Source: Eubacteriales bacterium (lineage in GTDB: Bacteria; Bacillota; Clostridia; Tissierellales; GPF-1). Taken from it: a stretch of DNA of 59,165 bases. The translations under genes and the position numbers were made by a program. Within the stretch, counting starts at the first letter, position 1. Every line of letters begins with the position of its first letter. The stretch spans positions 1 through 59,165 of the forward strand of contig DAOUQF010000007.1 of assembly GCA_030625815.1 (NCBI GenBank). Direction: 5' to 3'. Below are positions 1 through 59,165 of this stretch, piece by piece. The notes beneath the pieces are model-generated. The model had not been told where the DNA came from, ran no database searches, and saw only the letters and a list, made by a program, of their open reading frames with translations.

Positions 1-577
1 CTTCTTGTACCGCTGGCTCGATTACTGTGCCTTCACCTGCAAATTCTGCAGCGGCAGTTACTGTAACGGCATCAACACCTTCAACCTTGGAAATACCGAA
101 GTTCCAGCCCAAGTTGACGCTTCGTGTGTTAAATCCAGCTAGGTTTAATGTCATAACCGCTTGTCCAGCTGTTTGGCCAGAGTAGCAGTAGACAAACACT
201 GGTTTGTCGTTAGGAATATTTGCAAGATTCTCCGCAATTGGCGCACCCCAAGGAACATTGACCGCGCCTTGAATATGTCCTTCTGCATAAGCATCCGGTT
301 GACGAATATCAAGTACTGTCATCGCCTCTCCGGCTTTCACCAAATCAACAAAATCCGCTTGACCGATCTTATAGATATGCTCTGGCATTTCCGCAAAGTA
401 CGCGTTAATTGCTGCCTCCATATCAAAATCAGCTGCTGGTTCTGTTGCCGGCTCTGTAGTTTCTGCCGTCAAGTCCATTGAAGCAGCTTCCGGTTCTTCT
501 GTCGTTGCACATCCCGCTAGAGAAAATGCTAAGACCAAAACCAAAAGTGCAGAAAGAAATCTAGAATTCTTTTTCAT
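1..577 (-). CDS. Rhodanese-domain lipoprotein (3' end outside the window)
   Basis: Starts at 577 and stays open to the window edge, giving 192 visible residues. A lipoprotein signal peptide (basic start, hydrophobic run, lipobox LAGC with Cys23) leads into a Thr/Glu/Pro-rich linker and one rhodanese domain from about residue 65. The domain has the DIRQPDAYAEGH motif and an active-site loop YCYSGQTAG with the persulfide-forming Cys131. Rhodaneses carry sulfane sulfur on this cysteine; the protein should sit tethered outside the membrane. It lies 22 bases after the double-rhodanese gene on the same strand with its own GGGGGAAG ribosome site, so the pair is probably co-transcribed. The sulfur donor and acceptor cannot be read from sequence. 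Confidence 0.88.
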   Translation of the reverse strand, partial: MKKNSRFLSALLVLVLAFSLAGCATTEEPEAASMDLTAETTEPATEPAADFDMEAAINAYFAEMPEHIYKIGQADFVDLVKAGEAMTVLDIRQPDAYAEGHIQGAVNVPWGAPIAENLANIPNDKPVFVYCYSGQTAGQAVMTLNLAGFNTRSVNLGWNFGISKVEGVDAVTVTAAAEFAGEGTVIEPAVQE

Positions 578-599
578 GTTCTTCCCCCTACTCATTTTT

Positions 600-1508
600 T
601 TACGACGCGTCTTGCGAAGTGATTGGAGCGGAAGGTTCTGGCTTTTCAACCACACCCGTTGCTGACCATTCCAACCAAGCGCCATCATATACTTTTACCT
701 TTTGAAAACCTGCCTCTTCCAACATCGCCGCCGTAACCGCCGCTCGATAAGAAGATTTGCAGTATGCAACCACTAGTGTGTCTTTCTCAATTCCCAAGTC
801 TTTATAATTCAAAGAAATTGCTTGCATGTTTTTGAAGGTGCCGTCTGCATAATAGTTCTTGGTGTGTGGATACAAAACTGCACTTGTCACATACCCTTCG
901 CTATATTCTGCAGCGGATCGTACATCTAAGATGATGCAATTTTCTTCTTCGCTGGCAATCAAAGCCTCAACTTCTTCTTTGGTCGCATAACGATCTTCAT
1001 CCAATTCTTTTGCTGCATAGGTCTTTGCTGCCGGTGTCGGCACTTTCGCTGTCAATGACAATCCCGCTGCTACAATCGCGGATTCTCCCCCATTGATCAA
1101 CCGAACATCTTCATGACCATAAGCTTTCATTGTCCACCAGACTCGTCCGGCATAAACACTCCCCTTATTGTCATAAATCAATACTGTATCGGTTTCCGAA
1201 ATCCCTTTCGCGCCCAATACCTTTTCCACTTGTTCTTTCGGTGCAATCATCGCTTTTACAGGCTCAGAGATCGTCAACTCTGCAGGATCCAAATGAATCG
1301 CTCCCACTAGGTGACCCTTTTCATACTCTTCAGCAGTTCGCGCATCGACAACAACAACATTTCCTTGTTCCATCAATACCGCAACCTCGCTTGCCTCAAC
1401 AATGTTTGTCCCATTTTCGTAAGTCGCCTTCGCCGCACATCCGGCAAATGCTCCCATCACAAGAACAGCTACAAGAAACAATAGCCCTAATTTCCAATGG
1501 TTTTTCAT
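600..1508 (-). CDS. Tandem-rhodanese lipoprotein, sulfurtransferase
   Basis: 302 residues. The start at 1508 is chosen because GGGAGG lies just upstream and the protein then opens with a lipoprotein signal (lipobox FAGC, Cys24); a longer frame begins inside that ribosome site. Two rhodanese domains follow. The first (about 30-150) has VVVDARTAEEYEKGH but its loop reads IYDNKGSVYAG, with Asp where the catalytic Cys belongs, as in the inactive N-terminal half of SseA/TST-type enzymes. The second (about 165-285) has ILDVRSAAEYSEG and a YCKSSYRAA loop with Cys near residue 250. This architecture is that of thiosulfate or 3-mercaptopyruvate sulfurtransferases, here exported and lipid-anchored. It is probably the first gene of an operon with the rhodanese lipoprotein downstream. 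Confidence 0.9.
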   Translation of the reverse strand: MKNHWKLGLLFLVAVLVMGAFAGCAAKATYENGTNIVEASEVAVLMEQGNVVVVDARTAEEYEKGHLVGAIHLDPAELTISEPVKAMIAPKEQVEKVLGAKGISETDTVLIYDNKGSVYAGRVWWTMKAYGHEDVRLINGGESAIVAAGLSLTAKVPTPAAKTYAAKELDEDRYATKEEVEALIASEEENCIILDVRSAAEYSEGYVTSAVLYPHTKNYYADGTFKNMQAISLNYKDLGIEKDTLVVAYCKSSYRAAVTAAMLEEAGFQKVKVYDGAWLEWSATGVVEKPEPSAPITSQDAS

Positions 1509-1754
1509 CTGTTGAACCTCCCAATTTTGCATTTCTATCAGACAGTTTGGCTTTCGCCGATTGAGAGATCGTTAAACCGCCTTACGTTCATGCAAAAAAG
1601 ATTGTTAATTTTTTTTCAATCCAGTATCATTATACCTGAGGGTGAACGGTAACTGTTATAAGCATTGCTTATCCTATATAGATTTATCAAATAGCACATT
1701 TTCCCCATTATTGTATAATGAAGAAAGAAACCCTAGGATGAAGGAGAAATGCCC

Positions 1755-3272
1755 ATGCAAAATTCAAGATGGAAAAAAGCAATGCCCGCAGTAATCGGCA
1801 TTATCTTCTTTCTCAGCCAAATTCAAAGCTTAACCCGCTATCCCTTTATGCATTCTGATGAATCCTGGCTCAGCGGGCTTACACGCATGATGATGGAAGC
1901 AAGGTCTCTCGCTGTTACCGAACCTTTTTTCGATCTCTATCCCAGAAACCCACATGCTATTAAATCCACTTATCACCTGCTCCAGGCTCTCTTTATTCAA
2001 ATCTTCGGATATGAACTTTTTTCCGTTAGAATGATGAGCTTGATTTTTGCTTGCGCAAGCCTTTATGTTTTCTTTCGGCTGCTTACGACCCTTGGCGCTT
2101 CCTGGTCTTGGACCTTGTTCGGAACCCTCGTTCTTGCCGTGCAGCCAAGCTTTATCTATGCCTCTCATTTTGCCCGCCAAGAGATTGTGGTCTGCTTTTT
2201 CCTCTTATTTGCTGCATGGATGTGGCTCAGTAAAAAAAGAACCCCGTCGCTTTTATCGATTTTTATCGCATTGGGGCTCCACCCCAATGCTTATATTGGC
2301 GTCTTTGCGCTATTTTGCGCCGCAAGCGTTCTCGTTTGGTATGAAAATAAAGAAAAAAAAGAACTTCTTCGATCCATTCCATGGCTAGCCGGATTTGCTT
2401 GTGTTTATATCCTCGCAAGCCTCTGGATGAATCCGAACTTCTTTTACGACTACCTCGCCTACGGCTCCAGTCTGGGTATCACAGCCGCCGCTGGTGGAAA
2501 ATTTTCGGGATTTTTCTTGTTTTTCAAGAAATTATGGCTCGGAATCAGCGGCACTTATTACCTGCCTCCTTTGCGCCTCGTTCTATCCATGATCGCGATC
2601 AGCTTAGGTTTAGGTCTATGGCTTGGCCTTCGAAAAAAGCAGCGCCTCTTTCTAGCCCTATCCGTTCATCAGCTTGCTTGGTGTCTCGGCATTCTCCTAG
2701 TCGGTCGATATAATGCCACCAGTGTATTCTTCCTGATTCCAGGGGCTTGCATCCTTTCGATTCTCTTCCTTAAAAGGAGTTTGCCTCGAATTCCCGCCTG
2801 GCTCTTTGCCTCGGGACTGATTCTTATCTTCGCCGTCAGCTCAATCGAGGAGATGACCGAGTTGCCCAAGAATCACTACGAATCCTATCTTGAGAAAATT
2901 CAAGCCGCCCTTCCAGAAGACGCGGTTGTTCTGGGCAATCTCAATACAGAATTTCTCTTTGAGACGGGACATCTCTACGATTATCGCAACCTGACTTATC
3001 TCGACTCCAAAACAACTAGCGTAGAAGACTATCTCCGCGAACGCGGCATTACCCACATCCTCTACGCGGATGAATTGGACTACCTCCATCGCAATCCAGA
3101 TCCATGGCAAGTTCTATACGGTTCCGACGCATCCTGGTATGGCGAGATGCAGCGCTTTCTCGCCCAGGACTGCGAAGAAATCACCGTTTTTCCGGCACCC
3201 GTCTACGGCAACCGGATTGTTCCCTTTCTAAATGATCCGTTCTGGCAGCTTCATATCTATCAAATAAAATAG
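1755..3272 (+). CDS. ArnT/PMT-like membrane glycosyltransferase (PMT_2 type)
   Basis: 505 residues. Two in-frame ATGs exist at 1749 and 1755; AAGGAG at 1741-1746 is 8 bases before the second and only 2 before the first, so 1755 is preferred. An N-terminal transmembrane helix is followed by FMHSDESW, whose Asp-Glu pair in the first outer loop is the catalytic signature of PMT/ArnT-type glycosyltransferases that use a polyprenyl-phosphate sugar donor. About ten hydrophobic helices run to residue 370, then comes a soluble C-terminal tail. Such enzymes move one sugar to a surface acceptor outside the membrane. It converges on the amino-sugar operon at 3287-8829, which carries the matching aminotransferase and GT2 types. 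Acceptor and sugar are not known. Confidence 0.75.
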   Translation: MQNSRWKKAMPAVIGIIFFLSQIQSLTRYPFMHSDESWLSGLTRMMMEARSLAVTEPFFDLYPRNPHAIKSTYHLLQALFIQIFGYELFSVRMMSLIFACASLYVFFRLLTTLGASWSWTLFGTLVLAVQPSFIYASHFARQEIVVCFFLLFAAWMWLSKKRTPSLLSIFIALGLHPNAYIGVFALFCAASVLVWYENKEKKELLRSIPWLAGFACVYILASLWMNPNFFYDYLAYGSSLGITAAAGGKFSGFFLFFKKLWLGISGTYYLPPLRLVLSMIAISLGLGLWLGLRKKQRLFLALSVHQLAWCLGILLVGRYNATSVFFLIPGACILSILFLKRSLPRIPAWLFASGLILIFAVSSIEEMTELPKNHYESYLEKIQAALPEDAVVLGNLNTEFLFETGHLYDYRNLTYLDSKTTSVEDYLRERGITHILYADELDYLHRNPDPWQVLYGSDASWYGEMQRFLAQDCEEITVFPAPVYGNRIVPFLNDPFWQLHIYQIK

Positions 3273-3289
3273 CGCCCCTTCGGGCGCTA
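3270..3289. terminator. Bidirectional terminator spanning two stop codons
   Basis: Eight-base-pair stem TAGCGCCC / GGGCGCTA with a CTTC loop. The left arm contains the TAG stop of the plus-strand gene and the right arm holds the TAG stop of the minus-strand ATPase gene. An A-run at 3266-3269 supplies a short T tract for minus-strand transcripts. Confidence 0.7.
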
Positions 3290-4003
3290 TAGTTGAATAT
3301 CTTGAATCCATCGATTCAGCTCTGTCGAATAGGGATCCCTGGGCCTTGAAAGCTCATTCATTTTCAATGTCCAATTCCCGTTCTCCTGAAGTATCAACAA
3401 GTCAGTTGACAGGCGCGCCGCCTCCCTGAGATCATGGGTGATAAAGACGACCGTCCACTTCTTCTCCCGCCATAGGGATAAGAGAAGGTCCTGCAGGGTT
3501 TCTCTCGTCATCATATCCAAACCGCCAAAAGGCTCATCCATCAGCAACAATTGTGGTTCCGCAATCCATGCCCGTGCAAGAGCAACCCTTTGTTTCATGC
3601 CCCCGGACAATTGATGCGGGTATTTTTCCGCATCCTGCTCAAGTCCCACTGCATGCAAGGCTTCCATCGCCTTTATCCGACGCTCTGATTTATCGATCCC
3701 AACCACCCGCAAAGGAAATGCGGTGTTTTCCCAAACGGGAAGCCAAGGGAACAATTGCTCATAACTCTGAAACACCATGGGACGTTCCTTTTGCGGCCGC
3801 GTCACCGGCTCTCCTCCGACAGTGATTCTCCCGCTCTCCACCTGGTCGAATCCGCCCAAAAGACGCAAAAATGTCGATTTTCCAACCCCGGACTTGCCGA
3901 CTACGCAAAGAAAACTGCCGGGATCGCCCTGGAGGAACAGATCTCGAAAAATCACTTCGTTCCCAAAGGTTTTTGTCACCGATTCAAATCGAAATCCACT
4001 CAT
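3287..4003 (-). CDS. ABC transporter ATPase, NitT/TauT/SsuB family
   Basis: 238 residues with a full ABC ATPase signature: Walker A GKSGVGKST near residue 37, Q-loop in MVFQSYEQLFPW, signature LSGGMKQRVALARAW, Walker B LLLMDEPFGGLD and switch His in FITHDLREAA. The length and the LFPWLPVWENTAFPL stretch match the nitrate/taurine/alkanesulfonate/thiamine-precursor importer family. Its start overlaps the stop of the permease gene by four bases (ATGA), so the two are translationally coupled. It is the last gene of the operon that begins at 8829. Substrate is unknown; the linked sugar genes do not fit the classical substrates of this family. Confidence 0.9.
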   Translation of the reverse strand: MSGFRFESVTKTFGNEVIFRDLFLQGDPGSFLCVVGKSGVGKSTFLRLLGGFDQVESGRITVGGEPVTRPQKERPMVFQSYEQLFPWLPVWENTAFPLRVVGIDKSERRIKAMEALHAVGLEQDAEKYPHQLSGGMKQRVALARAWIAEPQLLLMDEPFGGLDMMTRETLQDLLLSLWREKKWTVVFITHDLREAARLSTDLLILQENGNWTLKMNELSRPRDPYSTELNRWIQDIQL

Positions 4004-4767
4004 CGTTCCATCCCCCAGCGAATAACCGTTCTCTTCTCAAGCCAACGAAAAAAAATGCCTTCAATTAAGATGCCGATTATCATAATCACTACCAATCCCG
4101 CGAATAAACCGGCAGTATCCATAAATACCCTTTTCTGAAAGAGATACCAGCCAATTCCGCCGGATCCACTCGTCGCGCCAAAAATCATTTCCGCGCTGAT
4201 CAATGCACGCCAAGCGCGGCTCCATCCGATCTTCATACCGGATAAAAATCCCGGGAAAGAACCCGGAAGATCCACCCAAATCAATCGACGCCAGCCAAAA
4301 ATCTCATAATTGTCCGCCACCTCTTGCTGGGTTTGTGGCAAGCGATCCAAGGCACCGAAAAAACTCACCAAAAACGGCCAAAGAACAGAATGGACAATGA
4401 TAAAGAGAACTGCGCCTTCCCCGATTCCCGCCCAAAGAATCACCAAGGGTAAAAGAGCAACCCCAGGCAAGGGATGGGCAATGCTGATCAAGAGATCAAT
4501 TCCGCTTCGAAAAACAGAAAAACTACGCGCCATCAGCGCAATAACCAGACCAAGCACAATGGACAAGAGCAGCCCTTCAATAACCAGGCGCATGGAGTAA
4601 ATAAATTGTTCAACCAATGCGCCCTCCACCAGGTCCCTGGCCAAAGCACAAAAAATTGTCCCCAATGAAGGAAAGATCATGGAGGAATAAATCCCGGTCC
4701 AATACACACCCTGCCAGATCAGACAGCAAGCCAAAATGAGTACTGCTTTGATTCGCAATCGTTTCAT
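4000..4767 (-). CDS. ABC transporter permease, NitT/TauT/SsuC family
   Basis: 255 residues with about six transmembrane segments and an N-terminal signal-anchor helix. The region around IGWSRAWRALISAEMIFG matches the EAA-like cytoplasmic loop that docks the ATPase in SsuC/TauC-type permeases. It sits nine bases after the binding-protein gene and overlaps the ATPase gene. With these partners it forms a complete one-permease, one-ATPase importer in the usual SBP-permease-ATPase order. Confidence 0.88.
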   Translation of the reverse strand: MKRLRIKAVLILACCLIWQGVYWTGIYSSMIFPSLGTIFCALARDLVEGALVEQFIYSMRLVIEGLLLSIVLGLVIALMARSFSVFRSGIDLLISIAHPLPGVALLPLVILWAGIGEGAVLFIIVHSVLWPFLVSFFGALDRLPQTQQEVADNYEIFGWRRLIWVDLPGSFPGFLSGMKIGWSRAWRALISAEMIFGATSGSGGIGWYLFQKRVFMDTAGLFAGLVVIMIIGILIEGIFFRWLEKRTVIRWGMER

Positions 4768-4776
4768 CCGCTTCTC

Positions 4777-5715
4777 CTAGTTCCAAACCACCTCGTCGGC
4801 AGCAATTTCATTCTCCAAATATCCGTTCCGATCCATAAAATCAATAAAAGTCTCCAGCCCTTCAATCTCATCCGTATATATCAATTCAGGATTCTCCAAG
4901 TAGCTTTTCAATACCTCGGGCTCCAATTGATAGCTCTCCGACAAGATCGAAATGGTTTCTTCCGGCTCATCCCGCATAAATGCCATGGCTTTTTGAAGCG
5001 CTTGATTCAGAACCGCCAACGAATCGGCCTTTTCATCCAGTACTCGCTTGGGCGCAGCCCCAATGATAAAGGTAAAGGGCCCACCCATGGCTTCCGTTCC
5101 AGTCAAAACAAGGTGGGTGTTGGGTTCATCCAATTCCATAAAGATAAAAGGAGGCGAAGTAAAATGCAATTGCAGTTCTTGCCCAGCCAGCATGGCGCTC
5201 ATGCCATCTGGATGCTTCATCGTCACCAATTGCTGATCAAATCGAGCCGCATCGCCCAATTCCCGTTCAGCCGCAATGGCCAGCAGGATATGCTGAATGC
5301 TTCCCGGTTGAGGAAGGGCAACTCGATCAGTCGCTTGAATATCTTCAAGGCTTTGAATCCTGGGATTGCTGCTGACAAGCCCGATTGGCGCTTGCGACAG
5401 ACCCATGAAAATCTCCCATTCCATACCCTTGTCCCGCGCAATCAAAAACGGCGGAATGCCCATAAAACCAATATCTACTTTCCCAGCCAGCATCATCTCG
5501 CGTATCACGGTTGTATTGCCGGCTTTTGCCCACTCAATCGTCAAATCCGGATCAATTTCCTCAACAAAATTCTTTGCCTGCATCACCGCCAGCGGCGCGT
5601 AGGCCAATCCGTATTGTTCCGCAATAATCAAGGTCTTCTCTTCAGACTGCGTTCCCTGACACCCGGTTAAAATCAATACAATCAGCGCAATGACTCCCCA
5701 TCCCATCTTCTTCAA
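4777..5715 (-). CDS. NMT1/SsuA-like substrate-binding lipoprotein
   Basis: 312 residues. Lipoprotein signal with lipobox LTGC (Cys19), then a type II periplasmic-binding fold of the NMT1/SsuA/ThiY kind: LIIAEQYGLAYAPLAVMQAK, then MMLAGKVDIGFMGIPPFLIA, a typical ligand-site strand. The family binds small anionic or pyrimidine-type ligands outside the membrane and hands them to the permease. Its start overlaps the end of the ATP-grasp gene (ATGA), so importer and ligase are translated together. I see no thiamine or other riboswitch ahead of it. Ligand is not predictable from sequence. Confidence 0.87.
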   Translation of the reverse strand: MKKMGWGVIALIVLILTGCQGTQSEEKTLIIAEQYGLAYAPLAVMQAKNFVEEIDPDLTIEWAKAGNTTVIREMMLAGKVDIGFMGIPPFLIARDKGMEWEIFMGLSQAPIGLVSSNPRIQSLEDIQATDRVALPQPGSIQHILLAIAAERELGDAARFDQQLVTMKHPDGMSAMLAGQELQLHFTSPPFIFMELDEPNTHLVLTGTEAMGGPFTFIIGAAPKRVLDEKADSLAVLNQALQKAMAFMRDEPEETISILSESYQLEPEVLKSYLENPELIYTDEIEGLETFIDFMDRNGYLENEIAADEVVWN

Positions 5716-6947
5716 TCTCGTTTCCTCCTAGTATGTTTTATAATATGATTTTGTCCCTTCGCATCTAAAAATTTCATCTTCTGATAAAACAATGCTACTT
5801 CGCGCTGCAGCACGTCTTCGGATTCCGAGAGAAAGATCGCAAATCCCGCGCGAGCGGTGGCGTTTTCAATCTCTTTCTGATCCTGTCCCGCCTGCAGATG
5901 CAGGCCCCATTCCACCAAACTCTTCAGCTCTCCCGGTTGCGGCGGAATCACTTTTTCAATGACGCAGGGCGCCACAAAAAACAATTGCACACTTGCGCGG
6001 AGCTTCGGATTTTTCCAAGATTGTTCCTTGGGCAACTGAGTCGTTTCCCCCAAAATAATCTTGATCTGCTCTCCTAGAAAATCGAATCCCGTGATTCGCG
6101 GAATCACAAAGTCCTCGTGCGCCCCGCCGATCCGGCCTGCGATCTCGTTGATCATGATGCCGGCCTTTCCGATTAAAAACTGAAAGTAAATCGGTCCCTC
6201 TTCAATTTGAAAGGCCTTTACGATTCGCTTCGTCAGGGCTTCCAGTTCGTCTCCCCTTGCCTTTGCGTATCGCGTCGGATATTCGTGAGACAGGCAAATC
6301 CCCAATTGATCCGGGGTTTGAAAGGTCTCCCGATCTACAATGGATAAAATCCGGGTCTCTCCTTCGACAACCCAGCCGGACACCGTAACCTCGTCGGCCC
6401 GATAAAAGGGTTCGATCAATGCCTTTGACTCTCTCGAGTAAGAGAGAGTTTCTTCGATATGGGCGCGAATCTCCTCATGGGAATGAACCAAAAAAATACC
6501 TCGCTGCCCCTGCGAGTCAACGGGTTTCAATACAGCGGGAAAGGGAAAAGAGATCTCCGCTTTCGAATAGGCGTTTCCTATCAGAGCCCATGGCAAGGTG
6601 GGCAATCCATTCTCCCGGAATTCCATCTTCATCCACCGTTTATTGGTTAGCCGCCTTGCCAGTTCGACAGAAAACGGCATCGGCAGCCCCATCGCTTCTT
6701 GCACCACCGCTGCCGTCAATACCGGCTGATCCGTACCCGAGGTAAAGATCCCGTCAATTTCCAATTCCTTCGCCGCCTGCAAACAGGCATCCGGATCGAA
6801 GGTACTGGCGAAAGCAGAAAGCTCCGCCGCTTTTTTTCCGGGAGAATTCATCCGGTTGTCTACAGCAATCGCCGTATGCCCCATTTCTTGAACCCGCTGA
6901 ATGGCTCGCACTTGAAGGGCATTCGCCCCCAATACCATCACCTTCAT
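5712..6947 (-). CDS. ATP-grasp ligase
   Basis: 411 residues. Rossmann-like N-terminal preATP-grasp domain (MKVMVLGANALQVRAIQ) as in PurK/PurT-type enzymes, then an ATP-grasp domain: the nucleotide-binding lysine in PAVLKPVDSQGQRG, and the metal-binding motif NEIAGRIGGAHEDF near residue 270. A C-terminal domain of about 100 residues follows. The family joins a carboxylate to an amine or thiol via an acyl phosphate. Flanked by a sugar aminotransferase and GT2 gene upstream and the ABC importer downstream, with four-base overlaps on both sides. A role in amide-linking an amino sugar to an amino acid or an imported acid is a reasonable inference, not a demonstration. Confidence 0.82.
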   Translation of the reverse strand: MKVMVLGANALQVRAIQRVQEMGHTAIAVDNRMNSPGKKAAELSAFASTFDPDACLQAAKELEIDGIFTSGTDQPVLTAAVVQEAMGLPMPFSVELARRLTNKRWMKMEFRENGLPTLPWALIGNAYSKAEISFPFPAVLKPVDSQGQRGIFLVHSHEEIRAHIEETLSYSRESKALIEPFYRADEVTVSGWVVEGETRILSIVDRETFQTPDQLGICLSHEYPTRYAKARGDELEALTKRIVKAFQIEEGPIYFQFLIGKAGIMINEIAGRIGGAHEDFVIPRITGFDFLGEQIKIILGETTQLPKEQSWKNPKLRASVQLFFVAPCVIEKVIPPQPGELKSLVEWGLHLQAGQDQKEIENATARAGFAIFLSESEDVLQREVALFYQKMKFLDAKGQNHIIKHTRRKRD

Positions 6948-7693
6948 CTCCGGTCTCCCTTCGACTGAACGGATCGAGTTATTTCATAAGGATCGCCCTT
7001 GTGACGCAGACATGCCGCCAATCGGCTTTCACCATAATAGATCCAAATTTTTATAAATAATTGCAGCAGTTTTCCAGTCGTATAATTCGACTGGCCAATC
7101 TGCCTAGAATACAAGGCCACAGAGGCATTGCCCATCCGCGGCTTTCGCTTCATCAAAGCTGCCGATAGATAGAAAAACGCACCCGATTCCCGGGTTGCTT
7201 CCCGCGCCAAGGTTCCATTCACGGCACGAAAACTATGCAAAGTCAAGGATTGAGGCTTCGCAAACAGATGAGAGAAGAGCAGATCCCGACTCTTTGAACC
7301 CCATGATCGATCCAAGGTGCAGATTTTTTGATCCGAACACGCATAGACGAGATCAATCCCGCCATCAAGGGCATCCAAAAGAACCGGAATTTCTTCCGGC
7401 GGATGCTGAAGGTCATCGTCCATGGTGACAATCACATCCCCCTTTGTCTGCCGAATCCCGCATAAAAGCGCATTCTGCTGCCCCACATTCTCTTGCAGCC
7501 GAATGGCACGCATAGATGGATAGATTCTGGTTTTTTCCACCAGAACACGAAAAGTGTCGTCGCGGCTCCCATCGTCCACCCCGATCACTTCCACCTCTTC
7601 TTCTCGAACTGTAAATGTCTGATAAATTCGATCCACTACCTCGCCAACCGTCTGTTCCGATTGGAAGGCGGGAATCACGACAGATACCTTCAT
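6944..7693 (-). CDS. GT2 glycosyltransferase, ArnC/DPM1-like, without C-terminal membrane helices
   Basis: 249 residues. The start at 7693 follows AAGGAGA and opens directly with MKVSVVIPAFQSEQ; a longer frame adds eleven residues that do not match the family. GT-A motifs: VIGVDDGSRDDT near residue 45, then TMDDDLQHPPEEIP with the DDD metal site. This is the DPM1/ArnC/GtrB group, which transfers a sugar from a nucleotide to polyprenyl phosphate. ArnC and GtrB continue into two C-terminal transmembrane helices; here the protein stops after the juxtamembrane NYTTGKLLQLFIKIW amphipathic region. Starts one base inside the stop of the aminotransferase gene (TGATG). Confidence 0.84.
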   Translation of the reverse strand: MKVSVVIPAFQSEQTVGEVVDRIYQTFTVREEEVEVIGVDDGSRDDTFRVLVEKTRIYPSMRAIRLQENVGQQNALLCGIRQTKGDVIVTMDDDLQHPPEEIPVLLDALDGGIDLVYACSDQKICTLDRSWGSKSRDLLFSHLFAKPQSLTLHSFRAVNGTLAREATRESGAFFYLSAALMKRKPRMGNASVALYSRQIGQSNYTTGKLLQLFIKIWIYYGESRLAACLRHKGDPYEITRSVQSKGDRR

Positions 7694-8829
7694 CACAAAT
7701 TCTCCTTTAAAAATTCTTTCGCGCATTGAATCATATACTTCTGTTCTTCTTCCGTTAAAGAAGGATAAATCGGCAACCGCAGCACGCGTTCCTGCAGGCT
7801 CGCTTCCCGATCCAAGCCACTCTGCTCTTTGCCGCGAAATTTCGAACCAAACTTCGTTGTATGCAAGGGAACAAAATGGGCGTAGACTGCAATACCCCGC
7901 TCCTGCATCCAGGTTTGAAACGCCTTCGCCATCTCGGTCTCTTCAAAACAAAGCCAAAAAATATGTCCATTCTGGCTGGTCTTATTTGAAATTCGCAGCT
8001 TCTCGCCGACAAACGGCGCAAATGCGCGTTGATAACAATGCCACAATTCCTGTCTTCTTTTCAAAATCTCCTCTGCTTTTTCCAATTGTCCGGCTAAAAC
8101 CGCCATTTGAAATTCGGAGGGACAGGCGCTCATTCCCACGCCTTGCCAGGAATATCGATCAATCTTCCCTTCTAGAAAGGCTTTCCGATTCGTTCCCTTT
8201 TGATGCATGCACAGGGCGCTCTCCCAAATCAACCGGCTTTTTCGATTCACAATCAAGGCGCCGCCTTCTCCAGCGCTAACCACCTTGGTTCCATGAAAAC
8301 TGACAACCCCGAAATCGCCAAGGGTCCCCACAGGTCTGCCATTTTCGTCTTTTACGCCAAACCCTTGCGCAGCATCCTCCACAATCCAAAGCTGCCGCTC
8401 TTGCGCCAGTTCCAACAACTCGCCGAGGTCCGCCGCCGCACCGGCATAATGAACCATTAAAATCCCTTTTGTCTTTTGCGTGATCGCCCGTCTCGCTGCA
8501 GCGGGATCAATCATCAAATCCAATCCTGTCTCCACAAAGACGGGAACGCCCCCGGCCAACAATACCGCATTGGCTGCCGACGGAAAATTAAAGGAAGGCA
8601 TAATCACCTCGTCTCCCAGCTTTAAACCGGTCAATCGAATGGCCATTTCCAAAGCAAGAGTTGCCGATCCCGTCAACAAAACCTTCTCGGTTCCATAGAC
8701 CTGCTGCAAACGATCCAAGACCATCTGCGTGTAGCGCCCATCCCCCGCTCCATCCGATTGTGCTAAGGCTTCAATTAAATTCTTCTGCTCAATGTCCGAC
8801 CAAAACGGACGATGAAATGGAATTTTCAT
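7693..8829 (-). CDS. rffA: WecE/RffA-like sugar-nucleotide 4-aminotransferase (DegT family)
   Basis: 378 residues, full length. PLP fold type I of the DegT/DnrJ/EryC1 family. The opening MKIPFHRPFW, then GDGRYT, LLTGSATLALEMA, GDEVIMPSFNF and ANAVLLAGGVPVFVE closely follow WecE/RffA, which aminates dTDP-4-keto-6-deoxyglucose to dTDP-Fuc4N. PLP motifs: EDAAQGFGV near residue 151 and SFHGTKVVSAGEGGALI with the Schiff-base lysine at 182. First gene of the six-gene minus-strand operon. It indicates that a 4-amino sugar is made; the exact sugar nucleotide is inferred from similarity only. Confidence 0.85.
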   Translation of the reverse strand: MKIPFHRPFWSDIEQKNLIEALAQSDGAGDGRYTQMVLDRLQQVYGTEKVLLTGSATLALEMAIRLTGLKLGDEVIMPSFNFPSAANAVLLAGGVPVFVETGLDLMIDPAAARRAITQKTKGILMVHYAGAAADLGELLELAQERQLWIVEDAAQGFGVKDENGRPVGTLGDFGVVSFHGTKVVSAGEGGALIVNRKSRLIWESALCMHQKGTNRKAFLEGKIDRYSWQGVGMSACPSEFQMAVLAGQLEKAEEILKRRQELWHCYQRAFAPFVGEKLRISNKTSQNGHIFWLCFEETEMAKAFQTWMQERGIAVYAHFVPLHTTKFGSKFRGKEQSGLDREASLQERVLRLPIYPSLTEEEQKYMIQCAKEFLKENL

Positions 8830-8888
8830 CTATTTCTTTCCTTCTTTCTTTCTGTTACACTAAATCTACCATGAAACAGGAGGTTCCT

Positions 8889-9113
8889 ATGTTGCGTCTT
8901 ACCCTTGACTGCATGGGCGATTTTTGCCCCGTACCCATCTTGAAACTCGAGCGAGCCCTCGAGACTCTCCCCGAGGGAGAATCCTTGATGCTCGTCTGCG
9001 ATCACAGCTGCGTAGTCGAAAGCGTCAGCGACTTTCTCGCTCATCGTTCCTACTCCTATGAGATGGAAGAGGTAATGAACGGCGTCTGGGAAATCATCAT
9101 CACGTCCGAATAG
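8889..9113 (+). CDS. TusA-family sulfur carrier (single, divergent copy)
   Basis: 74 residues. AGGAGG at 8878-8884 sits 5 bases before the ATG at 8889; an upstream in-frame ATG at 8871 lies ahead of that site and is unlikely. The TusA fold signature CPVPILKLERAL carries the sulfur-accepting Cys13. A second cysteine lies in a CDHSC stretch that resembles the IDHSC of the two TusA copies at 10952 and 11273, while the rest is quite diverged from them. TusA proteins pass persulfide sulfur between partners. It is divergent from the amino-sugar operon and ends four bases from the convergent LysR gene. Confidence 0.85.
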   Translation: MLRLTLDCMGDFCPVPILKLERALETLPEGESLMLVCDHSCVVESVSDFLAHRSYSYEMEEVMNGVWEIIITSE

Positions 9114-9117
9114 CCGA

Positions 9118-10020
9118 TTAACAGAATGCTTTGTTCCCTAATTTTTGAAAGGTTTGAATCGATTCTCGACTCGTTGCCGATAAGTGCTCCAATGGCTTAT
9201 GCACCAAATAAATATTGTAATGCAGGTCCAGCTCATTGATCTGGATCTTTTTATATGCTTTGGAATAGAGTTCCCGTTTTACTGTGGGATACGGCAGCAT
9301 CGCGATCCCATAGGAATTAAACAAGGCGTTTTTCACAGCCCCGATCGAATCGATTTTAAACAGCACCTTCAACAATTCCTTATCCATCCCTTTTTCGGTG
9401 ATCTTTCGATACAATTCATCATAAAGATGCTCCGAATTCGACTGCATAATCAGATCGTATTCAAATAACTCTTCCATTTGAATCTCCTGAGGAATCGAAT
9501 AGGTTTCGGAGGCAACCATTACAATCTGCTCTTCCGCAATCTTCACGATTTCAAGCCCCTCGATCCATTTCGTCGGCAGGCTGGTAATCACCCCAAAATC
9601 GGATATATCATTTTGCACATCAGCAATGATCCGATCCAATTCCGAAGTTACCAAATCGTATTGATGATCGGGATGAACCTTTTTGATTCGGAATAAAACA
9701 CAAGGCATGGAATAGGTGACCAAGGATTTGGTCGCGCTGATTCGCACACTGCTGGATTTTTTTGCGTAATTGTCAATTTCTTCTAGCATTTTGCTATAAG
9801 TATTCATAATATTTTCCGAATATTTATATACAATTTTTCCCAATTCTGTTGGTACCACGCCACGATTTGATCGTTCCATCAACTCGTAACCCAGCGAATC
9901 CTCAAATTTTTGCATCATCTGACTTAAGGCTGATTGAGAGATATGAGACTGATTTGCTACTTTCGAGATGCTTTTGTTCTCGATAATCTGTCGATAATAC
10001 ATCAGAGTGTCTAAATTCAT
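9118..10020 (-). CDS. LysR-family transcriptional regulator
   Basis: 300 residues, typical LTTR length. N-terminal winged helix-turn-helix in residues 1-60 (MNLDTLMYYRQIIE, then ANQSHISQSALSQMMQKFE), followed by a periplasmic-binding-like effector domain. It is divergently placed against the YeeE-TusA-thioredoxin reductase operon starting at 10222, the usual LTTR arrangement for control of the neighbour. A 24-base inverted repeat lies 25 bases before its start. The effector is probably a sulfur compound if it controls the neighbouring operon; that is inference. Confidence 0.9.
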   Translation of the reverse strand: MNLDTLMYYRQIIENKSISKVANQSHISQSALSQMMQKFEDSLGYELMERSNRGVVPTELGKIVYKYSENIMNTYSKMLEEIDNYAKKSSSVRISATKSLVTYSMPCVLFRIKKVHPDHQYDLVTSELDRIIADVQNDISDFGVITSLPTKWIEGLEIVKIAEEQIVMVASETYSIPQEIQMEELFEYDLIMQSNSEHLYDELYRKITEKGMDKELLKVLFKIDSIGAVKNALFNSYGIAMLPYPTVKRELYSKAYKKIQINELDLHYNIYLVHKPLEHLSATSRESIQTFQKLGNKAFC

Positions 10021-10044
10021 GCGATTCTTCCCCTCTTTCCTCTC

Positions 10045-10068
10045 GTCTTGTTAAGTTCTTAACAAGAC
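10045..10068. promoter_or_regulatory. Inverted repeat, candidate LysR operator
   Basis: Perfect 11-base arms GTCTTGTTAAG and CTTAACAAGAC around TT, between the divergent lysR gene and the sulfur operon. It contains the T-N11-A spacing typical of LTTR sites and has no T tract, so it does not look like a terminator. Confidence 0.55.
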
Positions 10069-10221
10069 CCGTTCTTATTTTACATTAATATCTCCGATAG
10101 CACTATTAATATTTCTTATATTGTATCACGAAAGTCTATGCTTTTAAATTAACGATCTATGTTAGACTATTCACGAGAGATTGTTAAAACTGTCACAATG
10201 ATGAATGGAGGAGTGAGTACC

Positions 10222-10923
10222 ATGCCTGAAAACACACAAACTACGGCCACTTCTTCTACGGGTTCAATTCGCCGTTCTTCAACGCGCGCACCCCGAAAGA
10301 AGAAGAAAAACATGATTCCTTTTGGCGTCGGTTTATTGGTCATTATCGTTTTGATCGGCTTTCTGCTTGGTCAAAAAAATGCAACCGTCGGGCTTTTCTG
10401 GATCTTTGGTATTAGTTTCGGCTTTGTATTACAAAAAGCTCGGTTCTGTTTTACCGCATCCATGCGCGATCCTTACTTGACGGGAGGAACTTCATTAACC
10501 CGTGCCGTAATTATTGCTTTTGCACTTACTACGATCGGCTTTACAGCCATCAAATACGGCGCCTATGTAAAGGGCTTGCCAATTCCAGGTATGAGCTATG
10601 TTGTTCCAGTTAGTGCCGCAACCGTGATCGGTGCCTTTTTGTTCGGTATCGGCATGGTTATCGCCGGTGGCTGCGCATCAGGTACATTGATGAGAAACGG
10701 CGAAGGTTTCATGATGCAATGGCTTGTATTGGTATTCTTTATTACTGGTTCCCTATGGGGCGCCCACGATTTTGGCTGGTGGAAAGAGGTCTTTATTTCT
10801 AACGGTCCTTCCGTATTCCTTCCGGATGTATTCGGTTGGTTTGGAGCTCTTGCATTGCAACTTTTGGTTCTTTTAGGACTCTTTGTCTTTGCAACCAAGT
10901 ATGAACAAAAAAAATCAGCGTAA
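10222..10923 (+). CDS. YeeE/YedE (TsuA-like) sulfur transporter, N-terminal half
   Basis: 233 residues. Start at 10222 is preceded by GGAGGAG with 8 bases spacing; an ATG further upstream lacks a site. After a Ser/Thr/Arg/Lys-rich cytoplasmic tail come about five transmembrane helices. Conserved half-motifs of the YeeE/YedE family are present: KARFCFTAS and IAGGCASGTL, each with a cysteine used in the known thiosulfate path of TsuA. Family members are normally one chain of about 330-400 residues with two such halves; here the second half is a separate gene at 11528. First gene of the five-gene sulfur operon. Predicted role: import of thiosulfate or a related sulfur oxyanion. Confidence 0.85.
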   Translation: MPENTQTTATSSTGSIRRSSTRAPRKKKKNMIPFGVGLLVIIVLIGFLLGQKNATVGLFWIFGISFGFVLQKARFCFTASMRDPYLTGGTSLTRAVIIAFALTTIGFTAIKYGAYVKGLPIPGMSYVVPVSAATVIGAFLFGIGMVIAGGCASGTLMRNGEGFMMQWLVLVFFITGSLWGAHDFGWWKEVFISNGPSVFLPDVFGWFGALALQLLVLLGLFVFATKYEQKKSA

Positions 10924-10951
10924 ATATAATCGAATTTAGGAGGAAATGAAA

Positions 10952-11182
10952 ATGGCAAAAGAAATCGTAATTGACTCTCTAGGTGAAGCTTGCCCAGTAC
11001 CTTTGGTAAAAGCACAAAACGCTATTAAAGAAATGGAAATCGGCGATGTATTGATTGTTCAAATCGATCATAGCTGTGCGATGAAAAACCTTCCCGAGTG
11101 GGCACGCAAAGACGGCCACAATGTTGAAGTCGAAGAAGTTGACGACGGCGAGTGGGAAGTTATTATCGAAAAAGCAAAATAA
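10952..11182 (+). CDS. TusA-family sulfur carrier, tandem copy 1
   Basis: 76 residues. AGGAGGA lies 7 bases before ATG 10952; the ATG at 10946 is too close to the site. TusA fold with GEACPVPLVKAQ, sulfur-accepting Cys14, and a second cysteine in IDHSCAMKN. Located between the two halves of the YeeE transporter. YeeE/TusA pairs (TsuA/TsuB) are an established unit in which the TusA-like partner handles imported thiosulfate sulfur inside the cell. Differs from the following copy by one residue (Val6 versus Ile6). Confidence 0.93.
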   Translation: MAKEIVIDSLGEACPVPLVKAQNAIKEMEIGDVLIVQIDHSCAMKNLPEWARKDGHNVEVEEVDDGEWEVIIEKAK

Positions 11183-11272
11183 GTAAACCATTAAAACCAC
11201 AATTCAATTTAATCCACAATTAAATTAGAATCCACAATCCTAATAATTATAAAATCTGAGGAGGAAACAAAA

Positions 11273-11503
11273 ATGGCAAAGGAAATTATAATCGACTCTC
11301 TAGGTGAAGCTTGTCCAGTACCTTTGGTAAAAGCACAAAACGCTATTAAAGAAATGGAAATCGGCGATGTATTGATTGTTCAAATCGATCATAGCTGCGC
11401 AATGAAAAACCTTCCAGAATGGGCGCGTAAAGACGGCCACAACGTTGAAGTCGAAGAAGTTGACGACGGCGAGTGGGAAGTTATTATCGAGAAAGCAAAA
11501 TAG
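11273..11503 (+). CDS. TusA-family sulfur carrier, tandem copy 2
   Basis: 76 residues, own ribosome site GAGGAGG and a 90-base AT-rich spacer after copy 1. Identical to copy 1 except Ile for Val at residue 6. I count 14 single-base differences over 231 bases, all but one silent (one in the stop codon). Same catalytic Cys14 in GEACPVPLVKAQ. Functionally it should be interchangeable with copy 1, perhaps providing dosage or serving the second transporter half that starts 24 bases downstream. Confidence 0.93.
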   Translation: MAKEIIIDSLGEACPVPLVKAQNAIKEMEIGDVLIVQIDHSCAMKNLPEWARKDGHNVEVEEVDDGEWEVIIEKAK

Positions 11504-11527
11504 GCCTATACTGGACGGAGGGATAAC

Positions 11528-12085
11528 ATGGCGAACGAAAAAAAATTCTTCGATCGCGTTAAACAAAACCAATTCTATAAGAAATGGTTTAAAAGCGCCT
11601 TCACTTATGTGACCGGAGCAGTCCTTCTATCGGTTCTTCAAGTAGCAACCTTGGCATCCACTGGAAACCCTTGGGGAGTTTCCGGCGTATTTGCAAACTG
11701 GGGCGCATGGATTTATGAAGCATTCGGTGGAAGTGTAGACAAGTGGTACTATTTCAGCAGCGAAGGCGCGCAAAACGTGCTCAATGCCGGAATTATGAAT
11801 CACCCTGGTTCATGGAGAAACATCGGGATTATCTTTGGTGCTCTTCTTGCAACCTTACTGGCTTCACAATTTAAGATCAAAAAAATCAAGAATAAAAAAC
11901 AAGTGGCTGCTGCAATCCTTGGCGGACTTTTGATGGGTTACGGAGCTCGAATCGCCTATGGGTGTAACATCGGTGCCTTGTACAGCGGCATTAGCTCCCT
12001 GTCATTATCTGGTTGGGTATTCCTTGTTGGCATATTCAGTGGAGCCGTTGTTGGAAGTAAAATATTAGTTAAATTCTTTATGTAA
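11528..12085 (+). CDS. YeeE/YedE (TsuA-like) sulfur transporter, C-terminal half
   Basis: 185 residues, start with GGAGGGA ahead. About four to five transmembrane helices. The stretch GARIAYGCNIGALYSGISSLSLSG is split here as GARIAYGCNIGALYSGI and SLSLSGW; it matches the last part of YeeE/YedE proteins, with the third conserved cysteine in GCNIG. The amphipathic N-terminal part (VFANWGAWIYEAFG) matches the middle of full-length members. Together with the protein at 10222 it should rebuild a full two-half transporter. The two-gene split, with the tusA pair in between, is the notable feature. Confidence 0.84.
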   Translation: MANEKKFFDRVKQNQFYKKWFKSAFTYVTGAVLLSVLQVATLASTGNPWGVSGVFANWGAWIYEAFGGSVDKWYYFSSEGAQNVLNAGIMNHPGSWRNIGIIFGALLATLLASQFKIKKIKNKKQVAAAILGGLLMGYGARIAYGCNIGALYSGISSLSLSGWVFLVGIFSGAVVGSKILVKFFM

Positions 12086-12103
12086 TCTTAGGGGGAAAAG
12101 AAA

Positions 12104-13339
12104 ATGGCGAGAGAGAAAAAAATCGAAAATTATGATGTAGTCATTATCGGCGGCGGTCCTGCAGGCTTGACTGCAGCGATCTACGCAGGCCGCGCTCGAT
12201 TGAAGACAATCCTAATCGAAAAAGCTTTGATCGGCGGCTTGGCTACGTACACAAATGAAATTGCAAACTATCCTGGATTCCCGGATTCTCCCAAAGGGGA
12301 AACCATCACGAATCTAATGAAAGACCAAGCGAAAAATATGGGTGTTGATTTCAAATTGACTGCTGTTAAAAGCGTTGAATTGAATGGCGATGAAAAAGTT
12401 GTTGAAACTTTCCGCAACAAGTATCTAGCAAAAACCGTCATTATCGCAACCGGCGGACGCAACCGTGTGACTGGCGCGAAAAATGAAGAAAAATACTTGT
12501 TTGACAAGGGTATTTCTTTCTGTGCGACTTGTGATGCGGCAGCAAACACGGACAAGCATGTTGTTGTGATCGGCTCTGGCGATGCAGCGATCGAAGAAGG
12601 CATGTTCCTTACTAGATTCGCTAGCAAAGTTACTGTTTCTGTTATGCATGACGAAGGCACAATGGATTGTAACGAAATCGCGAAAGAAGCGGCAATGGCA
12701 AACGAAAAGATGGAATTCGTTTGGAATACCGTTGTTGACAGTTTTGAAGGCGATGACGACTACTTGAAAACTGTTGTGATGAAGAATGTGAAAACAGGCG
12801 AATTGCTTCCTATTGATTGCGACAACTGCTTCGAGTTCATCGGATACATCCCTAACACGGAATTATTCGAAGAACAAATCGAAATGACTGGACGCAAGTA
12901 CATCATGACAAATGACAAGATGGAAACAAGCCTTCCAGGCGTATTCGCAATTGGTGATGTTCGTGAAAAATGGTTGAAGCAAATCGCGACAGCAGTTGGC
13001 GACGGTGCGATTGCCGGTATGGCTGCTGAAAGCTACATTGCTGAAACTGAAACTTTCGAAGAGCATATCATGCAATCTGCAAAACCTGGTTTGATCTACG
13101 TTTACAATGCAATTGACGCAGACAGCCGTGCATTCCTTCAAACGATCGAAAAGATCGAAACGGATGCTGCCGGCGCGATCTCGGTCAATCGAATTGACGT
13201 TTACAAATCAACTGGTCTTGCTGATCGTCTTGGCATCAAAGCTTTCCCAGCTGTTGTTACAACAGAAGGCGGCAAAATTGCACATACTTTGACAACAGAT
13301 CTTACAGAAGAATCTATCAAATCCGCATTAAACCTATAA
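12104..13339 (+). CDS. Thioredoxin reductase-like flavoprotein with C-terminal thioredoxin-fold domain lacking CxxC
   Basis: 411 residues. Residues 1-310 are a thioredoxin reductase: FAD motif VIIGGGPAGLTAA near 13, redox pair CATC at 140-143, NAD(P) motif VVIGSGDAAIEEG, and FAIGDVR near 285. Residues about 320-411 form a thioredoxin-like domain (PGLIYVYNAIDADSRAF, then IKAFPAVVTTEGG with the cis-proline), but the place of WCxxC is filled by NAIDADS and no cysteine is present after the reductase part. Ordinary thioredoxin reductases end near residue 310. As last gene of the sulfur operon it probably reduces persulfides or a TusA/YeeE-linked intermediate. Reductant specificity and the role of the redox-dead domain are unknown. 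Confidence 0.87.
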   Translation: MAREKKIENYDVVIIGGGPAGLTAAIYAGRARLKTILIEKALIGGLATYTNEIANYPGFPDSPKGETITNLMKDQAKNMGVDFKLTAVKSVELNGDEKVVETFRNKYLAKTVIIATGGRNRVTGAKNEEKYLFDKGISFCATCDAAANTDKHVVVIGSGDAAIEEGMFLTRFASKVTVSVMHDEGTMDCNEIAKEAAMANEKMEFVWNTVVDSFEGDDDYLKTVVMKNVKTGELLPIDCDNCFEFIGYIPNTELFEEQIEMTGRKYIMTNDKMETSLPGVFAIGDVREKWLKQIATAVGDGAIAGMAAESYIAETETFEEHIMQSAKPGLIYVYNAIDADSRAFLQTIEKIETDAAGAISVNRIDVYKSTGLADRLGIKAFPAVVTTEGGKIAHTLTTDLTEESIKSALNL

Positions 13340-13346
13340 GACAATC

Positions 13347-13382
13347 AAAAAGCGCCTATCCGATTTCGGATAGGCGCTTTTT
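13347..13382. terminator. Bidirectional intrinsic terminator
   Basis: Perfect 16-base-pair stem from 13347-13362 and 13367-13382 with an ATTT loop; A-run on the left arm and T-run on the right arm make it work in both directions. It separates the convergent sulfur operon and the glycine cleavage operon. Confidence 0.93.
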
Positions 13383-13401
13383 CTATGCTGAAAGTTAATT
13401 C

Positions 13402-14796
13402 TTATTTTCTTTTGCGTACAGGCGCGATATGAATTGCCTCTCCCAACAAACCTCCAGCCGCTTCATGCACCGCCTCCGACAAAGTCGGATGGGCATGGAC
13501 CGTATGAAAAACATCTGCCGCCGTCAGTTCATTTTGAATCGCCAAGGTCGCTTCATGAATCAGATCCGAAGCATGAGGTCCCATAATCTGCGCCCCCAGT
13601 AATTTCCCCTCCTCATTGGCAATCCACTTGACAAATCCATCAGATTCACCAAGACTCACAGCCTTGCCATTGGCAGCAAAGGAGAACTTGCTTGTCCTGC
13701 ACACCTGTCCGGTTCGCTTGCAGCCAGCCTCTGTCATGCCCACGGAAGAAACTTCCGGAAGGGTGAAGACACAGCTTGGGACAATGCGCCCCTCTGGCTC
13801 CTCCTGCAGAAGAGCATGCTCAACTGCCGCCACGGCTTGATGAGACGCCGAATGCGCCAGTAGGCAAATGCCGTTGCAATCACCGATGGCATAGATCCCA
13901 GTTTGATTGGTCTGATAAAAGGAATTGACTAAAATTCCGTCCGCTTCAAACTGAATCTCAGCTTCCGTCAAGGCTTTCTCATCAAAGGATGGAACCCGGC
14001 CAGTCGCCATCAAAACGCGATCTGCCTGCCATTCCACCATGCCTTTCGCACCTTCAGCCACAACCTTCAATCCCGTTTGATCTGCCTCGATAAATTTCAC
14101 CTGAGTCTTCAAGGCAAATTCGATCCCTTTTTTCTTCAACAGAACCTGCATCCGTTTGGATACATCCTTGTCGAGATGAGAAAGGATCTGATCGCCGAAT
14201 TCCACGACACAAACCCTTGTTCCCAGGGTTGAAAAAATGCTTGCAAACTCCATGCCCACAACGCCGCCGCCGATCACAACCAAACGTTCCGGTTGGCTAT
14301 CAATGGAAAGCAGTTCGCGACTCGTCACGACACCGGGCAAATCAGCCCCTGGAATTCGCAATACCCTTGATTGTGATCCTGTTGCCAAAAAGACAAAGTC
14401 TGCTTCCCGAACAACATCAACCCCCTCCCCAAGGACGTGAACACGTTGCCCGGGAAGGATCTTCGCCTCTCCCACAAGATGTTCAATCTTATTGGCTTTG
14501 ATCAATTGTTCGATTCCGGACACCAGCTGAGCGACAACCTCATCTTTTCGGGATTTGATCCTTGGAAAATCAGGCTTTGCCGTCCCCGCCAAAATTCCAT
14601 ATTCATCCGCATGCTGAACCAGTGAAAACACCTCGGCGCTGCGTACCCAAGCCTTGGTTGGAATACAACCAATGTTCAGACAGGTTCCCCCAATCCATTC
14701 TTTCTCGATCAAGGTAACCGTCGCGCCCAATTGTGCCGCGCGAATCGCCGCTGCATACCCCGCAGGTCCTGCTCCCACTACGATTACGCTAGCCAT
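13402..14796 (-). CDS. lpdA: Dihydrolipoyl dehydrogenase (glycine cleavage L protein)
   Basis: 464 residues, full length. FAD motif [18 protein letters not shown] at the N terminus, redox-active disulfide [13 protein letters not shown] (Cys39, Cys44), NAD motif [13 protein letters not shown], second FAD strand YAIGDCN and the C-terminal catalytic HAHPTLSE His-Glu pair. It reoxidises dihydrolipoyl GcvH to regenerate NADH. Its start overlaps the end of gcvPB by 8 bases, so it is the last gene of the glycine cleavage operon, and a role in this system rather than in pyruvate dehydrogenase is indicated. Confidence 0.95.
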
Positions 14797-16261
14797 GGTT
14801 TTCCTCCTTCACCCAACGAAGCACTGGCTTTCTTGCCGCCCGAACCTCGTCGACTCGTCGAATAATCGTATTGATTGGCGCATTTTTCAATAACTCTGGA
14901 GATTCCTTCGCCTCTTTTGCAATCTCAATCATGGCATCGCAGAAGGCATCCAGGATTTCTAGACTCTCAGTCTCTGTCGGTTCGATCATCAATGCATTAT
15001 GCACGATCAATGGGAAATAAATTGTAGGCGGATGATAGCCGTGATCCAAGAGACGCTTTGCCACATCCAAAGTCGTAACCTCAATTTCCGATACACACTT
15101 CAATCCATCCAAAACAAATTCATGCTTGCAGATCGTATCAAAGGGCAAAATATAATCTTCCTTGAGCCGGGCTTGCATATAGTTCGCATTCAAAACAGCC
15201 ATCTCACTGGCCGCTCTAAGCCCCTCTGCGCCCATGGTCAAAATATAGGTATACGCGCGCACAAGCACACCGAAATTGCCGTAAAAGCCCTTCATTTTAC
15301 CAATGGATAGGGGCCGATCATATTCGAAACGATAACGATCCTCTTCCTTCATAATCACTGGCTTCGGCAAAAACTCCGCAACTCGCTGCTTTACGCCAAC
15401 GGGACCTGCACCAGGACCGCCTCCACCGTGCGGCGTCGACATCGTCTTATGCAAATTCAGATGCACAATATCAAATCCCATATCTCCAGGCCGTGATTTT
15501 CCCATAACCGCATTGAGATTCGCGCCATCATAATACAATAGACCACCAGCCTCATGGATCAGATCTGCAATCTCTTTGATATTTTTCTCAAACAATCCCA
15601 GGGTGCTTGGATTGGTCAGCATCAAACCTGCAATCTCATCGTTCAGCACCGCTTTTAGGGCTTCTACATCCACCCCGCCGGTTTCATCCGACGGCACTTC
15701 AACAATTTCAAAGCCAACCATCGCTGCCGTTGCCGGGTTGGTTCCATGAGCCGTATCCGGAACAATAATCTTGGTTCGCTTCTCATCGTTTCTTGCGTCA
15801 TGATACGCCTTGACCATCATTATCCCCGCCAATTCGCCATGCGCTCCGGCTGCAGGCTGCAAAGAAACAGCGTCCATCCCGGTGATTTCTGCTAACTTCA
15901 ACTCCAGGTCATACAGCAAGCCCAAAGCACCCTGTGCGCTTTCTTCCGGTTGCAACGGATGAATACAGGTAAACCCAGGCAATGCGGCAATCTCCTCATT
16001 GATCTTCGGATTGTATTTCATGGTACAGGAACCCAATGGGTAAAATCCCGTATCCACGCCAAAGTTCTTGTTGGAAAGATTGGTATAGTGTCGAACCACT
16101 TGATTCTCCGATACCTCCGGCAATTCCGCTTTCCCTTCACGTTGCAGTTCCGCTGGAAAAAGATTGCTCACTTCGATTCCAGTAAAATCATCAGCCGGCA
16201 ACGAAAAGCCTTTCCTTCCCGGTTTAGAGATTTCAAAAATTAATTGATCATATTGAATCAT
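14789..16261 (-). CDS. gcvPB: Glycine dehydrogenase (decarboxylating) subunit 2
   Basis: 490 residues. PLP-binding half of a split P protein: [18 protein letters not shown] holds the Schiff-base lysine near residue 270, preceded by [12 protein letters not shown]. It decarboxylates glycine and moves the aminomethyl group to lipoyl GcvH, together with the product of the upstream gene. The four-base overlap with gcvPA (ATGA) fits equal production of the two subunits. The split P protein is common in Firmicutes and archaea. Confidence 0.96.
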
Positions 16262-17592
16262 AGGATCGCCTCCATTACTTGAACCAGATGATCCATTTCA
16301 TCCTTGGTTCTCTTCTCGGTCGCACAAAGAATCATTTGATTCTCTTTTTTGCCAGTCAGGGCATAGCCGCCAATAATGCCATTTTCCAATAGCGCTTGAT
16401 TGACTTCTTTTGCCGATTTTGGCAATTCAACTGTAAATTCGCGGAAGAACGGCTGATCGTTCACAGCCTTTATTTTCCCGGACTCAAGCAATTCCCGCTT
16501 CAAATAGGCTGCACGCTTGGCGGATTGCTCGGCAACTTCCACCAAACCCTCTTTGCCCATCGTTGCCATATAAATGGTCGCAATCAAGGCATTGAGGGCT
16601 TGATTCGAACATATATTAGATGTCGCTTTTCCTCGACGAATGTGCTGCTCCCTCGCTTGCAAGGTCAGGGTGAAGGCGCGTTTTCCATCCAAATCAACGG
16701 TTTGTCCCGCAATTCGGCCAGGAAGTTTTCTCATCAATTTCTTTGTAACCGCAATAAATCCCAGATGCGGCCCGCCAAAGCTGATGGTGTTTCCCAACGG
16801 CTGTCCCTCTCCAATTGCAATATCCGCTTCCCAATCAGCCGGCGTTCTCAAAATCGCCATGGAGATCGGATCCTGCATTAAAATGAAATGCGCCTTTTGT
16901 TGATGAGCAGCTGCCGAAACACCTTCTAAGTTCTCTACTACGCCATAGAAGTTTGGAGATTGAATCATCACCGCAATGGCTTCTGGATCCAACATTTCCT
17001 TCATGGCATCCAAGTCCGTGTGTCCATCTTTCTCGGGAATCTCCACGACCTCGATGGAACGGAAACGCATGTAGGTTTTCACGACTTCTTTCACTTCCGG
17101 ATTCAAGGTGGCAGAAATTAAAATCTTGCTTCCTTTATTGACTCCCGCGGACAGCATTGCCGCTTCCGCCGCTGCCGATGGTCCATCATACAAAGATGCA
17201 TTGGATACGGCCATTCCTGTCAATTCGCAAATCATCGTTTGAAACTCAAAGATCACCTGCAGGGTTCCCTGGCTGATTTCCGGCTGATACGGCGTATAGG
17301 AGGTTAAAAACTCGCTTCGCTGCACAAGGCTCGGAATAATCGCCGGAACCATATGATCATATGCGCCCGCTCCCAAGAAACAGGACGTGCCGTAACCAGA
17401 CAGATTTTGATCCGCTAATTTATGCATCATATCGCGTATTTCCATCTCTGATTTTGGTGCGCCAATCGCAAGCAATTCATTGAGTCGAAGGGCTTCTGGA
17501 ATGTCAGAAAATAATTGATCGACATCGGAAATTCCGAGTCGATCAAGCATTGCCCGAACATCCTCATCGGTATTCGGAATATATGGGAACAT
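16258..17592 (-). CDS. gcvPA: Glycine dehydrogenase (decarboxylating) subunit 1
   Basis: 444 residues from the ATG at 17592, which follows GAGGAG; a longer frame would run into the gcvH gene. Begins [16 protein letters not shown] as in GcvPA proteins. Features: [28 protein letters not shown] and [12 protein letters not shown], all typical of this non-PLP-lysine half that completes the active site. Only one base separates it from the gcvH stop codon. Confidence 0.96.
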
Positions 17593-17593
17593 C

Positions 17594-17983
17594 TTACTCC
17601 TCCTCAGCTTCAGCAATAAATGCCTCGTATGCACCTGCGTTCATCAAGTCTTTCAATTGGCTCTCATCTGCCATTTCCACACATGCAATCCAATTCTCAT
17701 ACGGGTTTTCATTCATAGCTTCCGGTTCTTCTTCCAAGGCTTCATTGACTTCAACCACTCGTCCAGCTACAGGCAAGAAAATATCGTTTGCCGCTTTTAC
17801 TGACTCAATGGCGCAAAGCGTGTCTTCTTGTTCAAATTCTTCATCAATTTCCGGCAATTCTACGTAAACAATATCTCCCATTGCCTCTTGGGCATAGTCG
17901 CTAATTCCGATATACGCTTTATTCCCCTCAACGCGAACCCATTCATGATCCTTTGTGTACAACAATCCTTCTGCAATTTTCAT
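17594..17983 (-). CDS. gcvH: Glycine cleavage H protein (lipoyl carrier)
   Basis: 129 residues. Lipoyl domain with the attachment lysine Lys63 in AIESVKAANDIF, and the GISDYAQEAMGDIVYVELP strand typical of GcvH. It shuttles the aminomethyl group between P, T and L proteins. Good GGAGGAG ribosome site ahead; 23 bases after gcvT. Confidence 0.97.
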   Translation of the reverse strand: MKIAEGLLYTKDHEWVRVEGNKAYIGISDYAQEAMGDIVYVELPEIDEEFEQEDTLCAIESVKAANDIFLPVAGRVVEVNEALEEEPEAMNENPYENWIACVEMADESQLKDLMNAGAYEAFIAEAEEE

Positions 17984-18006
17984 CCGTGCTCCTCCTTCAA
18001 TTCTTC

Positions 18007-19113
18007 CTATTTTTTATAGTTTTTACGATAGAATCGCTTACTGACAACCGTTGCCGGCAACTGCTTTTTGCGAACCTGAATCTCAAAAGCAGATCCCATT
18101 TCCGTATAAGCCATTTCCACAATGGCAAATCCAATGCTCTTGCCCAAGGTCGGCGATTTATAACCTGTTGTTACAAACCCAATCTCTCGTTCACCATCCA
18201 TAACCGAATATCCATGCCGAGAAATTCCCTTCGCCATTTCAAATCCAACCAATCTGCGCGTCAAGCCTTCTTCCTTTTGCTTTTTCAACGCAGTCTTGCC
18301 AATAAAATCATCTTCACTGTCCAGTTTTACAAAGAAACCAAATCCAGCTTCCAATGGTGTAATCACATCATCAAATTCATTGCCATACAATGGAAGACAC
18401 GCCTCGAACCGCAGGGTGTCTCGCGCACCCAGTCCACAAGGGATCAATCCTTTGTCTGCGCCAGCTTCCAAAATCACACGAGCCAGATCAACGGCATCTT
18501 CCGGGTTGCAATAAATCTCAAATCCATCCTCACCAGTGTACCCTGTACGGGAAACCAAACACGCTCTTCCTTTGATCGTTACCCCTTCTTGGCAATGAAA
18601 AAACGCAATTTTCTTCAAATTCACATCCGTTAGCGTCTGAAGAATTTCTTCTGCCAATGGACCTTGCAATGCAAGTTGTGCCGTTTGATCGGACTGATTC
18701 TCCACCTCGACATCGAATGCCTTTGCCTTTTCCGAGATCCAAGCGAAATCTTTGTCTACATTGCTAGCATTGATGACTAGCAAGACACGATTTTCCTCCA
18801 TTCGATAAACCAACAGATCATCCACAACACCACCTGATTCGTTGCACATCATCCCATATAAAATCTGGGTGTCCGATAGCGTCGTTACATCATTGGTTAC
18901 CAGGTATTGTGAAAAAGCCAAGGCGTCTTTTCCGGTCACCATGACCTCTCCCATATGGGAAACGTCAAAGAGACCTGCTTGATTGCGTACCGCGTGATGC
19001 TCTTGAGAGATTCCGGCGTATTGAATCGGCAATGCCCATCCAGCAAAATCGACAATCTTTCCACCCAGTTCTTCATGCAATTCATAGAGCGGTGTTCGTT
19101 TCGCATTTTCCAT
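18007..19113 (-). CDS. gcvT: Aminomethyltransferase (glycine cleavage T protein)
   Basis: 368 residues from ATG 19113, which follows AAAAGGAGA; an upstream extension of 18 residues would lie in the riboswitch terminator and is not family-like. N-terminal KRTPLYELHEELGGK and DVSHMGEVMVTGKDA, folate-site TGYTGEDGFEIYC, and C-terminal domain VTTGYKSPTLGKSIGFA are typical. It makes 5,10-methylene-tetrahydrofolate and ammonia from the aminomethyl group. First gene of the operon, directly under the glycine riboswitch. Confidence 0.96.
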   Translation of the reverse strand: MENAKRTPLYELHEELGGKIVDFAGWALPIQYAGISQEHHAVRNQAGLFDVSHMGEVMVTGKDALAFSQYLVTNDVTTLSDTQILYGMMCNESGGVVDDLLVYRMEENRVLLVINASNVDKDFAWISEKAKAFDVEVENQSDQTAQLALQGPLAEEILQTLTDVNLKKIAFFHCQEGVTIKGRACLVSRTGYTGEDGFEIYCNPEDAVDLARVILEAGADKGLIPCGLGARDTLRFEACLPLYGNEFDDVITPLEAGFGFFVKLDSEDDFIGKTALKKQKEEGLTRRLVGFEMAKGISRHGYSVMDGEREIGFVTTGYKSPTLGKSIGFAIVEMAYTEMGSAFEIQVRKKQLPATVVSKRFYRKNYKK

Positions 19114-19145
19114 TTTCTTACTCTCCTTTTCAGCGTTTTCCCAAC

Positions 19146-19188
19146 AAAAAAAGGAATACGCGCACACTAAAATCGTGCCACTTATTCC
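19146..19188 (-). terminator. Riboswitch expression-platform terminator
   Basis: On the minus strand GGAATA (19188-19183) pairs with TATTCC (19158-19153) with further GCAC/GTGC pairing inside, followed by seven T (19152-19146). It lies immediately after the second glycine aptamer and 33 bases before gcvT, so glycine can decide between termination and readthrough. Confidence 0.82.
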
Positions 19189-19348
19189 CTGTCTTCTTTA
19201 CCTGAAAGATCGCGGTCGATCCGCTTGCCCCTTCGGTGCCAAACTGGTCTCTCCAGAGTTCCGTCCCTTAACGCTTCGTGTGCCTGAAAGTTTCTGAAAC
19301 GATAGGCTGACGTTTCATTGCTCCTTCGGCTCTCTCCCCCTTCGAGAT
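19189..19348 (-). promoter_or_regulatory. Tandem glycine riboswitch (two aptamers)
   Basis: Read on the minus strand, the first aptamer (about 19345-19258) has GGGGGAGAGAGCCGAAGGAG and CTTTCAGGCA, and the second (about 19257-19189) has CTGGAGAGACCAG, GGCACCGAAGGGGCAAGCG and CTTTCAGGTAAAGAAGACAGG. These are the conserved parts of the gcvT RNA element. It controls the glycine cleavage operon; in the known Bacillus case glycine turns transcription on. Confidence 0.94.
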
Positions 19349-19517
19349 CTCGCATTAACATCATCCGGGTAATATTCTTTTCGTCATCATTTTACCATCC
19401 AGCTCCGATCCAAGCTACTAATTTTCTTAAAATTTTGGAGATTTTTCTTCTTTTTTTTATTTTCCCTATTTTTTTTACAAATTCTTACTGAAATACGTGT
19501 TTCAGAGAAAGTTGAGA

Positions 19518-19546
19518 TTGTTTGGAAATCCTTTTTAGCTTATAAT
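19518..19546 (+). promoter_or_regulatory. Candidate promoter of the 19592 gene
   Basis: TTGTTT at 19518-19523, 17 bases, then TATAAT at 19541-19546 in AT-rich DNA between the divergent riboswitch and the plus-strand locus. The -10 box is perfect, the -35 is weak. Confidence 0.45.
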
Positions 19547-19591
19547 AAGAGTAGTGAATATAAGTCAAACATTGAGAGGAGAGGAGCCGAT

Positions 19592-20239
19592 ATGTCGATT
19601 TTACAAGAAATCGAAAAGAACCTACTAAATATCAACGGCGTCTCAAATTGTCGCGTCATGGGAGATAATCAGACAATCGATGAGATTCATATCATCAATC
19701 AAACGCCAAGATCTCCAAAGCAAATTGCACGCGATGTCGAGAGTTACATAAAAACAGCTTACAAGATTGATTTGAATCACAAAAAGATCAGCATAGTCAA
19801 TCTTGACATCCCTGTAGCTGCCGAAGAAAAGAACGAAGCCTTTGAATTTGGAAAAAGAATCTCATTTGAAAACCTATCCATTACTCAAGGAGGGCGTCAG
19901 GCCGTCATTCAACTTGAATTGGGATTTGACGGACAGATGTTCAAACGACAAGAAACCTCCATCAACATTCCTGACCTTCGCTACAACGAAATAGGAAAAC
20001 TCACTTTGGGGCTTGCGCAGGAAGTCTGCGAGGATCAATTGATTTTTGCCTTGAATTCAATCCGGATCGATCAAATTGCAGGAAACGATATTGTTCTTGC
20101 ATTGGTTACGATCATATCCAATGGGGAGGCCCGATTAAACGTAGGAAGCGCAATTATTCGAGATGATATTCATTCAGCAATTGTAAAAGCTGTATTGGAT
20201 TCGATAAATCGTATTGTTTCCTTCTTGAAAATCAATTAA
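19592..20239 (+). CDS. Conserved hypothetical protein with N-terminal ICNGV-like domain
   Basis: 215 residues, soluble, no signal peptide or membrane segment, with GAGAGGAG ahead. I do not recognise a named family. The first 70 residues (LNINGVSNCRVMGDN, then EIHIINQTPRSPKQIARDVE and NHKKISIVNLD) resemble a domain found at the start of uncharacterised proteins in Firmicutes and Actinobacteria. Residues about 85-215 form an alternating beta-strand/helix region (AVIQLELGFDGQMF, IVLALVTIISNGEARLNVGSAII, then a final helix) that could be a small ligand-binding or assembly domain. It lies 97 bases before the structured leader and peptide gene on the same strand. Confidence 0.7.
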   Translation: MSILQEIEKNLLNINGVSNCRVMGDNQTIDEIHIINQTPRSPKQIARDVESYIKTAYKIDLNHKKISIVNLDIPVAAEEKNEAFEFGKRISFENLSITQGGRQAVIQLELGFDGQMFKRQETSINIPDLRYNEIGKLTLGLAQEVCEDQLIFALNSIRIDQIAGNDIVLALVTIISNGEARLNVGSAIIRDDIHSAIVKAVLDSINRIVSFLKIN

Positions 20240-20276
20240 AATAGTGATTAAGTCGATTGTATGTCAGAGCGGAGCG

Positions 20277-20335
20277 GATATAGCCTGTGTTAACTAGCGA
20301 AAAAACACAGAGCACCTATATCAGGAGGCTATATC
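20277..20335 (+). promoter_or_regulatory. Leader RNA with two mutually exclusive hairpins
   Basis: GATATAG (20277-20283) can pair with CTATATC (20316-20322), extended by CTGTGTT (20285-20291) with AACACAG (20304-20310). Alternatively GATATAGCCT (20277-20286) pairs perfectly with AGGCTATATC (20326-20335), which covers half of the AGGAGG ribosome site at 20323-20328. The first fold leaves that site open, the second hides part of it. I do not recognise a known riboswitch class. Confidence 0.5.
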
Positions 20336-20336
20336 G

Positions 20337-20414
20337 ATGAAAAAAGTGATTTCTGTATTGACTACATTAGGAGCACTTATTCTTGCCGGTGGTTCACACG
20401 TTGGCTGGCTATAA
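20337..20414 (+). CDS. 25-residue hydrophobic peptide
   Basis: ATG at 20337 lies 8 bases after a perfect AGGAGG. The 26-codon frame encodes a peptide beginning MKKVISVLTTLGALILAGG and ending SHVGWL before TAA. The layout is that of a short signal peptide or membrane peptide: two lysines, a hydrophobic core of about 14 residues, and a small-residue AGGS region that could be cleaved to leave a short C-terminal piece. No cysteine and no AgrB-like neighbour, so it is not a classical AgrD. It sits 89 bases before the membrane HD-GYP gene. Chance occurrence is possible but the ribosome site and leader argue against it. Confidence 0.5.
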   Translation: MKKVISVLTTLGALILAGGSHVGWL

Positions 20415-20503
20415 GATGCCCTCAGTATATTAAACTAACGTTCTTGTAAAATGAAAACACTGACTGACATGCAATCGACCTTATTCAATAAAAGGAGCAC
20501 CCC

Positions 20504-21784
20504 ATGGGTAAACAGACGAAAATCTATTTGGGTTTTATTTATATCTTGGGAAGCGCTTTGTTGTATTATTTATTCAAGGGTTACACCCTGCTTGATGTTC
20601 AAGTATCCAGCCTTCACATTGCCTTCTTCATGGCTTTGGCTATTGTTACTGAATCTCTACAAGTAGGCTATCGAGACACCTCTATTAGTATCGGATTTGC
20701 TGTCAATTTAGCTGCTTATACTCTTTTCGGACCTTTTGTTACCGCGATTATTGTTTCTGTCGGATTCCTTTTTCGAATAACGAAAAAAGGGGATCAGCGG
20801 GTCCATTTTCTAAATACCCCTTGGTTCAAAAGTCTATTTAACGCAATGAATATGATTATTTGTGTATTCCTTGCCAGCTTATTCAGCGAATTTATCTACC
20901 CTGTACCACAATATCTCTATTTTTCAGAAACTGTCGATTTTATGAACCTCTTGATTCCAGGGGTTTTTTATAGTTCATTCTTTGCAGTCATCAATGCAGC
21001 CCTTGTTGGTGGCTTATTTAGTACAATGGCTCCGAATAGCTTCAAACACTATTTTAAAGAACTTATAGGGATGACGTTCTTAAGCACTTTATCCATTGGA
21101 ATGTTCTTAGGTCTAATCCTTTCAGTCCTATTTAACTCATTAGGCGTAACAGGTTCGCTCTTGTTTTTTCTTCCTATTTTATACGCTCGATATACCTTTA
21201 AACTATACGTAGATATGAAGGATGCTTATCTGGTTACCATCCGCGCTTTGGCCAGCTCCATGGATGCCAAAGACCACTATACCCTGGGTCATTCCGAACG
21301 AGTCTCTGAATACTCGGAGGCGATCGCCAGAAAGATGAACCTTGGATATGATGAAGTTGAAAATATTCGTACCGCAGCCCTGCTTCACGATATTGGAAAA
21401 ATCGGGGTTCCGGATACGATTCTCAATAAACCGGGTCGTCTCAATGAAGAGGAATACAAGATCTGTCAACGCCATGCGGAAATCGGACACTCGATAGTCC
21501 ATGGCATCAGCTATTTGAACAAATGCGAAGAAATTATCCGCAGCCACCATGAGCGTTATGACGGAAAAGGCTACCCGGATGGATTAGCTGGAGATAAGAT
21601 CGCCTTAGAGACGTACGTCGTTGCTTTGGCAGATGCCTACGACGCCATGTCCTCGGATCGTCCGTACCGTACCGCCTTGCCGGAAGAAAAAATTCTTTCC
21701 ATTATTGCGGAGGAGCGAGGTTTTCAGTTTCACCCGAACGTCGTGGATGTTTTCTTATCCTTAAAAAAGGACGGAACCCTCTGA
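20504..21784 (+). CDS. Membrane-bound HD-GYP domain protein (probable c-di-GMP phosphodiesterase)
   Basis: 426 residues; AAAGGAG ahead of the ATG. Residues 1-225 form about seven transmembrane segments, an integral-membrane sensor region. Residues 235-426 are an HD-GYP domain: HSERVSEYSEAIARKM, the HDIGKIGVPD metal site at 295, HAEIGHSIV, HHERYDGKGYPDGL at 348 and DAYDAMSSDRPYR. The family hydrolyses cyclic di-GMP to pGpG or GMP, and the catalytic residues look complete. Translationally coupled to the following membrane-protein gene (TGATG). The upstream hydrophobic peptide is a possible ligand for the membrane part, by position only. Confidence 0.9.
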   Translation: MGKQTKIYLGFIYILGSALLYYLFKGYTLLDVQVSSLHIAFFMALAIVTESLQVGYRDTSISIGFAVNLAAYTLFGPFVTAIIVSVGFLFRITKKGDQRVHFLNTPWFKSLFNAMNMIICVFLASLFSEFIYPVPQYLYFSETVDFMNLLIPGVFYSSFFAVINAALVGGLFSTMAPNSFKHYFKELIGMTFLSTLSIGMFLGLILSVLFNSLGVTGSLLFFLPILYARYTFKLYVDMKDAYLVTIRALASSMDAKDHYTLGHSERVSEYSEAIARKMNLGYDEVENIRTAALLHDIGKIGVPDTILNKPGRLNEEEYKICQRHAEIGHSIVHGISYLNKCEEIIRSHHERYDGKGYPDGLAGDKIALETYVVALADAYDAMSSDRPYRTALPEEKILSIIAEERGFQFHPNVVDVFLSLKKDGTL

Positions 21785-22359
21785 TGATGTATGAACTCTT
21801 GCTTTATTCGATTATTCTAGGACTCGCCTTTGGCGGGTCTTTAAAGAAATTATGGGCTATTGATTTAAATGGATTTCCTTTCATCATGATCTCCGTGATT
21901 TCTTTGGCACTCACCAATTGGATGAGACGTTCGATCTATCTGCCGACTCTCCTCAGCCATCCTGCCATTGAAATGATCACCGCCGCAATTTATTTTTTGG
22001 CCTTTTTTATCCTTTTGATCTTTGTTTGGGTCAATCGAAATGAAAAGACCCTATTGCTTGTGGGGATCGGAATCGCGCTGAATATGATCGTCATCTTTTC
22101 CAATGGCGCCAAGATGCCTGTGGAACCAGCTCTCGCTCAGTCAATGGGACTGCTTGAAAAGGTTGCCTATCTGGAAACCAACGGATTTTATGCCCTGGCC
22201 GATTCATCCACTCAGCTTTATTACTTGGCCGATGTCATTCGAAATCCATTTTTGACGCCCTACATCGTGAGTCTTGGGGACTTCTTTATCAGCGGAGGAC
22301 TCTTTATCTTCGTTCTTCAGAAGATGCGTCAACCGCAAACCGAATCCATTCAAAAATAA
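21784..22359 (+). CDS. DUF5317-like small membrane protein
   Basis: 191 residues, five to six transmembrane segments (starting MMYELLLYSIILGLAFGGS). The stretch FSNGAKMPVEPALAQ followed by a soluble loop and a last helix resembles DUF5317 proteins of Firmicutes, whose function is unknown. It starts on the last base of the HD-GYP gene, so the two are made together and may form a membrane complex. The last five residues, ESIQK, are encoded by one arm of the terminator palindrome. Confidence 0.65.
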   Translation: MMYELLLYSIILGLAFGGSLKKLWAIDLNGFPFIMISVISLALTNWMRRSIYLPTLLSHPAIEMITAAIYFLAFFILLIFVWVNRNEKTLLLVGIGIALNMIVIFSNGAKMPVEPALAQSMGLLEKVAYLETNGFYALADSSTQLYYLADVIRNPFLTPYIVSLGDFFISGGLFIFVLQKMRQPQTESIQK

Positions 22360-22399
22360 ATCCTTTGCCTTGGCAAAGGATTTATTTTTGAATGGATTC
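22342..22399. terminator. Perfect 28-base-pair bidirectional terminator overlapping both coding ends
   Basis: Arms 22342-22369 and 22372-22399 are perfect inverted copies with a TT loop; A- and T-rich stretches lie within the arms. The left arm encodes the end of the plus-strand membrane protein and the right arm the end of CinA, so both proteins finish with ESIQK and TAA. Confidence 0.9.
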
Positions 22400-23635
22400 A
22401 TTTTCCTCTTGAATCTCCATGCGCAGCCAGTTTAGCGCAGTGCGAACAGCTCGGAATCGAATCCGCGCGCGGTCGCCGGAAAAAACAACCCGCCGCGTCT
22501 TTACCTTCCCATCGAGATAGAGCCCCAAACAAACCGTTCCAACAGGCGTCTTTTCGGTTCCTCCGCTTGGTCCCGCAACACCGGTTGTCGAAAGCGCAAC
22601 CGATGTTTTCGCTTTCTCGGCCGCTCCCCGTGCCATTGCTGCGGCAACCTCTTCGCTGACAATTCCTTTTTCTTCGATGATTTCCACTGCAACACCTAAA
22701 GTTTCATTTTTCGCTGCTTCCGAATAGGTGACAAACCCCTCTTGAAACACCTCCGAAGCTCCCGCCACATCAATCAATGCGGATGCCAACATGCCTCCCG
22801 TCAAGGATTCTGCAACTGCTATGGTTTTTCCCTTTTCCGTCAACAAACGGATCACCTGCTGCTCCAAATTCTCATTGCTGTCCGAGTAGATATATTGCCC
22901 CAAACGTTCACGAAAAGCTGCCTCCACAGGTGCCATCATCGCCTCAACGGCTTCCTTGGTCTTAGCCTTGCCCGTCAACCGAAAGGTGACTTGTCCACCG
23001 CCGGCATAGGATGCCAGCACGGGATTCTGGGTTCCAGTAATCAAATCCATCACTCGATCTTCAGCCGAGGATTCACCAATTCCCATCAAATGAAATTTGC
23101 GAACCGCAATCACTTCTGTTTGCTCCTGTTCAATCAACGGAGTCAAATGACGTCGAAAAACATCACGCATCTCCCTTGGCGGTCCAGGCAGCAAGAAAAT
23201 CCAGCGGCCTTGAACTTCCACTCCGCAGGCGGGAGCCGTTCCCCGGTGATTGTCAAAAATACGCGCCCCCAGAGGGAAATACGCCTGTCTAAGATTGTTT
23301 GGCGTCATTTCACGACCAATATGCTCAAAAAACAATCGAATCCGCTCTTCACTTTCCGAATCCAGAACCATTTTCCGATCGACAACCTCAGCCAGAATCT
23401 CTTTGCTCAAATCATCCTGTGTCGGTCCCAATCCGCCCGTTACAAAAATCCAATTCGCCCGCGCAAGGGACCGCGCATATGCGTCTTTCATATCCTCTGC
23501 TTCATCGCCAATAACGGTATGGTACCGTACGGTGACACCTAATTCCTGCAATCGCTTGGATAGCCATGCCGCATTGGTGTTCACTACATCTCCATATAGC
23601 AATTCACTTCCAATATTAATGATTTCCGCTATCAT
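22382..23635 (-). CDS. cinA: CinA: competence/damage-inducible protein, NMN deamidase
   Basis: 417 residues, full length. N-terminal MoCF-type domain (MIAEIINIGSELLYGDVVN, FVTGGLGPTQDDLSKE, LLPGPPREM) and C-terminal CinA deamidase domain (IAVAESLTGGMLASALIDVAGAS, STTGVAGPSGGTEKTPVG). The family removes amide from nicotinamide mononucleotide and has ADP-ribose pyrophosphatase activity. Ten bases after proC on the same strand. The C-terminal ESIQK comes from the shared palindrome. Confidence 0.95.
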   Translation of the reverse strand: MIAEIINIGSELLYGDVVNTNAAWLSKRLQELGVTVRYHTVIGDEAEDMKDAYARSLARANWIFVTGGLGPTQDDLSKEILAEVVDRKMVLDSESEERIRLFFEHIGREMTPNNLRQAYFPLGARIFDNHRGTAPACGVEVQGRWIFLLPGPPREMRDVFRRHLTPLIEQEQTEVIAVRKFHLMGIGESSAEDRVMDLITGTQNPVLASYAGGGQVTFRLTGKAKTKEAVEAMMAPVEAAFRERLGQYIYSDSNENLEQQVIRLLTEKGKTIAVAESLTGGMLASALIDVAGASEVFQEGFVTYSEAAKNETLGVAVEIIEEKGIVSEEVAAAMARGAAEKAKTSVALSTTGVAGPSGGTEKTPVGTVCLGLYLDGKVKTRRVVFSGDRARIRFRAVRTALNWLRMEIQEENESIQK

Positions 23636-23644
23636 AGTGTCCCC

Positions 23645-24451
23645 CTAAGATGACTTCGTCAACTCTTTTGTTTTCTTTGTACAGACCTTCATTGCCTCTT
23701 GGACAGCCGCTCGGAATTGATTTTTCTCTAGGGTCAGAACCGCTTCGATCGTCGTTCCGCCCGGCGTGCATACTCGATCCTTCAATTCTTCTGGATGAAT
23801 CCCTGTATCCAAGACCATCTTCGCTGCACCCAGTACCGTTTGTGCGGCCATCTCCTTTGCCATTTGACGCGGCAATCCGTCTCGAACGCCGGCATCCGCC
23901 ATGGCTTCTATCAGGATATAGATATAGGCTGGCGCAGAACCGGAAATTGCTGGAACCACATCCATCTTTGACTCCGGCAATTCGAAAACCTTCCCGAAGC
24001 TCTCAAGCATCTGAATGGTTTCCTGATACAAATCATCTGATACCTCTTGACTGCGACAGACTGCTGTTACACCGGCCTTAACCAATGCTGGCGTGTTCGG
24101 CATGGTTCTGACCACAGGCTGCGGACGTCCCAATTGCACCTGCATCTTCTCGATGCTGACGCCAGCTGCAATCGTCACTACCACTGTCGACTCCAAAATC
24201 ACTTCTTGAATCTCGTTTGCAACCGCTTCATATAAGTACGGCTTTACAGCCAAGACCAAGATCTCCGCAAATGCCGCAACCTTCGTGTTGTCCTGTGTAA
24301 TTTGAATTCCATGCGACTTTTGCACGGCAATCAATTTCCCTTCCGATGGATTGCTGACCATCACTTCCCCAGGCGTATACCTGCCCGAATCCATAATCCC
24401 GGCGATCATCGCCGTCGCCATATTCCCACAACCAATAAATCCAATTTTCAT
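23645..24451 (-). CDS. proC: Pyrroline-5-carboxylate reductase
   Basis: 268 residues. NAD(P)-binding motif MKIGFIGCGNMATAMIAG, VVRTMPNTPALVKAGVTA and the C-terminal VCTPGGTTIEAVLTLE signature define ProC, the last step of proline synthesis. A short spacer to cinA suggests co-transcription. No other proline genes are in the window. Confidence 0.96.
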   Translation of the reverse strand: MKIGFIGCGNMATAMIAGIMDSGRYTPGEVMVSNPSEGKLIAVQKSHGIQITQDNTKVAAFAEILVLAVKPYLYEAVANEIQEVILESTVVVTIAAGVSIEKMQVQLGRPQPVVRTMPNTPALVKAGVTAVCRSQEVSDDLYQETIQMLESFGKVFELPESKMDVVPAISGSAPAYIYILIEAMADAGVRDGLPRQMAKEMAAQTVLGAAKMVLDTGIHPEELKDRVCTPGGTTIEAVLTLEKNQFRAAVQEAMKVCTKKTKELTKSS

Positions 24452-24503
24452 TTTCCCACCGACCTCTCTTCCCCCATTATATAGAAAATTTGGAAAAAAA
24501 GAA

Positions 24504-24525
24504 ATCCGCGGCTTCCGCCGCGGAT
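24504..24525 (-). terminator. Intrinsic terminator after cstA
   Basis: Nine-base-pair GC-rich stem ATCCGCGGC / GCCGCGGAT with TTCC loop; on the minus strand it is followed by a T-rich run (complement of the A-run at 24494-24500). Confidence 0.85.
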
Positions 24526-24545
24526 CTTGTCAAGGGATATACTGC

Positions 24546-26240
24546 TTAGGCCGCTTTCTTATTACTCATTTTGTTGTCTCGATAATGTTTCACGGTTTTG
24601 TAAGATTCGATAATCATCCAAACTTCCAAAACAAGGATAATAATATTAATAATCAACAACAGATAATTTGCAGAGTTATAATAGGCAATTAAGTTGTTGA
24701 CCATGCCCCAAGCCGTCATTACCATCATAAAGATCATTGGAATTCCTGTATAGATTACAGGTTTGTCTTTCTTTGCAAGATAAACCGTAATAACCATCAA
24801 CGATAAGGCTGCCAACAATTGATTGGCTGCGCCGAACAGCGGCCAAAGAATCATGGCTCCCGCGCCTCCGTCTCTTGCCATCGCCAAAGCCAGTGCAGTC
24901 AATACTGCAAATGCAGTCGCGGCATACTTGCCTTGCAATGGTTTGAAATGGATATCTTCCGCAATCTCAGCAACCACATAGCGTTGAATCCGTGTTGCCG
25001 TATCCAGGGTTGTTGCTGCGAAGGATACAACAAATACAGCGAGGATCGTTCTCGCAAAAGCAACCGACAGGCCAAGACCCGTCAAAAAGCTGGCGCCGCC
25101 ATCGATGAAAGCACCCAATTTTGCGCCCAAGCCTGATGCACTTGCCCAATCCGCATACCTGGCTGTCCATGCCGCCGCATCGCCTAAGCCTGCGGTACAA
25201 GCAACGATAACGAGAATCGCCAAAGCACCTTCCAACAACATGGAACCATAGCCGATAAACATCGCATCTTCTTCTTTATCCAATTGCTTCGAAGTAGTGC
25301 CGGATGAAACCAAACTATGGAATCCTGAAATCGCGCCGCACGCGATGGTGATAAACAACAATGGAATCATGGAACCCGGCGCGCCGGGAACATTGGTGCG
25401 GATTGCAGGAGCTACGATCTCGGGTCGAACTACGATCAAACCAAGGATCAACAATCCCATGGCAATCAGCAACTCATGGGAATTCATATAATCACGTGGT
25501 TGCAAGAGTTTTTGAACCGGCAGAACCGATGCAACAAAGGCATAAATAAATAATGCGCCCAACCAGAACATAATTGCCGGCATGCCCATAATGGTTTCAG
25601 GGGATGAGAAATTAAAGAATGCCGCGCCCATCCAGATCGTCACATACATCAATATAATCGCAACGATGGATAAAGGTCCAACCTTCATTCCCTTTTTATA
25701 GACTAAGTAACCCAATGCCATCGCAATTGGAATCTCCATCCACACCGGGAAGACAGAGGCTGGATACATAATAAATAATTTGCCGATAATCATCGCAAAG
25801 ATTGCAATTACAATCAAAAGCAAAAAGAAAATAACCGCTAAGAATAAGTTCTTAGAAGTTGGTCCAACGATGTCTTTTGTAACTTCTCCCATGGATTTCC
25901 CTTCGTTTCTTTCGGAAATAACCAATGAACCGAAGTCATGGACAGCGCCCATAAAAATGGAACCAAGCACAACCCAAATCACTGCAGGAACCCATCCCCA
26001 GATAACCCCGATGGCTGGTCCTACAATTGGTCCCGTTCCCGCAATCGACGTATAGTGGTGACCAAAAAGAATACTCTTCTTCGTTGGAACGTAATCCACG
26101 CCATCTTCCATCGTGTGAGCAGGTGTTGGTTTCTTGTTCAACCCCAATTCAAACAGCTTTTTACCTACAAATTTCCCATAGGTGTTATAAGCGAGAATAA
26201 AGGCTGCGTAACATAAAATCGCAAGTACTAATGCATTCAT
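24546..26240 (-). CDS. cstA: CstA family carbon starvation protein / pyruvate or peptide transporter
   Basis: 564 residues with about 14 to 16 transmembrane segments. Typical CstA motifs: ILFGHHYTSIAGTGPIVGPA, GAVHDFGSLVISERNEGKS and AATTLDTATRIQRYVVAE. Members import peptides or pyruvate; CstA/BtsT distinction cannot be made here. The gene stands alone with its own terminator. Upstream (26241-26531) there is no gene. Confidence 0.92.
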   Translation of the reverse strand: MNALVLAILCYAAFILAYNTYGKFVGKKLFELGLNKKPTPAHTMEDGVDYVPTKKSILFGHHYTSIAGTGPIVGPAIGVIWGWVPAVIWVVLGSIFMGAVHDFGSLVISERNEGKSMGEVTKDIVGPTSKNLFLAVIFFLLLIVIAIFAMIIGKLFIMYPASVFPVWMEIPIAMALGYLVYKKGMKVGPLSIVAIILMYVTIWMGAAFFNFSSPETIMGMPAIMFWLGALFIYAFVASVLPVQKLLQPRDYMNSHELLIAMGLLILGLIVVRPEIVAPAIRTNVPGAPGSMIPLLFITIACGAISGFHSLVSSGTTSKQLDKEEDAMFIGYGSMLLEGALAILVIVACTAGLGDAAAWTARYADWASASGLGAKLGAFIDGGASFLTGLGLSVAFARTILAVFVVSFAATTLDTATRIQRYVVAEIAEDIHFKPLQGKYAATAFAVLTALALAMARDGGAGAMILWPLFGAANQLLAALSLMVITVYLAKKDKPVIYTGIPMIFMMVMTAWGMVNNLIAYYNSANYLLLIINIIILVLEVWMIIESYKTVKHYRDNKMSNKKAA

Positions 26241-26354
26241 GAAAACCCTTCTTTCCTTTAAGAATTTTCGCCCGTTACCGGACTTTTTGTCAATACACCC
26301 TCGACGATTCTATTATAGTCCTAAATATTCGATTTGGAAAGATCAATTTCACCT

Positions 26355-26407
26355 AACTTAGTCATATGTTTATTGAAAGTTCGCCAACTTAGTCATATGT
26401 TTATTGA
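26355..26407 (+). repeat. Two 22-base direct repeats
   Basis: The same 22 bases, beginning AACTTAGTCATATG, occur at 26355-26376 and 26386-26407 with a 9-base spacer. They lie in the gene-free stretch 26241-26531 between cstA and the IS element. They could be the end repeats of a lost mobile element or binding sites. Nothing else recognisable is in this stretch. Confidence 0.7.
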
Positions 26408-26538
26408 GCCAACCCCTTTAAAACAGACAATACCATTGTTTTTGAGGTGGCAGCCACTACTCACAGGGTTTTAGTCCTTTTAGTTGTTTTTAAAATCGTT
26501 CAGTGCTGTTATAAAAAAATGTTGATCATCATAAAATG

Positions 26539-26594
26539 GACCCTATAGACTAGACACTCTGAAAAGAGAGCCTATCACTATAGGGTCTTTTTTT
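26539..26594 (+). terminator. Terminator hairpin inside the IS left end
   Basis: GACCCTATAG (26539-26548) pairs with CTATAGGGTC (26578-26587), followed by seven T. It would stop transcripts entering from outside before they reach the transposase gene. Confidence 0.7.
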
Positions 26595-26636
26595 ATACAA
26601 TGAAAGCGCAAGAATGAAACCGCAAGGAGGATAATG

Positions 26637-27956
26637 ATGAGCAAAAAAATATTCTCGCAAGAAGAGCAACGGATTTTAAGAGAGAATCCTTATGTTTTAA
26701 AAGTCAGCAAAAAATCAATTACATATACCGATGAGTTCAAGATTCACTTAATTGCAGAGTATAGCAAGGGGAAAACAGCCCGAATAATCTTTGAAGAAGC
26801 AGGGTTCGATATCGAAATCATCGGAATTAAACGGGTTGATTGTGCAGCTATTAGATGGAAAAAAGCTTATAAACAGCACGGCGTACTCGGTCTTCGCGAT
26901 ACTCGAAAGGGCAACTCTGGTAGACCGCGCGAACGAGAATTAACGCCAGCAGAAATCATTGCGAAAAAAGATGCCGAAATAGCATATTTAAAAGCGGAGC
27001 TAGAACTCGTAAAAAAGCTCGAGCTAGAAGAAAGGAAGGTGATAAACGGAAAGATTAAGCCTTCACAAATATTTGGTCTCATTGAACTTGTTATTGAAAA
27101 ACATAAATCAAGCGGTGTTGTTCGGCACCTTTGCAAACTTGCAGGAGTCTCTTCTTCCGGGTATTACAATTACTTAAATACTCGAGATCATAGAGCTGTT
27201 CGCCATGAACAAGATCTGGAGGATTTCGCAGTCATCCAGAAGGCTTACAAATTTAAAGGCTTTAGCAAAGGCTCTCGAGGGATCTACATGGCTCTCAAAA
27301 ATGTATTTGGCGTTATCTTCAACCGTAAGAAGATACAGAGACTTATGAGAAAATTCAACTTGATCTGTCCTATCAGGAGAACTAATCCCTATAAGCGAAT
27401 AGCAAAAGCAACAAAAGAACATTCTGTTGTACCCAATCGTTTAGATAGGAAATTCAAAGAGGGTATCCCAGGCCAGATATTGTTGACAGACATAACCTAT
27501 ATCTCCTTCAGGGGTTCATTTGCGTATCTATCTGTCATTAAGGATAGTATCACCAACGAGATACTGGCATACCATCTATCAAAAAATATCAAGCTTGAAA
27601 TTGTGATGAAAACGCTGGATCGCCTATTTGAAAATCACGGGCACCGATTCGCCTCAAACGCCTATGTACACTCAGATCAGGGGTCGCATTATACAAGCCC
27701 CATCTTTCAAAAGAAGCTGAAAGAAGCTATGCTGGGTCAATCGATGTCTAGGAAGGGCAATTGTTGGGATAACGCCCCAATGGAATCATTTTTCGGCCAT
27801 ATGAAAGATGAAGTTGACTTTGAGATATGTGCCTCTTATGAAGAAATACAAGAAAAAGTCGACCGCTACATGGATTATTATAATCATTCTAGAGCTCAGT
27901 GGAACTTAAAGAAGCTGACTCCTGTAATGTACAGAAATCAGCTTCTTGCTGCATAG
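26637..27956 (+). CDS. IS3-family transposase, OrfA and OrfB in one frame
   Basis: 439 residues. AAGGAGG is 6 bases before ATG 26637; an adjacent ATG at 26634 is less well spaced. N-terminal helix-turn-helix OrfA-like part (TDEFKIHLIAEYSKGKTARI), a leucine-zipper-like helix (AEIIAKKDAEIAYLKAELE), then the OrfB rve catalytic core with the DDE triad: Asp in LLTDITYI, Asp in HSDQGSHYT and Glu in NAPMESFFGHMKDE. Most IS3 members make this protein only through a programmed frameshift; here one continuous frame encodes the fusion. The gene looks intact. Confidence 0.9.
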   Translation: MSKKIFSQEEQRILRENPYVLKVSKKSITYTDEFKIHLIAEYSKGKTARIIFEEAGFDIEIIGIKRVDCAAIRWKKAYKQHGVLGLRDTRKGNSGRPRERELTPAEIIAKKDAEIAYLKAELELVKKLELEERKVINGKIKPSQIFGLIELVIEKHKSSGVVRHLCKLAGVSSSGYYNYLNTRDHRAVRHEQDLEDFAVIQKAYKFKGFSKGSRGIYMALKNVFGVIFNRKKIQRLMRKFNLICPIRRTNPYKRIAKATKEHSVVPNRLDRKFKEGIPGQILLTDITYISFRGSFAYLSVIKDSITNEILAYHLSKNIKLEIVMKTLDRLFENHGHRFASNAYVHSDQGSHYTSPIFQKKLKEAMLGQSMSRKGNCWDNAPMESFFGHMKDEVDFEICASYEEIQEKVDRYMDYYNHSRAQWNLKKLTPVMYRNQLLAA

Positions 27957-28018
27957 TCTCTTTTTATCGTGTCCTTGACACGGGGTCCATTTTACAATGA
28001 GATCTCCTGTTTTTCTTT

Positions 28019-28729
28019 TTATTCATTCACTCTGAATTTTCCAATTTGCAAAACGACGACCAACCAAAACATACAACTGATAAACCCAAACATATATCCG
28101 GTCAATTGGCTCGGACTTTGTACGATCTGTGCAATCCAATAGGTGGGAAATCCCAACGATATCATCTTAATGAAATTCCCCTTCAATAAATCTGCAAAGG
28201 CGAAAATCACAATCAAATTTAGTCCCTTGGCATAGGTCAGCCCTTTGATCTTATCGGTGGCTACCGAGAAGAAAACCAAGCCAATGACAATTGCCAATGC
28301 GGAGAGGATTCCCGTTATCAGCAGGAGGGTTAGGACCGTAAAGATATACTGCCCCATAATTATGTAACTGATGATCGTATGCAGAATGGTTGCTCCTACG
28401 GCAAACACGAGTCGGTTTGCAATATATCCTTGCCTTGCCAATGGCGTCACACTCATAAGCTCTATGATTTTTCCATCCTTGTCCTCCATCATCATAAATC
28501 CCATCACGATCCCAATCATCATCGGACAAAAGATCAAAGTCAATGCCAAAGCATAGGGCATAAATGGTGTGAAGCTTTGATTGAAGTACTGGAAGATCGC
28601 CGGCATCAGAAATTCTGTCAGGAATCTGAATACTATGGAAATCAGCACTGGACAAAGGAAGAGAATCATCATAATCGGTTCACGGGCGATTTGTTTCCAA
28701 TCATTCTTTAGATAGATCAATTTGACCAT
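28019..28729 (-). CDS. ABC-2 type exporter permease (second)
   Basis: 236 residues. Start at 28729 (MVKLIYLKNDWKQIAREP) has GGAGG 5 bases upstream; it overlaps the end of the preceding gene by 29 bases. Six transmembrane segments of the ABC-2 membrane domain (LILIFCPMMIGIVMGFMMMEDKDGK region is typical). Last gene of the TetR-ATPase-permease-permease operon. The IS element begins 24 bases past its stop, so its natural terminator may have been displaced. Confidence 0.82.
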   Translation of the reverse strand: MVKLIYLKNDWKQIAREPIMMILFLCPVLISIVFRFLTEFLMPAIFQYFNQSFTPFMPYALALTLIFCPMMIGIVMGFMMMEDKDGKIIELMSVTPLARQGYIANRLVFAVGATILHTIISYIIMGQYIFTVLTLLLITGILSALAIVIGLVFFSVATDKIKGLTYAKGLNLIVIFAFADLLKGNFIKMISLGFPTYWIAQIVQSPSQLTGYMFGFISCMFWLVVVLQIGKFRVNE

Positions 28730-29441
28730 GTTGTCCTCCATAAACGATTCGCTCCTCAAACTGCCTGGTGGTGTAGATCAATAGCCCGGCATTGATAAGG
28801 ATCATATAACCCATTTGAAAAACCGCCATTCCGATCGGGTTGCCGTGGTATGCCCCATAAACCAATCGCAAACATGCCACGGTTGGAAAGAGATTCAGCA
28901 CTGCAGCCTCCCAATAGGGAATCAAGAAAAACGCCGGTGCAATCAACGCCAGCATCCAAGGCACCATTCTCAGAAAAAACTCATTGATCCCCCTTGATCT
29001 GCAGGCAATGAGAATCCCGATCTGCGTAAAAAAGAAGGATGTGAGCAAGATTCCCATAACCAAGTACAAATAATTCACGCTGCCCGAATAGGCCAAGAGT
29101 GAGATCAACACCCCCGCAAAAAGAGCCACGATGGAAAGGGACATAACCTTGCTGATCACATACTCCATGGACTCTAACGGCGTCACCACAATCGACTGTA
29201 AGATCCCCTGCTCCTTTTCTAAAAGCAGCATGCCACCAATAAAGAAGAGGCCCAGTACGGATGGATCTGAGAATATTACAAATGGCACTGCAATGTGCCT
29301 GTAGGTTTCCGGGATCTGTGTAAGCACCAAGAGATAGAGAAAACTGATGATGAGGTAGATGGTGAAGAACCCCTGTTTTCGTTCAAATTTGAGATCGGCG
29401 ATCACTGCGTTCTTCATTCGACGCATCCTATTTTCATTCAT
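28701..29441 (-). CDS. ABC-2 type exporter permease (first)
   Basis: 246 residues from ATG 29441, which overlaps the TGA of the ATPase gene by one base and has GGGAGG 8 bases upstream. Six transmembrane segments; the cytoplasmic MLLLEKEQGILQSIVVTPL motif is typical of ABC-2 permeases of the fluoroquinolone/multidrug or bacteriocin-export type. Pairs with the second permease to form a heterodimeric membrane domain. Confidence 0.82.
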   Translation of the reverse strand: MNENRMRRMKNAVIADLKFERKQGFFTIYLIISFLYLLVLTQIPETYRHIAVPFVIFSDPSVLGLFFIGGMLLLEKEQGILQSIVVTPLESMEYVISKVMSLSIVALFAGVLISLLAYSGSVNYLYLVMGILLTSFFFTQIGILIACRSRGINEFFLRMVPWMLALIAPAFFLIPYWEAAVLNLFPTVACLRLVYGAYHGNPIGMAVFQMGYMILINAGLLIYTTRQFEERIVYGGQHGQIDLSKE

Positions 29442-30292
29442 CACAGCGACCTCCCCGTCAGTTGAATAAAGACATCTTCCAGCGTCGCTTCCTGGCTGTG
29501 AATGGTGAGAATCTCACACGCGTCAACAATGCGATGAAATTCCAAATTGCCTTTCATCCCGGTCAACGATAGTGTCATCTCCCGCTCTTTTTTATCTTCG
29601 ATATACGCAACCTTTACCATGGGATTCCCATACTTGACCATCAGGTTCTTGGGGCTGTCAATAACCGTGAGTACGCCTTCATTAATAAACCCAACACGGT
29701 CGCAAAGCTGCTCGGCGACGGTCATGTTGTGTGTCGTCAAGAAGATGGTTTTCCCCTCCCCTTTCAGCTGCAGGATCTTATCCTTGATAATCTTGGCATT
29801 GACGGGATCAAGCCCCGTTGTGGGTTCATCCAAAAAAATCAAATCCGGATTATGAAGAATGGATCGCACGAAATTCAGGCGCATCTTCATCCCCTTGGAG
29901 AACCCCTCCACCTTCTTGTCCTTGTCCTTCAGCAGACCCACATGATCCAATAATTCTTCGATGTTCTGCTCCTGATTTCGGTAATAAGAACCAATGAGTT
30001 TCAAGTTCTCGTAGGCAGACAGCTTGGTATAGAGATTTGGAAAATCAAAGGCAACGCCAATCCGTTCATAGAAGTCCTTGTTCCATTCTCGCCGTTCTTT
30101 GCCAAAAATGTTGACCTTGCCGGAATACCCGCGCAGCAATCCAATAATAATCCGCTGCGTCGTGGTCTTCCCGGCTCCGTTTGGACCCAAGAATCCAAAC
30201 ACTTCTCCCTTTTCAATATGAAAATCCAGACCGCTTAACGCCTCTTTGTGAACGGTTCGATAGGTGAAATTCAACTTTTCTACAAGAATCAT
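29441..30292 (-). CDS. ABC exporter ATPase (CcmA/DrrA type)
   Basis: 283 residues. Walker A FLGPNGAGKTTTQR near residue 35, Walker B LIFLDEPTTGLDP and His in LTTHNMTVAEQ. The signature motif is FSKGMKMRLNFVRS instead of LSGGQ, a variation seen in some exporter ATPases. A C-terminal extension of about 70 residues follows. It drives the two ABC-2 permeases encoded immediately downstream. Substrate unknown; the TetR gene upstream suggests response to a toxic compound. Confidence 0.9.
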   Translation of the reverse strand: MILVEKLNFTYRTVHKEALSGLDFHIEKGEVFGFLGPNGAGKTTTQRIIIGLLRGYSGKVNIFGKERREWNKDFYERIGVAFDFPNLYTKLSAYENLKLIGSYYRNQEQNIEELLDHVGLLKDKDKKVEGFSKGMKMRLNFVRSILHNPDLIFLDEPTTGLDPVNAKIIKDKILQLKGEGKTIFLTTHNMTVAEQLCDRVGFINEGVLTVIDSPKNLMVKYGNPMVKVAYIEDKKEREMTLSLTGMKGNLEFHRIVDACEILTIHSQEATLEDVFIQLTGRSL

Positions 30293-30362
30293 AGTCGTGC
30301 TCCCTTCAATAAAAATCGGTCGTTCTTTTTTAGATGAAATAAAAAGTGCTCCTTCAGTACAC

Positions 30363-30965
30363 CTAAAACGCTTTTAAAATCCCCATGACGCCAATGGCAA
30401 AGAACAAAATCTCTTCAATGATAAGTTGCTGACGCACCTCATCGTCTTCATTGCTTTTCACGATCATCACCAATCCAAAAACCAATTGCTCCGCCATCAC
30501 CTTCGCCATCTGCGGGTTGGGATATTTCGGATTGAATTCCTCGATATGTTCCATAAAATGCTCTTCCATAACAGCGAGCAAATCCTCTTTGGCATGGGCA
30601 AATCTGGTCCCTTCACTGCCCTCAATCAGAATCACAAAAGGAATCGTAATGGCTGGCACCATGGGCAGTATCAACTTTCTCAGCTCTCTTCGCCAAACCT
30701 CAACATCGGTAAGATCCCACAGCTCATCATTGCGCTCCCATTGATGATGGTTCTTGATCAACTGCACCATCCCGATATAAGCGCTCTCGACAATGCTGGC
30801 AAAAACCGCTTCCTTGTTTTCATAGTAGTTATAGAAATTCCCCAGGGTCGTGCCTGCCTTTTTGACAATCTGTCGCAAAGAGGCTTTTTCGAATCCCTTC
30901 TCCAGAAATTCATTGACTGCGGATTGGTATATCGCTTGTTGGATTGCTTCCTTCTTCGTTTGCAT
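30363..30965 (-). CDS. TetR-family regulator of the ABC exporter
   Basis: 200 residues with AGGTGA ahead of the ATG. N-terminal helix-turn-helix (residues 1-50: SAVNEFLEKGFEKASLRQIVKKAGTTLGNFYNYYENKEAVF) is split here as FEKASLRQIVKKAG and TLGNFYNYYENKE, typical of TetR. The C-terminal ligand domain has no assigned family. It lies 70 bases upstream of the exporter ATPase on the same strand and probably represses that operon including itself. Confidence 0.88.
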   Translation of the reverse strand: MQTKKEAIQQAIYQSAVNEFLEKGFEKASLRQIVKKAGTTLGNFYNYYENKEAVFASIVESAYIGMVQLIKNHHQWERNDELWDLTDVEVWRRELRKLILPMVPAITIPFVILIEGSEGTRFAHAKEDLLAVMEEHFMEHIEEFNPKYPNPQMAKVMAEQLVFGLVMIVKSNEDDEVRQQLIIEEILFFAIGVMGILKAF

Positions 30966-31103
30966 AAAAAATCACCTGTTCTTTTTTAATATCGTATCGT
31001 GTTTCAATCTATTTGTCAAATTCATCATTTCAATCAAACGACGCCTCTCCCGTTACCACCTGACTCGACCTCTTCTTGATCCGTTGCACGGTTTACAAAA
31101 GAC

Positions 31104-31150
31104 AAAAAAAGGCAAAATTCATCGCACCCATAGGTGAATGATTTTGCCTT
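31104..31150 (-). terminator. Terminator after the XRE regulator
   Basis: Long stem built from AAGGCAAAAT and ATTTTGCCTT with inner CACC/GGTG pairing; on the minus strand it ends in a run of seven T (complement of 31104-31110). Confidence 0.85.
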
Positions 31151-31158
31151 CCCAACTA

Positions 31159-31827
31159 TTATAAGCTAAATTCAACCCTGATGCATCGGCCAATCAGTTT
31201 GATCTCCGCCAGTGAAACCAATTCTGATCCTGCATCGATATGATTTCTAAACAACCGCACTTTACTGCTTTCTCTGCGCAGTTTCCGAATGATCCTCTGA
31301 TTGCCTACCTCTATCAAATAAATGCTATTGTTCTGAATTTCTTTTGTCTTCAATACCATGACAATATCACCATTCTTGATTCGAAGCGCCTCCGCCTCAT
31401 TGTTGGATGCTTTTACAAACAGGAGCTTGTCCAGATGAAATCCTTCCACTTTTTTACCCAGGATGGGCAGCTCTTTGTAACCCACAACTTGGTTATTCCT
31501 GCACTCATAGATCGGAAATTTTTCAATAACACCCGCCAAAGCGTTCGCCCACTGCTCGTTCGGTTCAACCGTGTATCTTGCAGCTTGCACAGGCTTAGAA
31601 ACTCTGACTGGCTTTTCCTCTTCTTTCATGTCCGTCACGTCGAACATTGCAATTTCTTCCCCTAAGACTCCTAATATTTTATCGGCGGTTGCCTCATTGA
31701 TAATCTTCTTACCGGTTTCAACTTGCATGATATAACTTGCAGCTAACCCACATTTTTTTGCCAGTTGTTTCTCCGATAATCCTGCTTTCCATCTCGCTTT
31801 TTGAATCTTTTCAGCAATTCTATTCAT
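31159..31827 (-). CDS. XRE-family regulator with S24/LexA-like C-terminal domain
   Basis: 222 residues from ATG 31827, five bases after AGGTGG; an upstream GTG is possible. Residues 1-60 are an XRE helix-turn-helix (RIAEKIQKARWKAGLSEKQ, then AASYIMQVETGKK). Residues about 105-222 resemble the LexA/S24 fold (EALRIKNGDIVMVLKTKEI and GNQRIIRKLRRE), but the usual catalytic Ser in a SMxP motif is replaced by NNEAEAL, so self-cleavage is unlikely. Single gene with its own terminator; no phage genes nearby. Target unknown. Confidence 0.8.
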   Translation of the reverse strand: MNRIAEKIQKARWKAGLSEKQLAKKCGLAASYIMQVETGKKIINEATADKILGVLGEEIAMFDVTDMKEEEKPVRVSKPVQAARYTVEPNEQWANALAGVIEKFPIYECRNNQVVGYKELPILGKKVEGFHLDKLLFVKASNNEAEALRIKNGDIVMVLKTKEIQNNSIYLIEVGNQRIIRKLRRESSKVRLFRNHIDAGSELVSLAEIKLIGRCIRVEFSL

Positions 31828-31880
31828 CATCTCCACCTCGTATTTATCTTCCACTATTCTACCATTTTATCATCCAAAAA

Positions 31881-31907
31881 TAAAACATGCACGATTTCTC
31901 GTGCATG
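31881..31907 (-). terminator. Terminator after the CPBP gene
   Basis: Stem CATGCACG / CGTGCATG (31886-31893 with 31900-31907) around ATTTCT, T-rich on its minus-strand 3' side. Nearly the same hairpin recurs at 42785-42810 and 45220-45242. Confidence 0.75.
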
Positions 31908-31910
31908 CTT

Positions 31911-32693
31911 CTAACGATTCGGCTGTAATTCTTGTTTCTTCTTTCGCTTCGACCACCAGGTGATCACGCCAATGCTCACGCCAATCTCCATAACGATGGT
32001 GAGGATCGTGCTGATATTTTGATCCAACATAAAAACGCCCATAAAACTGTTGATGCTTGCATGGAAAAGAATACAGAGAAAAACGCTGCCCGTCACCTTT
32101 CGAATCGCGGCTAGAACAAAGGAAAAACCAAAGACACTCACGGTGAACAAGAAAAACCCAATGGTCGATTGGTAGGTACCGATAATTGCCCATAGCGGTA
32201 GATGCCAAACTGCCCAAATCAATGCCACCACAACGGTGGCGGGGACAAAGGAGATTTTCTTTTCCAATTCCGGTTGCAGAATTCCCCGCCATCCAATCTC
32301 TTCAAGGCCACCCCCAATGATATTTACAGGGATATATGCCACCCCCATATAGAGAGCCATCGTTTGATTGGACGCACCCATGGCAAGGGGAATCAGAAAA
32401 TGAAGCGCCAAAAATCCAAGAATCAATGCGTAGTGTTTCCAATCGGTTTTAAATTGGAAGATTTTTTTCATAAACGATTTGAATCCGTCTATCTCGCCCC
32501 ATCGCTTCAGCAAGAAATACGAAGCAATGGGTGCCCCATTTCCGCCGATCAAAAACAGGATCATGGCGATAGGCGTGCCGTATTGCAACTGTCCAAACCG
32601 ATTGGCAATCACCACCGTTCCCCAGCAGATCCACGTGATTGCAAAGGTCCATAACAAAAACTGAGGTATTCTTGATTTGGTATCCGGTTTCAT
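31911..32693 (-). CDS. CPBP-family intramembrane metalloprotease
   Basis: 260 residues with about seven to eight transmembrane segments and AAAGGAG ahead. The CPBP/CAAX protease motifs are present: GGLEEIGWRG (the EExxxR motif), VWHLPLW with the metal-binding His, and FHASINS with the last His. These enzymes cleave membrane or prenyl-like substrates and in Gram-positives often serve bacteriocin processing or immunity. Preceded by a TetR gene 14 bases upstream, so TetR probably controls it. Confidence 0.88.
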   Translation of the reverse strand: MKPDTKSRIPQFLLWTFAITWICWGTVVIANRFGQLQYGTPIAMILFLIGGNGAPIASYFLLKRWGEIDGFKSFMKKIFQFKTDWKHYALILGFLALHFLIPLAMGASNQTMALYMGVAYIPVNIIGGGLEEIGWRGILQPELEKKISFVPATVVVALIWAVWHLPLWAIIGTYQSTIGFFLFTVSVFGFSFVLAAIRKVTGSVFLCILFHASINSFMGVFMLDQNISTILTIVMEIGVSIGVITWWSKRKKKQELQPNR

Positions 32694-32707
32694 TTTCTTT
32701 CTCCTTT

Positions 32708-33373
32708 TTATTTGGCTTTTTTCTCCTCAACACCCAACATGTAAAAAACAGTCTCCGTTAAAAGTTGCATGTTCCTCACTTCATCCAGCTCATTCGCACC
32801 TGCTTTGTAGCATCGAATCAACACAGCATTGCGCAACAAACCATCGATGTAGGTGCCGACAAAGGCCACAACCTCTTCCAGAGGAAACCGCGGTTCAAAT
32901 TCCGCGTCTTCGCTCCCCTGCATCATTTGCTGAAACAGGCATTGAATCAAGTATTGCCCAGCCTCCTGCTCCGTCAAATTGTTCATGATGCTTGCCGCCT
33001 TTTCGGGATGATTGGCAACCAAAACCGTCAACTCAAACTGAATTTTTCCGATTGTATTGACATGATCCTGAATATACTTTCCCAAGAACAGCAACAACTC
33101 TTCTATCGCTTCTTTCGAATCATTTGCATTTGCCAAAATTTGATCAATTGTCTGAATCATATTATTCTGAGCGGTGACTTGATTCGTCATGGCGACAATC
33201 ACCTGATCCACATTGTCATAATACTTGTAAATGCCGCCACGGCTTAAACCCGCCTCCTTGACCACATCCAACATGGTCATCTCATACAATGGCTTATGCT
33301 GAAAGACTCGGAATGCCGCATCCAAAATTCCTTGCTTCTTCTTCTCGATATACGCCTCGCTTACTTTTGGCAT
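32708..33373 (-). CDS. TetR-family regulator of the CPBP gene
   Basis: 221 residues from ATG 33373 (GAAAGGAG upstream); an apparent longer frame reads through the promoter and operator. N-terminal helix-turn-helix: LDAAFRVFQHKPLYEMTM, then VKEAGLSRGGIYKYYDN, typical of TetR. Forms an operon with the CPBP protease. A palindrome 18 bases upstream is the likely binding site. Confidence 0.9.
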   Translation of the reverse strand: MPKVSEAYIEKKKQGILDAAFRVFQHKPLYEMTMLDVVKEAGLSRGGIYKYYDNVDQVIVAMTNQVTAQNNMIQTIDQILANANDSKEAIEELLLFLGKYIQDHVNTIGKIQFELTVLVANHPEKAASIMNNLTEQEAGQYLIQCLFQQMMQGSEDAEFEPRFPLEEVVAFVGTYIDGLLRNAVLIRCYKAGANELDEVRNMQLLTETVFYMLGVEEKKAK

Positions 33374-33390
33374 AGGATCACTCCTTTCAC

Positions 33391-33412
33391 AAAATGAGAC
33401 AAGTCTCATTTT
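33391..33412. promoter_or_regulatory. TetR operator palindrome
   Basis: Perfect 10-base arms AAAATGAGAC and GTCTCATTTT around AA, directly upstream of the tetR gene at 33373. Position and symmetry fit an autoregulatory operator. Confidence 0.7.
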
Positions 33413-33468
33413 TATCAATTTCATCATATCCCAAAAAACGAAAAATGCCAAGAGTTTTTTTACACAAC

Positions 33469-33512
33469 AAAAAACCGAGAGCCTCAGGGGAGAAAATCCG
33501 CTGCTCTCGGTT
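33469..33512 (-). terminator. Terminator of the monosaccharide importer operon
   Basis: Stem AACCGAGAGC / GCTCTCGGTT (33473-33482 with 33503-33512), followed on the minus strand by a run of six T. Confidence 0.88.
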
Positions 33513-33527
33513 CTTTGTTGGTTGCTG

Positions 33528-34712
33528 TTACTTGTTCTTATTTCGTGTAGAAATATCGAACCATACCGCCAGCAAAAGAACGAGTCCTTTGATCAAGTAT
33601 TGATAAGATATGTCGAGGTTTAATAAAGACATGCCGTTGTTGATGGATGCCATTACTAATGCACCAATGATGGCGCCAAAAACGGTGCCTACCCCACCGC
33701 TGGCGGAAGCGCCACCAATGAAGGACGCAGCAATCGCGTCGAGTTCAAATAGGTTTCCGGCCGAAGGTGCAGCCGAGTTCAATCTTGCACTATAGATCAT
33801 CCCTGAAAGTGCGGCTAGCGTACCCATGGAAACAAATACTTTGAATAGTGTTTTACGGGCACTGATTCCTGATAGTCTTGCTGCCTCAAGGTTGCCGCCG
33901 ATTGCATAGATATGTCTGCCTAGCGGTGTTTTCGTTGTAATAAAGGTATAGAGACCAATTAACAAAACAAGAATAATAACCGTATATGGAATCCCTTTAT
34001 AAAGTGCCATGGACAAGATAAATGCGAGGATCAATCCACTGACAAGAATTAATTTTCCGATAAAAAACTGGATGGGAAGCACTTCAAATCCATATCCACG
34101 GCGTTTTTCCCGCTTATTAAATTCCATAATCGCATATACGACTACGCCCACAACGCCAACCAACAAAGAAAGAAGATGGATTCCTTCAAAGTTCGCGATA
34201 TCCGGCAAGTAGCCAACAGACATCTTGTTGAAGCTGTCGGAGAATGGTCCAATGGTTTGACCCCTGGTAATGGCAATAACCGCCCCGCGGAACATTAGCA
34301 TGCTGGCCAGGGTTACGATAAAGGCAGGTACTTTTCGGTAGGCGATCCAGAAGCCTTGCCAACAGCCGATCAATGCACCGACGAGCAATGTGATCAAGAC
34401 CGTTGGAATCGTCGGCAGGCCCATTTTCACCTGTAAAATAGCCGCAATCGCGCCGGTGAAGGCAGCGATGGAGCCGACAGACAAGTCAATATGGCCGGCA
34501 ATAATGACAAGGACCATACCGGTTGCAAGCACGGCAATGTATCCGGTTTGCAAATAAAGATTCGTCAGGTTTCGGGCTGATACAAAGATTCCATCCGTTA
34601 AGATGTTGAAGATCACCATAATGACAAAGAGGGCGATAAACATCCCGTATTGCCGTATATTGCCTTTCATCAGGTTCGTCAGTGTGTTTAGATTTTTTTG
34701 TTTTTTATCCAT
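33528..34712 (-). CDS. mmsB: Multiple-monosaccharide ABC transporter permease (MmsB/GguB type)
   Basis: 394 residues with about ten transmembrane segments. The ATP-domain docking region GRHIYAIGGNLEAARLSGI and the GMVLVIIAGHIDLSVGSIAAF stretch are typical of RbsC/MglC/XylH/GguB permeases; the length near 390 is that of GguB/XylH. It overlaps the ATPase gene by 8 bases. Works with the ATPase and ChvE-like binding protein upstream to import pentoses or hexoses. Confidence 0.87.
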   Translation of the reverse strand: MDKKQKNLNTLTNLMKGNIRQYGMFIALFVIMVIFNILTDGIFVSARNLTNLYLQTGYIAVLATGMVLVIIAGHIDLSVGSIAAFTGAIAAILQVKMGLPTIPTVLITLLVGALIGCWQGFWIAYRKVPAFIVTLASMLMFRGAVIAITRGQTIGPFSDSFNKMSVGYLPDIANFEGIHLLSLLVGVVGVVVYAIMEFNKREKRRGYGFEVLPIQFFIGKLILVSGLILAFILSMALYKGIPYTVIILVLLIGLYTFITTKTPLGRHIYAIGGNLEAARLSGISARKTLFKVFVSMGTLAALSGMIYSARLNSAAPSAGNLFELDAIAASFIGGASASGGVGTVFGAIIGALVMASINNGMSLLNLDISYQYLIKGLVLLLAVWFDISTRNKNK

Positions 34713-36240
34713 TGGTTTTCTCTCCTTGACCGATTGAGTATTTCATAATTTCTTCTTGCGTCATTCGCTCTTTTGGTATTTCAGCAACCAACTTGCCTTC
34801 AAACATGACATATACCCGATCGCTCATCCCAATAATTTCGGGCAGTTCTGATGAAATCATGATGATCGATTTTCCTCGCGAAACATACTCATTCATAATC
34901 CCATAGATCTCATATTTTGATCCCACATCAATCCCCCGGGTCGGTTCATCAACAATCAATACATCCGGGGATGTCAGCAAACATTTGCTCAAAACAACCT
35001 TCTGTTGATTCCCCCCACTGAGATTCATGACTTTTTGCTCTACATTCGGGGTTTTTATTTGCAATGCCGTTCGGTATTCCTCAGCATTTTTAATTTCTTC
35101 ATTATCGTTAATGACATTTCGATGGGTAATTGCCTGCAAACTGGAGATCGAAATATTACTCTTGATGTCTTGGATCAGAATCAATCCTTTTTCTTTTCGA
35201 TCTTCCGTCAAATAGTTGATTCCCGCTTCAATCGACTGCTTCGGAGAATTCAATTCAATCCGCTTCTCGTTCAGTATCAAGTCACCCTCAATTTTTGAGC
35301 CAAAGGACTTTCCAAAGATACTCATGGCCAACTCCGTACGACCCGCGCCCATAAGCCCTGATATACCAACGATTTCGCCTCGTCTCACATGAAAATTCGC
35401 ATCGTCAATCACCTTTTTACCACCAGAATCATATACATTCCAATTCTTGACTTCCATCAAAATATCTTCAATTTCAACATCCCTTGCCGGGTATCGATTG
35501 GTCAATTCACGACCGACCATCAGTCTGACGATTTCATTTTCATCGATCTCTTGCTCTCCGCGGTCCATTGTTGCAACGGTTTGCCCGTCTCGCAATACCG
35601 TAACCTCGTTTGCCACTTCCATGACTTCGTTCAGCTTATGAGAGATCATGATACAGGTAATTCCCTGTTTTCGTAAGTCCTTCAATATTTCCAATAAATT
35701 TGCGCTGTCATCATCATTCAATGCCGCTGTCGGTTCATCTAGAATCAAAAGCTTGACATCTTTTGCTAATTGCTTGGCAATTTCAATTAATTGTTGCTTC
35801 CCAACCCCCAATTCCTTCACAGGTGTGTCGGGATTCACCTCTAAGTTTACCTTTTTCAAAACGCCCTGCGCTTTCAGTATGGTTTCATTCCAGTCAATCA
35901 CAGCACCCTTTTTAATTTCATTTCCAAGGAAGATATTTTCGTATACGCTCATTTCTGGAATCAACGCCAGCTCTTGATAGATAATTGCAATTCCAACTTT
36001 TTCACTGTCTTTTATGTTCGAAAATTCCTGCACTTCTCCGTTTAATACAATGTCTCCAGAATATGTTCCATGCGGATAAACTCCGCTCAACACTTTCATA
36101 AGTGTCGATTTTCCAGCACCGTTTTCACCAACAAGACAAAGGATTTCCCCTCTTTTGACTTTAAAATCAACGGCATCCAAAGCCTTTACGCCTGGAAACT
36201 CTTTTGTTATATTCTTCATTTCTAGAATAAAATCAGCCAT
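34705..36240 (-). CDS. mmsA: Multiple-monosaccharide ABC transporter ATPase (MmsA/GguA type), two ABC domains
   Basis: 511 residues from ATG 36240, five to six bases after GGAGGG; a longer frame lacks support. Two fused ABC domains: the first has Walker A GENGAGKST and LLILDEPTAALND, the second a degenerate Walker A (GLMGAGRTE) with signature LSGGNQQK and LIVDEPTRGIDVG. The wording MKVLSGVYPHGTYSGDI and IIYQELALIPEMSVYENIF follows GguA more closely than RbsA. Energises sugar import with the permease downstream. Confidence 0.9.
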   Translation of the reverse strand: MADFILEMKNITKEFPGVKALDAVDFKVKRGEILCLVGENGAGKSTLMKVLSGVYPHGTYSGDIVLNGEVQEFSNIKDSEKVGIAIIYQELALIPEMSVYENIFLGNEIKKGAVIDWNETILKAQGVLKKVNLEVNPDTPVKELGVGKQQLIEIAKQLAKDVKLLILDEPTAALNDDDSANLLEILKDLRKQGITCIMISHKLNEVMEVANEVTVLRDGQTVATMDRGEQEIDENEIVRLMVGRELTNRYPARDVEIEDILMEVKNWNVYDSGGKKVIDDANFHVRRGEIVGISGLMGAGRTELAMSIFGKSFGSKIEGDLILNEKRIELNSPKQSIEAGINYLTEDRKEKGLILIQDIKSNISISSLQAITHRNVINDNEEIKNAEEYRTALQIKTPNVEQKVMNLSGGNQQKVVLSKCLLTSPDVLIVDEPTRGIDVGSKYEIYGIMNEYVSRGKSIIMISSELPEIIGMSDRVYVMFEGKLVAEIPKERMTQEEIMKYSIGQGEKTNG

Positions 36241-36295
36241 TCCACACCCTCCATTGACTCGCTGAACGCTGCTCATCAAATTTCAAATGAAGAGC

Positions 36296-36316
36296 CAGGT
36301 GCTTGTTGCGCACCTG
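36296..36316 (-). other. Intergenic hairpin between the binding-protein and ATPase genes
   Basis: CAGGTGC / GCACCTG stem with a seven-base loop and no T run. Such hairpins protect the more abundant binding-protein part of the transcript; the role here is inferred. Confidence 0.5.
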
Positions 36317-36343
36317 ACACCCCATTTCTTTCACTCTACTGTC

Positions 36344-37393
36344 TTAGTTTAATTCGTCCGCGTTGATGTATCCGCTATCGACTAGCAATTCTTGGAAGTT
36401 GTCTTGCGTAACCACTTTTGGCTCAAGCAATACAGACTTCACTTCGATCGATCCGTTATCAACCAAACCGTTGGTCTCAACAGTGTCTCCGTTTCCAATG
36501 GTTATTGCCATATCAATCGCCGCTTTTGCAAGGGCTCTTGTATCTTTAAAAATTGTCATCGCTTGCTCGCCAGAACGAATTCGTTTAACTGCTGCCAATT
36601 CTGAATCTTGACCTGTAACAACCGGAACATCCAAGCCAGCTGCTTTGAATGCTTCAATAATACCACCGGCAGTGCCATCATTAGGCGCTAAAACGCCGAC
36701 AACATTTTCATCTGCATTGGCCGTCAAAATATTCGATGCTCTGTTTTGTGCATTTGCAGGCACCCAGTTATCCGTTGCAACTTGTTGGAACTCTGTTCCG
36801 CCAATCACCTTGTAATCACCGCTGTCAATTTTCGGTTGAATCACGCTCATTGCTCCTTGGAAGAACAATTTTGCATTGTTGTCTGTCGGCGCACCCGCAA
36901 ACAACATGATTGTTCCCGGCTCCACCGTATCCACAAAGTATTCGCCTTGCAATCTGCCAACCGCTTCATTGTCAAACGACAGGTAGTAGTCAAGAGAATC
37001 AGAAGATGTTACCAAACGATCATAAGAAATAACCGGTACATTTTCTTCGTGGGCTTTTTTAATCAATTCCGCTGATGCAGATGCATCATGTGGGGCTAGG
37101 ATCAAAACATCGATGCCTTGAGTTAACAAATTTTCAACTTGTTGTGTTTGTTGTGCTTGATCGGCGTCAGCAATTTGAACTTTGATTTCATAGCCCATTT
37201 CTTCCGCGTATACCACCATAGCCTCTTTATCCTTTACCCATCGCTCTTCTCGCTGGGTTGGAAGTGAAACGCCAATCACCAATGATTTTTCCTCGCCATT
37301 TGCTGCCGGTTCGCTTGATGCGCATCCGCCCAACACCGGGATCACTAATAGTACAATAAGCGCTGCAATCATAATCTTAGAAAACTTTTTCAT
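36344..37393 (-). CDS. chvE: ChvE-like monosaccharide-binding lipoprotein
   Basis: 349 residues from ATG 37393 after GGAGGG. Lipobox LGGC (Cys about 23). Type I periplasmic-binding fold: SLPTQREERWVKDKEAM, APHDASASAELIKKA, ISYDRLV, then GAPTDNNAKLFFQGAMSV and VTGQDSELAAVKRI. The PTDNNA and QGAMSVIQPKIDSG stretches follow ChvE rather than RbsB or XylF. It captures aldoses outside the membrane. First gene of the importer operon; an inverted repeat upstream may bind the YesN-type regulator. Confidence 0.88.
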   Translation of the reverse strand: MKKFSKIMIAALIVLLVIPVLGGCASSEPAANGEEKSLVIGVSLPTQREERWVKDKEAMVVYAEEMGYEIKVQIADADQAQQTQQVENLLTQGIDVLILAPHDASASAELIKKAHEENVPVISYDRLVTSSDSLDYYLSFDNEAVGRLQGEYFVDTVEPGTIMLFAGAPTDNNAKLFFQGAMSVIQPKIDSGDYKVIGGTEFQQVATDNWVPANAQNRASNILTANADENVVGVLAPNDGTAGGIIEAFKAAGLDVPVVTGQDSELAAVKRIRSGEQAMTIFKDTRALAKAAIDMAITIGNGDTVETNGLVDNGSIEVKSVLLEPKVVTQDNFQELLVDSGYINADELN

Positions 37394-37422
37394 CTTTTCC
37401 CTCCACATGTTTTAATTTCAAT

Positions 37423-37450
37423 TTGATCATACCGAATTTTTCATGATCAA
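37423..37450. promoter_or_regulatory. Inverted repeat upstream of the sugar importer
   Basis: TTGATCAT (37423-37430) and ATGATCAA (37443-37450) separated by 12 bases, 30 bases before the chvE-like start. A candidate site for the AraC-type response regulator encoded next door. Confidence 0.4.
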
Positions 37451-37515
37451 TCACTTGACTCACTTAACGGATAAAAAGAAATCGTTTTCAGATTGCAGGA
37501 AAATGTTATCCCGGC

Positions 37516-37557
37516 ACGAAAAAACAGCACAAACTTAATGTTAAGTTTGTGCTGTTT
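37516..37557 (-). terminator. Terminator of the sensor operon
   Basis: Perfect 17-base-pair stem (37522-37538 with 37541-37557) and TG loop; the minus strand continues with six T from the A-run at 37519-37524. Confidence 0.92.
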
Positions 37558-37566
37558 CGTCGATCG

Positions 37567-38634
37567 CTATTCTTGCTTCGCATTGATATACACAGATTCT
37601 CGATCATGAAAACCGGATTCAATAATAATTTCATCCATATTCTCCTGATCAACGACTATCGTTTGAAGCTTCACATATGGAACCACATGACTCAGATACT
37701 CATTGTCGATGGACTCCTGATATTCAAACGCTTGATCCTGCATCAGCAAGAGTCCATAATCCACCGCTGCTCGCGACAAGGCATTGATCGGTTTATAGAT
37801 CGTCGCCCATTGCGTCCCCTCAACGATTCGTTGGCACGCGGACAATTCAGCATCCTGTCCAGTCACCACAACTTTTCCCGCAAGGCTTCGCTCCGCCAAC
37901 GCTTGGATCGCGCCGGTTGCAAGGGTGTCGTTCGCTGCAATAATGCCATCGATTCGCATCCCTTGATTCAATACTTTTTCTATGATGTCAAAGGCTTTGC
38001 CTTCCCGCCATCCTTCCGCCCACACTTCAGCAATGATATCGATCGAATTGAGATCGGATCGTTCAATTGTATTTTTGATCCCCTCATAGATCAGCTGGGA
38101 GTTGAAGTCATCGGGATCTCCATTGATGATGACAATCTTCTTTTTGCCGTCTGGCGTTTCCCCTATTCCCTTCAAAACCTCACTGGCTAGGTTTTCTCCA
38201 ATCACCTTGTCGTCAAAGGACAAATACAAATCCACCTCACCCCCGGTTAGCAGCCGATCATAGGCAATCACTTTGATTCCCTCTCGCTCAGCCAGCCGAA
38301 GTTCTTCCACAAAAGCATCGAATTTGCTTGGCAAAATCACCAACAAGTCAACCTTGGCTTGAATCAATTTCTTAATCTGTTCTTTTTGCAACGCCACATC
38401 GTCGTTGGCGATTTGCACATTCACATCGATTCCCTTTTCATTGGCATAGGAAACAAAAGTTTCCATATCCCGTTGCCATCGTTCCACCACAAGGCTGTCA
38501 AATGAAAGCCCAACAGTATAGCCCTCCTCTTCCCCTTGAGTCATCTGCATCTCAGAATTCTGCGAATTCCGAATAGAAATTCCACCCAAAACAAGCAAAA
38601 GGATCGCAACAACAATCCATTTCCAATTTTTCAT
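37567..38634 (-). CDS. Membrane-anchored XylF-like sugar-binding sensor
   Basis: 355 residues; two adjacent ATGs at 38637 and 38634, the second better spaced after AGAGGG. One N-terminal hydrophobic helix (WIVVAILLLVLGGISI) without a lipobox Cys, so it is signal-anchored rather than a lipoprotein. The rest is a type I sugar-binding fold: VERWQRDMETFVSYANEKG, KVIAYDRLL, IIAANDTLATGAIQALA, VVTGQDAELSACQRI. Last gene of the sensor operon, two bases after the response regulator. In clostridial XylFII/LytS/YesN systems such a protein senses xylose and works through the kinase; a similar role is inferred. Confidence 0.82.
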   Translation of the reverse strand: MKNWKWIVVAILLLVLGGISIRNSQNSEMQMTQGEEEGYTVGLSFDSLVVERWQRDMETFVSYANEKGIDVNVQIANDDVALQKEQIKKLIQAKVDLLVILPSKFDAFVEELRLAEREGIKVIAYDRLLTGGEVDLYLSFDDKVIGENLASEVLKGIGETPDGKKKIVIINGDPDDFNSQLIYEGIKNTIERSDLNSIDIIAEVWAEGWREGKAFDIIEKVLNQGMRIDGIIAANDTLATGAIQALAERSLAGKVVVTGQDAELSACQRIVEGTQWATIYKPINALSRAAVDYGLLLMQDQAFEYQESIDNEYLSHVVPYVKLQTIVVDQENMDEIIIESGFHDRESVYINAKQE

Positions 38635-38640
38635 CATTCA

Positions 38641-40197
38641 TCACCCTCTATACTCGGTTGGCGTACAGCCAACGGTCTTTTTGAACGTACGAATAAAATA
38701 GTTGTAATCATTATACCCAAGCTGATCGCTAATTTCTCTAACCGATAATTGATCGGCAACCAGCAATTTTTTCGCTTCTTCCATCCGCAGCTCTTTGTGA
38801 TATTCCTTAAAACTCTTCGCGGTGTCAATCTTGAAGATGCGACTCAAATACTGTGGTGTGACCCCAATTTCTTTGGCGGCATCCTCAAGAGAAACATTCT
38901 CAAACCGATGCGCTTCAATCAATTCAAGCGCACGCATGGTAATCTCCGAAAAGTTGGCACTCTCCAAATCCTTGTATAGCTTAAAGAAAATGCGAATGTT
39001 CGTATCAAAATCAATCATCTTTGCAATTGGAGTCAAACTTAAAAACTCATTTAAATATGTTTTCGATTGATAGACCTCTTTGGATACGATATTGGTCTCT
39101 CTTGCAATTCGATAGATCAACACATAGGTTTCCATCAATGCGCGAGTCACCTGGGGTTCATAAGAAACCAACAATGGCTCATACAGGTTAATGGCTTTTC
39201 TCAATACTGTTGTCATCTTCTCGTTTTTTTGAAGAAAGTATTCGTATACCTTCTCCAACAACTCAACAAATACCTCAATGTCGTTGTCAACCGCATGTCG
39301 CTCATAAAAGATTTCCACATTCTTCCGGCTATGGGTCAAATTATATATGGATTCTTCATAAGAAGCATAGATTTCCGCAAGATCCTTTTCACTTCCTATG
39401 GAAATTCGCGTGCTAAATCCAAATTTTTTAAAAATATTCTTTTGAATCTTTTCAAAAAAGTGAAGCAAGTTATCGTTCGCTGCACCTTCCTCCGATTCAA
39501 AGTAAAGATAAATACGATCGATCGCCACATTGCCAATCAAGCACTTAAAATTGTACTTAATTTGAACTTTCAAGTATTCGGAGCACTCCTGGATCTTCAC
39601 GTTATAGTCTTCAACCGTATTCCAGTTGATTGTCTCTTTTAGCGTCGGAAACTGAATCGTGATAAATCTCCCTCGATCCAAGTCCAGGGAAAAGATCTCT
39701 CGGTATAGATGATGAGAAAACTTTCTGCCTTGAACAATGTTGATCAAGAAGTTGCTTTCCAGCAAGCCAATGGATTTATAGTACCTCTCAATGCTCTCCA
39801 GTTCTTTATCTCTTCGTTGGTTCTCCTTTTCAATCGTCCCAATGGTTTTATCGAGCGTCTTCATCAATTTCTTTTTGGTGACGGGTTTTAAGATGTAATT
39901 CTCCACATTGTACTGAAAAGACTCCTGTGCATATTCAAATTGCTCGTATGCAGACACAATCAAGATTTTTGCCGTCTGATCAAACTTTCTGGCTTCTTTA
40001 ATAAACTCCAACCCGCTCATGCCCGGCATACGAATATCCGTAATCACGATATGCGGTCTGAATGCTTCCAGTTTCAACAGACCCTCGACGCCCGTGCGCG
40101 CCGTTTCAACCTTGATATTCTCATAGTTGCTTTTCACAATATGCGTATAGGTGTCCAATACAATCGCTTCGTCATCAATGATCAATAGTCTATACAT
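38641..40197 (-). CDS. YesN-type response regulator, AraC output domain
   Basis: 518 residues. Receiver domain 1-120 (LLIIDDEAIVLDTY, phospho-acceptor Asp in IVITDIRMPGMSG near 55, Lys in YILKPVTKKK), a long middle region of about 280 residues, and a C-terminal AraC pair of helix-turn-helices (LEDAAKEIGVTPQYLSRIFK and VREISDQLGYNDYNYFIRTF). Overlaps the kinase gene by 8 bases. Likely activates the monosaccharide importer operon downstream. Confidence 0.92.
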   Translation of the reverse strand: MYRLLIIDDEAIVLDTYTHIVKSNYENIKVETARTGVEGLLKLEAFRPHIVITDIRMPGMSGLEFIKEARKFDQTAKILIVSAYEQFEYAQESFQYNVENYILKPVTKKKLMKTLDKTIGTIEKENQRRDKELESIERYYKSIGLLESNFLINIVQGRKFSHHLYREIFSLDLDRGRFITIQFPTLKETINWNTVEDYNVKIQECSEYLKVQIKYNFKCLIGNVAIDRIYLYFESEEGAANDNLLHFFEKIQKNIFKKFGFSTRISIGSEKDLAEIYASYEESIYNLTHSRKNVEIFYERHAVDNDIEVFVELLEKVYEYFLQKNEKMTTVLRKAINLYEPLLVSYEPQVTRALMETYVLIYRIARETNIVSKEVYQSKTYLNEFLSLTPIAKMIDFDTNIRIFFKLYKDLESANFSEITMRALELIEAHRFENVSLEDAAKEIGVTPQYLSRIFKIDTAKSFKEYHKELRMEEAKKLLVADQLSVREISDQLGYNDYNYFIRTFKKTVGCTPTEYRG

Positions 40198-41722
40198 GCG
40201 TCACCTCAATCGGAATTCTAATCGTTACTTTTGTCCATTCCCCTTCTTTGCTCTCGATATCAAACACCTCGTTGGAGTCGTAAAACAACTCCAGCCGGCT
40301 CTTTACGTTATCCACGCCCAGACCGGTGGTATGCCCATGTTCCGTATCGACTGCCATGACATGTGATTCGATCAGCTGATCCGTATCCAATATCGATCTG
40401 CTTTTAATCATTTCCAACTGTTCGATCGAGATGCCCCTTCCATTGTCCAACACTTCGATCCTCGCATATTCTGCCTCCCGTATAACAGAAATTTCCACCT
40501 TGCGCTCACTCGCCTTATCTCTGAAACCATGAATAAACGCATTTTCAACAAGGGGCTGCAAAATCAGGGGCGGCATTTCAAGATCCATCATTTCTTCATC
40601 AAGGGTAAAGACAAACTCAATCCCATCAGAAAAACGCACCTTCATCAACTGATAATAATTTTCGATATTCCTGATTTCATCCCGCAAGGTTACGACATTA
40701 TCAAGCCCCTTCAGATTATACCGAAACAACATCGCCAAATGATCCAGATAATCGGAGGTCCGTTCCGCCTCCTCAACCTCCGCCAAACCGACACCTGCAT
40801 TCAAAGTATTGTAGAGAAAATGCGGATTGATTTGCGATTGCAACGCCTTCAATTCCGCCTCCTTGACAATGTTTCCCATTCGCAAATTCTTGATTTCCGA
40901 GATCCTCAATTTGTTTTCCGTGATCGCCTTGTCTTGAATTTCTTCAACATACAATTTAATGCTTCGCGCCATGTCGCTGAAGGAATCCAACAACACCATC
41001 GCCTCGTCAAAGTATAAATCTTCACCGGCGACTTCATTATAATTCCCTTCTGAGATTTCTTTCGAATACTTCGAAAGCTTCTCAATCGGATGAATAACCT
41101 TATCGGTATAGTCATAAATAAAAACGATACTGATTAAAATCAAGAGGATCGTAACCATCAAAAAAGAAGTCGTCAATTGCTTGATAGACTCGGTCAAATT
41201 ATTGTAGTTCGCCAGATTGATCGCTACCTCAGATAAACTCACCTCTTGAATTTTTCTTTCGATATACAAGGTCAAATCCTTCGTGTTTTCGAAGGCTTGA
41301 ATATACTCCGTGGTGAAACGCCCCCGCTTGAACTCGATCACTCGCTCTCCCTCGTTCAAGTATTCTTTCAGCATCTGACTGATATTGCTCAACTGCAATT
41401 CAGTCTCATCATAGCTCAGTCCCGTATCATATTGCTCAATAAATGCTTCAATCTCCGTTCGCCGATCCAGATAAACAATAAAGGCATCAGAATCTTTTGT
41501 GTCCAAATACTTCTCGATGCTATCGTTCGAATCCGCCAAGATCACTTCCAAACGGCTTAATTCCTTATTGAGGTCAAACATCTGACCGGTTCTGTCATTC
41601 ACACTGATCGTAGAATAAAAAACAAAGGAATACACCAGCAGAAAACAAACCAAAAGCATAAAGACAAACCGTGTAATATGGTTGCGAATACTGTTTCCGC
41701 GAAATACATTATTCAAGATCAT
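40190..41722 (-). CDS. YesM/LytS-like sensor histidine kinase
   Basis: 510 residues from ATG 41722 (AGGTGA upstream), overlapping the preceding sensor gene by 14 bases; a longer frame lies wholly within that gene. Transmembrane helices near residues 15-35 and 200-220 enclose an extracellular helical domain; then a HAMP-like segment, the phospho-acceptor motif QSQINPHFLYNTLN (His_kinase family) and an ATPase domain with LQPLVENAFIHGF and VLDNGRGIS. Partner of the YesN-type regulator; input probably comes from the anchored sugar-binding proteins. Confidence 0.92.
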   Translation of the reverse strand: MILNNVFRGNSIRNHITRFVFMLLVCFLLVYSFVFYSTISVNDRTGQMFDLNKELSRLEVILADSNDSIEKYLDTKDSDAFIVYLDRRTEIEAFIEQYDTGLSYDETELQLSNISQMLKEYLNEGERVIEFKRGRFTTEYIQAFENTKDLTLYIERKIQEVSLSEVAINLANYNNLTESIKQLTTSFLMVTILLILISIVFIYDYTDKVIHPIEKLSKYSKEISEGNYNEVAGEDLYFDEAMVLLDSFSDMARSIKLYVEEIQDKAITENKLRISEIKNLRMGNIVKEAELKALQSQINPHFLYNTLNAGVGLAEVEEAERTSDYLDHLAMLFRYNLKGLDNVVTLRDEIRNIENYYQLMKVRFSDGIEFVFTLDEEMMDLEMPPLILQPLVENAFIHGFRDKASERKVEISVIREAEYARIEVLDNGRGISIEQLEMIKSRSILDTDQLIESHVMAVDTEHGHTTGLGVDNVKSRLELFYDSNEVFDIESKEGEWTKVTIRIPIEVTHV

Positions 41723-42710
41723 CGCGTTCACCTGCCGTTTCTTGCCCCATAATCTCAAAAGGGATCGCCTGATATGCCGAGGTCGAACGCTGATGCCCCA
41801 GTTCATAGATCGATTGAATCGCCCCGTTGCCAATCAACTGAAAATCCTCGACAGCAGACGCCACTATGGTGCCTTTCTTCAAGTAATTCACAATATCTGG
41901 ATGCTCGCTGCTTGCAATGATTTTAACGTTGCCGATCTCATTAAGATCAATCAACGCCTTCGTCACACGCAAGGAGTTGATCGGATCCGTCGCGATGATA
42001 TAATCCGGCTTGTCCTGATCCAAAACCGCCTTGATCATCGACTCAATACGTTGGTCTTCTTCCAAAAACAAGGTCTGAATTTTGCGTCCATCAATCTCAT
42101 TCATCACGGATAAGAACCCATTCAGATAGTTGTTGGCGGCAGCACCCTTTTTATCGGTGTAGTTAAAGTCAAAAACGATCAATACATTTTCAGCTTCCTC
42201 ATCTGATAAAACCAGCTCGCCCACACTCAAACCCAAGTTGTATTTGTTTGTTCCGATATAAGCGCTTCTCTCGCTAGTAATGGAATCATTCCCAACGGCA
42301 ACGACAGGAATCCCCCGGTCTTCACTCTTCTTGATAGACGCTTTCGCCCGATCATTATTGGCAAGTTTCACTACAATGCCATCGACATGGGCATACATGC
42401 TGGCTTTGAAAGCATCTTCAATTTCATCTTCATTCGTGCTGTCTTCAATGGGCTCGATTTTCACTACAACATTCAAACTCTCACTTGCGGCATTAACCCC
42501 TTCCATAAATGTCAAATGGGCATACGACTCCTCATCATCCGTTATAACCACATACTGCTGTTCTGGAATCCGCCTGAATAGATTTCCAGAGCCAGACTCG
42601 GCTGATCGGATCTGATAGGTGATGAAACCGATATATCCAATCAGCACGATCAACAACATCACCAATATGAATTTTATAACTTGAAAATTTCTAACTCTTT
42701 GACTCTTCAT
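41709..42710 (-). CDS. Membrane-anchored periplasmic-binding-fold sensor protein
   Basis: 333 residues with AGGAGAGG ahead. One N-terminal membrane helix (FILVMLLIVLIGYIGFITY) without lipobox, then a LacI-type sugar-binding fold (DGIVVKLANNDRAKASIKK, GIPVVAVGNDS, AYIGTNKYNLG, DYIIATDPINSLRVTKAL). First gene of the sensor operon, upstream of kinase and regulator. It is clearly distinct in sequence from the second anchored binding protein at 37567, so the system has two different sensors. Confidence 0.82.
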   Translation of the reverse strand: MKSQRVRNFQVIKFILVMLLIVLIGYIGFITYQIRSAESGSGNLFRRIPEQQYVVITDDEESYAHLTFMEGVNAASESLNVVVKIEPIEDSTNEDEIEDAFKASMYAHVDGIVVKLANNDRAKASIKKSEDRGIPVVAVGNDSITSERSAYIGTNKYNLGLSVGELVLSDEEAENVLIVFDFNYTDKKGAAANNYLNGFLSVMNEIDGRKIQTLFLEEDQRIESMIKAVLDQDKPDYIIATDPINSLRVTKALIDLNEIGNVKIIASSEHPDIVNYLKKGTIVASAVEDFQLIGNGAIQSIYELGHQRSTSAYQAIPFEIMGQETAGERDDLE

Positions 42711-42780
42711 CGCCTCTCCTATTCGTTACGAAACGTTTGCCGCGTTCTTTGCATCTATACTACCATATTTCCATATAGAT

Positions 42781-42810
42781 AAAAAAGATGCACAATTTCT
42801 CGTGCATCTT
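42781..42810 (-). terminator. Terminator after guanine deaminase
   Basis: Stem AAGATGCAC / GTGCATCTT (42785-42793 with 42802-42810); the minus strand continues into a T run. Same GCAC-AxTTTCTC-GTGC core as the hairpin at 31886. Confidence 0.85.
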
Positions 42811-42819
42811 CAAACCATT

Positions 42820-44067
42820 CTAGATCCGTTTTCCCTCGACATATCGCGCATAAATGTTTTGGCTGTTTCCTGTATACAAGAATTTTTCCAATCGCTCTTC
42901 AATCGAATAGAGTTCCGCGACCAAAGGGTGATCCTCGATCACCAAGGCGTCAAAGAAATACCCCGTTTCAAAACTCCCGGTCTTGCCAAAAAAGGCCCCT
43001 CCCGCCTTGGTTCCCATATAAAAAGCCTCGGAAACTCGAAGCGGTTCTAACTCCGGCGATTGCATATTAATCAGTTTTGACAACTGAATCGCCCGCGCCA
43101 TGGCATCATTGAGAGCTAGACGATGGCCGCCCGCAACATCACTGCCAAGCGTGATCTTCAATCCTCGATTCAAGTATTCCCGAACAGGCATTATCCCGCT
43201 GCGAATGTTGATGTTGGAATCGGGACAGTGGATCAAGAAGACGTCCCTCTTCTTGACTTCCATAATTTCCTCTTCCTCCATATAAATGGCATGGGCCATA
43301 AGGGCATTCCTCAACAACCCGCTTTTTCCATATACATCAAGATAGTTTTTGGCGTTAGGAAAGAGTTCCCTCACCCACTCCACCTCCCGTTTCGTTTCCG
43401 ACAAGTGGGACTGAACCGGCAGGTGGTAAATATCCGCGATCTTGCCAAGCTCGTCTAGGAGGTCCTGTGTACAGGACGGCGCAAACCGTGGAGTGACAAT
43501 GGGTTTAACCAAAGGTTCATCCTTGTACTTCCGGATCAAATAGATCGTTCCCTTCAGGGAGTCCTCCGTCGATTCAAGGATCGCTTCCGGAGCATTTCGA
43601 TTCATATTCACCTTTCCAATATACGCGCCAATGCCTTTCTCTTTGAGAATTTCAAAGAGTGTCTCCGTTGCCTCTGTTGAAGAACTTGCATAGATACACG
43701 CCCTCAAAGTTCCGCTGGCAACCAGATCCTCCGCAAAATATTCATAGGCCTTCCGAGCAAAATCCAGGTCTTTAAATTTCTTTTCCAATTCAAAGGTATA
43801 ATCTGAAAGCCATTCAAGCAATTGCTTGTTCATCCCCAGTCCCCTTTGCAGATACTGCGGCGCATGAATATGGAGATCTACAAATCCAGGTATAATCAAT
43901 CGATTCCCGTAATCCTCAATAGGCAAGCCCCTATACGCTTCAGGCAGTTCCTTATAAATGCCCTCAACTTTTCCTTCAATCGCGACGAGATAGCTGTTTT
44001 CAAACACCTCAAAACGCTCCATTCCCTTAGTGTAAATAACATTTCCCTTTACAACCAATTCATTCAT
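42820..44067 (-). CDS. guaD: Guanine deaminase (amidohydrolase)
   Basis: 415 residues. Metal-dependent amidohydrolase fold: FVDLHIHAPQYLQRGLGMN with the first His pair, QSHLSET, HAIYMEEEEI, HCPDSNINIRSGIMPV and TLGSDVAGGH with the catalytic Asp. HAPQY and SGIMPVREYL are characteristic of GuaD. It converts guanine to xanthine and ammonia. Single gene; no purine riboswitch is visible upstream. Confidence 0.93.
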   Translation of the reverse strand: MNELVVKGNVIYTKGMERFEVFENSYLVAIEGKVEGIYKELPEAYRGLPIEDYGNRLIIPGFVDLHIHAPQYLQRGLGMNKQLLEWLSDYTFELEKKFKDLDFARKAYEYFAEDLVASGTLRACIYASSSTEATETLFEILKEKGIGAYIGKVNMNRNAPEAILESTEDSLKGTIYLIRKYKDEPLVKPIVTPRFAPSCTQDLLDELGKIADIYHLPVQSHLSETKREVEWVRELFPNAKNYLDVYGKSGLLRNALMAHAIYMEEEEIMEVKKRDVFLIHCPDSNINIRSGIMPVREYLNRGLKITLGSDVAGGHRLALNDAMARAIQLSKLINMQSPELEPLRVSEAFYMGTKAGGAFFGKTGSFETGYFFDALVIEDHPLVAELYSIEERLEKFLYTGNSQNIYARYVEGKRI

Positions 44068-44284
44068 CAGAACCTCCTCGCGGCTTGCCCGTTCAATACG
44101 GCTACTATGTATAGCTCCCTCTTACAATCCCTTTATACCCGATGAACCCCAGAGAAAGACAAAGATCGTATGATCCATAGGAAATCCCCATTGCTTAAAA
44201 AAAAGAAAATTCAGTGGATCAACTGTCAGCGCCCAATCGCTTGCGTATCGACTATCAAAACTATAAATCTAATCAGTCCAATTA

Positions 44285-44317
44285 AAAAAACTCCCTGAGC
44301 GAAATCTCGCTCAGGGA
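44285..44317 (-). terminator. Terminator overlapping the end of the RNase H gene leader region
   Basis: Stem TCCCTGAGCGA / TCGCTCAGGGA (44292-44302 with 44307-44317), T run on the minus strand from the A-run at 44284-44290. Directly follows the stop codon of the gene at 44318. Confidence 0.9.
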
Positions 44318-45100
44318 TTATTTGTCTCTATTGGACGCGGCTCGCGCATACAGGTCACACAGGGTGTTTTCAAAATGATTGCTATGGGCTTTCACCCATT
44401 CAAACTCAATATATTTGCCCTTGGACAACTCGTTGAACCGCTGCCACATCTCGATATTTTTCACTTTCTCTCCGTTTACGGTCATCCAGCCATTGAGTTC
44501 CCAATTGACAATCCACTCCGTCAATCCTTTTCTCACATACTGACTGTCTGTAACAATCCGAATTTTTTCCGCGTCCCTCAGGATTTCCAGTCCCTTGATC
44601 GCAGCCATCAGTTCCAGAAGATTGTTTCCAACGCCGTTTACCGATTCTTGGTACAGCGAATACTCGCCATTCATATCCTCATGAATGACGGCAATCCCGC
44701 CTTGCCCTGACTTTTCCATAAAGGAAGCGTCGGTATAGAGCTTGTCCAATCTCTCTTCCGATCGGTCAATGACGTAATTTTTGCAAACCGCCTTCCGCTT
44801 GTCCAGCACCACCAGTTTTGATCGGTCATTGTAAGCCGCCACGTCTTTTCCTATCCGAAAAACAAAGGTCAAATGGAATCCAACAACAAAGGTATCGATT
44901 CTCTTATTGTGCAGCATGGTTCTCAATTGATACTCATTTTCCATAAGCCAAGCTGAAAAGTCAGTCTTCTCCAAATGGTACAGCGCCTTTTTTTCAGGTT
45001 CATAGAGAATATACGCATCCCTCTTGCCGGATGCGATCCGAATCAAATAGGCGTCATTGACTAACTCCATAATATCCATTTTCAAAATTATTGTTTTCAT
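44318..45100 (-). CDS. RNase HI-like protein with an extra N-terminal domain
   Basis: 260 residues from ATG 45100 (AGAGGA upstream). Residues 120-260 are a type 1 RNase H domain with all four acidic residues: Asp124 in YTDASF, Glu163 in LLELMAA, Asp185 in VTDSQYV and Asp249 in CDLYAR, plus the AHSNHFEN loop with the catalytic His. Residues 1-115 form a separate small domain of unknown family that is not the usual hybrid-binding domain. Single gene with its own terminator. Confidence 0.83.
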   Translation of the reverse strand: MKTIILKMDIMELVNDAYLIRIASGKRDAYILYEPEKKALYHLEKTDFSAWLMENEYQLRTMLHNKRIDTFVVGFHLTFVFRIGKDVAAYNDRSKLVVLDKRKAVCKNYVIDRSEERLDKLYTDASFMEKSGQGGIAVIHEDMNGEYSLYQESVNGVGNNLLELMAAIKGLEILRDAEKIRIVTDSQYVRKGLTEWIVNWELNGWMTVNGEKVKNIEMWQRFNELSKGKYIEFEWVKAHSNHFENTLCDLYARAASNRDK

Positions 45101-45211
45101 GGCAAATCCTCTTAAATTTCGATATTTGCACTCATTGTACCATATCCCCTCTAAAATCAACTATCGTCAGCCATGGATTCCACCATAACGGAGCGATTCA
45201 TTCCAACTGTC

Positions 45212-45242
45212 AAAAAAAACATGCACGAATATCTCGCGCATG
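45212..45242 (-). terminator. Terminator after the PHP phosphatase gene
   Basis: Stem CATGCACG / CGCGCATG (45220-45227 with 45235-45242, one mismatch) followed on the minus strand by a T run. Third member of the CATGCACG hairpin group. Confidence 0.78.
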
Positions 45243-45248
45243 TCTCGT

Positions 45249-45962
45249 TTATTCTTGATTCAGAAGCTCTTCCAACTTCTCTACACTCGTATTAATCACC
45301 AATTCTTCTGGAAAGTCCACCTCTTCAATCAGGGCAAGGGCTTCATCGAATCGTCCCACATCATAATAGATATGCGCGTCACTGCCCAGGATAATCTTTG
45401 CGCCATGCTCCTTTGCCGCTAGCAGCATCGCTGTTGCGTTTGCTTTTCCATTTTTTCGAACCGAGTTTGGCACCAGGGAAGAGTTGTTCAACTCAAGGGC
45501 AACGCCTGTTTCCTTCGCGGCCTCCGCCAAACGGTCAAAATCCACTGGAATCCGATCGTCGTCGGAATGTCCAATGATCTTCACATGGGGATTCTTCATG
45601 GCATTGACAAAGGCATTGGTATTCTCCTCTTTTGAGCCAATGGTGTAGCATGGTTGATGAATACTGGCAATAACATAATCCACCTTGCTTAAAACCAATG
45701 AAATGATATCAATCTCGCCATCATAATTCGTGATGTTCGCTTCAATCCCCCGCAGAATTCTTACCCCCATAATCTCTGGGCGCACCACGCGATAATTCGA
45801 GAACATATAATCATGTGCGGCTCCCGGCATGCCGCCGCCATGGTCGCTGGTTCCCATAACAGCCAATCCCTTTTCCGCTGCCGCTTCAATGTTCTCCTTC
45901 AAGGTACTGAAAGCGTGGCTGCTCGCCACGGTATGCGTGTGTAAATCCATCACTAGTTTCAA
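45249..45962 (-). CDS. PHP-domain phosphatase, YcdX-like
   Basis: 237 residues. Trinuclear metal site of PHP proteins: MDLHTHTVASSHAF at the start, GTSDHGGGMPGA near residue 38, VIASIHQP, IIGHSDDDR and ILGSDAHIYYDVG near the end. YcdX-type members act on small phosphate esters. Single gene; substrate unknown. Confidence 0.88.
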   Translation of the reverse strand: MKLVMDLHTHTVASSHAFSTLKENIEAAAEKGLAVMGTSDHGGGMPGAAHDYMFSNYRVVRPEIMGVRILRGIEANITNYDGEIDIISLVLSKVDYVIASIHQPCYTIGSKEENTNAFVNAMKNPHVKIIGHSDDDRIPVDFDRLAEAAKETGVALELNNSSLVPNSVRKNGKANATAMLLAAKEHGAKIILGSDAHIYYDVGRFDEALALIEEVDFPEELVINTSVEKLEELLNQE

Positions 45963-46254
45963 ATCAATTCTCCTTTTAACTCCCTTTTCTCAAACACTAT
46001 GTTCAGTCGCTTCTTCGCGACGCCATTGATAGGAAATGAATCGTACGATTCAACATCTTTACCCTATCTTGAACTGCCCATTTCGTCAAATCTTTTATCG
46101 TCTTTCCAACCAAATACTCATAAACCCCTTCTTTGATTATCTAATATGATCCTATTCATTCTCAACAAAGGCTTTGAATCCAAGAAATGCTGATTATTTT
46201 ATTCAAAATTTCAGGAATCTTTCCTTTTTTGCGCACAGACGGCTAATAATTCTG
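45963..46254. other. Gene-free stretch with one 16-base palindrome
   Basis: No coding frame of note. The only structured feature is the perfect palindrome TGAATCGTACGATTCA at 46037-46052, a possible regulator site. The rest is AT-rich spacer between divergent units. Confidence 0.6.
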
Positions 46255-46260
46255 TATAAT
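46255..46260 (+). promoter_or_regulatory. -10 box of the Moco-riboswitch operon
   Basis: Perfect TATAAT about 20 bases before the start of the riboswitch homology. No good -35 hexamer at 17 bases; a TTGCGC at 46229 is 20 bases away. Confidence 0.5.
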
Positions 46261-46280
46261 GGAAACAATCATATATCGTC

Positions 46281-46376
46281 AGTACTCCGAGTCCTCTCAC
46301 CTACCGCAATGCCATGGTGCTTGGACCGCTGGGTTACAAGGGAAACCTTCTAGCCTCCCGTTTTGGAAAGGAGATA
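46281..46376 (+). promoter_or_regulatory. Moco (molybdenum/tungsten cofactor) riboswitch
   Basis: Conserved parts of the Moco RNA are present in order: CTCCGAG (about 46285), CTCACCTACCGC, ATGGTGCTTGGACCG, a variable GGGTTACAAGGGAAACC stem region and the highly conserved GCCTCCCGTTTTGGAAAGGAG near 46353, split as GCCTCCCG and TTTTGGAAAGGAG. The order matches the E. coli moaA leader. A Moco- or Tuco-type aptamer is thus indicated ahead of a FecCD-type ABC operon. Confidence 0.85.
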
Positions 46377-46402
46377 TTCTGGTTTACTTTGTCCGCAATC
46401 AT

Positions 46403-46423
46403 CCTCCTTTTCAGGGGGTTTTT
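46403..46423 (+). terminator. Weak terminator / anti-ribosome-site element of the riboswitch
   Basis: CCTCC (46403-46407) can pair with GGGGG (46414-46418), followed by five T. The same CTCCTTTT (46404-46411) is a perfect complement of the ribosome site AAAAGGAG at 46442-46449, and nearly of GAAAGGAG at 46366-46373 inside the aptamer. Confidence 0.55.
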
Positions 46424-46458
46424 CTGTTTCTGACGAATAACAAAAGGAGAGCGAAACC

Positions 46459-47019
46459 ATGAAAAAGAAAATCTTATCAGCAATTAGCCTAGTCACTTTG
46501 GTCTGCCTGCTTGCCACCAGCGGATTTGCCGCAAACGGCGAACCCCTGACCCTCGAATCTTCCAATCCAGAAAATGGCGCGGTCGACGTTGCAACGGATC
46601 TGGAAGAAATCGAACTGATGTTTTCGAAAAATGTCGTGAATATGGCTGTAGCCGAAAACAACAAAACCTGTGTTGCCTTCACAGACGGCGACGGAAACGC
46701 GATTCCCTTCGAATTAGTCATGGCAGATGATCAAGTCGATCGAGAAAAGCGCGACTACCTATACATACGACCCGTAGAAGCCTTGTCTGAAGGAACCGCC
46801 TATATCGTGAAAATCAGTGAAGAATTGACCTCAAAGAGCGGAACGTCCCTAGAAGAGGCTCTTGAAGTTTCCTTTACAACAATTGGCGGTGAAATCGTGA
46901 TTGAGCATACGGAAGAGGGATCCTCTGATCCATCCTCCAACAACGGATTGATCTGGGTTGGTCTTCTAGCCTTTGCAGCCATTGGTTTCATTGGATTCCA
47001 ACGACGCAAGAAAAAATAA
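46459..47019 (+). CDS. Exported Ig-like (SbsA/Big_5) protein with C-terminal membrane anchor
   Basis: 186 residues, AAAAGGAG ahead. Signal peptide (MKKKILSAISLVTLVCLLA with cleavage near Ala-Asn), then one SbsA Ig-like domain (SSNPENGAVDVATDLEEIEL, LMFSKNV, then AYIVKISEELTSKSG and FTTIGG), an Asp/Ser linker and a C-terminal membrane helix GLIWVGLLAFAAIGFIG with a basic RRKKK tail. No LPxTG. Such domains often precede metal or heme uptake genes. It is the first gene of the riboswitch operon and overlaps the permease start (TAATG), so an uptake role at the cell surface is inferred. Confidence 0.78.
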   Translation: MKKKILSAISLVTLVCLLATSGFAANGEPLTLESSNPENGAVDVATDLEEIELMFSKNVVNMAVAENNKTCVAFTDGDGNAIPFELVMADDQVDREKRDYLYIRPVEALSEGTAYIVKISEELTSKSGTSLEEALEVSFTTIGGEIVIEHTEEGSSDPSSNNGLIWVGLLAFAAIGFIGFQRRKKK

Positions 47020-48056
47020 TGGCACCCCTGGAAATTTCTCAAAAAAAACAAAGCACGCAACGCATATTGTCAGTAGTCTTTGTGCTCCTTCCCCTTGTCT
47101 TTATCGTAATCACCATGTTTATCGGTCGTTATCCTGTATCGGCTCAAATGGTGATCGATACCGTTTGGAGCAAGGTAACAGGAATACCCGTTGCCGTTCC
47201 GGATATCGCTCAAACCGTGGTCTGGGATATCCGCCTTCCCCGCGCCATCCTCGGCGCATTGGTTGGAGGCGCCCTAGCGGTCAGCGGTGCTTCCCTTCAG
47301 GGACTATTCCACAATCCTCTGGTTGATTCCGGCATTCTTGGGGTCAGCTCCGGTGCAGGATTTGGCGCGGCCCTCGGAATCATTCTCTTCGACAATGTGG
47401 TGATGATCTATGTGCTGTCCTTTATCTTCAGTTTAACCGCTGTATTCTTCAGCTATCTGATCGGTCGAATCTACAGCACAGTACCCAATATTATGCTGGT
47501 CTTGGGCGGCGTGATCGTTTCTTCGATCTTCTCGGCATTGATTTCGTTCTTGAAATATGTCGCCGATCCTTTTGATCAATTGCCCACCATCGTATTTTGG
47601 CTGATGGGCAGCCTCGCCAATGCGGATTACCGGGAAATCTCAATCTCGCTGATCCCCATTCTAGTTGGCACCCTGGGACTCTTCGCTTTGCGATGGCGCA
47701 TCAATGTCTTGTCCTTAGGCGACAAGGAAGCGCGTTCCCTGGGATTGAATACACGCGTTTACAAAATGGCCGTCGTAGTCTGTACAACCCTGGCAACCGC
47801 AGGCGCGGTCAGCGTCAGCGGCATTATCGGATGGATCGGTCTCGTCATTCCCCATATCGGACGTATGATCGTGGGCAATGACAACCGCTACTTAATTCCT
47901 GCCAGCATGTCCATCGGCGCCTGTTTCTTGATTCTTATCGACAATGTCGGCCGCATGCTGACCGGCAGCGAACTGCCCTTAAGCATATTAACAGCCTTAG
48001 TGGGCGGTCCCTTTTATGTCTACTTGCTGAAACGAACCAAAGGAGGCGGCTGGTAA
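47019..48056 (+). CDS. FecCD-family ABC importer permease
   Basis: 345 residues with about ten transmembrane segments. BtuC/FecCD motifs: RLPRAILGALVGGALAVSGA, GLFHNPLVDSGILGVSSGAGFGA and TVFWLMGSLANADY near the middle, and VSVSGIIGWIGLVIPHIGRM near the C terminus. The family imports iron siderophores, heme, cobalamin and, as MolB, molybdate. The Moco riboswitch upstream favours molybdate or tungstate here. Overlaps genes on both sides. Confidence 0.9.
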   Translation: MAPLEISQKKQSTQRILSVVFVLLPLVFIVITMFIGRYPVSAQMVIDTVWSKVTGIPVAVPDIAQTVVWDIRLPRAILGALVGGALAVSGASLQGLFHNPLVDSGILGVSSGAGFGAALGIILFDNVVMIYVLSFIFSLTAVFFSYLIGRIYSTVPNIMLVLGGVIVSSIFSALISFLKYVADPFDQLPTIVFWLMGSLANADYREISISLIPILVGTLGLFALRWRINVLSLGDKEARSLGLNTRVYKMAVVVCTTLATAGAVSVSGIIGWIGLVIPHIGRMIVGNDNRYLIPASMSIGACFLILIDNVGRMLTGSELPLSILTALVGGPFYVYLLKRTKGGGW

Positions 48057-48901
48057 TGCATTTAATTGAAATTCAAGATCTGTCCTTTGCCTATCCACAA
48101 TTGGCTGCCCTTCAGGATATCTCCCTCCATATGGATACCGGCGAGGCGCTATGCTTGGTTGGACCCAATGGATGTGGAAAGACAACCCTTCTGGATCATT
48201 TGATCGGCGCCCATTCCATGCAAAAGGGCCGTATTTTTTTCGAAGGAAAGGACTTTCGAAAGCTACGCACCAAGGAGCTGGCCAAGCGTATCGGCTATGT
48301 TCCCCAATCCAGGCGCAATACCTTTCCCTATCGAGTGCTGGACTTCGTGCTAATGGGCAGAACCCCCTATACGGGTGTATTCGCCAGCCCCGATGAGAAC
48401 GATAGACAGATCGCCTTGGACGCCCTCGAAGAAATTGGAATCCTGGCCTTCCAGGATCGTATCTTTACGCAATTAAGCGGCGGCGAACGACAATTGGTCA
48501 TACTGGCCCGCGCCCTTGCACAAAAGACGCCTCTGCTCTTAATGGATGAGCCCACGGCTCACCTGGATTTTGCCCATGAGCTGATGGTTTTGGAAACCAT
48601 CGTAAAGATGATCAAAACCCAAAATTTATCGGTGATGATGGCAACCCATTTCCCGAACCACGCCTTCTATCTGCAGAGCAACGGGGTTCCCACCCGCGTT
48701 GTCATGATGAAACAGGGCAAGATCCTGCAGATCGGCCAGCCCGATGAGGTTCTTACCGTACCCAATATCGAAAAGGTCTTCGGCGTCAATTCTCGAATCC
48801 TTTCGATCCAAAATGGACAATCCGGTGGAATGAAAACCATCGTTCCAGTTAAAACCGCAAATCAGAGTGAAAGGATGATTATATGCGACAAAATCGGTTA
48901 A
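48056..48901 (+). CDS. FecCD-type ABC importer ATPase
   Basis: 281 residues. Walker A VGPNGCGKTTL, Q-loop in YVPQSRRNTFPY, signature LSGGERQLVILARAL, Walker B LLLMDEPTAHLDF and switch His in ATHFPNHAF. A C-terminal extension of about 40 residues overlaps the binding-protein gene by 19 bases. Pairs with the permease just upstream. Confidence 0.92.
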   Translation: MHLIEIQDLSFAYPQLAALQDISLHMDTGEALCLVGPNGCGKTTLLDHLIGAHSMQKGRIFFEGKDFRKLRTKELAKRIGYVPQSRRNTFPYRVLDFVLMGRTPYTGVFASPDENDRQIALDALEEIGILAFQDRIFTQLSGGERQLVILARALAQKTPLLLMDEPTAHLDFAHELMVLETIVKMIKTQNLSVMMATHFPNHAFYLQSNGVPTRVVMMKQGKILQIGQPDEVLTVPNIEKVFGVNSRILSIQNGQSGGMKTIVPVKTANQSERMIICDKIG

Positions 48902-49968
48902 AAAAACAACTATTGATTCTCCTGCTGATGGCGAGCCTGATCCTGCCCGCCTGCTCATCCGGACAATCCTCGGATCAAAAAACATCGGTTCCAACAACCC
49001 TTGTTTCCGACACCCATGGCCGCGAGGTGGCGGTGCCCAATGAAATGGATTCCATCGGCACCCTCTTTGCCGTTGCCGGTCATATCACCACCATGCTGGG
49101 AGAAGGCGAAAAGATCACCGCCATCAGCAATGGCTTGCGACGGGACAAGCTTCTCTTGGAAATCTGCCCCTCCATCGGAGAATCGGTGATTCCCAAGGTG
49201 AGCGGCAGCATCAACATCGAAGAGGTTTTAACCGCGGATCCCGATCTGCTCTTTATTGATTCGGAGATCGCAACCTTTGAAAAAGAAACCGCAAAATTCG
49301 ACAAACTGCATATTCCCTATTTTGTCGTGGATTTCAACTCCATTGTGGAGCAGCAATTCCTGGTGCAGCAGATGGGAATCGCCTTGAATCAAGAGGAAGA
49401 GGCTCAAGCCTATAACGACTTCTACACCGACTGCATCGAACGCGTAGAACGCATCGTTGCAACCATACCCATGGAAAAACGGGTGCGCGTCTATCATTCC
49501 GTCAATGAGGCGACAAGAACCGATGCCCCGGACACCCTGCCGGCTGACTGGCTAACAATCGTCGGCGCGATTAATGTTTCCTTGGATGATCCCTTGGAAT
49601 TTACCGACAACAAGTATTTCGCCAGCCTGGAACAGATTATGATGTGGAATCCCGATGTGATTCTCGTCAACGAAGATGGTGTCGATGAATATATCCGCAC
49701 CAAGGATCAATGGCAAACCCTAAACGCCGTGATTCATGATCGCGTCTATCTGATGCCCAACGGCATCTCAAGATGGGGGCATCCAACATCCATCGAAACC
49801 CCCTTGGCGATTCTTTGGACGGCCAAGACCTTGTATCCCGACTATTTTGAAGATCTGAACGTAGAAGAGGCGGCACGCACCTTTTACCGTGAATTCTTTG
49901 AGTATGAAATATCCGATGAGCTCTTGCAGCAAGTCATGATTGGCAAAGGCATGCGAAATATCAAATAG
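48883..49968 (+). CDS. BtuF/MolA-like metal-binding lipoprotein
   Basis: 361 residues; start within the end of the ATPase gene, AAAGGAT ahead. Lipobox LPAC at about Cys24. Type III binding fold: LVSDTHGREVAVPNEM, VAGHITTMLGEG, INIEEVLTADPDLLFI, IPYFVVDFNSIVEQQ and a long central helix, ending in GKGMRNIK. This completes an SBP-dependent FecCD importer. Molybdate or tungstate is the likely cargo from the riboswitch, although the family alone would not say so. Confidence 0.88.
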   Translation: MRQNRLKKQLLILLLMASLILPACSSGQSSDQKTSVPTTLVSDTHGREVAVPNEMDSIGTLFAVAGHITTMLGEGEKITAISNGLRRDKLLLEICPSIGESVIPKVSGSINIEEVLTADPDLLFIDSEIATFEKETAKFDKLHIPYFVVDFNSIVEQQFLVQQMGIALNQEEEAQAYNDFYTDCIERVERIVATIPMEKRVRVYHSVNEATRTDAPDTLPADWLTIVGAINVSLDDPLEFTDNKYFASLEQIMMWNPDVILVNEDGVDEYIRTKDQWQTLNAVIHDRVYLMPNGISRWGHPTSIETPLAILWTAKTLYPDYFEDLNVEEAARTFYREFFEYEISDELLQQVMIGKGMRNIK

Positions 49969-49979
49969 AGGAGACAACC

Positions 49980-50714
49980 ATGAAAATATTATTGACCATC
50001 GATGATACGGACAATCTGGAAAGCGCCGGAACCGGCGAGCTGTGCGAAACGATCGCAGCAAGCATTGAAGAAAAAGGCTGGGGGACCTGCTCCGGCGTAA
50101 CCCGACATCAGCTGTTTATCCATGAAGACATTCCCTATACCTCCCATAACAGTTCCATGTGTTTTCGAGCGAATATCCATGAGGACCACCTCGAACCGAT
50201 TATCGCTTTTGCCTCAAATTTTCTTGAAACCGAAAGTGCGGAAGGCTCGGATCCCGGTCTCTGCGTCGTCAACGAAGAAGCCTTGCAGGCTCCGCAAAAA
50301 CTGATAGCATTCGGCGAAAAAGCAAAGAAAAAAGTGCTAACCAAAACAGATGCCTATGGCTTGGCGAAAGAATTGTCCATCCACCTTTCCGAACACGGGG
50401 GAACCGGCGACGGAATCATCGGCGCCTTGGCTGGAACGGGTTTGCGGCTGACAGGCAATGACGGACGATTCAAGGGCCATCATCAAATTCCTATAAGCAC
50501 TGATCCAACAACCGTAAAGGAGCTGCTGGATCATCCGCGAATCGATCGAGTGGAGGAGCTTCACGGCGAGGCATTGCCGTTGAACACGGCAGTATCTTTG
50601 TCCAACAAGGTGAAGACAGTATTGTTGAATCATGACTCTGTTTTGCTTTTGTATCAAGATCCAAAAGATCAGCTCTGGAAGAACTGCACCAAGCAGCATT
50701 TGAAAGGATTTTAG
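49980..50714 (+). CDS. TiaS-like protein (ATP-grasp-like N-terminal domain of tRNA-Ile2 agmatinylcytidine synthetase)
   Basis: 244 residues with GAGGAGA ahead. Opens ILLTIDDTDNLESAGTGEL, like the start of archaeal TiaS (IGIDDTDSP), and has GGTGDGIIGALAGTGLRL near residue 140, a glycine-rich motif of the same family. Archaeal TiaS is longer and has an RNA-binding OB and zinc part, absent here. Bacteria use TilS instead, so this short form probably has another job. It is translated behind the binding protein of the Moco-riboswitch importer; a metal- or cofactor-linked role is inferred. I would not assign tRNA modification. Confidence 0.6.
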   Translation: MKILLTIDDTDNLESAGTGELCETIAASIEEKGWGTCSGVTRHQLFIHEDIPYTSHNSSMCFRANIHEDHLEPIIAFASNFLETESAEGSDPGLCVVNEEALQAPQKLIAFGEKAKKKVLTKTDAYGLAKELSIHLSEHGGTGDGIIGALAGTGLRLTGNDGRFKGHHQIPISTDPTTVKELLDHPRIDRVEELHGEALPLNTAVSLSNKVKTVLLNHDSVLLLYQDPKDQLWKNCTKQHLKGF

Positions 50715-50715
50715 A

Positions 50716-50925
50716 ATGGACAACTCATGGTTTAAACCTAACAAGCATGGACACCCGACCTATCAGGGCGGTCAAGAGGACTGGGAAACCGTTCATGGAA
50801 TCGCAAAAGCCTGCTCCTCTTTTCTTGTGGATGACGAGGATGAATGCGTTTCGGATTTGGATCCCTCTTGCTACAATTGCAAATACCGAAGATGGACGTC
50901 CCGCTCCTTTACCTGCATGAAATAA
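50716..50925 (+). CDS. Small Cys-rich protein of unknown function
   Basis: 69 residues, ATG one base after the stop of the TiaS-like gene. Polar and hydrophilic; five cysteines (CSS, DECVSD, SCYNCKY and SFTC) in the last 40 residues could form a metal or cluster site. I do not recognise a named family. As the last gene of the Moco-riboswitch operon, and immediately before its terminator, it is probably real and functionally linked. Confidence 0.68.
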   Translation: MDNSWFKPNKHGHPTYQGGQEDWETVHGIAKACSSFLVDDEDECVSDLDPSCYNCKYRRWTSRSFTCMK

Positions 50926-50927
50926 AC

Positions 50928-50968
50928 AAAACCCTCAAGCCCGATCGAAATCGGAGTTGAGGGTTTTT
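50928..50968 (+). terminator. Terminator of the Moco-riboswitch operon
   Basis: Stem AAAACCCTCAA / TTGAGGGTTTT (50928-50938 with 50957-50967), inner CCGAT/ATCGG pairing, then a T run. It also separates the convergent trpS gene. Confidence 0.92.
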
Positions 50969-50986
50969 CTTTAGAGGCAATCAAAT

Positions 50987-51985
50987 CTAGACTTGAACCA
51001 AGCCAATCTTCTTCTTTGTTTTTCTAAGGGTTTTCACGGCCATGCGGTTTGCCTTTTCAGCATGCTCTTTCATGATCGCTTCCAAGCCCTTCTTGTCGCT
51101 CATCAATTCTTCAAATCGCTTTTGAATCGGCTCCAACTCACCAATTACCACATCGGCAACGGCATCCTTAAACGCCCCATAACCCTGACCTTCAAACTTC
51201 GCTTCGATTGCCTCAAACGAATCTCCCGAAATGGCTTGATGGATCTCCATCAAGTTCGAGATCCCCGCCTTGTTTTCAGGGTCATAGGCTACCTTGGCGT
51301 CGGAATCCGTCACGGCGCTTCTGAATTTCTTTCGAATCACATTCGGCGGATCCAGCAAAAGGATATATCCCTTCTCATTGGTATCCGACTTGCTCATCTT
51401 CTTCTTTGGCTCCTGCAAGCTTTTCACTCGCGCGCCCGATTTTCCAAAATACCCTTCCGGTACAGCAAAGGTCGGGCTATAGGCATTATTAAATCGACTC
51501 GCAACGTCCCGCGCCAATTCCAAATGCTGTTTTTGATCCGCGCCAATCGGAACCAGATCCGCTTGATACAAGAGAATGTCCGCCGCCATCAATACCGGAT
51601 AGTCGAACAACCCTGCATTGATATTGTCTTCGTGCTTTTTGGATTTATCCTTGAATTGCGTCATGCGGCTCAATTCTCCGAAATAGGTGTAATTGTTGAG
51701 GATCCAACTCAACTCGGCATGCCCAGATACATGGGATTGCACGAACACCAAGGCTTTTTCGGGATCAATTCCACAAGCCAACACCAAAGCGAATGCCTGG
51801 TAGGTTTGATGGCGAAGATCTTTCGGCACCTGACGCACGGTCAAAGCGTGCAGATCGACAACACAAAAAATACTGTTGTATTCTTCCTGTAAATTCTTCC
51901 AATTGCGAATTGCCCCCAAGTAATTGCCAAGGGTAAATACCCCAGTTGGTTGAATGCCGCTAAAAATAATCTTTTTTTCTTCCAT
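50987..51985 (-). CDS. trpS: Tryptophanyl-tRNA synthetase
   Basis: 332 residues. Class I aminoacyl-tRNA synthetase with IIFSGIQPTGVFTLGNYLGA (HIGH-like) and KKMSKSDTN (KMSKS) motifs, QTLP-like GADQKQHLELARD in the middle. Charges tRNA-Trp. Controlled by the tryptophan T-box upstream, with GGAGG ahead of the ATG. Confidence 0.97.
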   Translation of the reverse strand: MEEKKIIFSGIQPTGVFTLGNYLGAIRNWKNLQEEYNSIFCVVDLHALTVRQVPKDLRHQTYQAFALVLACGIDPEKALVFVQSHVSGHAELSWILNNYTYFGELSRMTQFKDKSKKHEDNINAGLFDYPVLMAADILLYQADLVPIGADQKQHLELARDVASRFNNAYSPTFAVPEGYFGKSGARVKSLQEPKKKMSKSDTNEKGYILLLDPPNVIRKKFRSAVTDSDAKVAYDPENKAGISNLMEIHQAISGDSFEAIEAKFEGQGYGAFKDAVADVVIGELEPIQKRFEELMSDKKGLEAIMKEHAEKANRMAVKTLRKTKKKIGLVQV

Positions 51986-52004
51986 CTCAATTTCCTCCTT
52001 CCAT

Positions 52005-52038
52005 AAAAAAAGCCCTTAAATCCATATTGGATTTAAGG
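52005..52038 (-). terminator. T-box terminator
   Basis: CCTTAAATCC (52014-52023) pairs with GGATTTAAGG (52029-52038); the minus strand continues into seven T (complement of 52005-52011). Competes with the antiterminator formed around the T-box sequence. Confidence 0.93.
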
Positions 52039-52250
52039 ACGAATCTCTCCGCGGTGCCACCTTTGTTGGATGCGACTCGCATCCCGCTTATCCCGTAACG
52101 GCGGGAACCGGACCCGACTATGTCTTCATCGGCCATTTTGCAAGTCCATTCACCAAAAGTCTCTAGACAAGGCTTCCACCATTCCCCGCTCGCTATCCTG
52201 TTTCTTCCGGTTACTCTTCTTGCGCATCAATGTTTCCTATCGAATTGCAT
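52039..52250 (-). promoter_or_regulatory. T-box leader RNA, tRNA-Trp specific
   Basis: On the minus strand the leader has the stem I hallmarks GAGCGGGGAATGGTGGAAG, the specifier loop GAATGGAC with the Trp codon TGG at 52148-52146, and the T-box GGTGGCACCGCG at 52061-52050 followed by the terminator. Uncharged tRNA-Trp would promote readthrough into trpS. Confidence 0.95.
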
Positions 52251-52273
52251 TCATTGTAACAAATATCAATCAA

Positions 52274-52900
52274 TTAATCAACCGAATTGTCCGTCTGCAC
52301 CGGAATCTGAAAATAATTTTCAATCAATTGCATCAAGGCTAACTCCGCCTCTTCATCACTTTTCGATTCCTGAATCATAACCATCAAGCTTTCCATAAAT
52401 CCACTGGCCAAAGCCTTTGTATAAATGGGCAAAACCTTCCGTCCCATCGCCCGTTCTCGCTCCACAAATACTTCGTGAATCCACCCCACCGTATCCTGCA
52501 GGGTATTTCCATACCGGTACCCGCTGCTCTTGCTCAACACCAGGATCGACTCGTCTCGATGCTGTCTGATAACACGAACCAAAAAACGGGTCATATTTAT
52601 AATCGCTTCCTGAAAAGGCTTCCCCTCCAGATTGAAGACCCCCACCGGAGCTGTCTTAAGGCTCACCCAATCCTTGGTAGTCTCCGTCAGCACTTGATCG
52701 ACTTCTTCCAGTAAGGGATCAACGATAGCGCCAAACAGACTCGCCTTGTTTTCAAAATAGCGATACAGATTCCCCACTGTCATATCCGATTTCTGAGCAA
52801 TTTGCCGCATGGATGTATTTTGATAACCTGCAATTAAAAAGGCAGCCTTCGCTTCCTTCATAATTCTCTTTTTGACAGATTCCTTTTGAATCTGAGGCAT
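52274..52900 (-). CDS. TetR-family regulator
   Basis: 208 residues. N-terminal helix-turn-helix: MKEAKAAFLIAGYQNTSM, then RQIAQKSDMTVGNLYRYFEN, typical of TetR. The rest is an all-helical ligand domain without an assigned family. Lies 13 bases after the fur-type gene on the same strand, so both are probably co-transcribed. Target unknown. Confidence 0.9.
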   Translation of the reverse strand: MPQIQKESVKKRIMKEAKAAFLIAGYQNTSMRQIAQKSDMTVGNLYRYFENKASLFGAIVDPLLEEVDQVLTETTKDWVSLKTAPVGVFNLEGKPFQEAIINMTRFLVRVIRQHRDESILVLSKSSGYRYGNTLQDTVGWIHEVFVERERAMGRKVLPIYTKALASGFMESLMVMIQESKSDEEAELALMQLIENYFQIPVQTDNSVD

Positions 52901-52913
52901 CGTACTTCCCCCT

Positions 52914-53330
52914 TTAGCTGTTCTTTTTCAAGCAGTCTGGGCAGATTCCTACAAAGTGTACAAATTGCGCTTGCACTTGAAACTCGCTCAGCTCTTCCGT
53001 GAAAATCTTCTCAATCTGAATCGGAACATCAAAAATTCGATGGCATTGGGTGCATTTGAAATGCCCATGCCCTTTTGGATCCTTGATATCGTATCTCATC
53101 TCACTGCCTTCAATGGTGACCTCTTCTACCAATACTTTCTCCACAAAGAGGTTTAAGGTGTTATACACCGTCGTTTTCGACAAGGAAGGGATGTCTGTAA
53201 TCAAGGCATTATAAATCTCCGCAACCGTTGGATGGGTACGGTTATTCATCAGATACTCATAGATCCGAATACGTTGATAAGAAGCTTTAATTCCCTGATT
53301 TCTCAAGAAAGAAGGAATGTTTAGATCCAT
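52914..53330 (-). CDS. Fur-family metalloregulator (PerR-like)
   Basis: 138 residues. ATG 53330 lies 6 bases after AGGTGA; ATG 53333 is also possible. N-terminal winged helix (KASYQRIRIYEYLMNN, then SLSKTTVYNTLNLFVEK), the HGHFKCTQCHRIFDV region with the first CxxC, and a second CPDC near the end forming the structural zinc site. Fur versus PerR cannot be settled without metal-site comparison. Co-transcribed with the TetR gene downstream. Confidence 0.9.
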   Translation of the reverse strand: MDLNIPSFLRNQGIKASYQRIRIYEYLMNNRTHPTVAEIYNALITDIPSLSKTTVYNTLNLFVEKVLVEEVTIEGSEMRYDIKDPKGHGHFKCTQCHRIFDVPIQIEKIFTEELSEFQVQAQFVHFVGICPDCLKKNS

Positions 53331-53387
53331 CATTTCACCTCATTTTCATCTTGGACTCATTACAAGTTTATCATAAAACTGGTTAAG

Positions 53388-53413
53388 AAAAAAGCATCGG
53401 AAATTTCCGATGC
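53388..53413 (-). terminator. Terminator of the hut-fhs operon
   Basis: Perfect 20-base palindrome GCATCGGAAA / TTTCCGATGC (53394-53413), minus strand then six T. Directly follows the stop of fchA. Confidence 0.88.
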
Positions 53414-53421
53414 CTTTGAAC

Positions 53422-54039
53422 CTAAAATTGAGCCAATTTTAAGATTTTTGCCTCTTCCGCGTTGGCTTTCTCCTCCAGTTCAAGAACCTCTTTGCGCATG
53501 GTTGCAACAAAGGCTTCATCCTTGATGGATTGCAGATTGATCCGAACATTGAAGAGGGCGGCTAGAATCGCGTTGCGCGCCATCATGGCAGCCACCAATC
53601 CATCGGATGCGGCGTTCTGATTCCCTCGCTCCACAACCGCCTGAATTCCCGGGAAAAGTTTCATTCCCAAACGCGCGGTTTCAATGGGCACGCGAGAGGC
53701 TTCCTTGAATGCATTTTGCATAGCTTCTTTTCGAACAATCTTCTGATCATCCCTTTCTCTCGGCATGGACAAGGCATCCATAACCAAATGAAACGCCTGT
53801 GCATCCTCATCCATTCCCTTTAAAAAGGCTTCGCGATGTTCAGCAAATGCAACCAAGATCTCTTGCATCTCCGTTTCCGATTCCGCATATTTCGCTTTCC
53901 CCACCGTCAGATTCGCCACCATTTCCGTCAAAGCTGCCGCAACGGCTCCGCTTAAGGCAGCAACGCTCCCGCCACCGGGAACCGGCGCATTGGACGCGAG
54001 GGTTTCCATAAACTCATCAACTCTTTTTTCCTGTAACAT
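53422..54039 (-). CDS. fchA: Formimidoyltetrahydrofolate cyclodeaminase
   Basis: 205 residues from ATG 54039 after GGAGGAG. Single-domain cyclodeaminase: MLQEKRVDEFMETLASNAP, then VPGGGSVAALSGAVAAALTEMVANLT, typical of FchA and the C-terminal half of FtcD. It releases ammonia from 5-formimino-tetrahydrofolate to give 5,10-methenyl-tetrahydrofolate. Last gene of the hut operon. Confidence 0.94.
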   Translation of the reverse strand: MLQEKRVDEFMETLASNAPVPGGGSVAALSGAVAAALTEMVANLTVGKAKYAESETEMQEILVAFAEHREAFLKGMDEDAQAFHLVMDALSMPRERDDQKIVRKEAMQNAFKEASRVPIETARLGMKLFPGIQAVVERGNQNAASDGLVAAMMARNAILAALFNVRINLQSIKDEAFVATMRKEVLELEEKANAEEAKILKLAQF

Positions 54040-54072
54040 TGCTCCTCCTTGTATCAAGCAAAACTGCTTGTC

Positions 54073-55311
54073 CTAGTAGTCTCTTTGATATACGACTTGA
54101 CCCTTTTTCACAACGGTTTTCACCGTGTTCACTCCGAGGTGATAAATCAATTGAAAATAACTCGGCGCATCCAATAGAATCAGATCCGCCTGCTTGCCCG
54201 CGACCAAAGATCCGATTTGATCCAATCGATTCACCGCCGCCGCTGCATTGATGGTCAAGGCCGTAATCACCTCTTCAATGGTCATCTTCATCTGCAAACA
54301 AGCCAAGGCAATAATCAAGGGAATCGACTCCGAATGACAGCTCCCGGGATTCAAATCCGATGCCAGGGCAACCGAACAGCCGGCTTCAATCAAACGCCGT
54401 GCCGGCGCGTATTCCGTCTGCAAGCTAAAGGCAGTTCCCGGCAATAGGGTCGCAATGGTTCCCCCTTCCGCCAAGGCACGCACGCCGTCCTCCGTCACCT
54501 GCAAAAGATGATCGGCAGAGGTTGCTTTCATGGATACCGCCAATTCCGCTCCCCCCAGAGGAACGATCTCGTCGGCATGCAGTTTCATCCGAAATCCGTG
54601 ATGGTTTGCTGCTTCCAAGAGCATCTTGGTGTCTGCGATTTCAAAGACATTTTTTTCGCAAAAAACATCGAAAAATTCCGCTTCCGTAGTCTCTCGAATC
54701 TCGGCCAGGTCTCGAATAATCGATGCAATATAGGCTTCTTTTTCAATCCCCTTCGGGATATCATGGGCAGCCATATAAGTAATTACCAGATCCACCGGAT
54801 GAATCCGGTTCAATTCCTCGGCTGCCTGCAATTGTTTCCGCTCCGTCTCCAGATTCAATCCGTATCCACTCTTGGCTTCTACGGTTGTAACGCCCATGCG
54901 CAGCATGGAATCCAGTCGCTTGCCTGCAGCTTCGATCAATTCGGCTTTCGATGCCGCCCGTGTCTTCTCCACAGAGGCGGCAATCCCGCCGCCACGGTTC
55001 ATAATCTCCATATAGTCCATGCCAGAAAGTCGCCAGGAGAATTCCTCGGCTCGCTCTCCGCCCCATATCAAATGGGTGTGTGAGTCGATAAATCCCGGCA
55101 AAACCGATTGACCCGACGCATCCAAGATCTCCGCCTGCGAGCAATCGTAGGCCGCCATCAGGGTTTCCCGCGGCGCAATCGCTTCAATCCTTTGATCTTG
55201 AATCAGAATTTCAACCCCGGTGAGCCTGCCCAACTCCTGCATGGCGCTCCCGGCTTTCGGTTGATCGGCATGGCAGGTAATGACCTCCGATGGATTTTGA
55301 ATCCACAACAT
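54073..55311 (-). CDS. hutI: Imidazolonepropionase
   Basis: 412 residues; of two ATGs (55317, 55311) the second has better spacing after AGGGGG. Amidohydrolase fold with VLPGFIDSHTHLIWGGERAEEFSWR, EAKSGYGLN, MKLHADEIVPLGGAEL and ALASDLNPGSCHSES. Hydrolyses imidazolonepropionate to N-formimino-glutamate, the third step of histidine degradation. Lies between ftcD and fchA. Confidence 0.95.
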   Translation of the reverse strand: MLWIQNPSEVITCHADQPKAGSAMQELGRLTGVEILIQDQRIEAIAPRETLMAAYDCSQAEILDASGQSVLPGFIDSHTHLIWGGERAEEFSWRLSGMDYMEIMNRGGGIAASVEKTRAASKAELIEAAGKRLDSMLRMGVTTVEAKSGYGLNLETERKQLQAAEELNRIHPVDLVITYMAAHDIPKGIEKEAYIASIIRDLAEIRETTEAEFFDVFCEKNVFEIADTKMLLEAANHHGFRMKLHADEIVPLGGAELAVSMKATSADHLLQVTEDGVRALAEGGTIATLLPGTAFSLQTEYAPARRLIEAGCSVALASDLNPGSCHSESIPLIIALACLQMKMTIEEVITALTINAAAAVNRLDQIGSLVAGKQADLILLDAPSYFQLIYHLGVNTVKTVVKKGQVVYQRDY

Positions 55312-55321
55312 GGTCATCCCC

Positions 55322-56224
55322 CTACTCCATCAACTGGATTTCCAGAACTTGATCATAAGAGAAGTCCTCGAGCCCCATATAATAAACCGCCGAATCGATC
55401 AAGGCAGCCATTGGCGCCAATCCGATCAATTCCGTTCCCACGACAGAAACCCCGTAGCGCGCCGCTTCAAATCGCACCATCTCCACGGCTTGATAGAGCG
55501 CCGTTTTGGTATAGTTCGTCATATTCATGGAAACCTGAACGATCCCGCGATCCTCCAGGGCAACGCCCATGGCTTTCACAAACCGCAAGCCGCCGGAAGA
55601 ATGACGCACCTTCTTGCCGATGGCAGATGCGATGGACAGATCGTTGGTATTCAGATTAACATTAAAGGCAACCAAAGGCATCCGTGCCCCAACGGCTGTA
55701 ACGCCCGCGGTCGGATGCGGCGCTGCCGGACCAAAATCCGGCGCCCACTCCTCTTCCTTCAACTTTTCTCCCATGGCTTTAAACTCGCCCTTTCGCACCT
55801 TCGCCAGATTGGTTCGATGCGGCGCCGTTGCCGACTCTTCATAGAGAATTACAGGAATCTCCAGTTCTTCTCCCAATCGTTTTGCCAGGTCGCTTGCCAA
55901 GACTTTGGCCTCATCCATGGTTGCATTTTGAATCGGAATAAAAGGAATCACATCCGTCGCGCCCATGCGCGGGTGCTGTCCCTGATGAATGGTCAAATCA
56001 ATGAGTTCCACTGCGCTCTGCACCGCGGCAAACAAGGCTTCCTTCAGAGGAGCAGGTTCGCCAACCACCGTCACAACCGTTCGATTATGATCGGCATCAG
56101 AACTATAATCAAGAAGCTTCACACCTGGGTTTCCCCGAAAACAATCGACAATCGCCTCAACCCTTTCCAGGTCTCGGCCTTCACTAAAATTCGGAACACT
56201 TTGATATAACGCTTTTTTCTCCAC
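55322..56224 (-). CDS. ftcD: Glutamate formimidoyltransferase
   Basis: 300 residues, the transferase half only. Begins MEKKALYQSVPNFSEGRDL and contains LLDYSSDADHNRTVVTVVG, HPRMGATDVIPFIP and MNMTNYTKTALYQA, all hallmarks of FtcD. Moves the formimino group from formiminoglutamate to tetrahydrofolate, freeing glutamate. Eleven bases after hutU. The cyclodeaminase is a separate gene (fchA) in this operon. Confidence 0.95.
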   Translation of the reverse strand: MEKKALYQSVPNFSEGRDLERVEAIVDCFRGNPGVKLLDYSSDADHNRTVVTVVGEPAPLKEALFAAVQSAVELIDLTIHQGQHPRMGATDVIPFIPIQNATMDEAKVLASDLAKRLGEELEIPVILYEESATAPHRTNLAKVRKGEFKAMGEKLKEEEWAPDFGPAAPHPTAGVTAVGARMPLVAFNVNLNTNDLSIASAIGKKVRHSSGGLRFVKAMGVALEDRGIVQVSMNMTNYTKTALYQAVEMVRFEAARYGVSVVGTELIGLAPMAALIDSAVYYMGLEDFSYDQVLEIQLME

Positions 56225-56234
56225 GATATTCCTC

Positions 56235-58262
56235 CTATTCTCCTTTGACCAGCTTAGTCAACGCATCGACATCCGCCAGAAATGGAAGGGTGATATGATC
56301 TGTTTCCACAAACTCTTCATTGTATGCCATCGCAGTTTCAATGGCGTGAGGATTTCTCGCCCAGCCTCTTCTGGCTACGCCCCCCATGGCATCCCAAGGA
56401 ATGGCGGATCGAATCACCTCGTCAACCCTTTCGCTGCCATCCAAGAGCAGGCCAAAGCCGCCGTTGATGACCTTGCCAATGCCGACGCCGCCGCCATTAT
56501 GCAGGGCAACCATGGTCATGCCGCGCGCCGCATTGCCTACAAAGCAATGAGTCGCCATATCCGCCATAATATTGCTGCCGTCTTTGATATTGGATGTCTC
56601 CCGGAATGGGGAATCTGTGCCGCCAGTATCGTGATGATCACGTCCCAGCATCACCGGTCCAATCACACCCTCCCGCACCATCTCATTAAAGCGAAGGGCG
56701 ATTTTCATACGACCCATGGCGTCCTGATAGAGGATCCTCGCCTGAGTTCCCACCACCAAGGCATTCTTCTTGGCGTCCCGGATCCAGTTATAGTTGTCTC
56801 GATCTTGAAATCGTCGATTCGGGTCGATGCAATCCATGGCCGCTTGATCGGTCTTGTCGAGATCTTTTGGGTCACCCGACAAGCACACCCAACGAAACGG
56901 TCCATAGCCGTAATCAAAGAACAACGGTCCCATCAAATCTTCCACATAGGATGGAAAGACAAATCCATCAATGGGATCCTTGCCGTTCTTGCAGACCTCG
57001 GGCACGCCCGCGTCAAAAACAGCTTTCAAGAAACTATTTCCATAATCAAAAAAGTAGGTACCCTGTTGCGCCAACGTCTGAATCGCCTTAAAATGGCGCT
57101 TCAGGGTTTCGTCCACCATGGATTCGAAACGATCCTTCTCCTCAGAAAGGAGTCGGGTTCGCTCTTCAAAACTCAAGTTAACGGGACAATAACCCCCGTC
57201 ATACACCGCATGGCAACTGGTTTGATCCGTCAACAGGTCGATGGTCACTTCCTGCGCAGCTGCATATTCCAAGAGGTCGACAATATTTCCATGATAGGCA
57301 ATAGATAGGGCTTCCCCCTTCGCCTTGGCTTCCTCTGCGCGAGCAAAGGCTGCCTCGGGTGTTTCTTTCACCTCGGATACCCAACCCTGTTCATGGCGGG
57401 TTTTGATCCTTGAGGCATCCACCTCTGCGACAATTCCAACGCCATTGGCAATCTCAACAGATTTCGCCTGAGCGCCCGACATGCCGCCAAGTCCGCTGGA
57501 TACAAAAAGAAGTCCCGTACAATCGGCGTCCGCCGCGCGGTCGTCTCGCTGACGCGCCGCGTTCAACAGGGTGGAATAGGTTCCATGAACGATCCCCTGC
57601 GGTCCAATATACATCCATCCGCCAGCCGTCATTTGACCGTAATTGGCAACGCCCAATTGCATGGCGCGATTCCAATTCTCTTGATTATCATACATGCCGA
57701 TCATCAAGGCATTGGTCAAGATCACTCGCGGCGAATGAACATCGGAATGAAAAAGTCCGACGGGATGCCCGGAGGCAACAACCAGGGTTTGATCTTCCTT
57801 AAGCTCTTGCAGATATCTTCGGATCAATTGATATTGCATCCAGTTCTGACAAACCTGTCCCGTCTCGCCATAGGTCACCAACTCATAGGGATAGAGCGCG
57901 ATATCGAAATCCAGGTTGTTGTCGATCATCACTTGAATCGCTTTTCCCGCTTCCGTCTTTCCCTTGTAGGTTTTAATGTCCTTTCCTTTAATGGCTCCCT
58001 CCGGTCGAAATCGATACCCATAAATTCGGCCATGAGTACGGAGCTCTTCCAGAAATTCGGGCGCCATTGTTTTATGCCATCTCTCCGGCAAATACCGAAG
58101 AGCGTTTTGCAGCGCCAATACCGTTTCCTCTTCCGTCAGGGTAAAGGCTCGTTTTGGTGCGCGTCGTTTGTTGACTTCAAAAACCGGCGGCTTGGGCAAC
58201 TCCAACCATACATCTTCGAGTTTCACGTGCATCGCCTGATCAATCGCTTCGTTTCGAATCAT
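56235..58262 (-). CDS. hutU: Urocanate hydratase, long form
   Basis: 675 residues. NAD-dependent urocanase with MTAGGWMYIGPQGIVHGTY, FVSSGLGGMSGAQAKS, LTDQTSCHAVYDGGY with the catalytic Cys and HHDTGGTDSPFRETSNI. Most bacterial HutU proteins are about 555 residues; this is the long form near 675, like the vertebrate enzyme, with an added N-terminal part (about residues 1-90) and extra C-terminal residues. Converts urocanate to imidazolonepropionate. Preceded by a partial fhs gene on the same strand. Confidence 0.95.
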   Translation of the reverse strand: MIRNEAIDQAMHVKLEDVWLELPKPPVFEVNKRRAPKRAFTLTEEETVLALQNALRYLPERWHKTMAPEFLEELRTHGRIYGYRFRPEGAIKGKDIKTYKGKTEAGKAIQVMIDNNLDFDIALYPYELVTYGETGQVCQNWMQYQLIRRYLQELKEDQTLVVASGHPVGLFHSDVHSPRVILTNALMIGMYDNQENWNRAMQLGVANYGQMTAGGWMYIGPQGIVHGTYSTLLNAARQRDDRAADADCTGLLFVSSGLGGMSGAQAKSVEIANGVGIVAEVDASRIKTRHEQGWVSEVKETPEAAFARAEEAKAKGEALSIAYHGNIVDLLEYAAAQEVTIDLLTDQTSCHAVYDGGYCPVNLSFEERTRLLSEEKDRFESMVDETLKRHFKAIQTLAQQGTYFFDYGNSFLKAVFDAGVPEVCKNGKDPIDGFVFPSYVEDLMGPLFFDYGYGPFRWVCLSGDPKDLDKTDQAAMDCIDPNRRFQDRDNYNWIRDAKKNALVVGTQARILYQDAMGRMKIALRFNEMVREGVIGPVMLGRDHHDTGGTDSPFRETSNIKDGSNIMADMATHCFVGNAARGMTMVALHNGGGVGIGKVINGGFGLLLDGSERVDEVIRSAIPWDAMGGVARRGWARNPHAIETAMAYNEEFVETDHITLPFLADVDALTKLVKGE

Positions 58263-58285
58263 GTCGTCCCCCTTATATGTTTGTT

Positions 58286-59165
58286 TTAGAATAGCCCTTG
58301 AATGGTTCCTTTCTTGTCGATTGTCATCTTCACCGCAGACGGCACTTTCGGCAATCCCGGCATGGTCATGACATTTCCTGTGTATACGATCAAAAATCCA
58401 GCGCCAGCCTTGGCGCGAATCTGTTGCACATTGATTTTAAAGCCCTCCGGACGTCCCTTCAATCGCGGATCGTCCGACAGGGACATCGGTGTTTTCGCCA
58501 TGCAGATTGGATACCGATCCAATCCCAATTCCTCCAGTTCCGCAATATGCTTCTCACATTCCTTGGAGAATTTCACCCCGTCCGCCCCATATATTTCCTG
58601 GGCAATCGTGATAATCTTCTCACGGATGGACCGGTTGGAATCATAAAGATAATGGAAATTCTTATGGTTGCCTTCCACCATGGCAATGACCTTTTCCGCC
58701 AAAGCCAATCCGCCGGTTCCGCCTTTTTCCCAGACCTCCGTCAGCACGACTTCGATCCCGATCTCATGACACAGGCGGTGAATCAAATCCAGTTCTTCCC
58801 GGCTATCTGCCGCAAATACATTGACCGCCACCACGCAAGGCAAACCGAACTTTCGCACATTTTCAACATGCTTCTCCAGGTTTGCAAAGCCCTTCTTCAC
58901 AGCCACCAGATTTTCCTCGGTCAATCGGGTTTTCTCTACCCCGCCATGGAATTTCAAGGCGCGGACAGTCGCCACGATCACAGCGGCATCGGGTGTCAAT
59001 TTCGCCTTGCGGCACTTGATGTTAAAGAATTTTTCAGCACCCAAATCCGCACCGAATCCGGCTTCCGTCACCACATATTCCCCAAGTTTCAGGGCCATCT
59101 TGGTCGCCAATACGCTGTTGCAGCCGTGCGCGATATTCGCAAAAGGTCCCCCGTGAATCAAAGCC
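58286..59165 (-). CDS. fhs: Formate-tetrahydrofolate ligase (5' end outside the window)
   Basis: 293 visible residues of the C-terminal half; the reading frame is open at the window edge. Contains [42 protein letters not shown] and [15 protein letters not shown], typical of Fhs. It ligates formate to tetrahydrofolate with ATP and can run in reverse to gain ATP when formimino carbon from histidine is released as formate. Ends 23 bases before hutU, so it is probably in the same operon. Confidence 0.95.

Follow-up and report, generated by a model that had tools for sequence, protein, structure and literature searches.

We consider it probable (at roughly 0.6) that a 25-residue micropeptide and the membrane HD-GYP protein encoded just downstream of it form a pair of peptide ligand and cyclic di-GMP (c-di-GMP) hydrolase under RNA control. 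The locus lies in a stretch of 59,165 nt, hereafter the window, of contig DAOUQF010000007.1 of a Eubacteriales bacterium (assembly GCA_030625815.1). Comparison between genomes shows that the peptide gene and the gene for the membrane HD-GYP protein are inherited together, and judging from these sequences the peptide is most likely a ligand or partner of the HD-GYP sensor, putatively exported and possibly trimmed. The micropeptide family, the RNA family and the coupled HD-GYP receptor are each of a known kind; their combination is unmatched. No such system was found in the titles and abstracts searched (preprints and most subscription journals being outside the scope of this search) or in passages of PMC6429828.

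The first-pass annotation of the window had described an AGGAGG ribosome site, a frame of 25 codons plus stop, a gap of 89 nt between this frame and the HD-GYP start, and genes for an HD-GYP and a DUF5317-like protein, each of which was found where it had been placed (Table 1). Absent from that annotation were the 16-bp long-range helix P0 and the linked upstream gene (19592-20239), here called LeuAd.

Table 1. Features of the peptide/HD-GYP locus, with positions in the window
Feature	Position	Strand	Remarks
LeuAd	19592..20239	+	215-aa protein; C-terminal part weakly like LeuA allosteric domain (NF002085, E 1e-4)
P0 5' arm (long-range helix)	20252..20267	+	
Conserved AGCGNAGCG motif	20268..20276	+	AGCGNAG in 68/70 loci; one of the two misses is a contig-end cut
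P1 5' strand (GATATAGCC)	20277..20285	+	final C common to P1 and P2
P2 hairpin CTGTGTT/AACACAG	20285..20310	+	TAGCG loop 20295-20299, kept in 68/70 loci
Ribosome site AGGAGG of peptide gene	20323-20328	+	
P1 3' strand (GGCTATATC)	20327..20335	+	includes last two G of AGGAGG
Micropeptide gene	20337..20414	+	25 codons + stop; product MKKVISVLTTLGALILAGGSHVGWL
P0 3' arm	20464..20479	+	shortly before HD-GYP ribosome site
HD-GYP ribosome site AGGAG	20493-20497	+	
Membrane HD-GYP protein	20504..21784	+	426 aa; N-terminal ECF S-component-like sensor (predicted) and C-terminal HD-GYP domain
DUF5317 membrane protein	21784..22359	+	191 aa; start overlaps HD-GYP stop

A conserved micropeptide upstream of a membrane HD-GYP gene

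When the HD-GYP protein served as query, 25 of 60 related genomes had matches at E 1e-60; with its membrane part as query, 52 of the 249 genomes of the order did. A short ORF lies just upstream of the HD-GYP gene in all 35 order loci read, which are distinct and have upstream DNA (L030, with no upstream DNA, and about 18 matched places without a locus are outside this count); it encodes 25 aa in 32 loci, 26 aa in one and 27 aa in two. The peptide is also present in 28 further loci of the phylum (the peptides of L244 and L251 were identified by eye; L245 and L251 are cut at a contig end). The earlier suggestion that frame and ending would be kept upstream of orthologous HD-GYP genes is thus borne out, and the many frameshifts that would have spoken against it are absent. 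The one frameshifted copy is L008, a second copy in a congener beside an intact one, in which a frameshift puts the reading frame downstream of the ribosome site out of register, with the intact frame after it.

In the usual product of 25 residues, KK is followed by a hydrophobic stretch, a signal-peptidase-like site and a tail of the form xxxW[LIVF]. Among the 98 peptides picked automatically from all loci, 58 have 25 aa (range 19-34), and the last five residues include an aromatic residue in 92 and Trp in 74. Nearly all of the 25-mers (56/58) end in [AS]xG[AS]xxxxx. The 55 distinct 25-mers were selected by a pattern with G19 and small residues at 17 and 20 built in; among them L16 never varies, G, A or S occupies position 18 throughout, and W24 is present in 46. 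In the window peptide the signal-peptidase-like site follows S20, so that cleavage would leave the tail HVGWL, in which W24 is the co-varying residue discussed below. The family has no name in Pfam or NCBIfam.

Differences between peptide genes fall mostly at third codon positions (548, 234 and 741 at positions 1, 2 and 3, respectively), and pN/pS is 0.38 in the core and 0.36 in the tail over 101 related, non-independent pairs. Comparison of the genes thus shows purifying selection on the peptide, acting as far as can be judged from these substitutions at the protein level. Unlike that of many pheromones, the tail is not hypervariable, with its last residue among the more variable positions.

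Every one of the 33 peptides in alignment A2, which was assembled regardless of the small-G-small motif that precedes the tail in each of them, has the sequence features of a signal peptidase I substrate, a hydrophobic core and, following it, small residues at -3 and -1; the equivalent count of small -3/-1 residues over 100 loci partly reflects the anchor pattern itself. Measured from the predicted cleavage site, tails of 5 residues are seen in 77 of these 100 loci and W as the fourth tail residue in 70; tail lengths range from 4 to 10 residues, and core lengths also vary. Some peptides have short hydrophobic cores (L242, L244, L248-L250), and the tails of L242, L250 and L108, the last an atypical peptide, could not be anchored or are doubtful.

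The sensor and its co-variation with the peptide tail

HD-GYP proteins degrade c-di-GMP, and few of the signals perceived by the membrane sensor parts in front of them are, to our knowledge, known. The protein of the window matches HD_5 (E 3e-33), and H295 D296, H348 H349 and G356 Y357 P358 are invariant in 48 aligned rows, giving the HD and HHExxxGxGYP signature. It is therefore probably, to judge from these residues, a membrane enzyme that breaks down c-di-GMP.

An AF2 model of the protein (pLDDT 91.5) resembles HD-GYP structures C-terminally and ECF S-components N-terminally; its secondary structure is compatible with six or seven membrane segments, seven being the count given in the first-pass annotation. 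For the sensor part, Foldseek gave a probability of 1.00 and a TMt of up to 0.69 to TmRibU, but an E of only 0.1-0.15, and VIA gave a Z of 14.2 against 4m58 (rmsd 3.5, 188 aligned); a Z of about 14 can be common for helical bundles, and the S-component rows nonetheless form a consistent group. The sensor is thus predicted to have the ECF S-component fold (RibU/ThiT/NikM type). A search with the sensor domain gave 33 matches in 32 of 236 class genomes, of which 32 are loci with the peptide (the atypical L108 and the paralogues L199 and L217 included); the remaining match (G329:C63) is half of a gene split by a contig break, and the other half (L107) has the peptide.

A scan of peptide type against sensor columns singled out column 171. 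W24 goes together with Leu171 (elsewhere in the phylum Val, Ala or Ile), and I, L, V or F at residue 24 with Phe, Tyr or His171: over 99 rows, 68 are W/non-aromatic and 24 non-W/aromatic, with 6 and 1 against. Of 105 peptides, five were left out: L107 and L245, which lie at contig ends and have no sensor, and L108, L242 and L250 for their anchoring; the cross table also omits L248, which has a gap at 171. For L099, L224, L244 and L247 the tail was re-anchored by eye ahead of the tests, at a point when residue 171 was already visible. With automatic anchoring the counts are 64 and 24, with 9 and 1 against, 4 rows unanchored and 1 gap; with the four re-anchored rows omitted they are 64, 24, 6 and 1, and the changes on the sensor tree described next still number 7 and 6, with 5 shared. 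The exceptions include a clade of six rows (L225-L227, L231, L233, L234) with M, L or F24 and G, A or V171.

On a sensor tree computed without column 171, W24 changes 7 times and aromatic 171 changes 6 times, 5 of these each on a branch where residue 24 also changes; the sixth change at 171 is one node off, L223 (W24/F171) standing beside L211, L272 and L273 (L, V and I24 with F171). When branches were drawn in proportion to their length, none of 200,000 draws reached 4 shared changes, the most being 3. Over 1780 column-by-class tests column 171 scored 5e-8 and the next column 2.7e-4, three orders of magnitude away. Pair scores, which ignore branch length and are usable as a ranking, put 24/171 at 4e-10 over 57 comparable loci, where the next other HD-GYP pair reached 1.1e-6 and the best pairs with DUF5317 and LeuAd 2.8e-6 and 3.2e-7; in the full 100-row scan 24/171 again came first (5e-8), with 22/191 close behind (1e-7). 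A test on independent pairs found 5 in agreement, none against and 2 ties, and its p is only 0.0625 because few informative pairs exist. Taken as a whole, the co-change, in a column itself picked out by scanning, is good evidence, short of proof, for a contact or a tight functional fit between the two residues. Residue 171 may lie near the outside, since the AF2 model has a single helix running from 180 into the cytosolic domain; the loop charges do not agree with this placement. Seven residues before it, N164 is N in 100 of 103 rows. The idea that the peptide, or a short C-terminal product of it, is a ligand for the HD-GYP sensor, in an amount set by the leader, had been put forward in the first-pass annotation, and the conservation of the peptide, its pN/pS of about 0.36-0.38 and this co-variation speak in its favour.

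The same observations bear on the reading that the uncut peptide is a subunit of the membrane protein, packing against the HD-GYP sensor with no cell-to-cell signal, much as the small membrane proteins MgrB and SafA act on PhoQ. A hydrophobic core, a length near 25 aa (58/98), a tail that is not hypervariable and a contact-like pair such as 24/171 would all suit a subunit of this kind. The hydrophobic stretch of the 25-mers, however, is about 14 residues long, a length that is common among signal peptides and on the short side for a membrane helix. The small-G-small motif at the expected (-3,-1) positions in every A2 peptide and the recurrence of W at tail place four in 70/100 loci, despite varying core lengths, likewise count against an uncut subunit. 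We regard this reading as rather unlikely, at something like one chance in four.

A leader RNA, a long-range helix and a linked upstream gene

On its own, the leader of the window folds only slightly better than shuffled sequences (z -1.4, with 17 of 200 shuffles equally good), and because single-sequence folding is only modestly above shuffles its fold was settled by comparison. The aligned leaders share the AGCGNAGCG motif, a helix P1 whose 3' strand overlaps the ribosome site, and a P2 hairpin looped by TAGCG. In an alignment of 24 loci built without structure, 95.8% of cells pair and 25 cells have double changes, against 6.7 in shuffles (0/500); sliding the partner strand by 1-3 columns lowers pairing to 27-46%. 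An alignment of 70 loci has double changes in 12 of 15 pairs (159 cells against 32), although it was fitted to the structure model and therefore leans towards it. P1 is remade with very different letters across families (GATATAGCC/GGCTATATC, GAGTTTGCC/GGCAAAC, GGAACAACC/GGTTGTTC). Comparison thus shows compensatory changes maintaining a predicted pairing of P1 with the ribosome site of the peptide, and covariation beyond that of the controls marks the leader as a structured, putatively cis-regulatory RNA.

The first-pass annotation had read the leader as switching between two exclusive folds and had suggested covariation of its stems as a check, which turned out positive for P1 and P2. The fold that hides part of the ribosome site corresponds to P1 and is conserved, and the second is not: the alternative pairing of GGATATAG with CTATATC is present in the window, and of 70 loci 9 have a helix of at least 6 pairs joining linker and 5' strand, where shuffling the linkers would give about 5.3.

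A covariance model of the leader gave 40 matches in 40 of 391 class genomes, one each. The peptide follows 39 of them (atypical in L108; L107 is cut by a contig end), and the fortieth, L129 (E 0.005), is a chance match. A second model gave 34 matches among 398 phylum genomes, 32 of them new, of which 28 were read, the four scoring below L251 being outside the reading. Searched against Rfam 15 at E up to 10, the leaders of the window and of 11 related loci gave no fitting match; two snoRNA/psRNA matches near the leader are at chance level, far below the cut-off. This is a new RNA family, absent from Rfam.

LeuAd lies next to the RNA in 35/35 class loci and in all 28 further phylum loci, where the sensor adjoins 26 and the remaining two reach a contig end. 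Conversely, LeuAd is found in 32 of 245 class genomes, 26 with an RNA match and six in which the RNA is under the model threshold yet the peptide is present. In 59 neighbourhoods, 35 chosen by RNA (L094-L128) and 24 by HD-GYP (L130-L153), LeuAd is adjacent in 58, HD-GYP in 58 and DUF5317 in 56; contig ends account for the missing LeuAd (L153), the missing HD-GYP (L107) and one missing DUF5317 (L107), and L104 and L108 have no adjacent DUF5317. As a protein LeuAd has no significant domain or PDB relative: 6 of 42 members match PF08502 at E up to 0.1 (best 0.005), and the window protein scores 12.2 bits against a cut-off of 24.9.

The DUF5317 protein was rightly named in the first-pass annotation (PF17248, E 1e-26, 94 bits against a curated cut-off of 25), and the family is wider than the locus, occurring in 92 of 391 class genomes. 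Searches against the PDB gave no good fold match (Foldseek best E 1.1; second search best Z 5.6) and no sequence relative, and the literature searched, again with preprints and most subscription journals outside its scope, does not name it. Its two invariant Asp residues, D150 and D166, raised the idea of an LspA-type peptidase for the peptide, for which profile comparison with LspA gave no significant support (hhalign probability 0.5%, one local stretch at the SxGD / NxAD motif).

Four loci have the sensor without RNA and LeuAd and still have the peptide: L186, with no LeuAd within 4.4 kb upstream, and the paralogues L197, L199 and L217, with tails GMKWG, GMKWG and MHKWG. An earlier view of the HD-GYP paralogues without LeuAd as lacking a peptide was wrong, as the search pattern had missed the GIAGMKWG and GVAMHKWG tails. 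These loci indicate that the peptide goes with the sensor and the RNA with LeuAd.

The leader and the peptide gene are enclosed by a further helix, P0, of 16 pairs in the window, with one arm at the outer edge of the leader and the other a little past the peptide stop (e.g. TAAAATGCCGGCTA/TAGCCGGCATTTTA, CAATGCAGTAAACCCGAAT/ATTCGGGTTTACTGCATTG). The best arm pair of 95 loci has a mean score of 30.8, against 16.7 when shuffled, and is above the 99% level in 79. Duplexes from a locus's own arms are stronger than swapped ones (mean -28.4 against -17.9 kcal/mol over 67 loci, among them L107 with hardly any 3' region) and beat all 25 swaps in 28/67; with a GCCGGC core common to many loci the swap test is blunt, and shuffling gives the clearer result. 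Past the GC core of P0, the T content of the next 9 nt is 0.57, compared with 0.34 in the stretch from stop to arm, and TTTT occurs in 36 of the 91 loci that remain of the 95 when those scoring under 22 are dropped. By eye, three paralogues have an apparent ordinary terminator between peptide and HD-GYP. P0, whose loop would contain the peptide gene, may thus serve in termination or processing.

An ORF enclosed in an RNA helix, with the 3' arm ahead of the HD-GYP start and U often following it, is also what one might expect of a leader peptide whose translation matters for HD-GYP expression, through P0 folding or attenuation, and whose product is irrelevant. Selection at the amino-acid level, residue-specific co-variation with the sensor and the retention of the peptide in the four loci without the RNA all argue against this, and we think it improbable. 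Still less probable is a nascent-chain monitor, in which the peptide would stall ribosomes or report membrane insertion and so alter P0: a hydrophobic chain encoded within a structured RNA fits such a role, but the distance from Trp to stop varies, as tails are 4 to 10 residues long, and the final residue is among the more variable positions. That the peptide is a small hydrophobic toxin with the HD-GYP operon as a mere neighbour, as its size and hydrophobicity might suggest, is scarcely credible given the single RNA match in each of the 40 class genomes with one, the fixed neighbours and the co-variation with the sensor.

A possible mechanism and its known relatives

In the reading we prefer, that of a peptide ligand and a c-di-GMP hydrolase under RNA control, the peptide would enter the Sec pathway and be cut after the small-G-small site, or stay anchored. 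Its tail (usually xxxWx) would sit in the S-component-like sensor near residue 171 and set HD-GYP activity, so that c-di-GMP would follow the level of the peptide. With P1 closed, the peptide would remain untranslated until a trans factor or ligand opened the helix; such a factor might equally lock it, and LeuAd is the first candidate in view of its constant company with the RNA. Output of peptide and of HD-GYP could be separated at P0, which often has U after it and might act as a terminator or processing stem. The most specific version of this scheme, in which a LeuA-like protein gates the RNA and a precursor of signal-peptide size yields a Trp pentapeptide (HVGWL here) for a receptor of S-component fold wired to a c-di-GMP phosphodiesterase, in several classes of the phylum, would be a new signalling principle; it is tentative, and we would not expect all of its parts to hold.

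The closest parallels are the tiny Sec-type precursors of Rap-Phr, PhrK and AimP (TIGR04429, NF038040, NF033802), as C-terminal residues would also be the signal here. In Phr the signal is the last few residues of a secreted precursor and the receptor is a cytoplasmic TPR protein, whereas here the receptor would be a membrane HD-GYP protein and the precursor, of about 25 aa, is encoded inside a structured RNA. The Phr profile TIGR04429 matches 15 of 33 peptides weakly (E 0.003 to 1) and does not match the window peptide. With agr and its cyclic lactone autoinducers the locus shares a short precursor beside a membrane sensor. There, a Cys (or Ser) fifth from the end forms the (thio)lactone ring; here, Cys, whose absence from the window peptide had been remarked on earlier, occurs in 1 of 98 peptides and Ser21 in 6 of 55 distinct 25-mers, and the conserved neighbours are LeuAd, HD-GYP and DUF5317.

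MgrB, SafA and other small-protein regulators are likewise short membrane peptides acting on a sensor, as proposed here, but the partner in this case is an HD-GYP protein with an S-component-like domain, and the co-variation extends over several clades. Enzymes of c-di-GMP metabolism have membrane sensor domains of the MASE and 7TM families, to which the locus would add a predicted S-component fold ahead of an HD-GYP domain; unlike in ECF transporters, there is no transporter partner among the conserved neighbours, and the likely ligand is encoded next door. The leader resembles translational cis-regulatory RNAs (riboswitches, protein-bound leaders) in that a conserved helix hides a ribosome site, and differs from them in having no Rfam 15 match, in controlling a micropeptide and in being enclosed with its peptide in a long-range helix.

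The locus gives a first context for DUF5317. If the proposed reading is true, it would connect peptide signalling straight to c-di-GMP. The likely ligand of an HD-GYP protein would then be named by the genome itself, and the W24/L171 pair offers a clean swap test.

Co-variation and leader pairing

Behind the top-ranking pair between peptide and sensor (peptide residue 24 and HD-GYP residue 171), the co-variation of peptide residue 22 with HD-GYP residue 191 ranks second (1e-7 in the scan, 100 rows), and these two positions may form a further peptide-sensor contact. As for the leader, inspection by eye of the far relatives located ACCGTRA in the linker, ahead of the ribosome site, and GCGGT after the AGCG motif at five loci (L225, L226, L232, L239 and L246). 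Judging from these motifs, the two could pair as an additional helix in several far relatives.

Duplicated and paralogous loci

The second cassette copy of a congener (L008, G002:C65, 1221-1407) carries a 40-nt tandem duplication where the peptide gene starts, which shifts the reading frame downstream of the ribosome site. The intact peptide frame comes next and lacks its own ribosome site. In the same congener, the other copy (L034/L153) is intact. Paralogous HD-GYP and DUF5317 pairs at L197, L199 and L217, with peptides ending in MKWG or HKWG, lack both LeuAd and the AGCG-type RNA; between peptide and HD-GYP they have a hairpin with a T run that resembles a terminator.

Known RNA elements in the window

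Rfam matches to known RNA elements elsewhere in the window
Element	Position	Strand	Source
Glycine riboswitch aptamer	19179-19266	-	Rfam
Molybdenum cofactor riboswitch	46273-46389	+	Rfam
T-box leader	52032-52236	-	Rfam

DUF5317 outside the HD-GYP pairing

Away from HD-GYP, DUF5317 lies immediately upstream of a CdaA-type c-di-AMP cyclase at L195, and it adjoins a PrsW protease at L192 and SecA at L200 and L203; at L213 its neighbours are rubrerythrin and a PGA_cap protein. DUF5317 may have a general link to cyclic dinucleotides. Long frames (at least 544 aa) begin with DUF5317 at L210, L211, L212 and L223, their remainder having no Pfam match.
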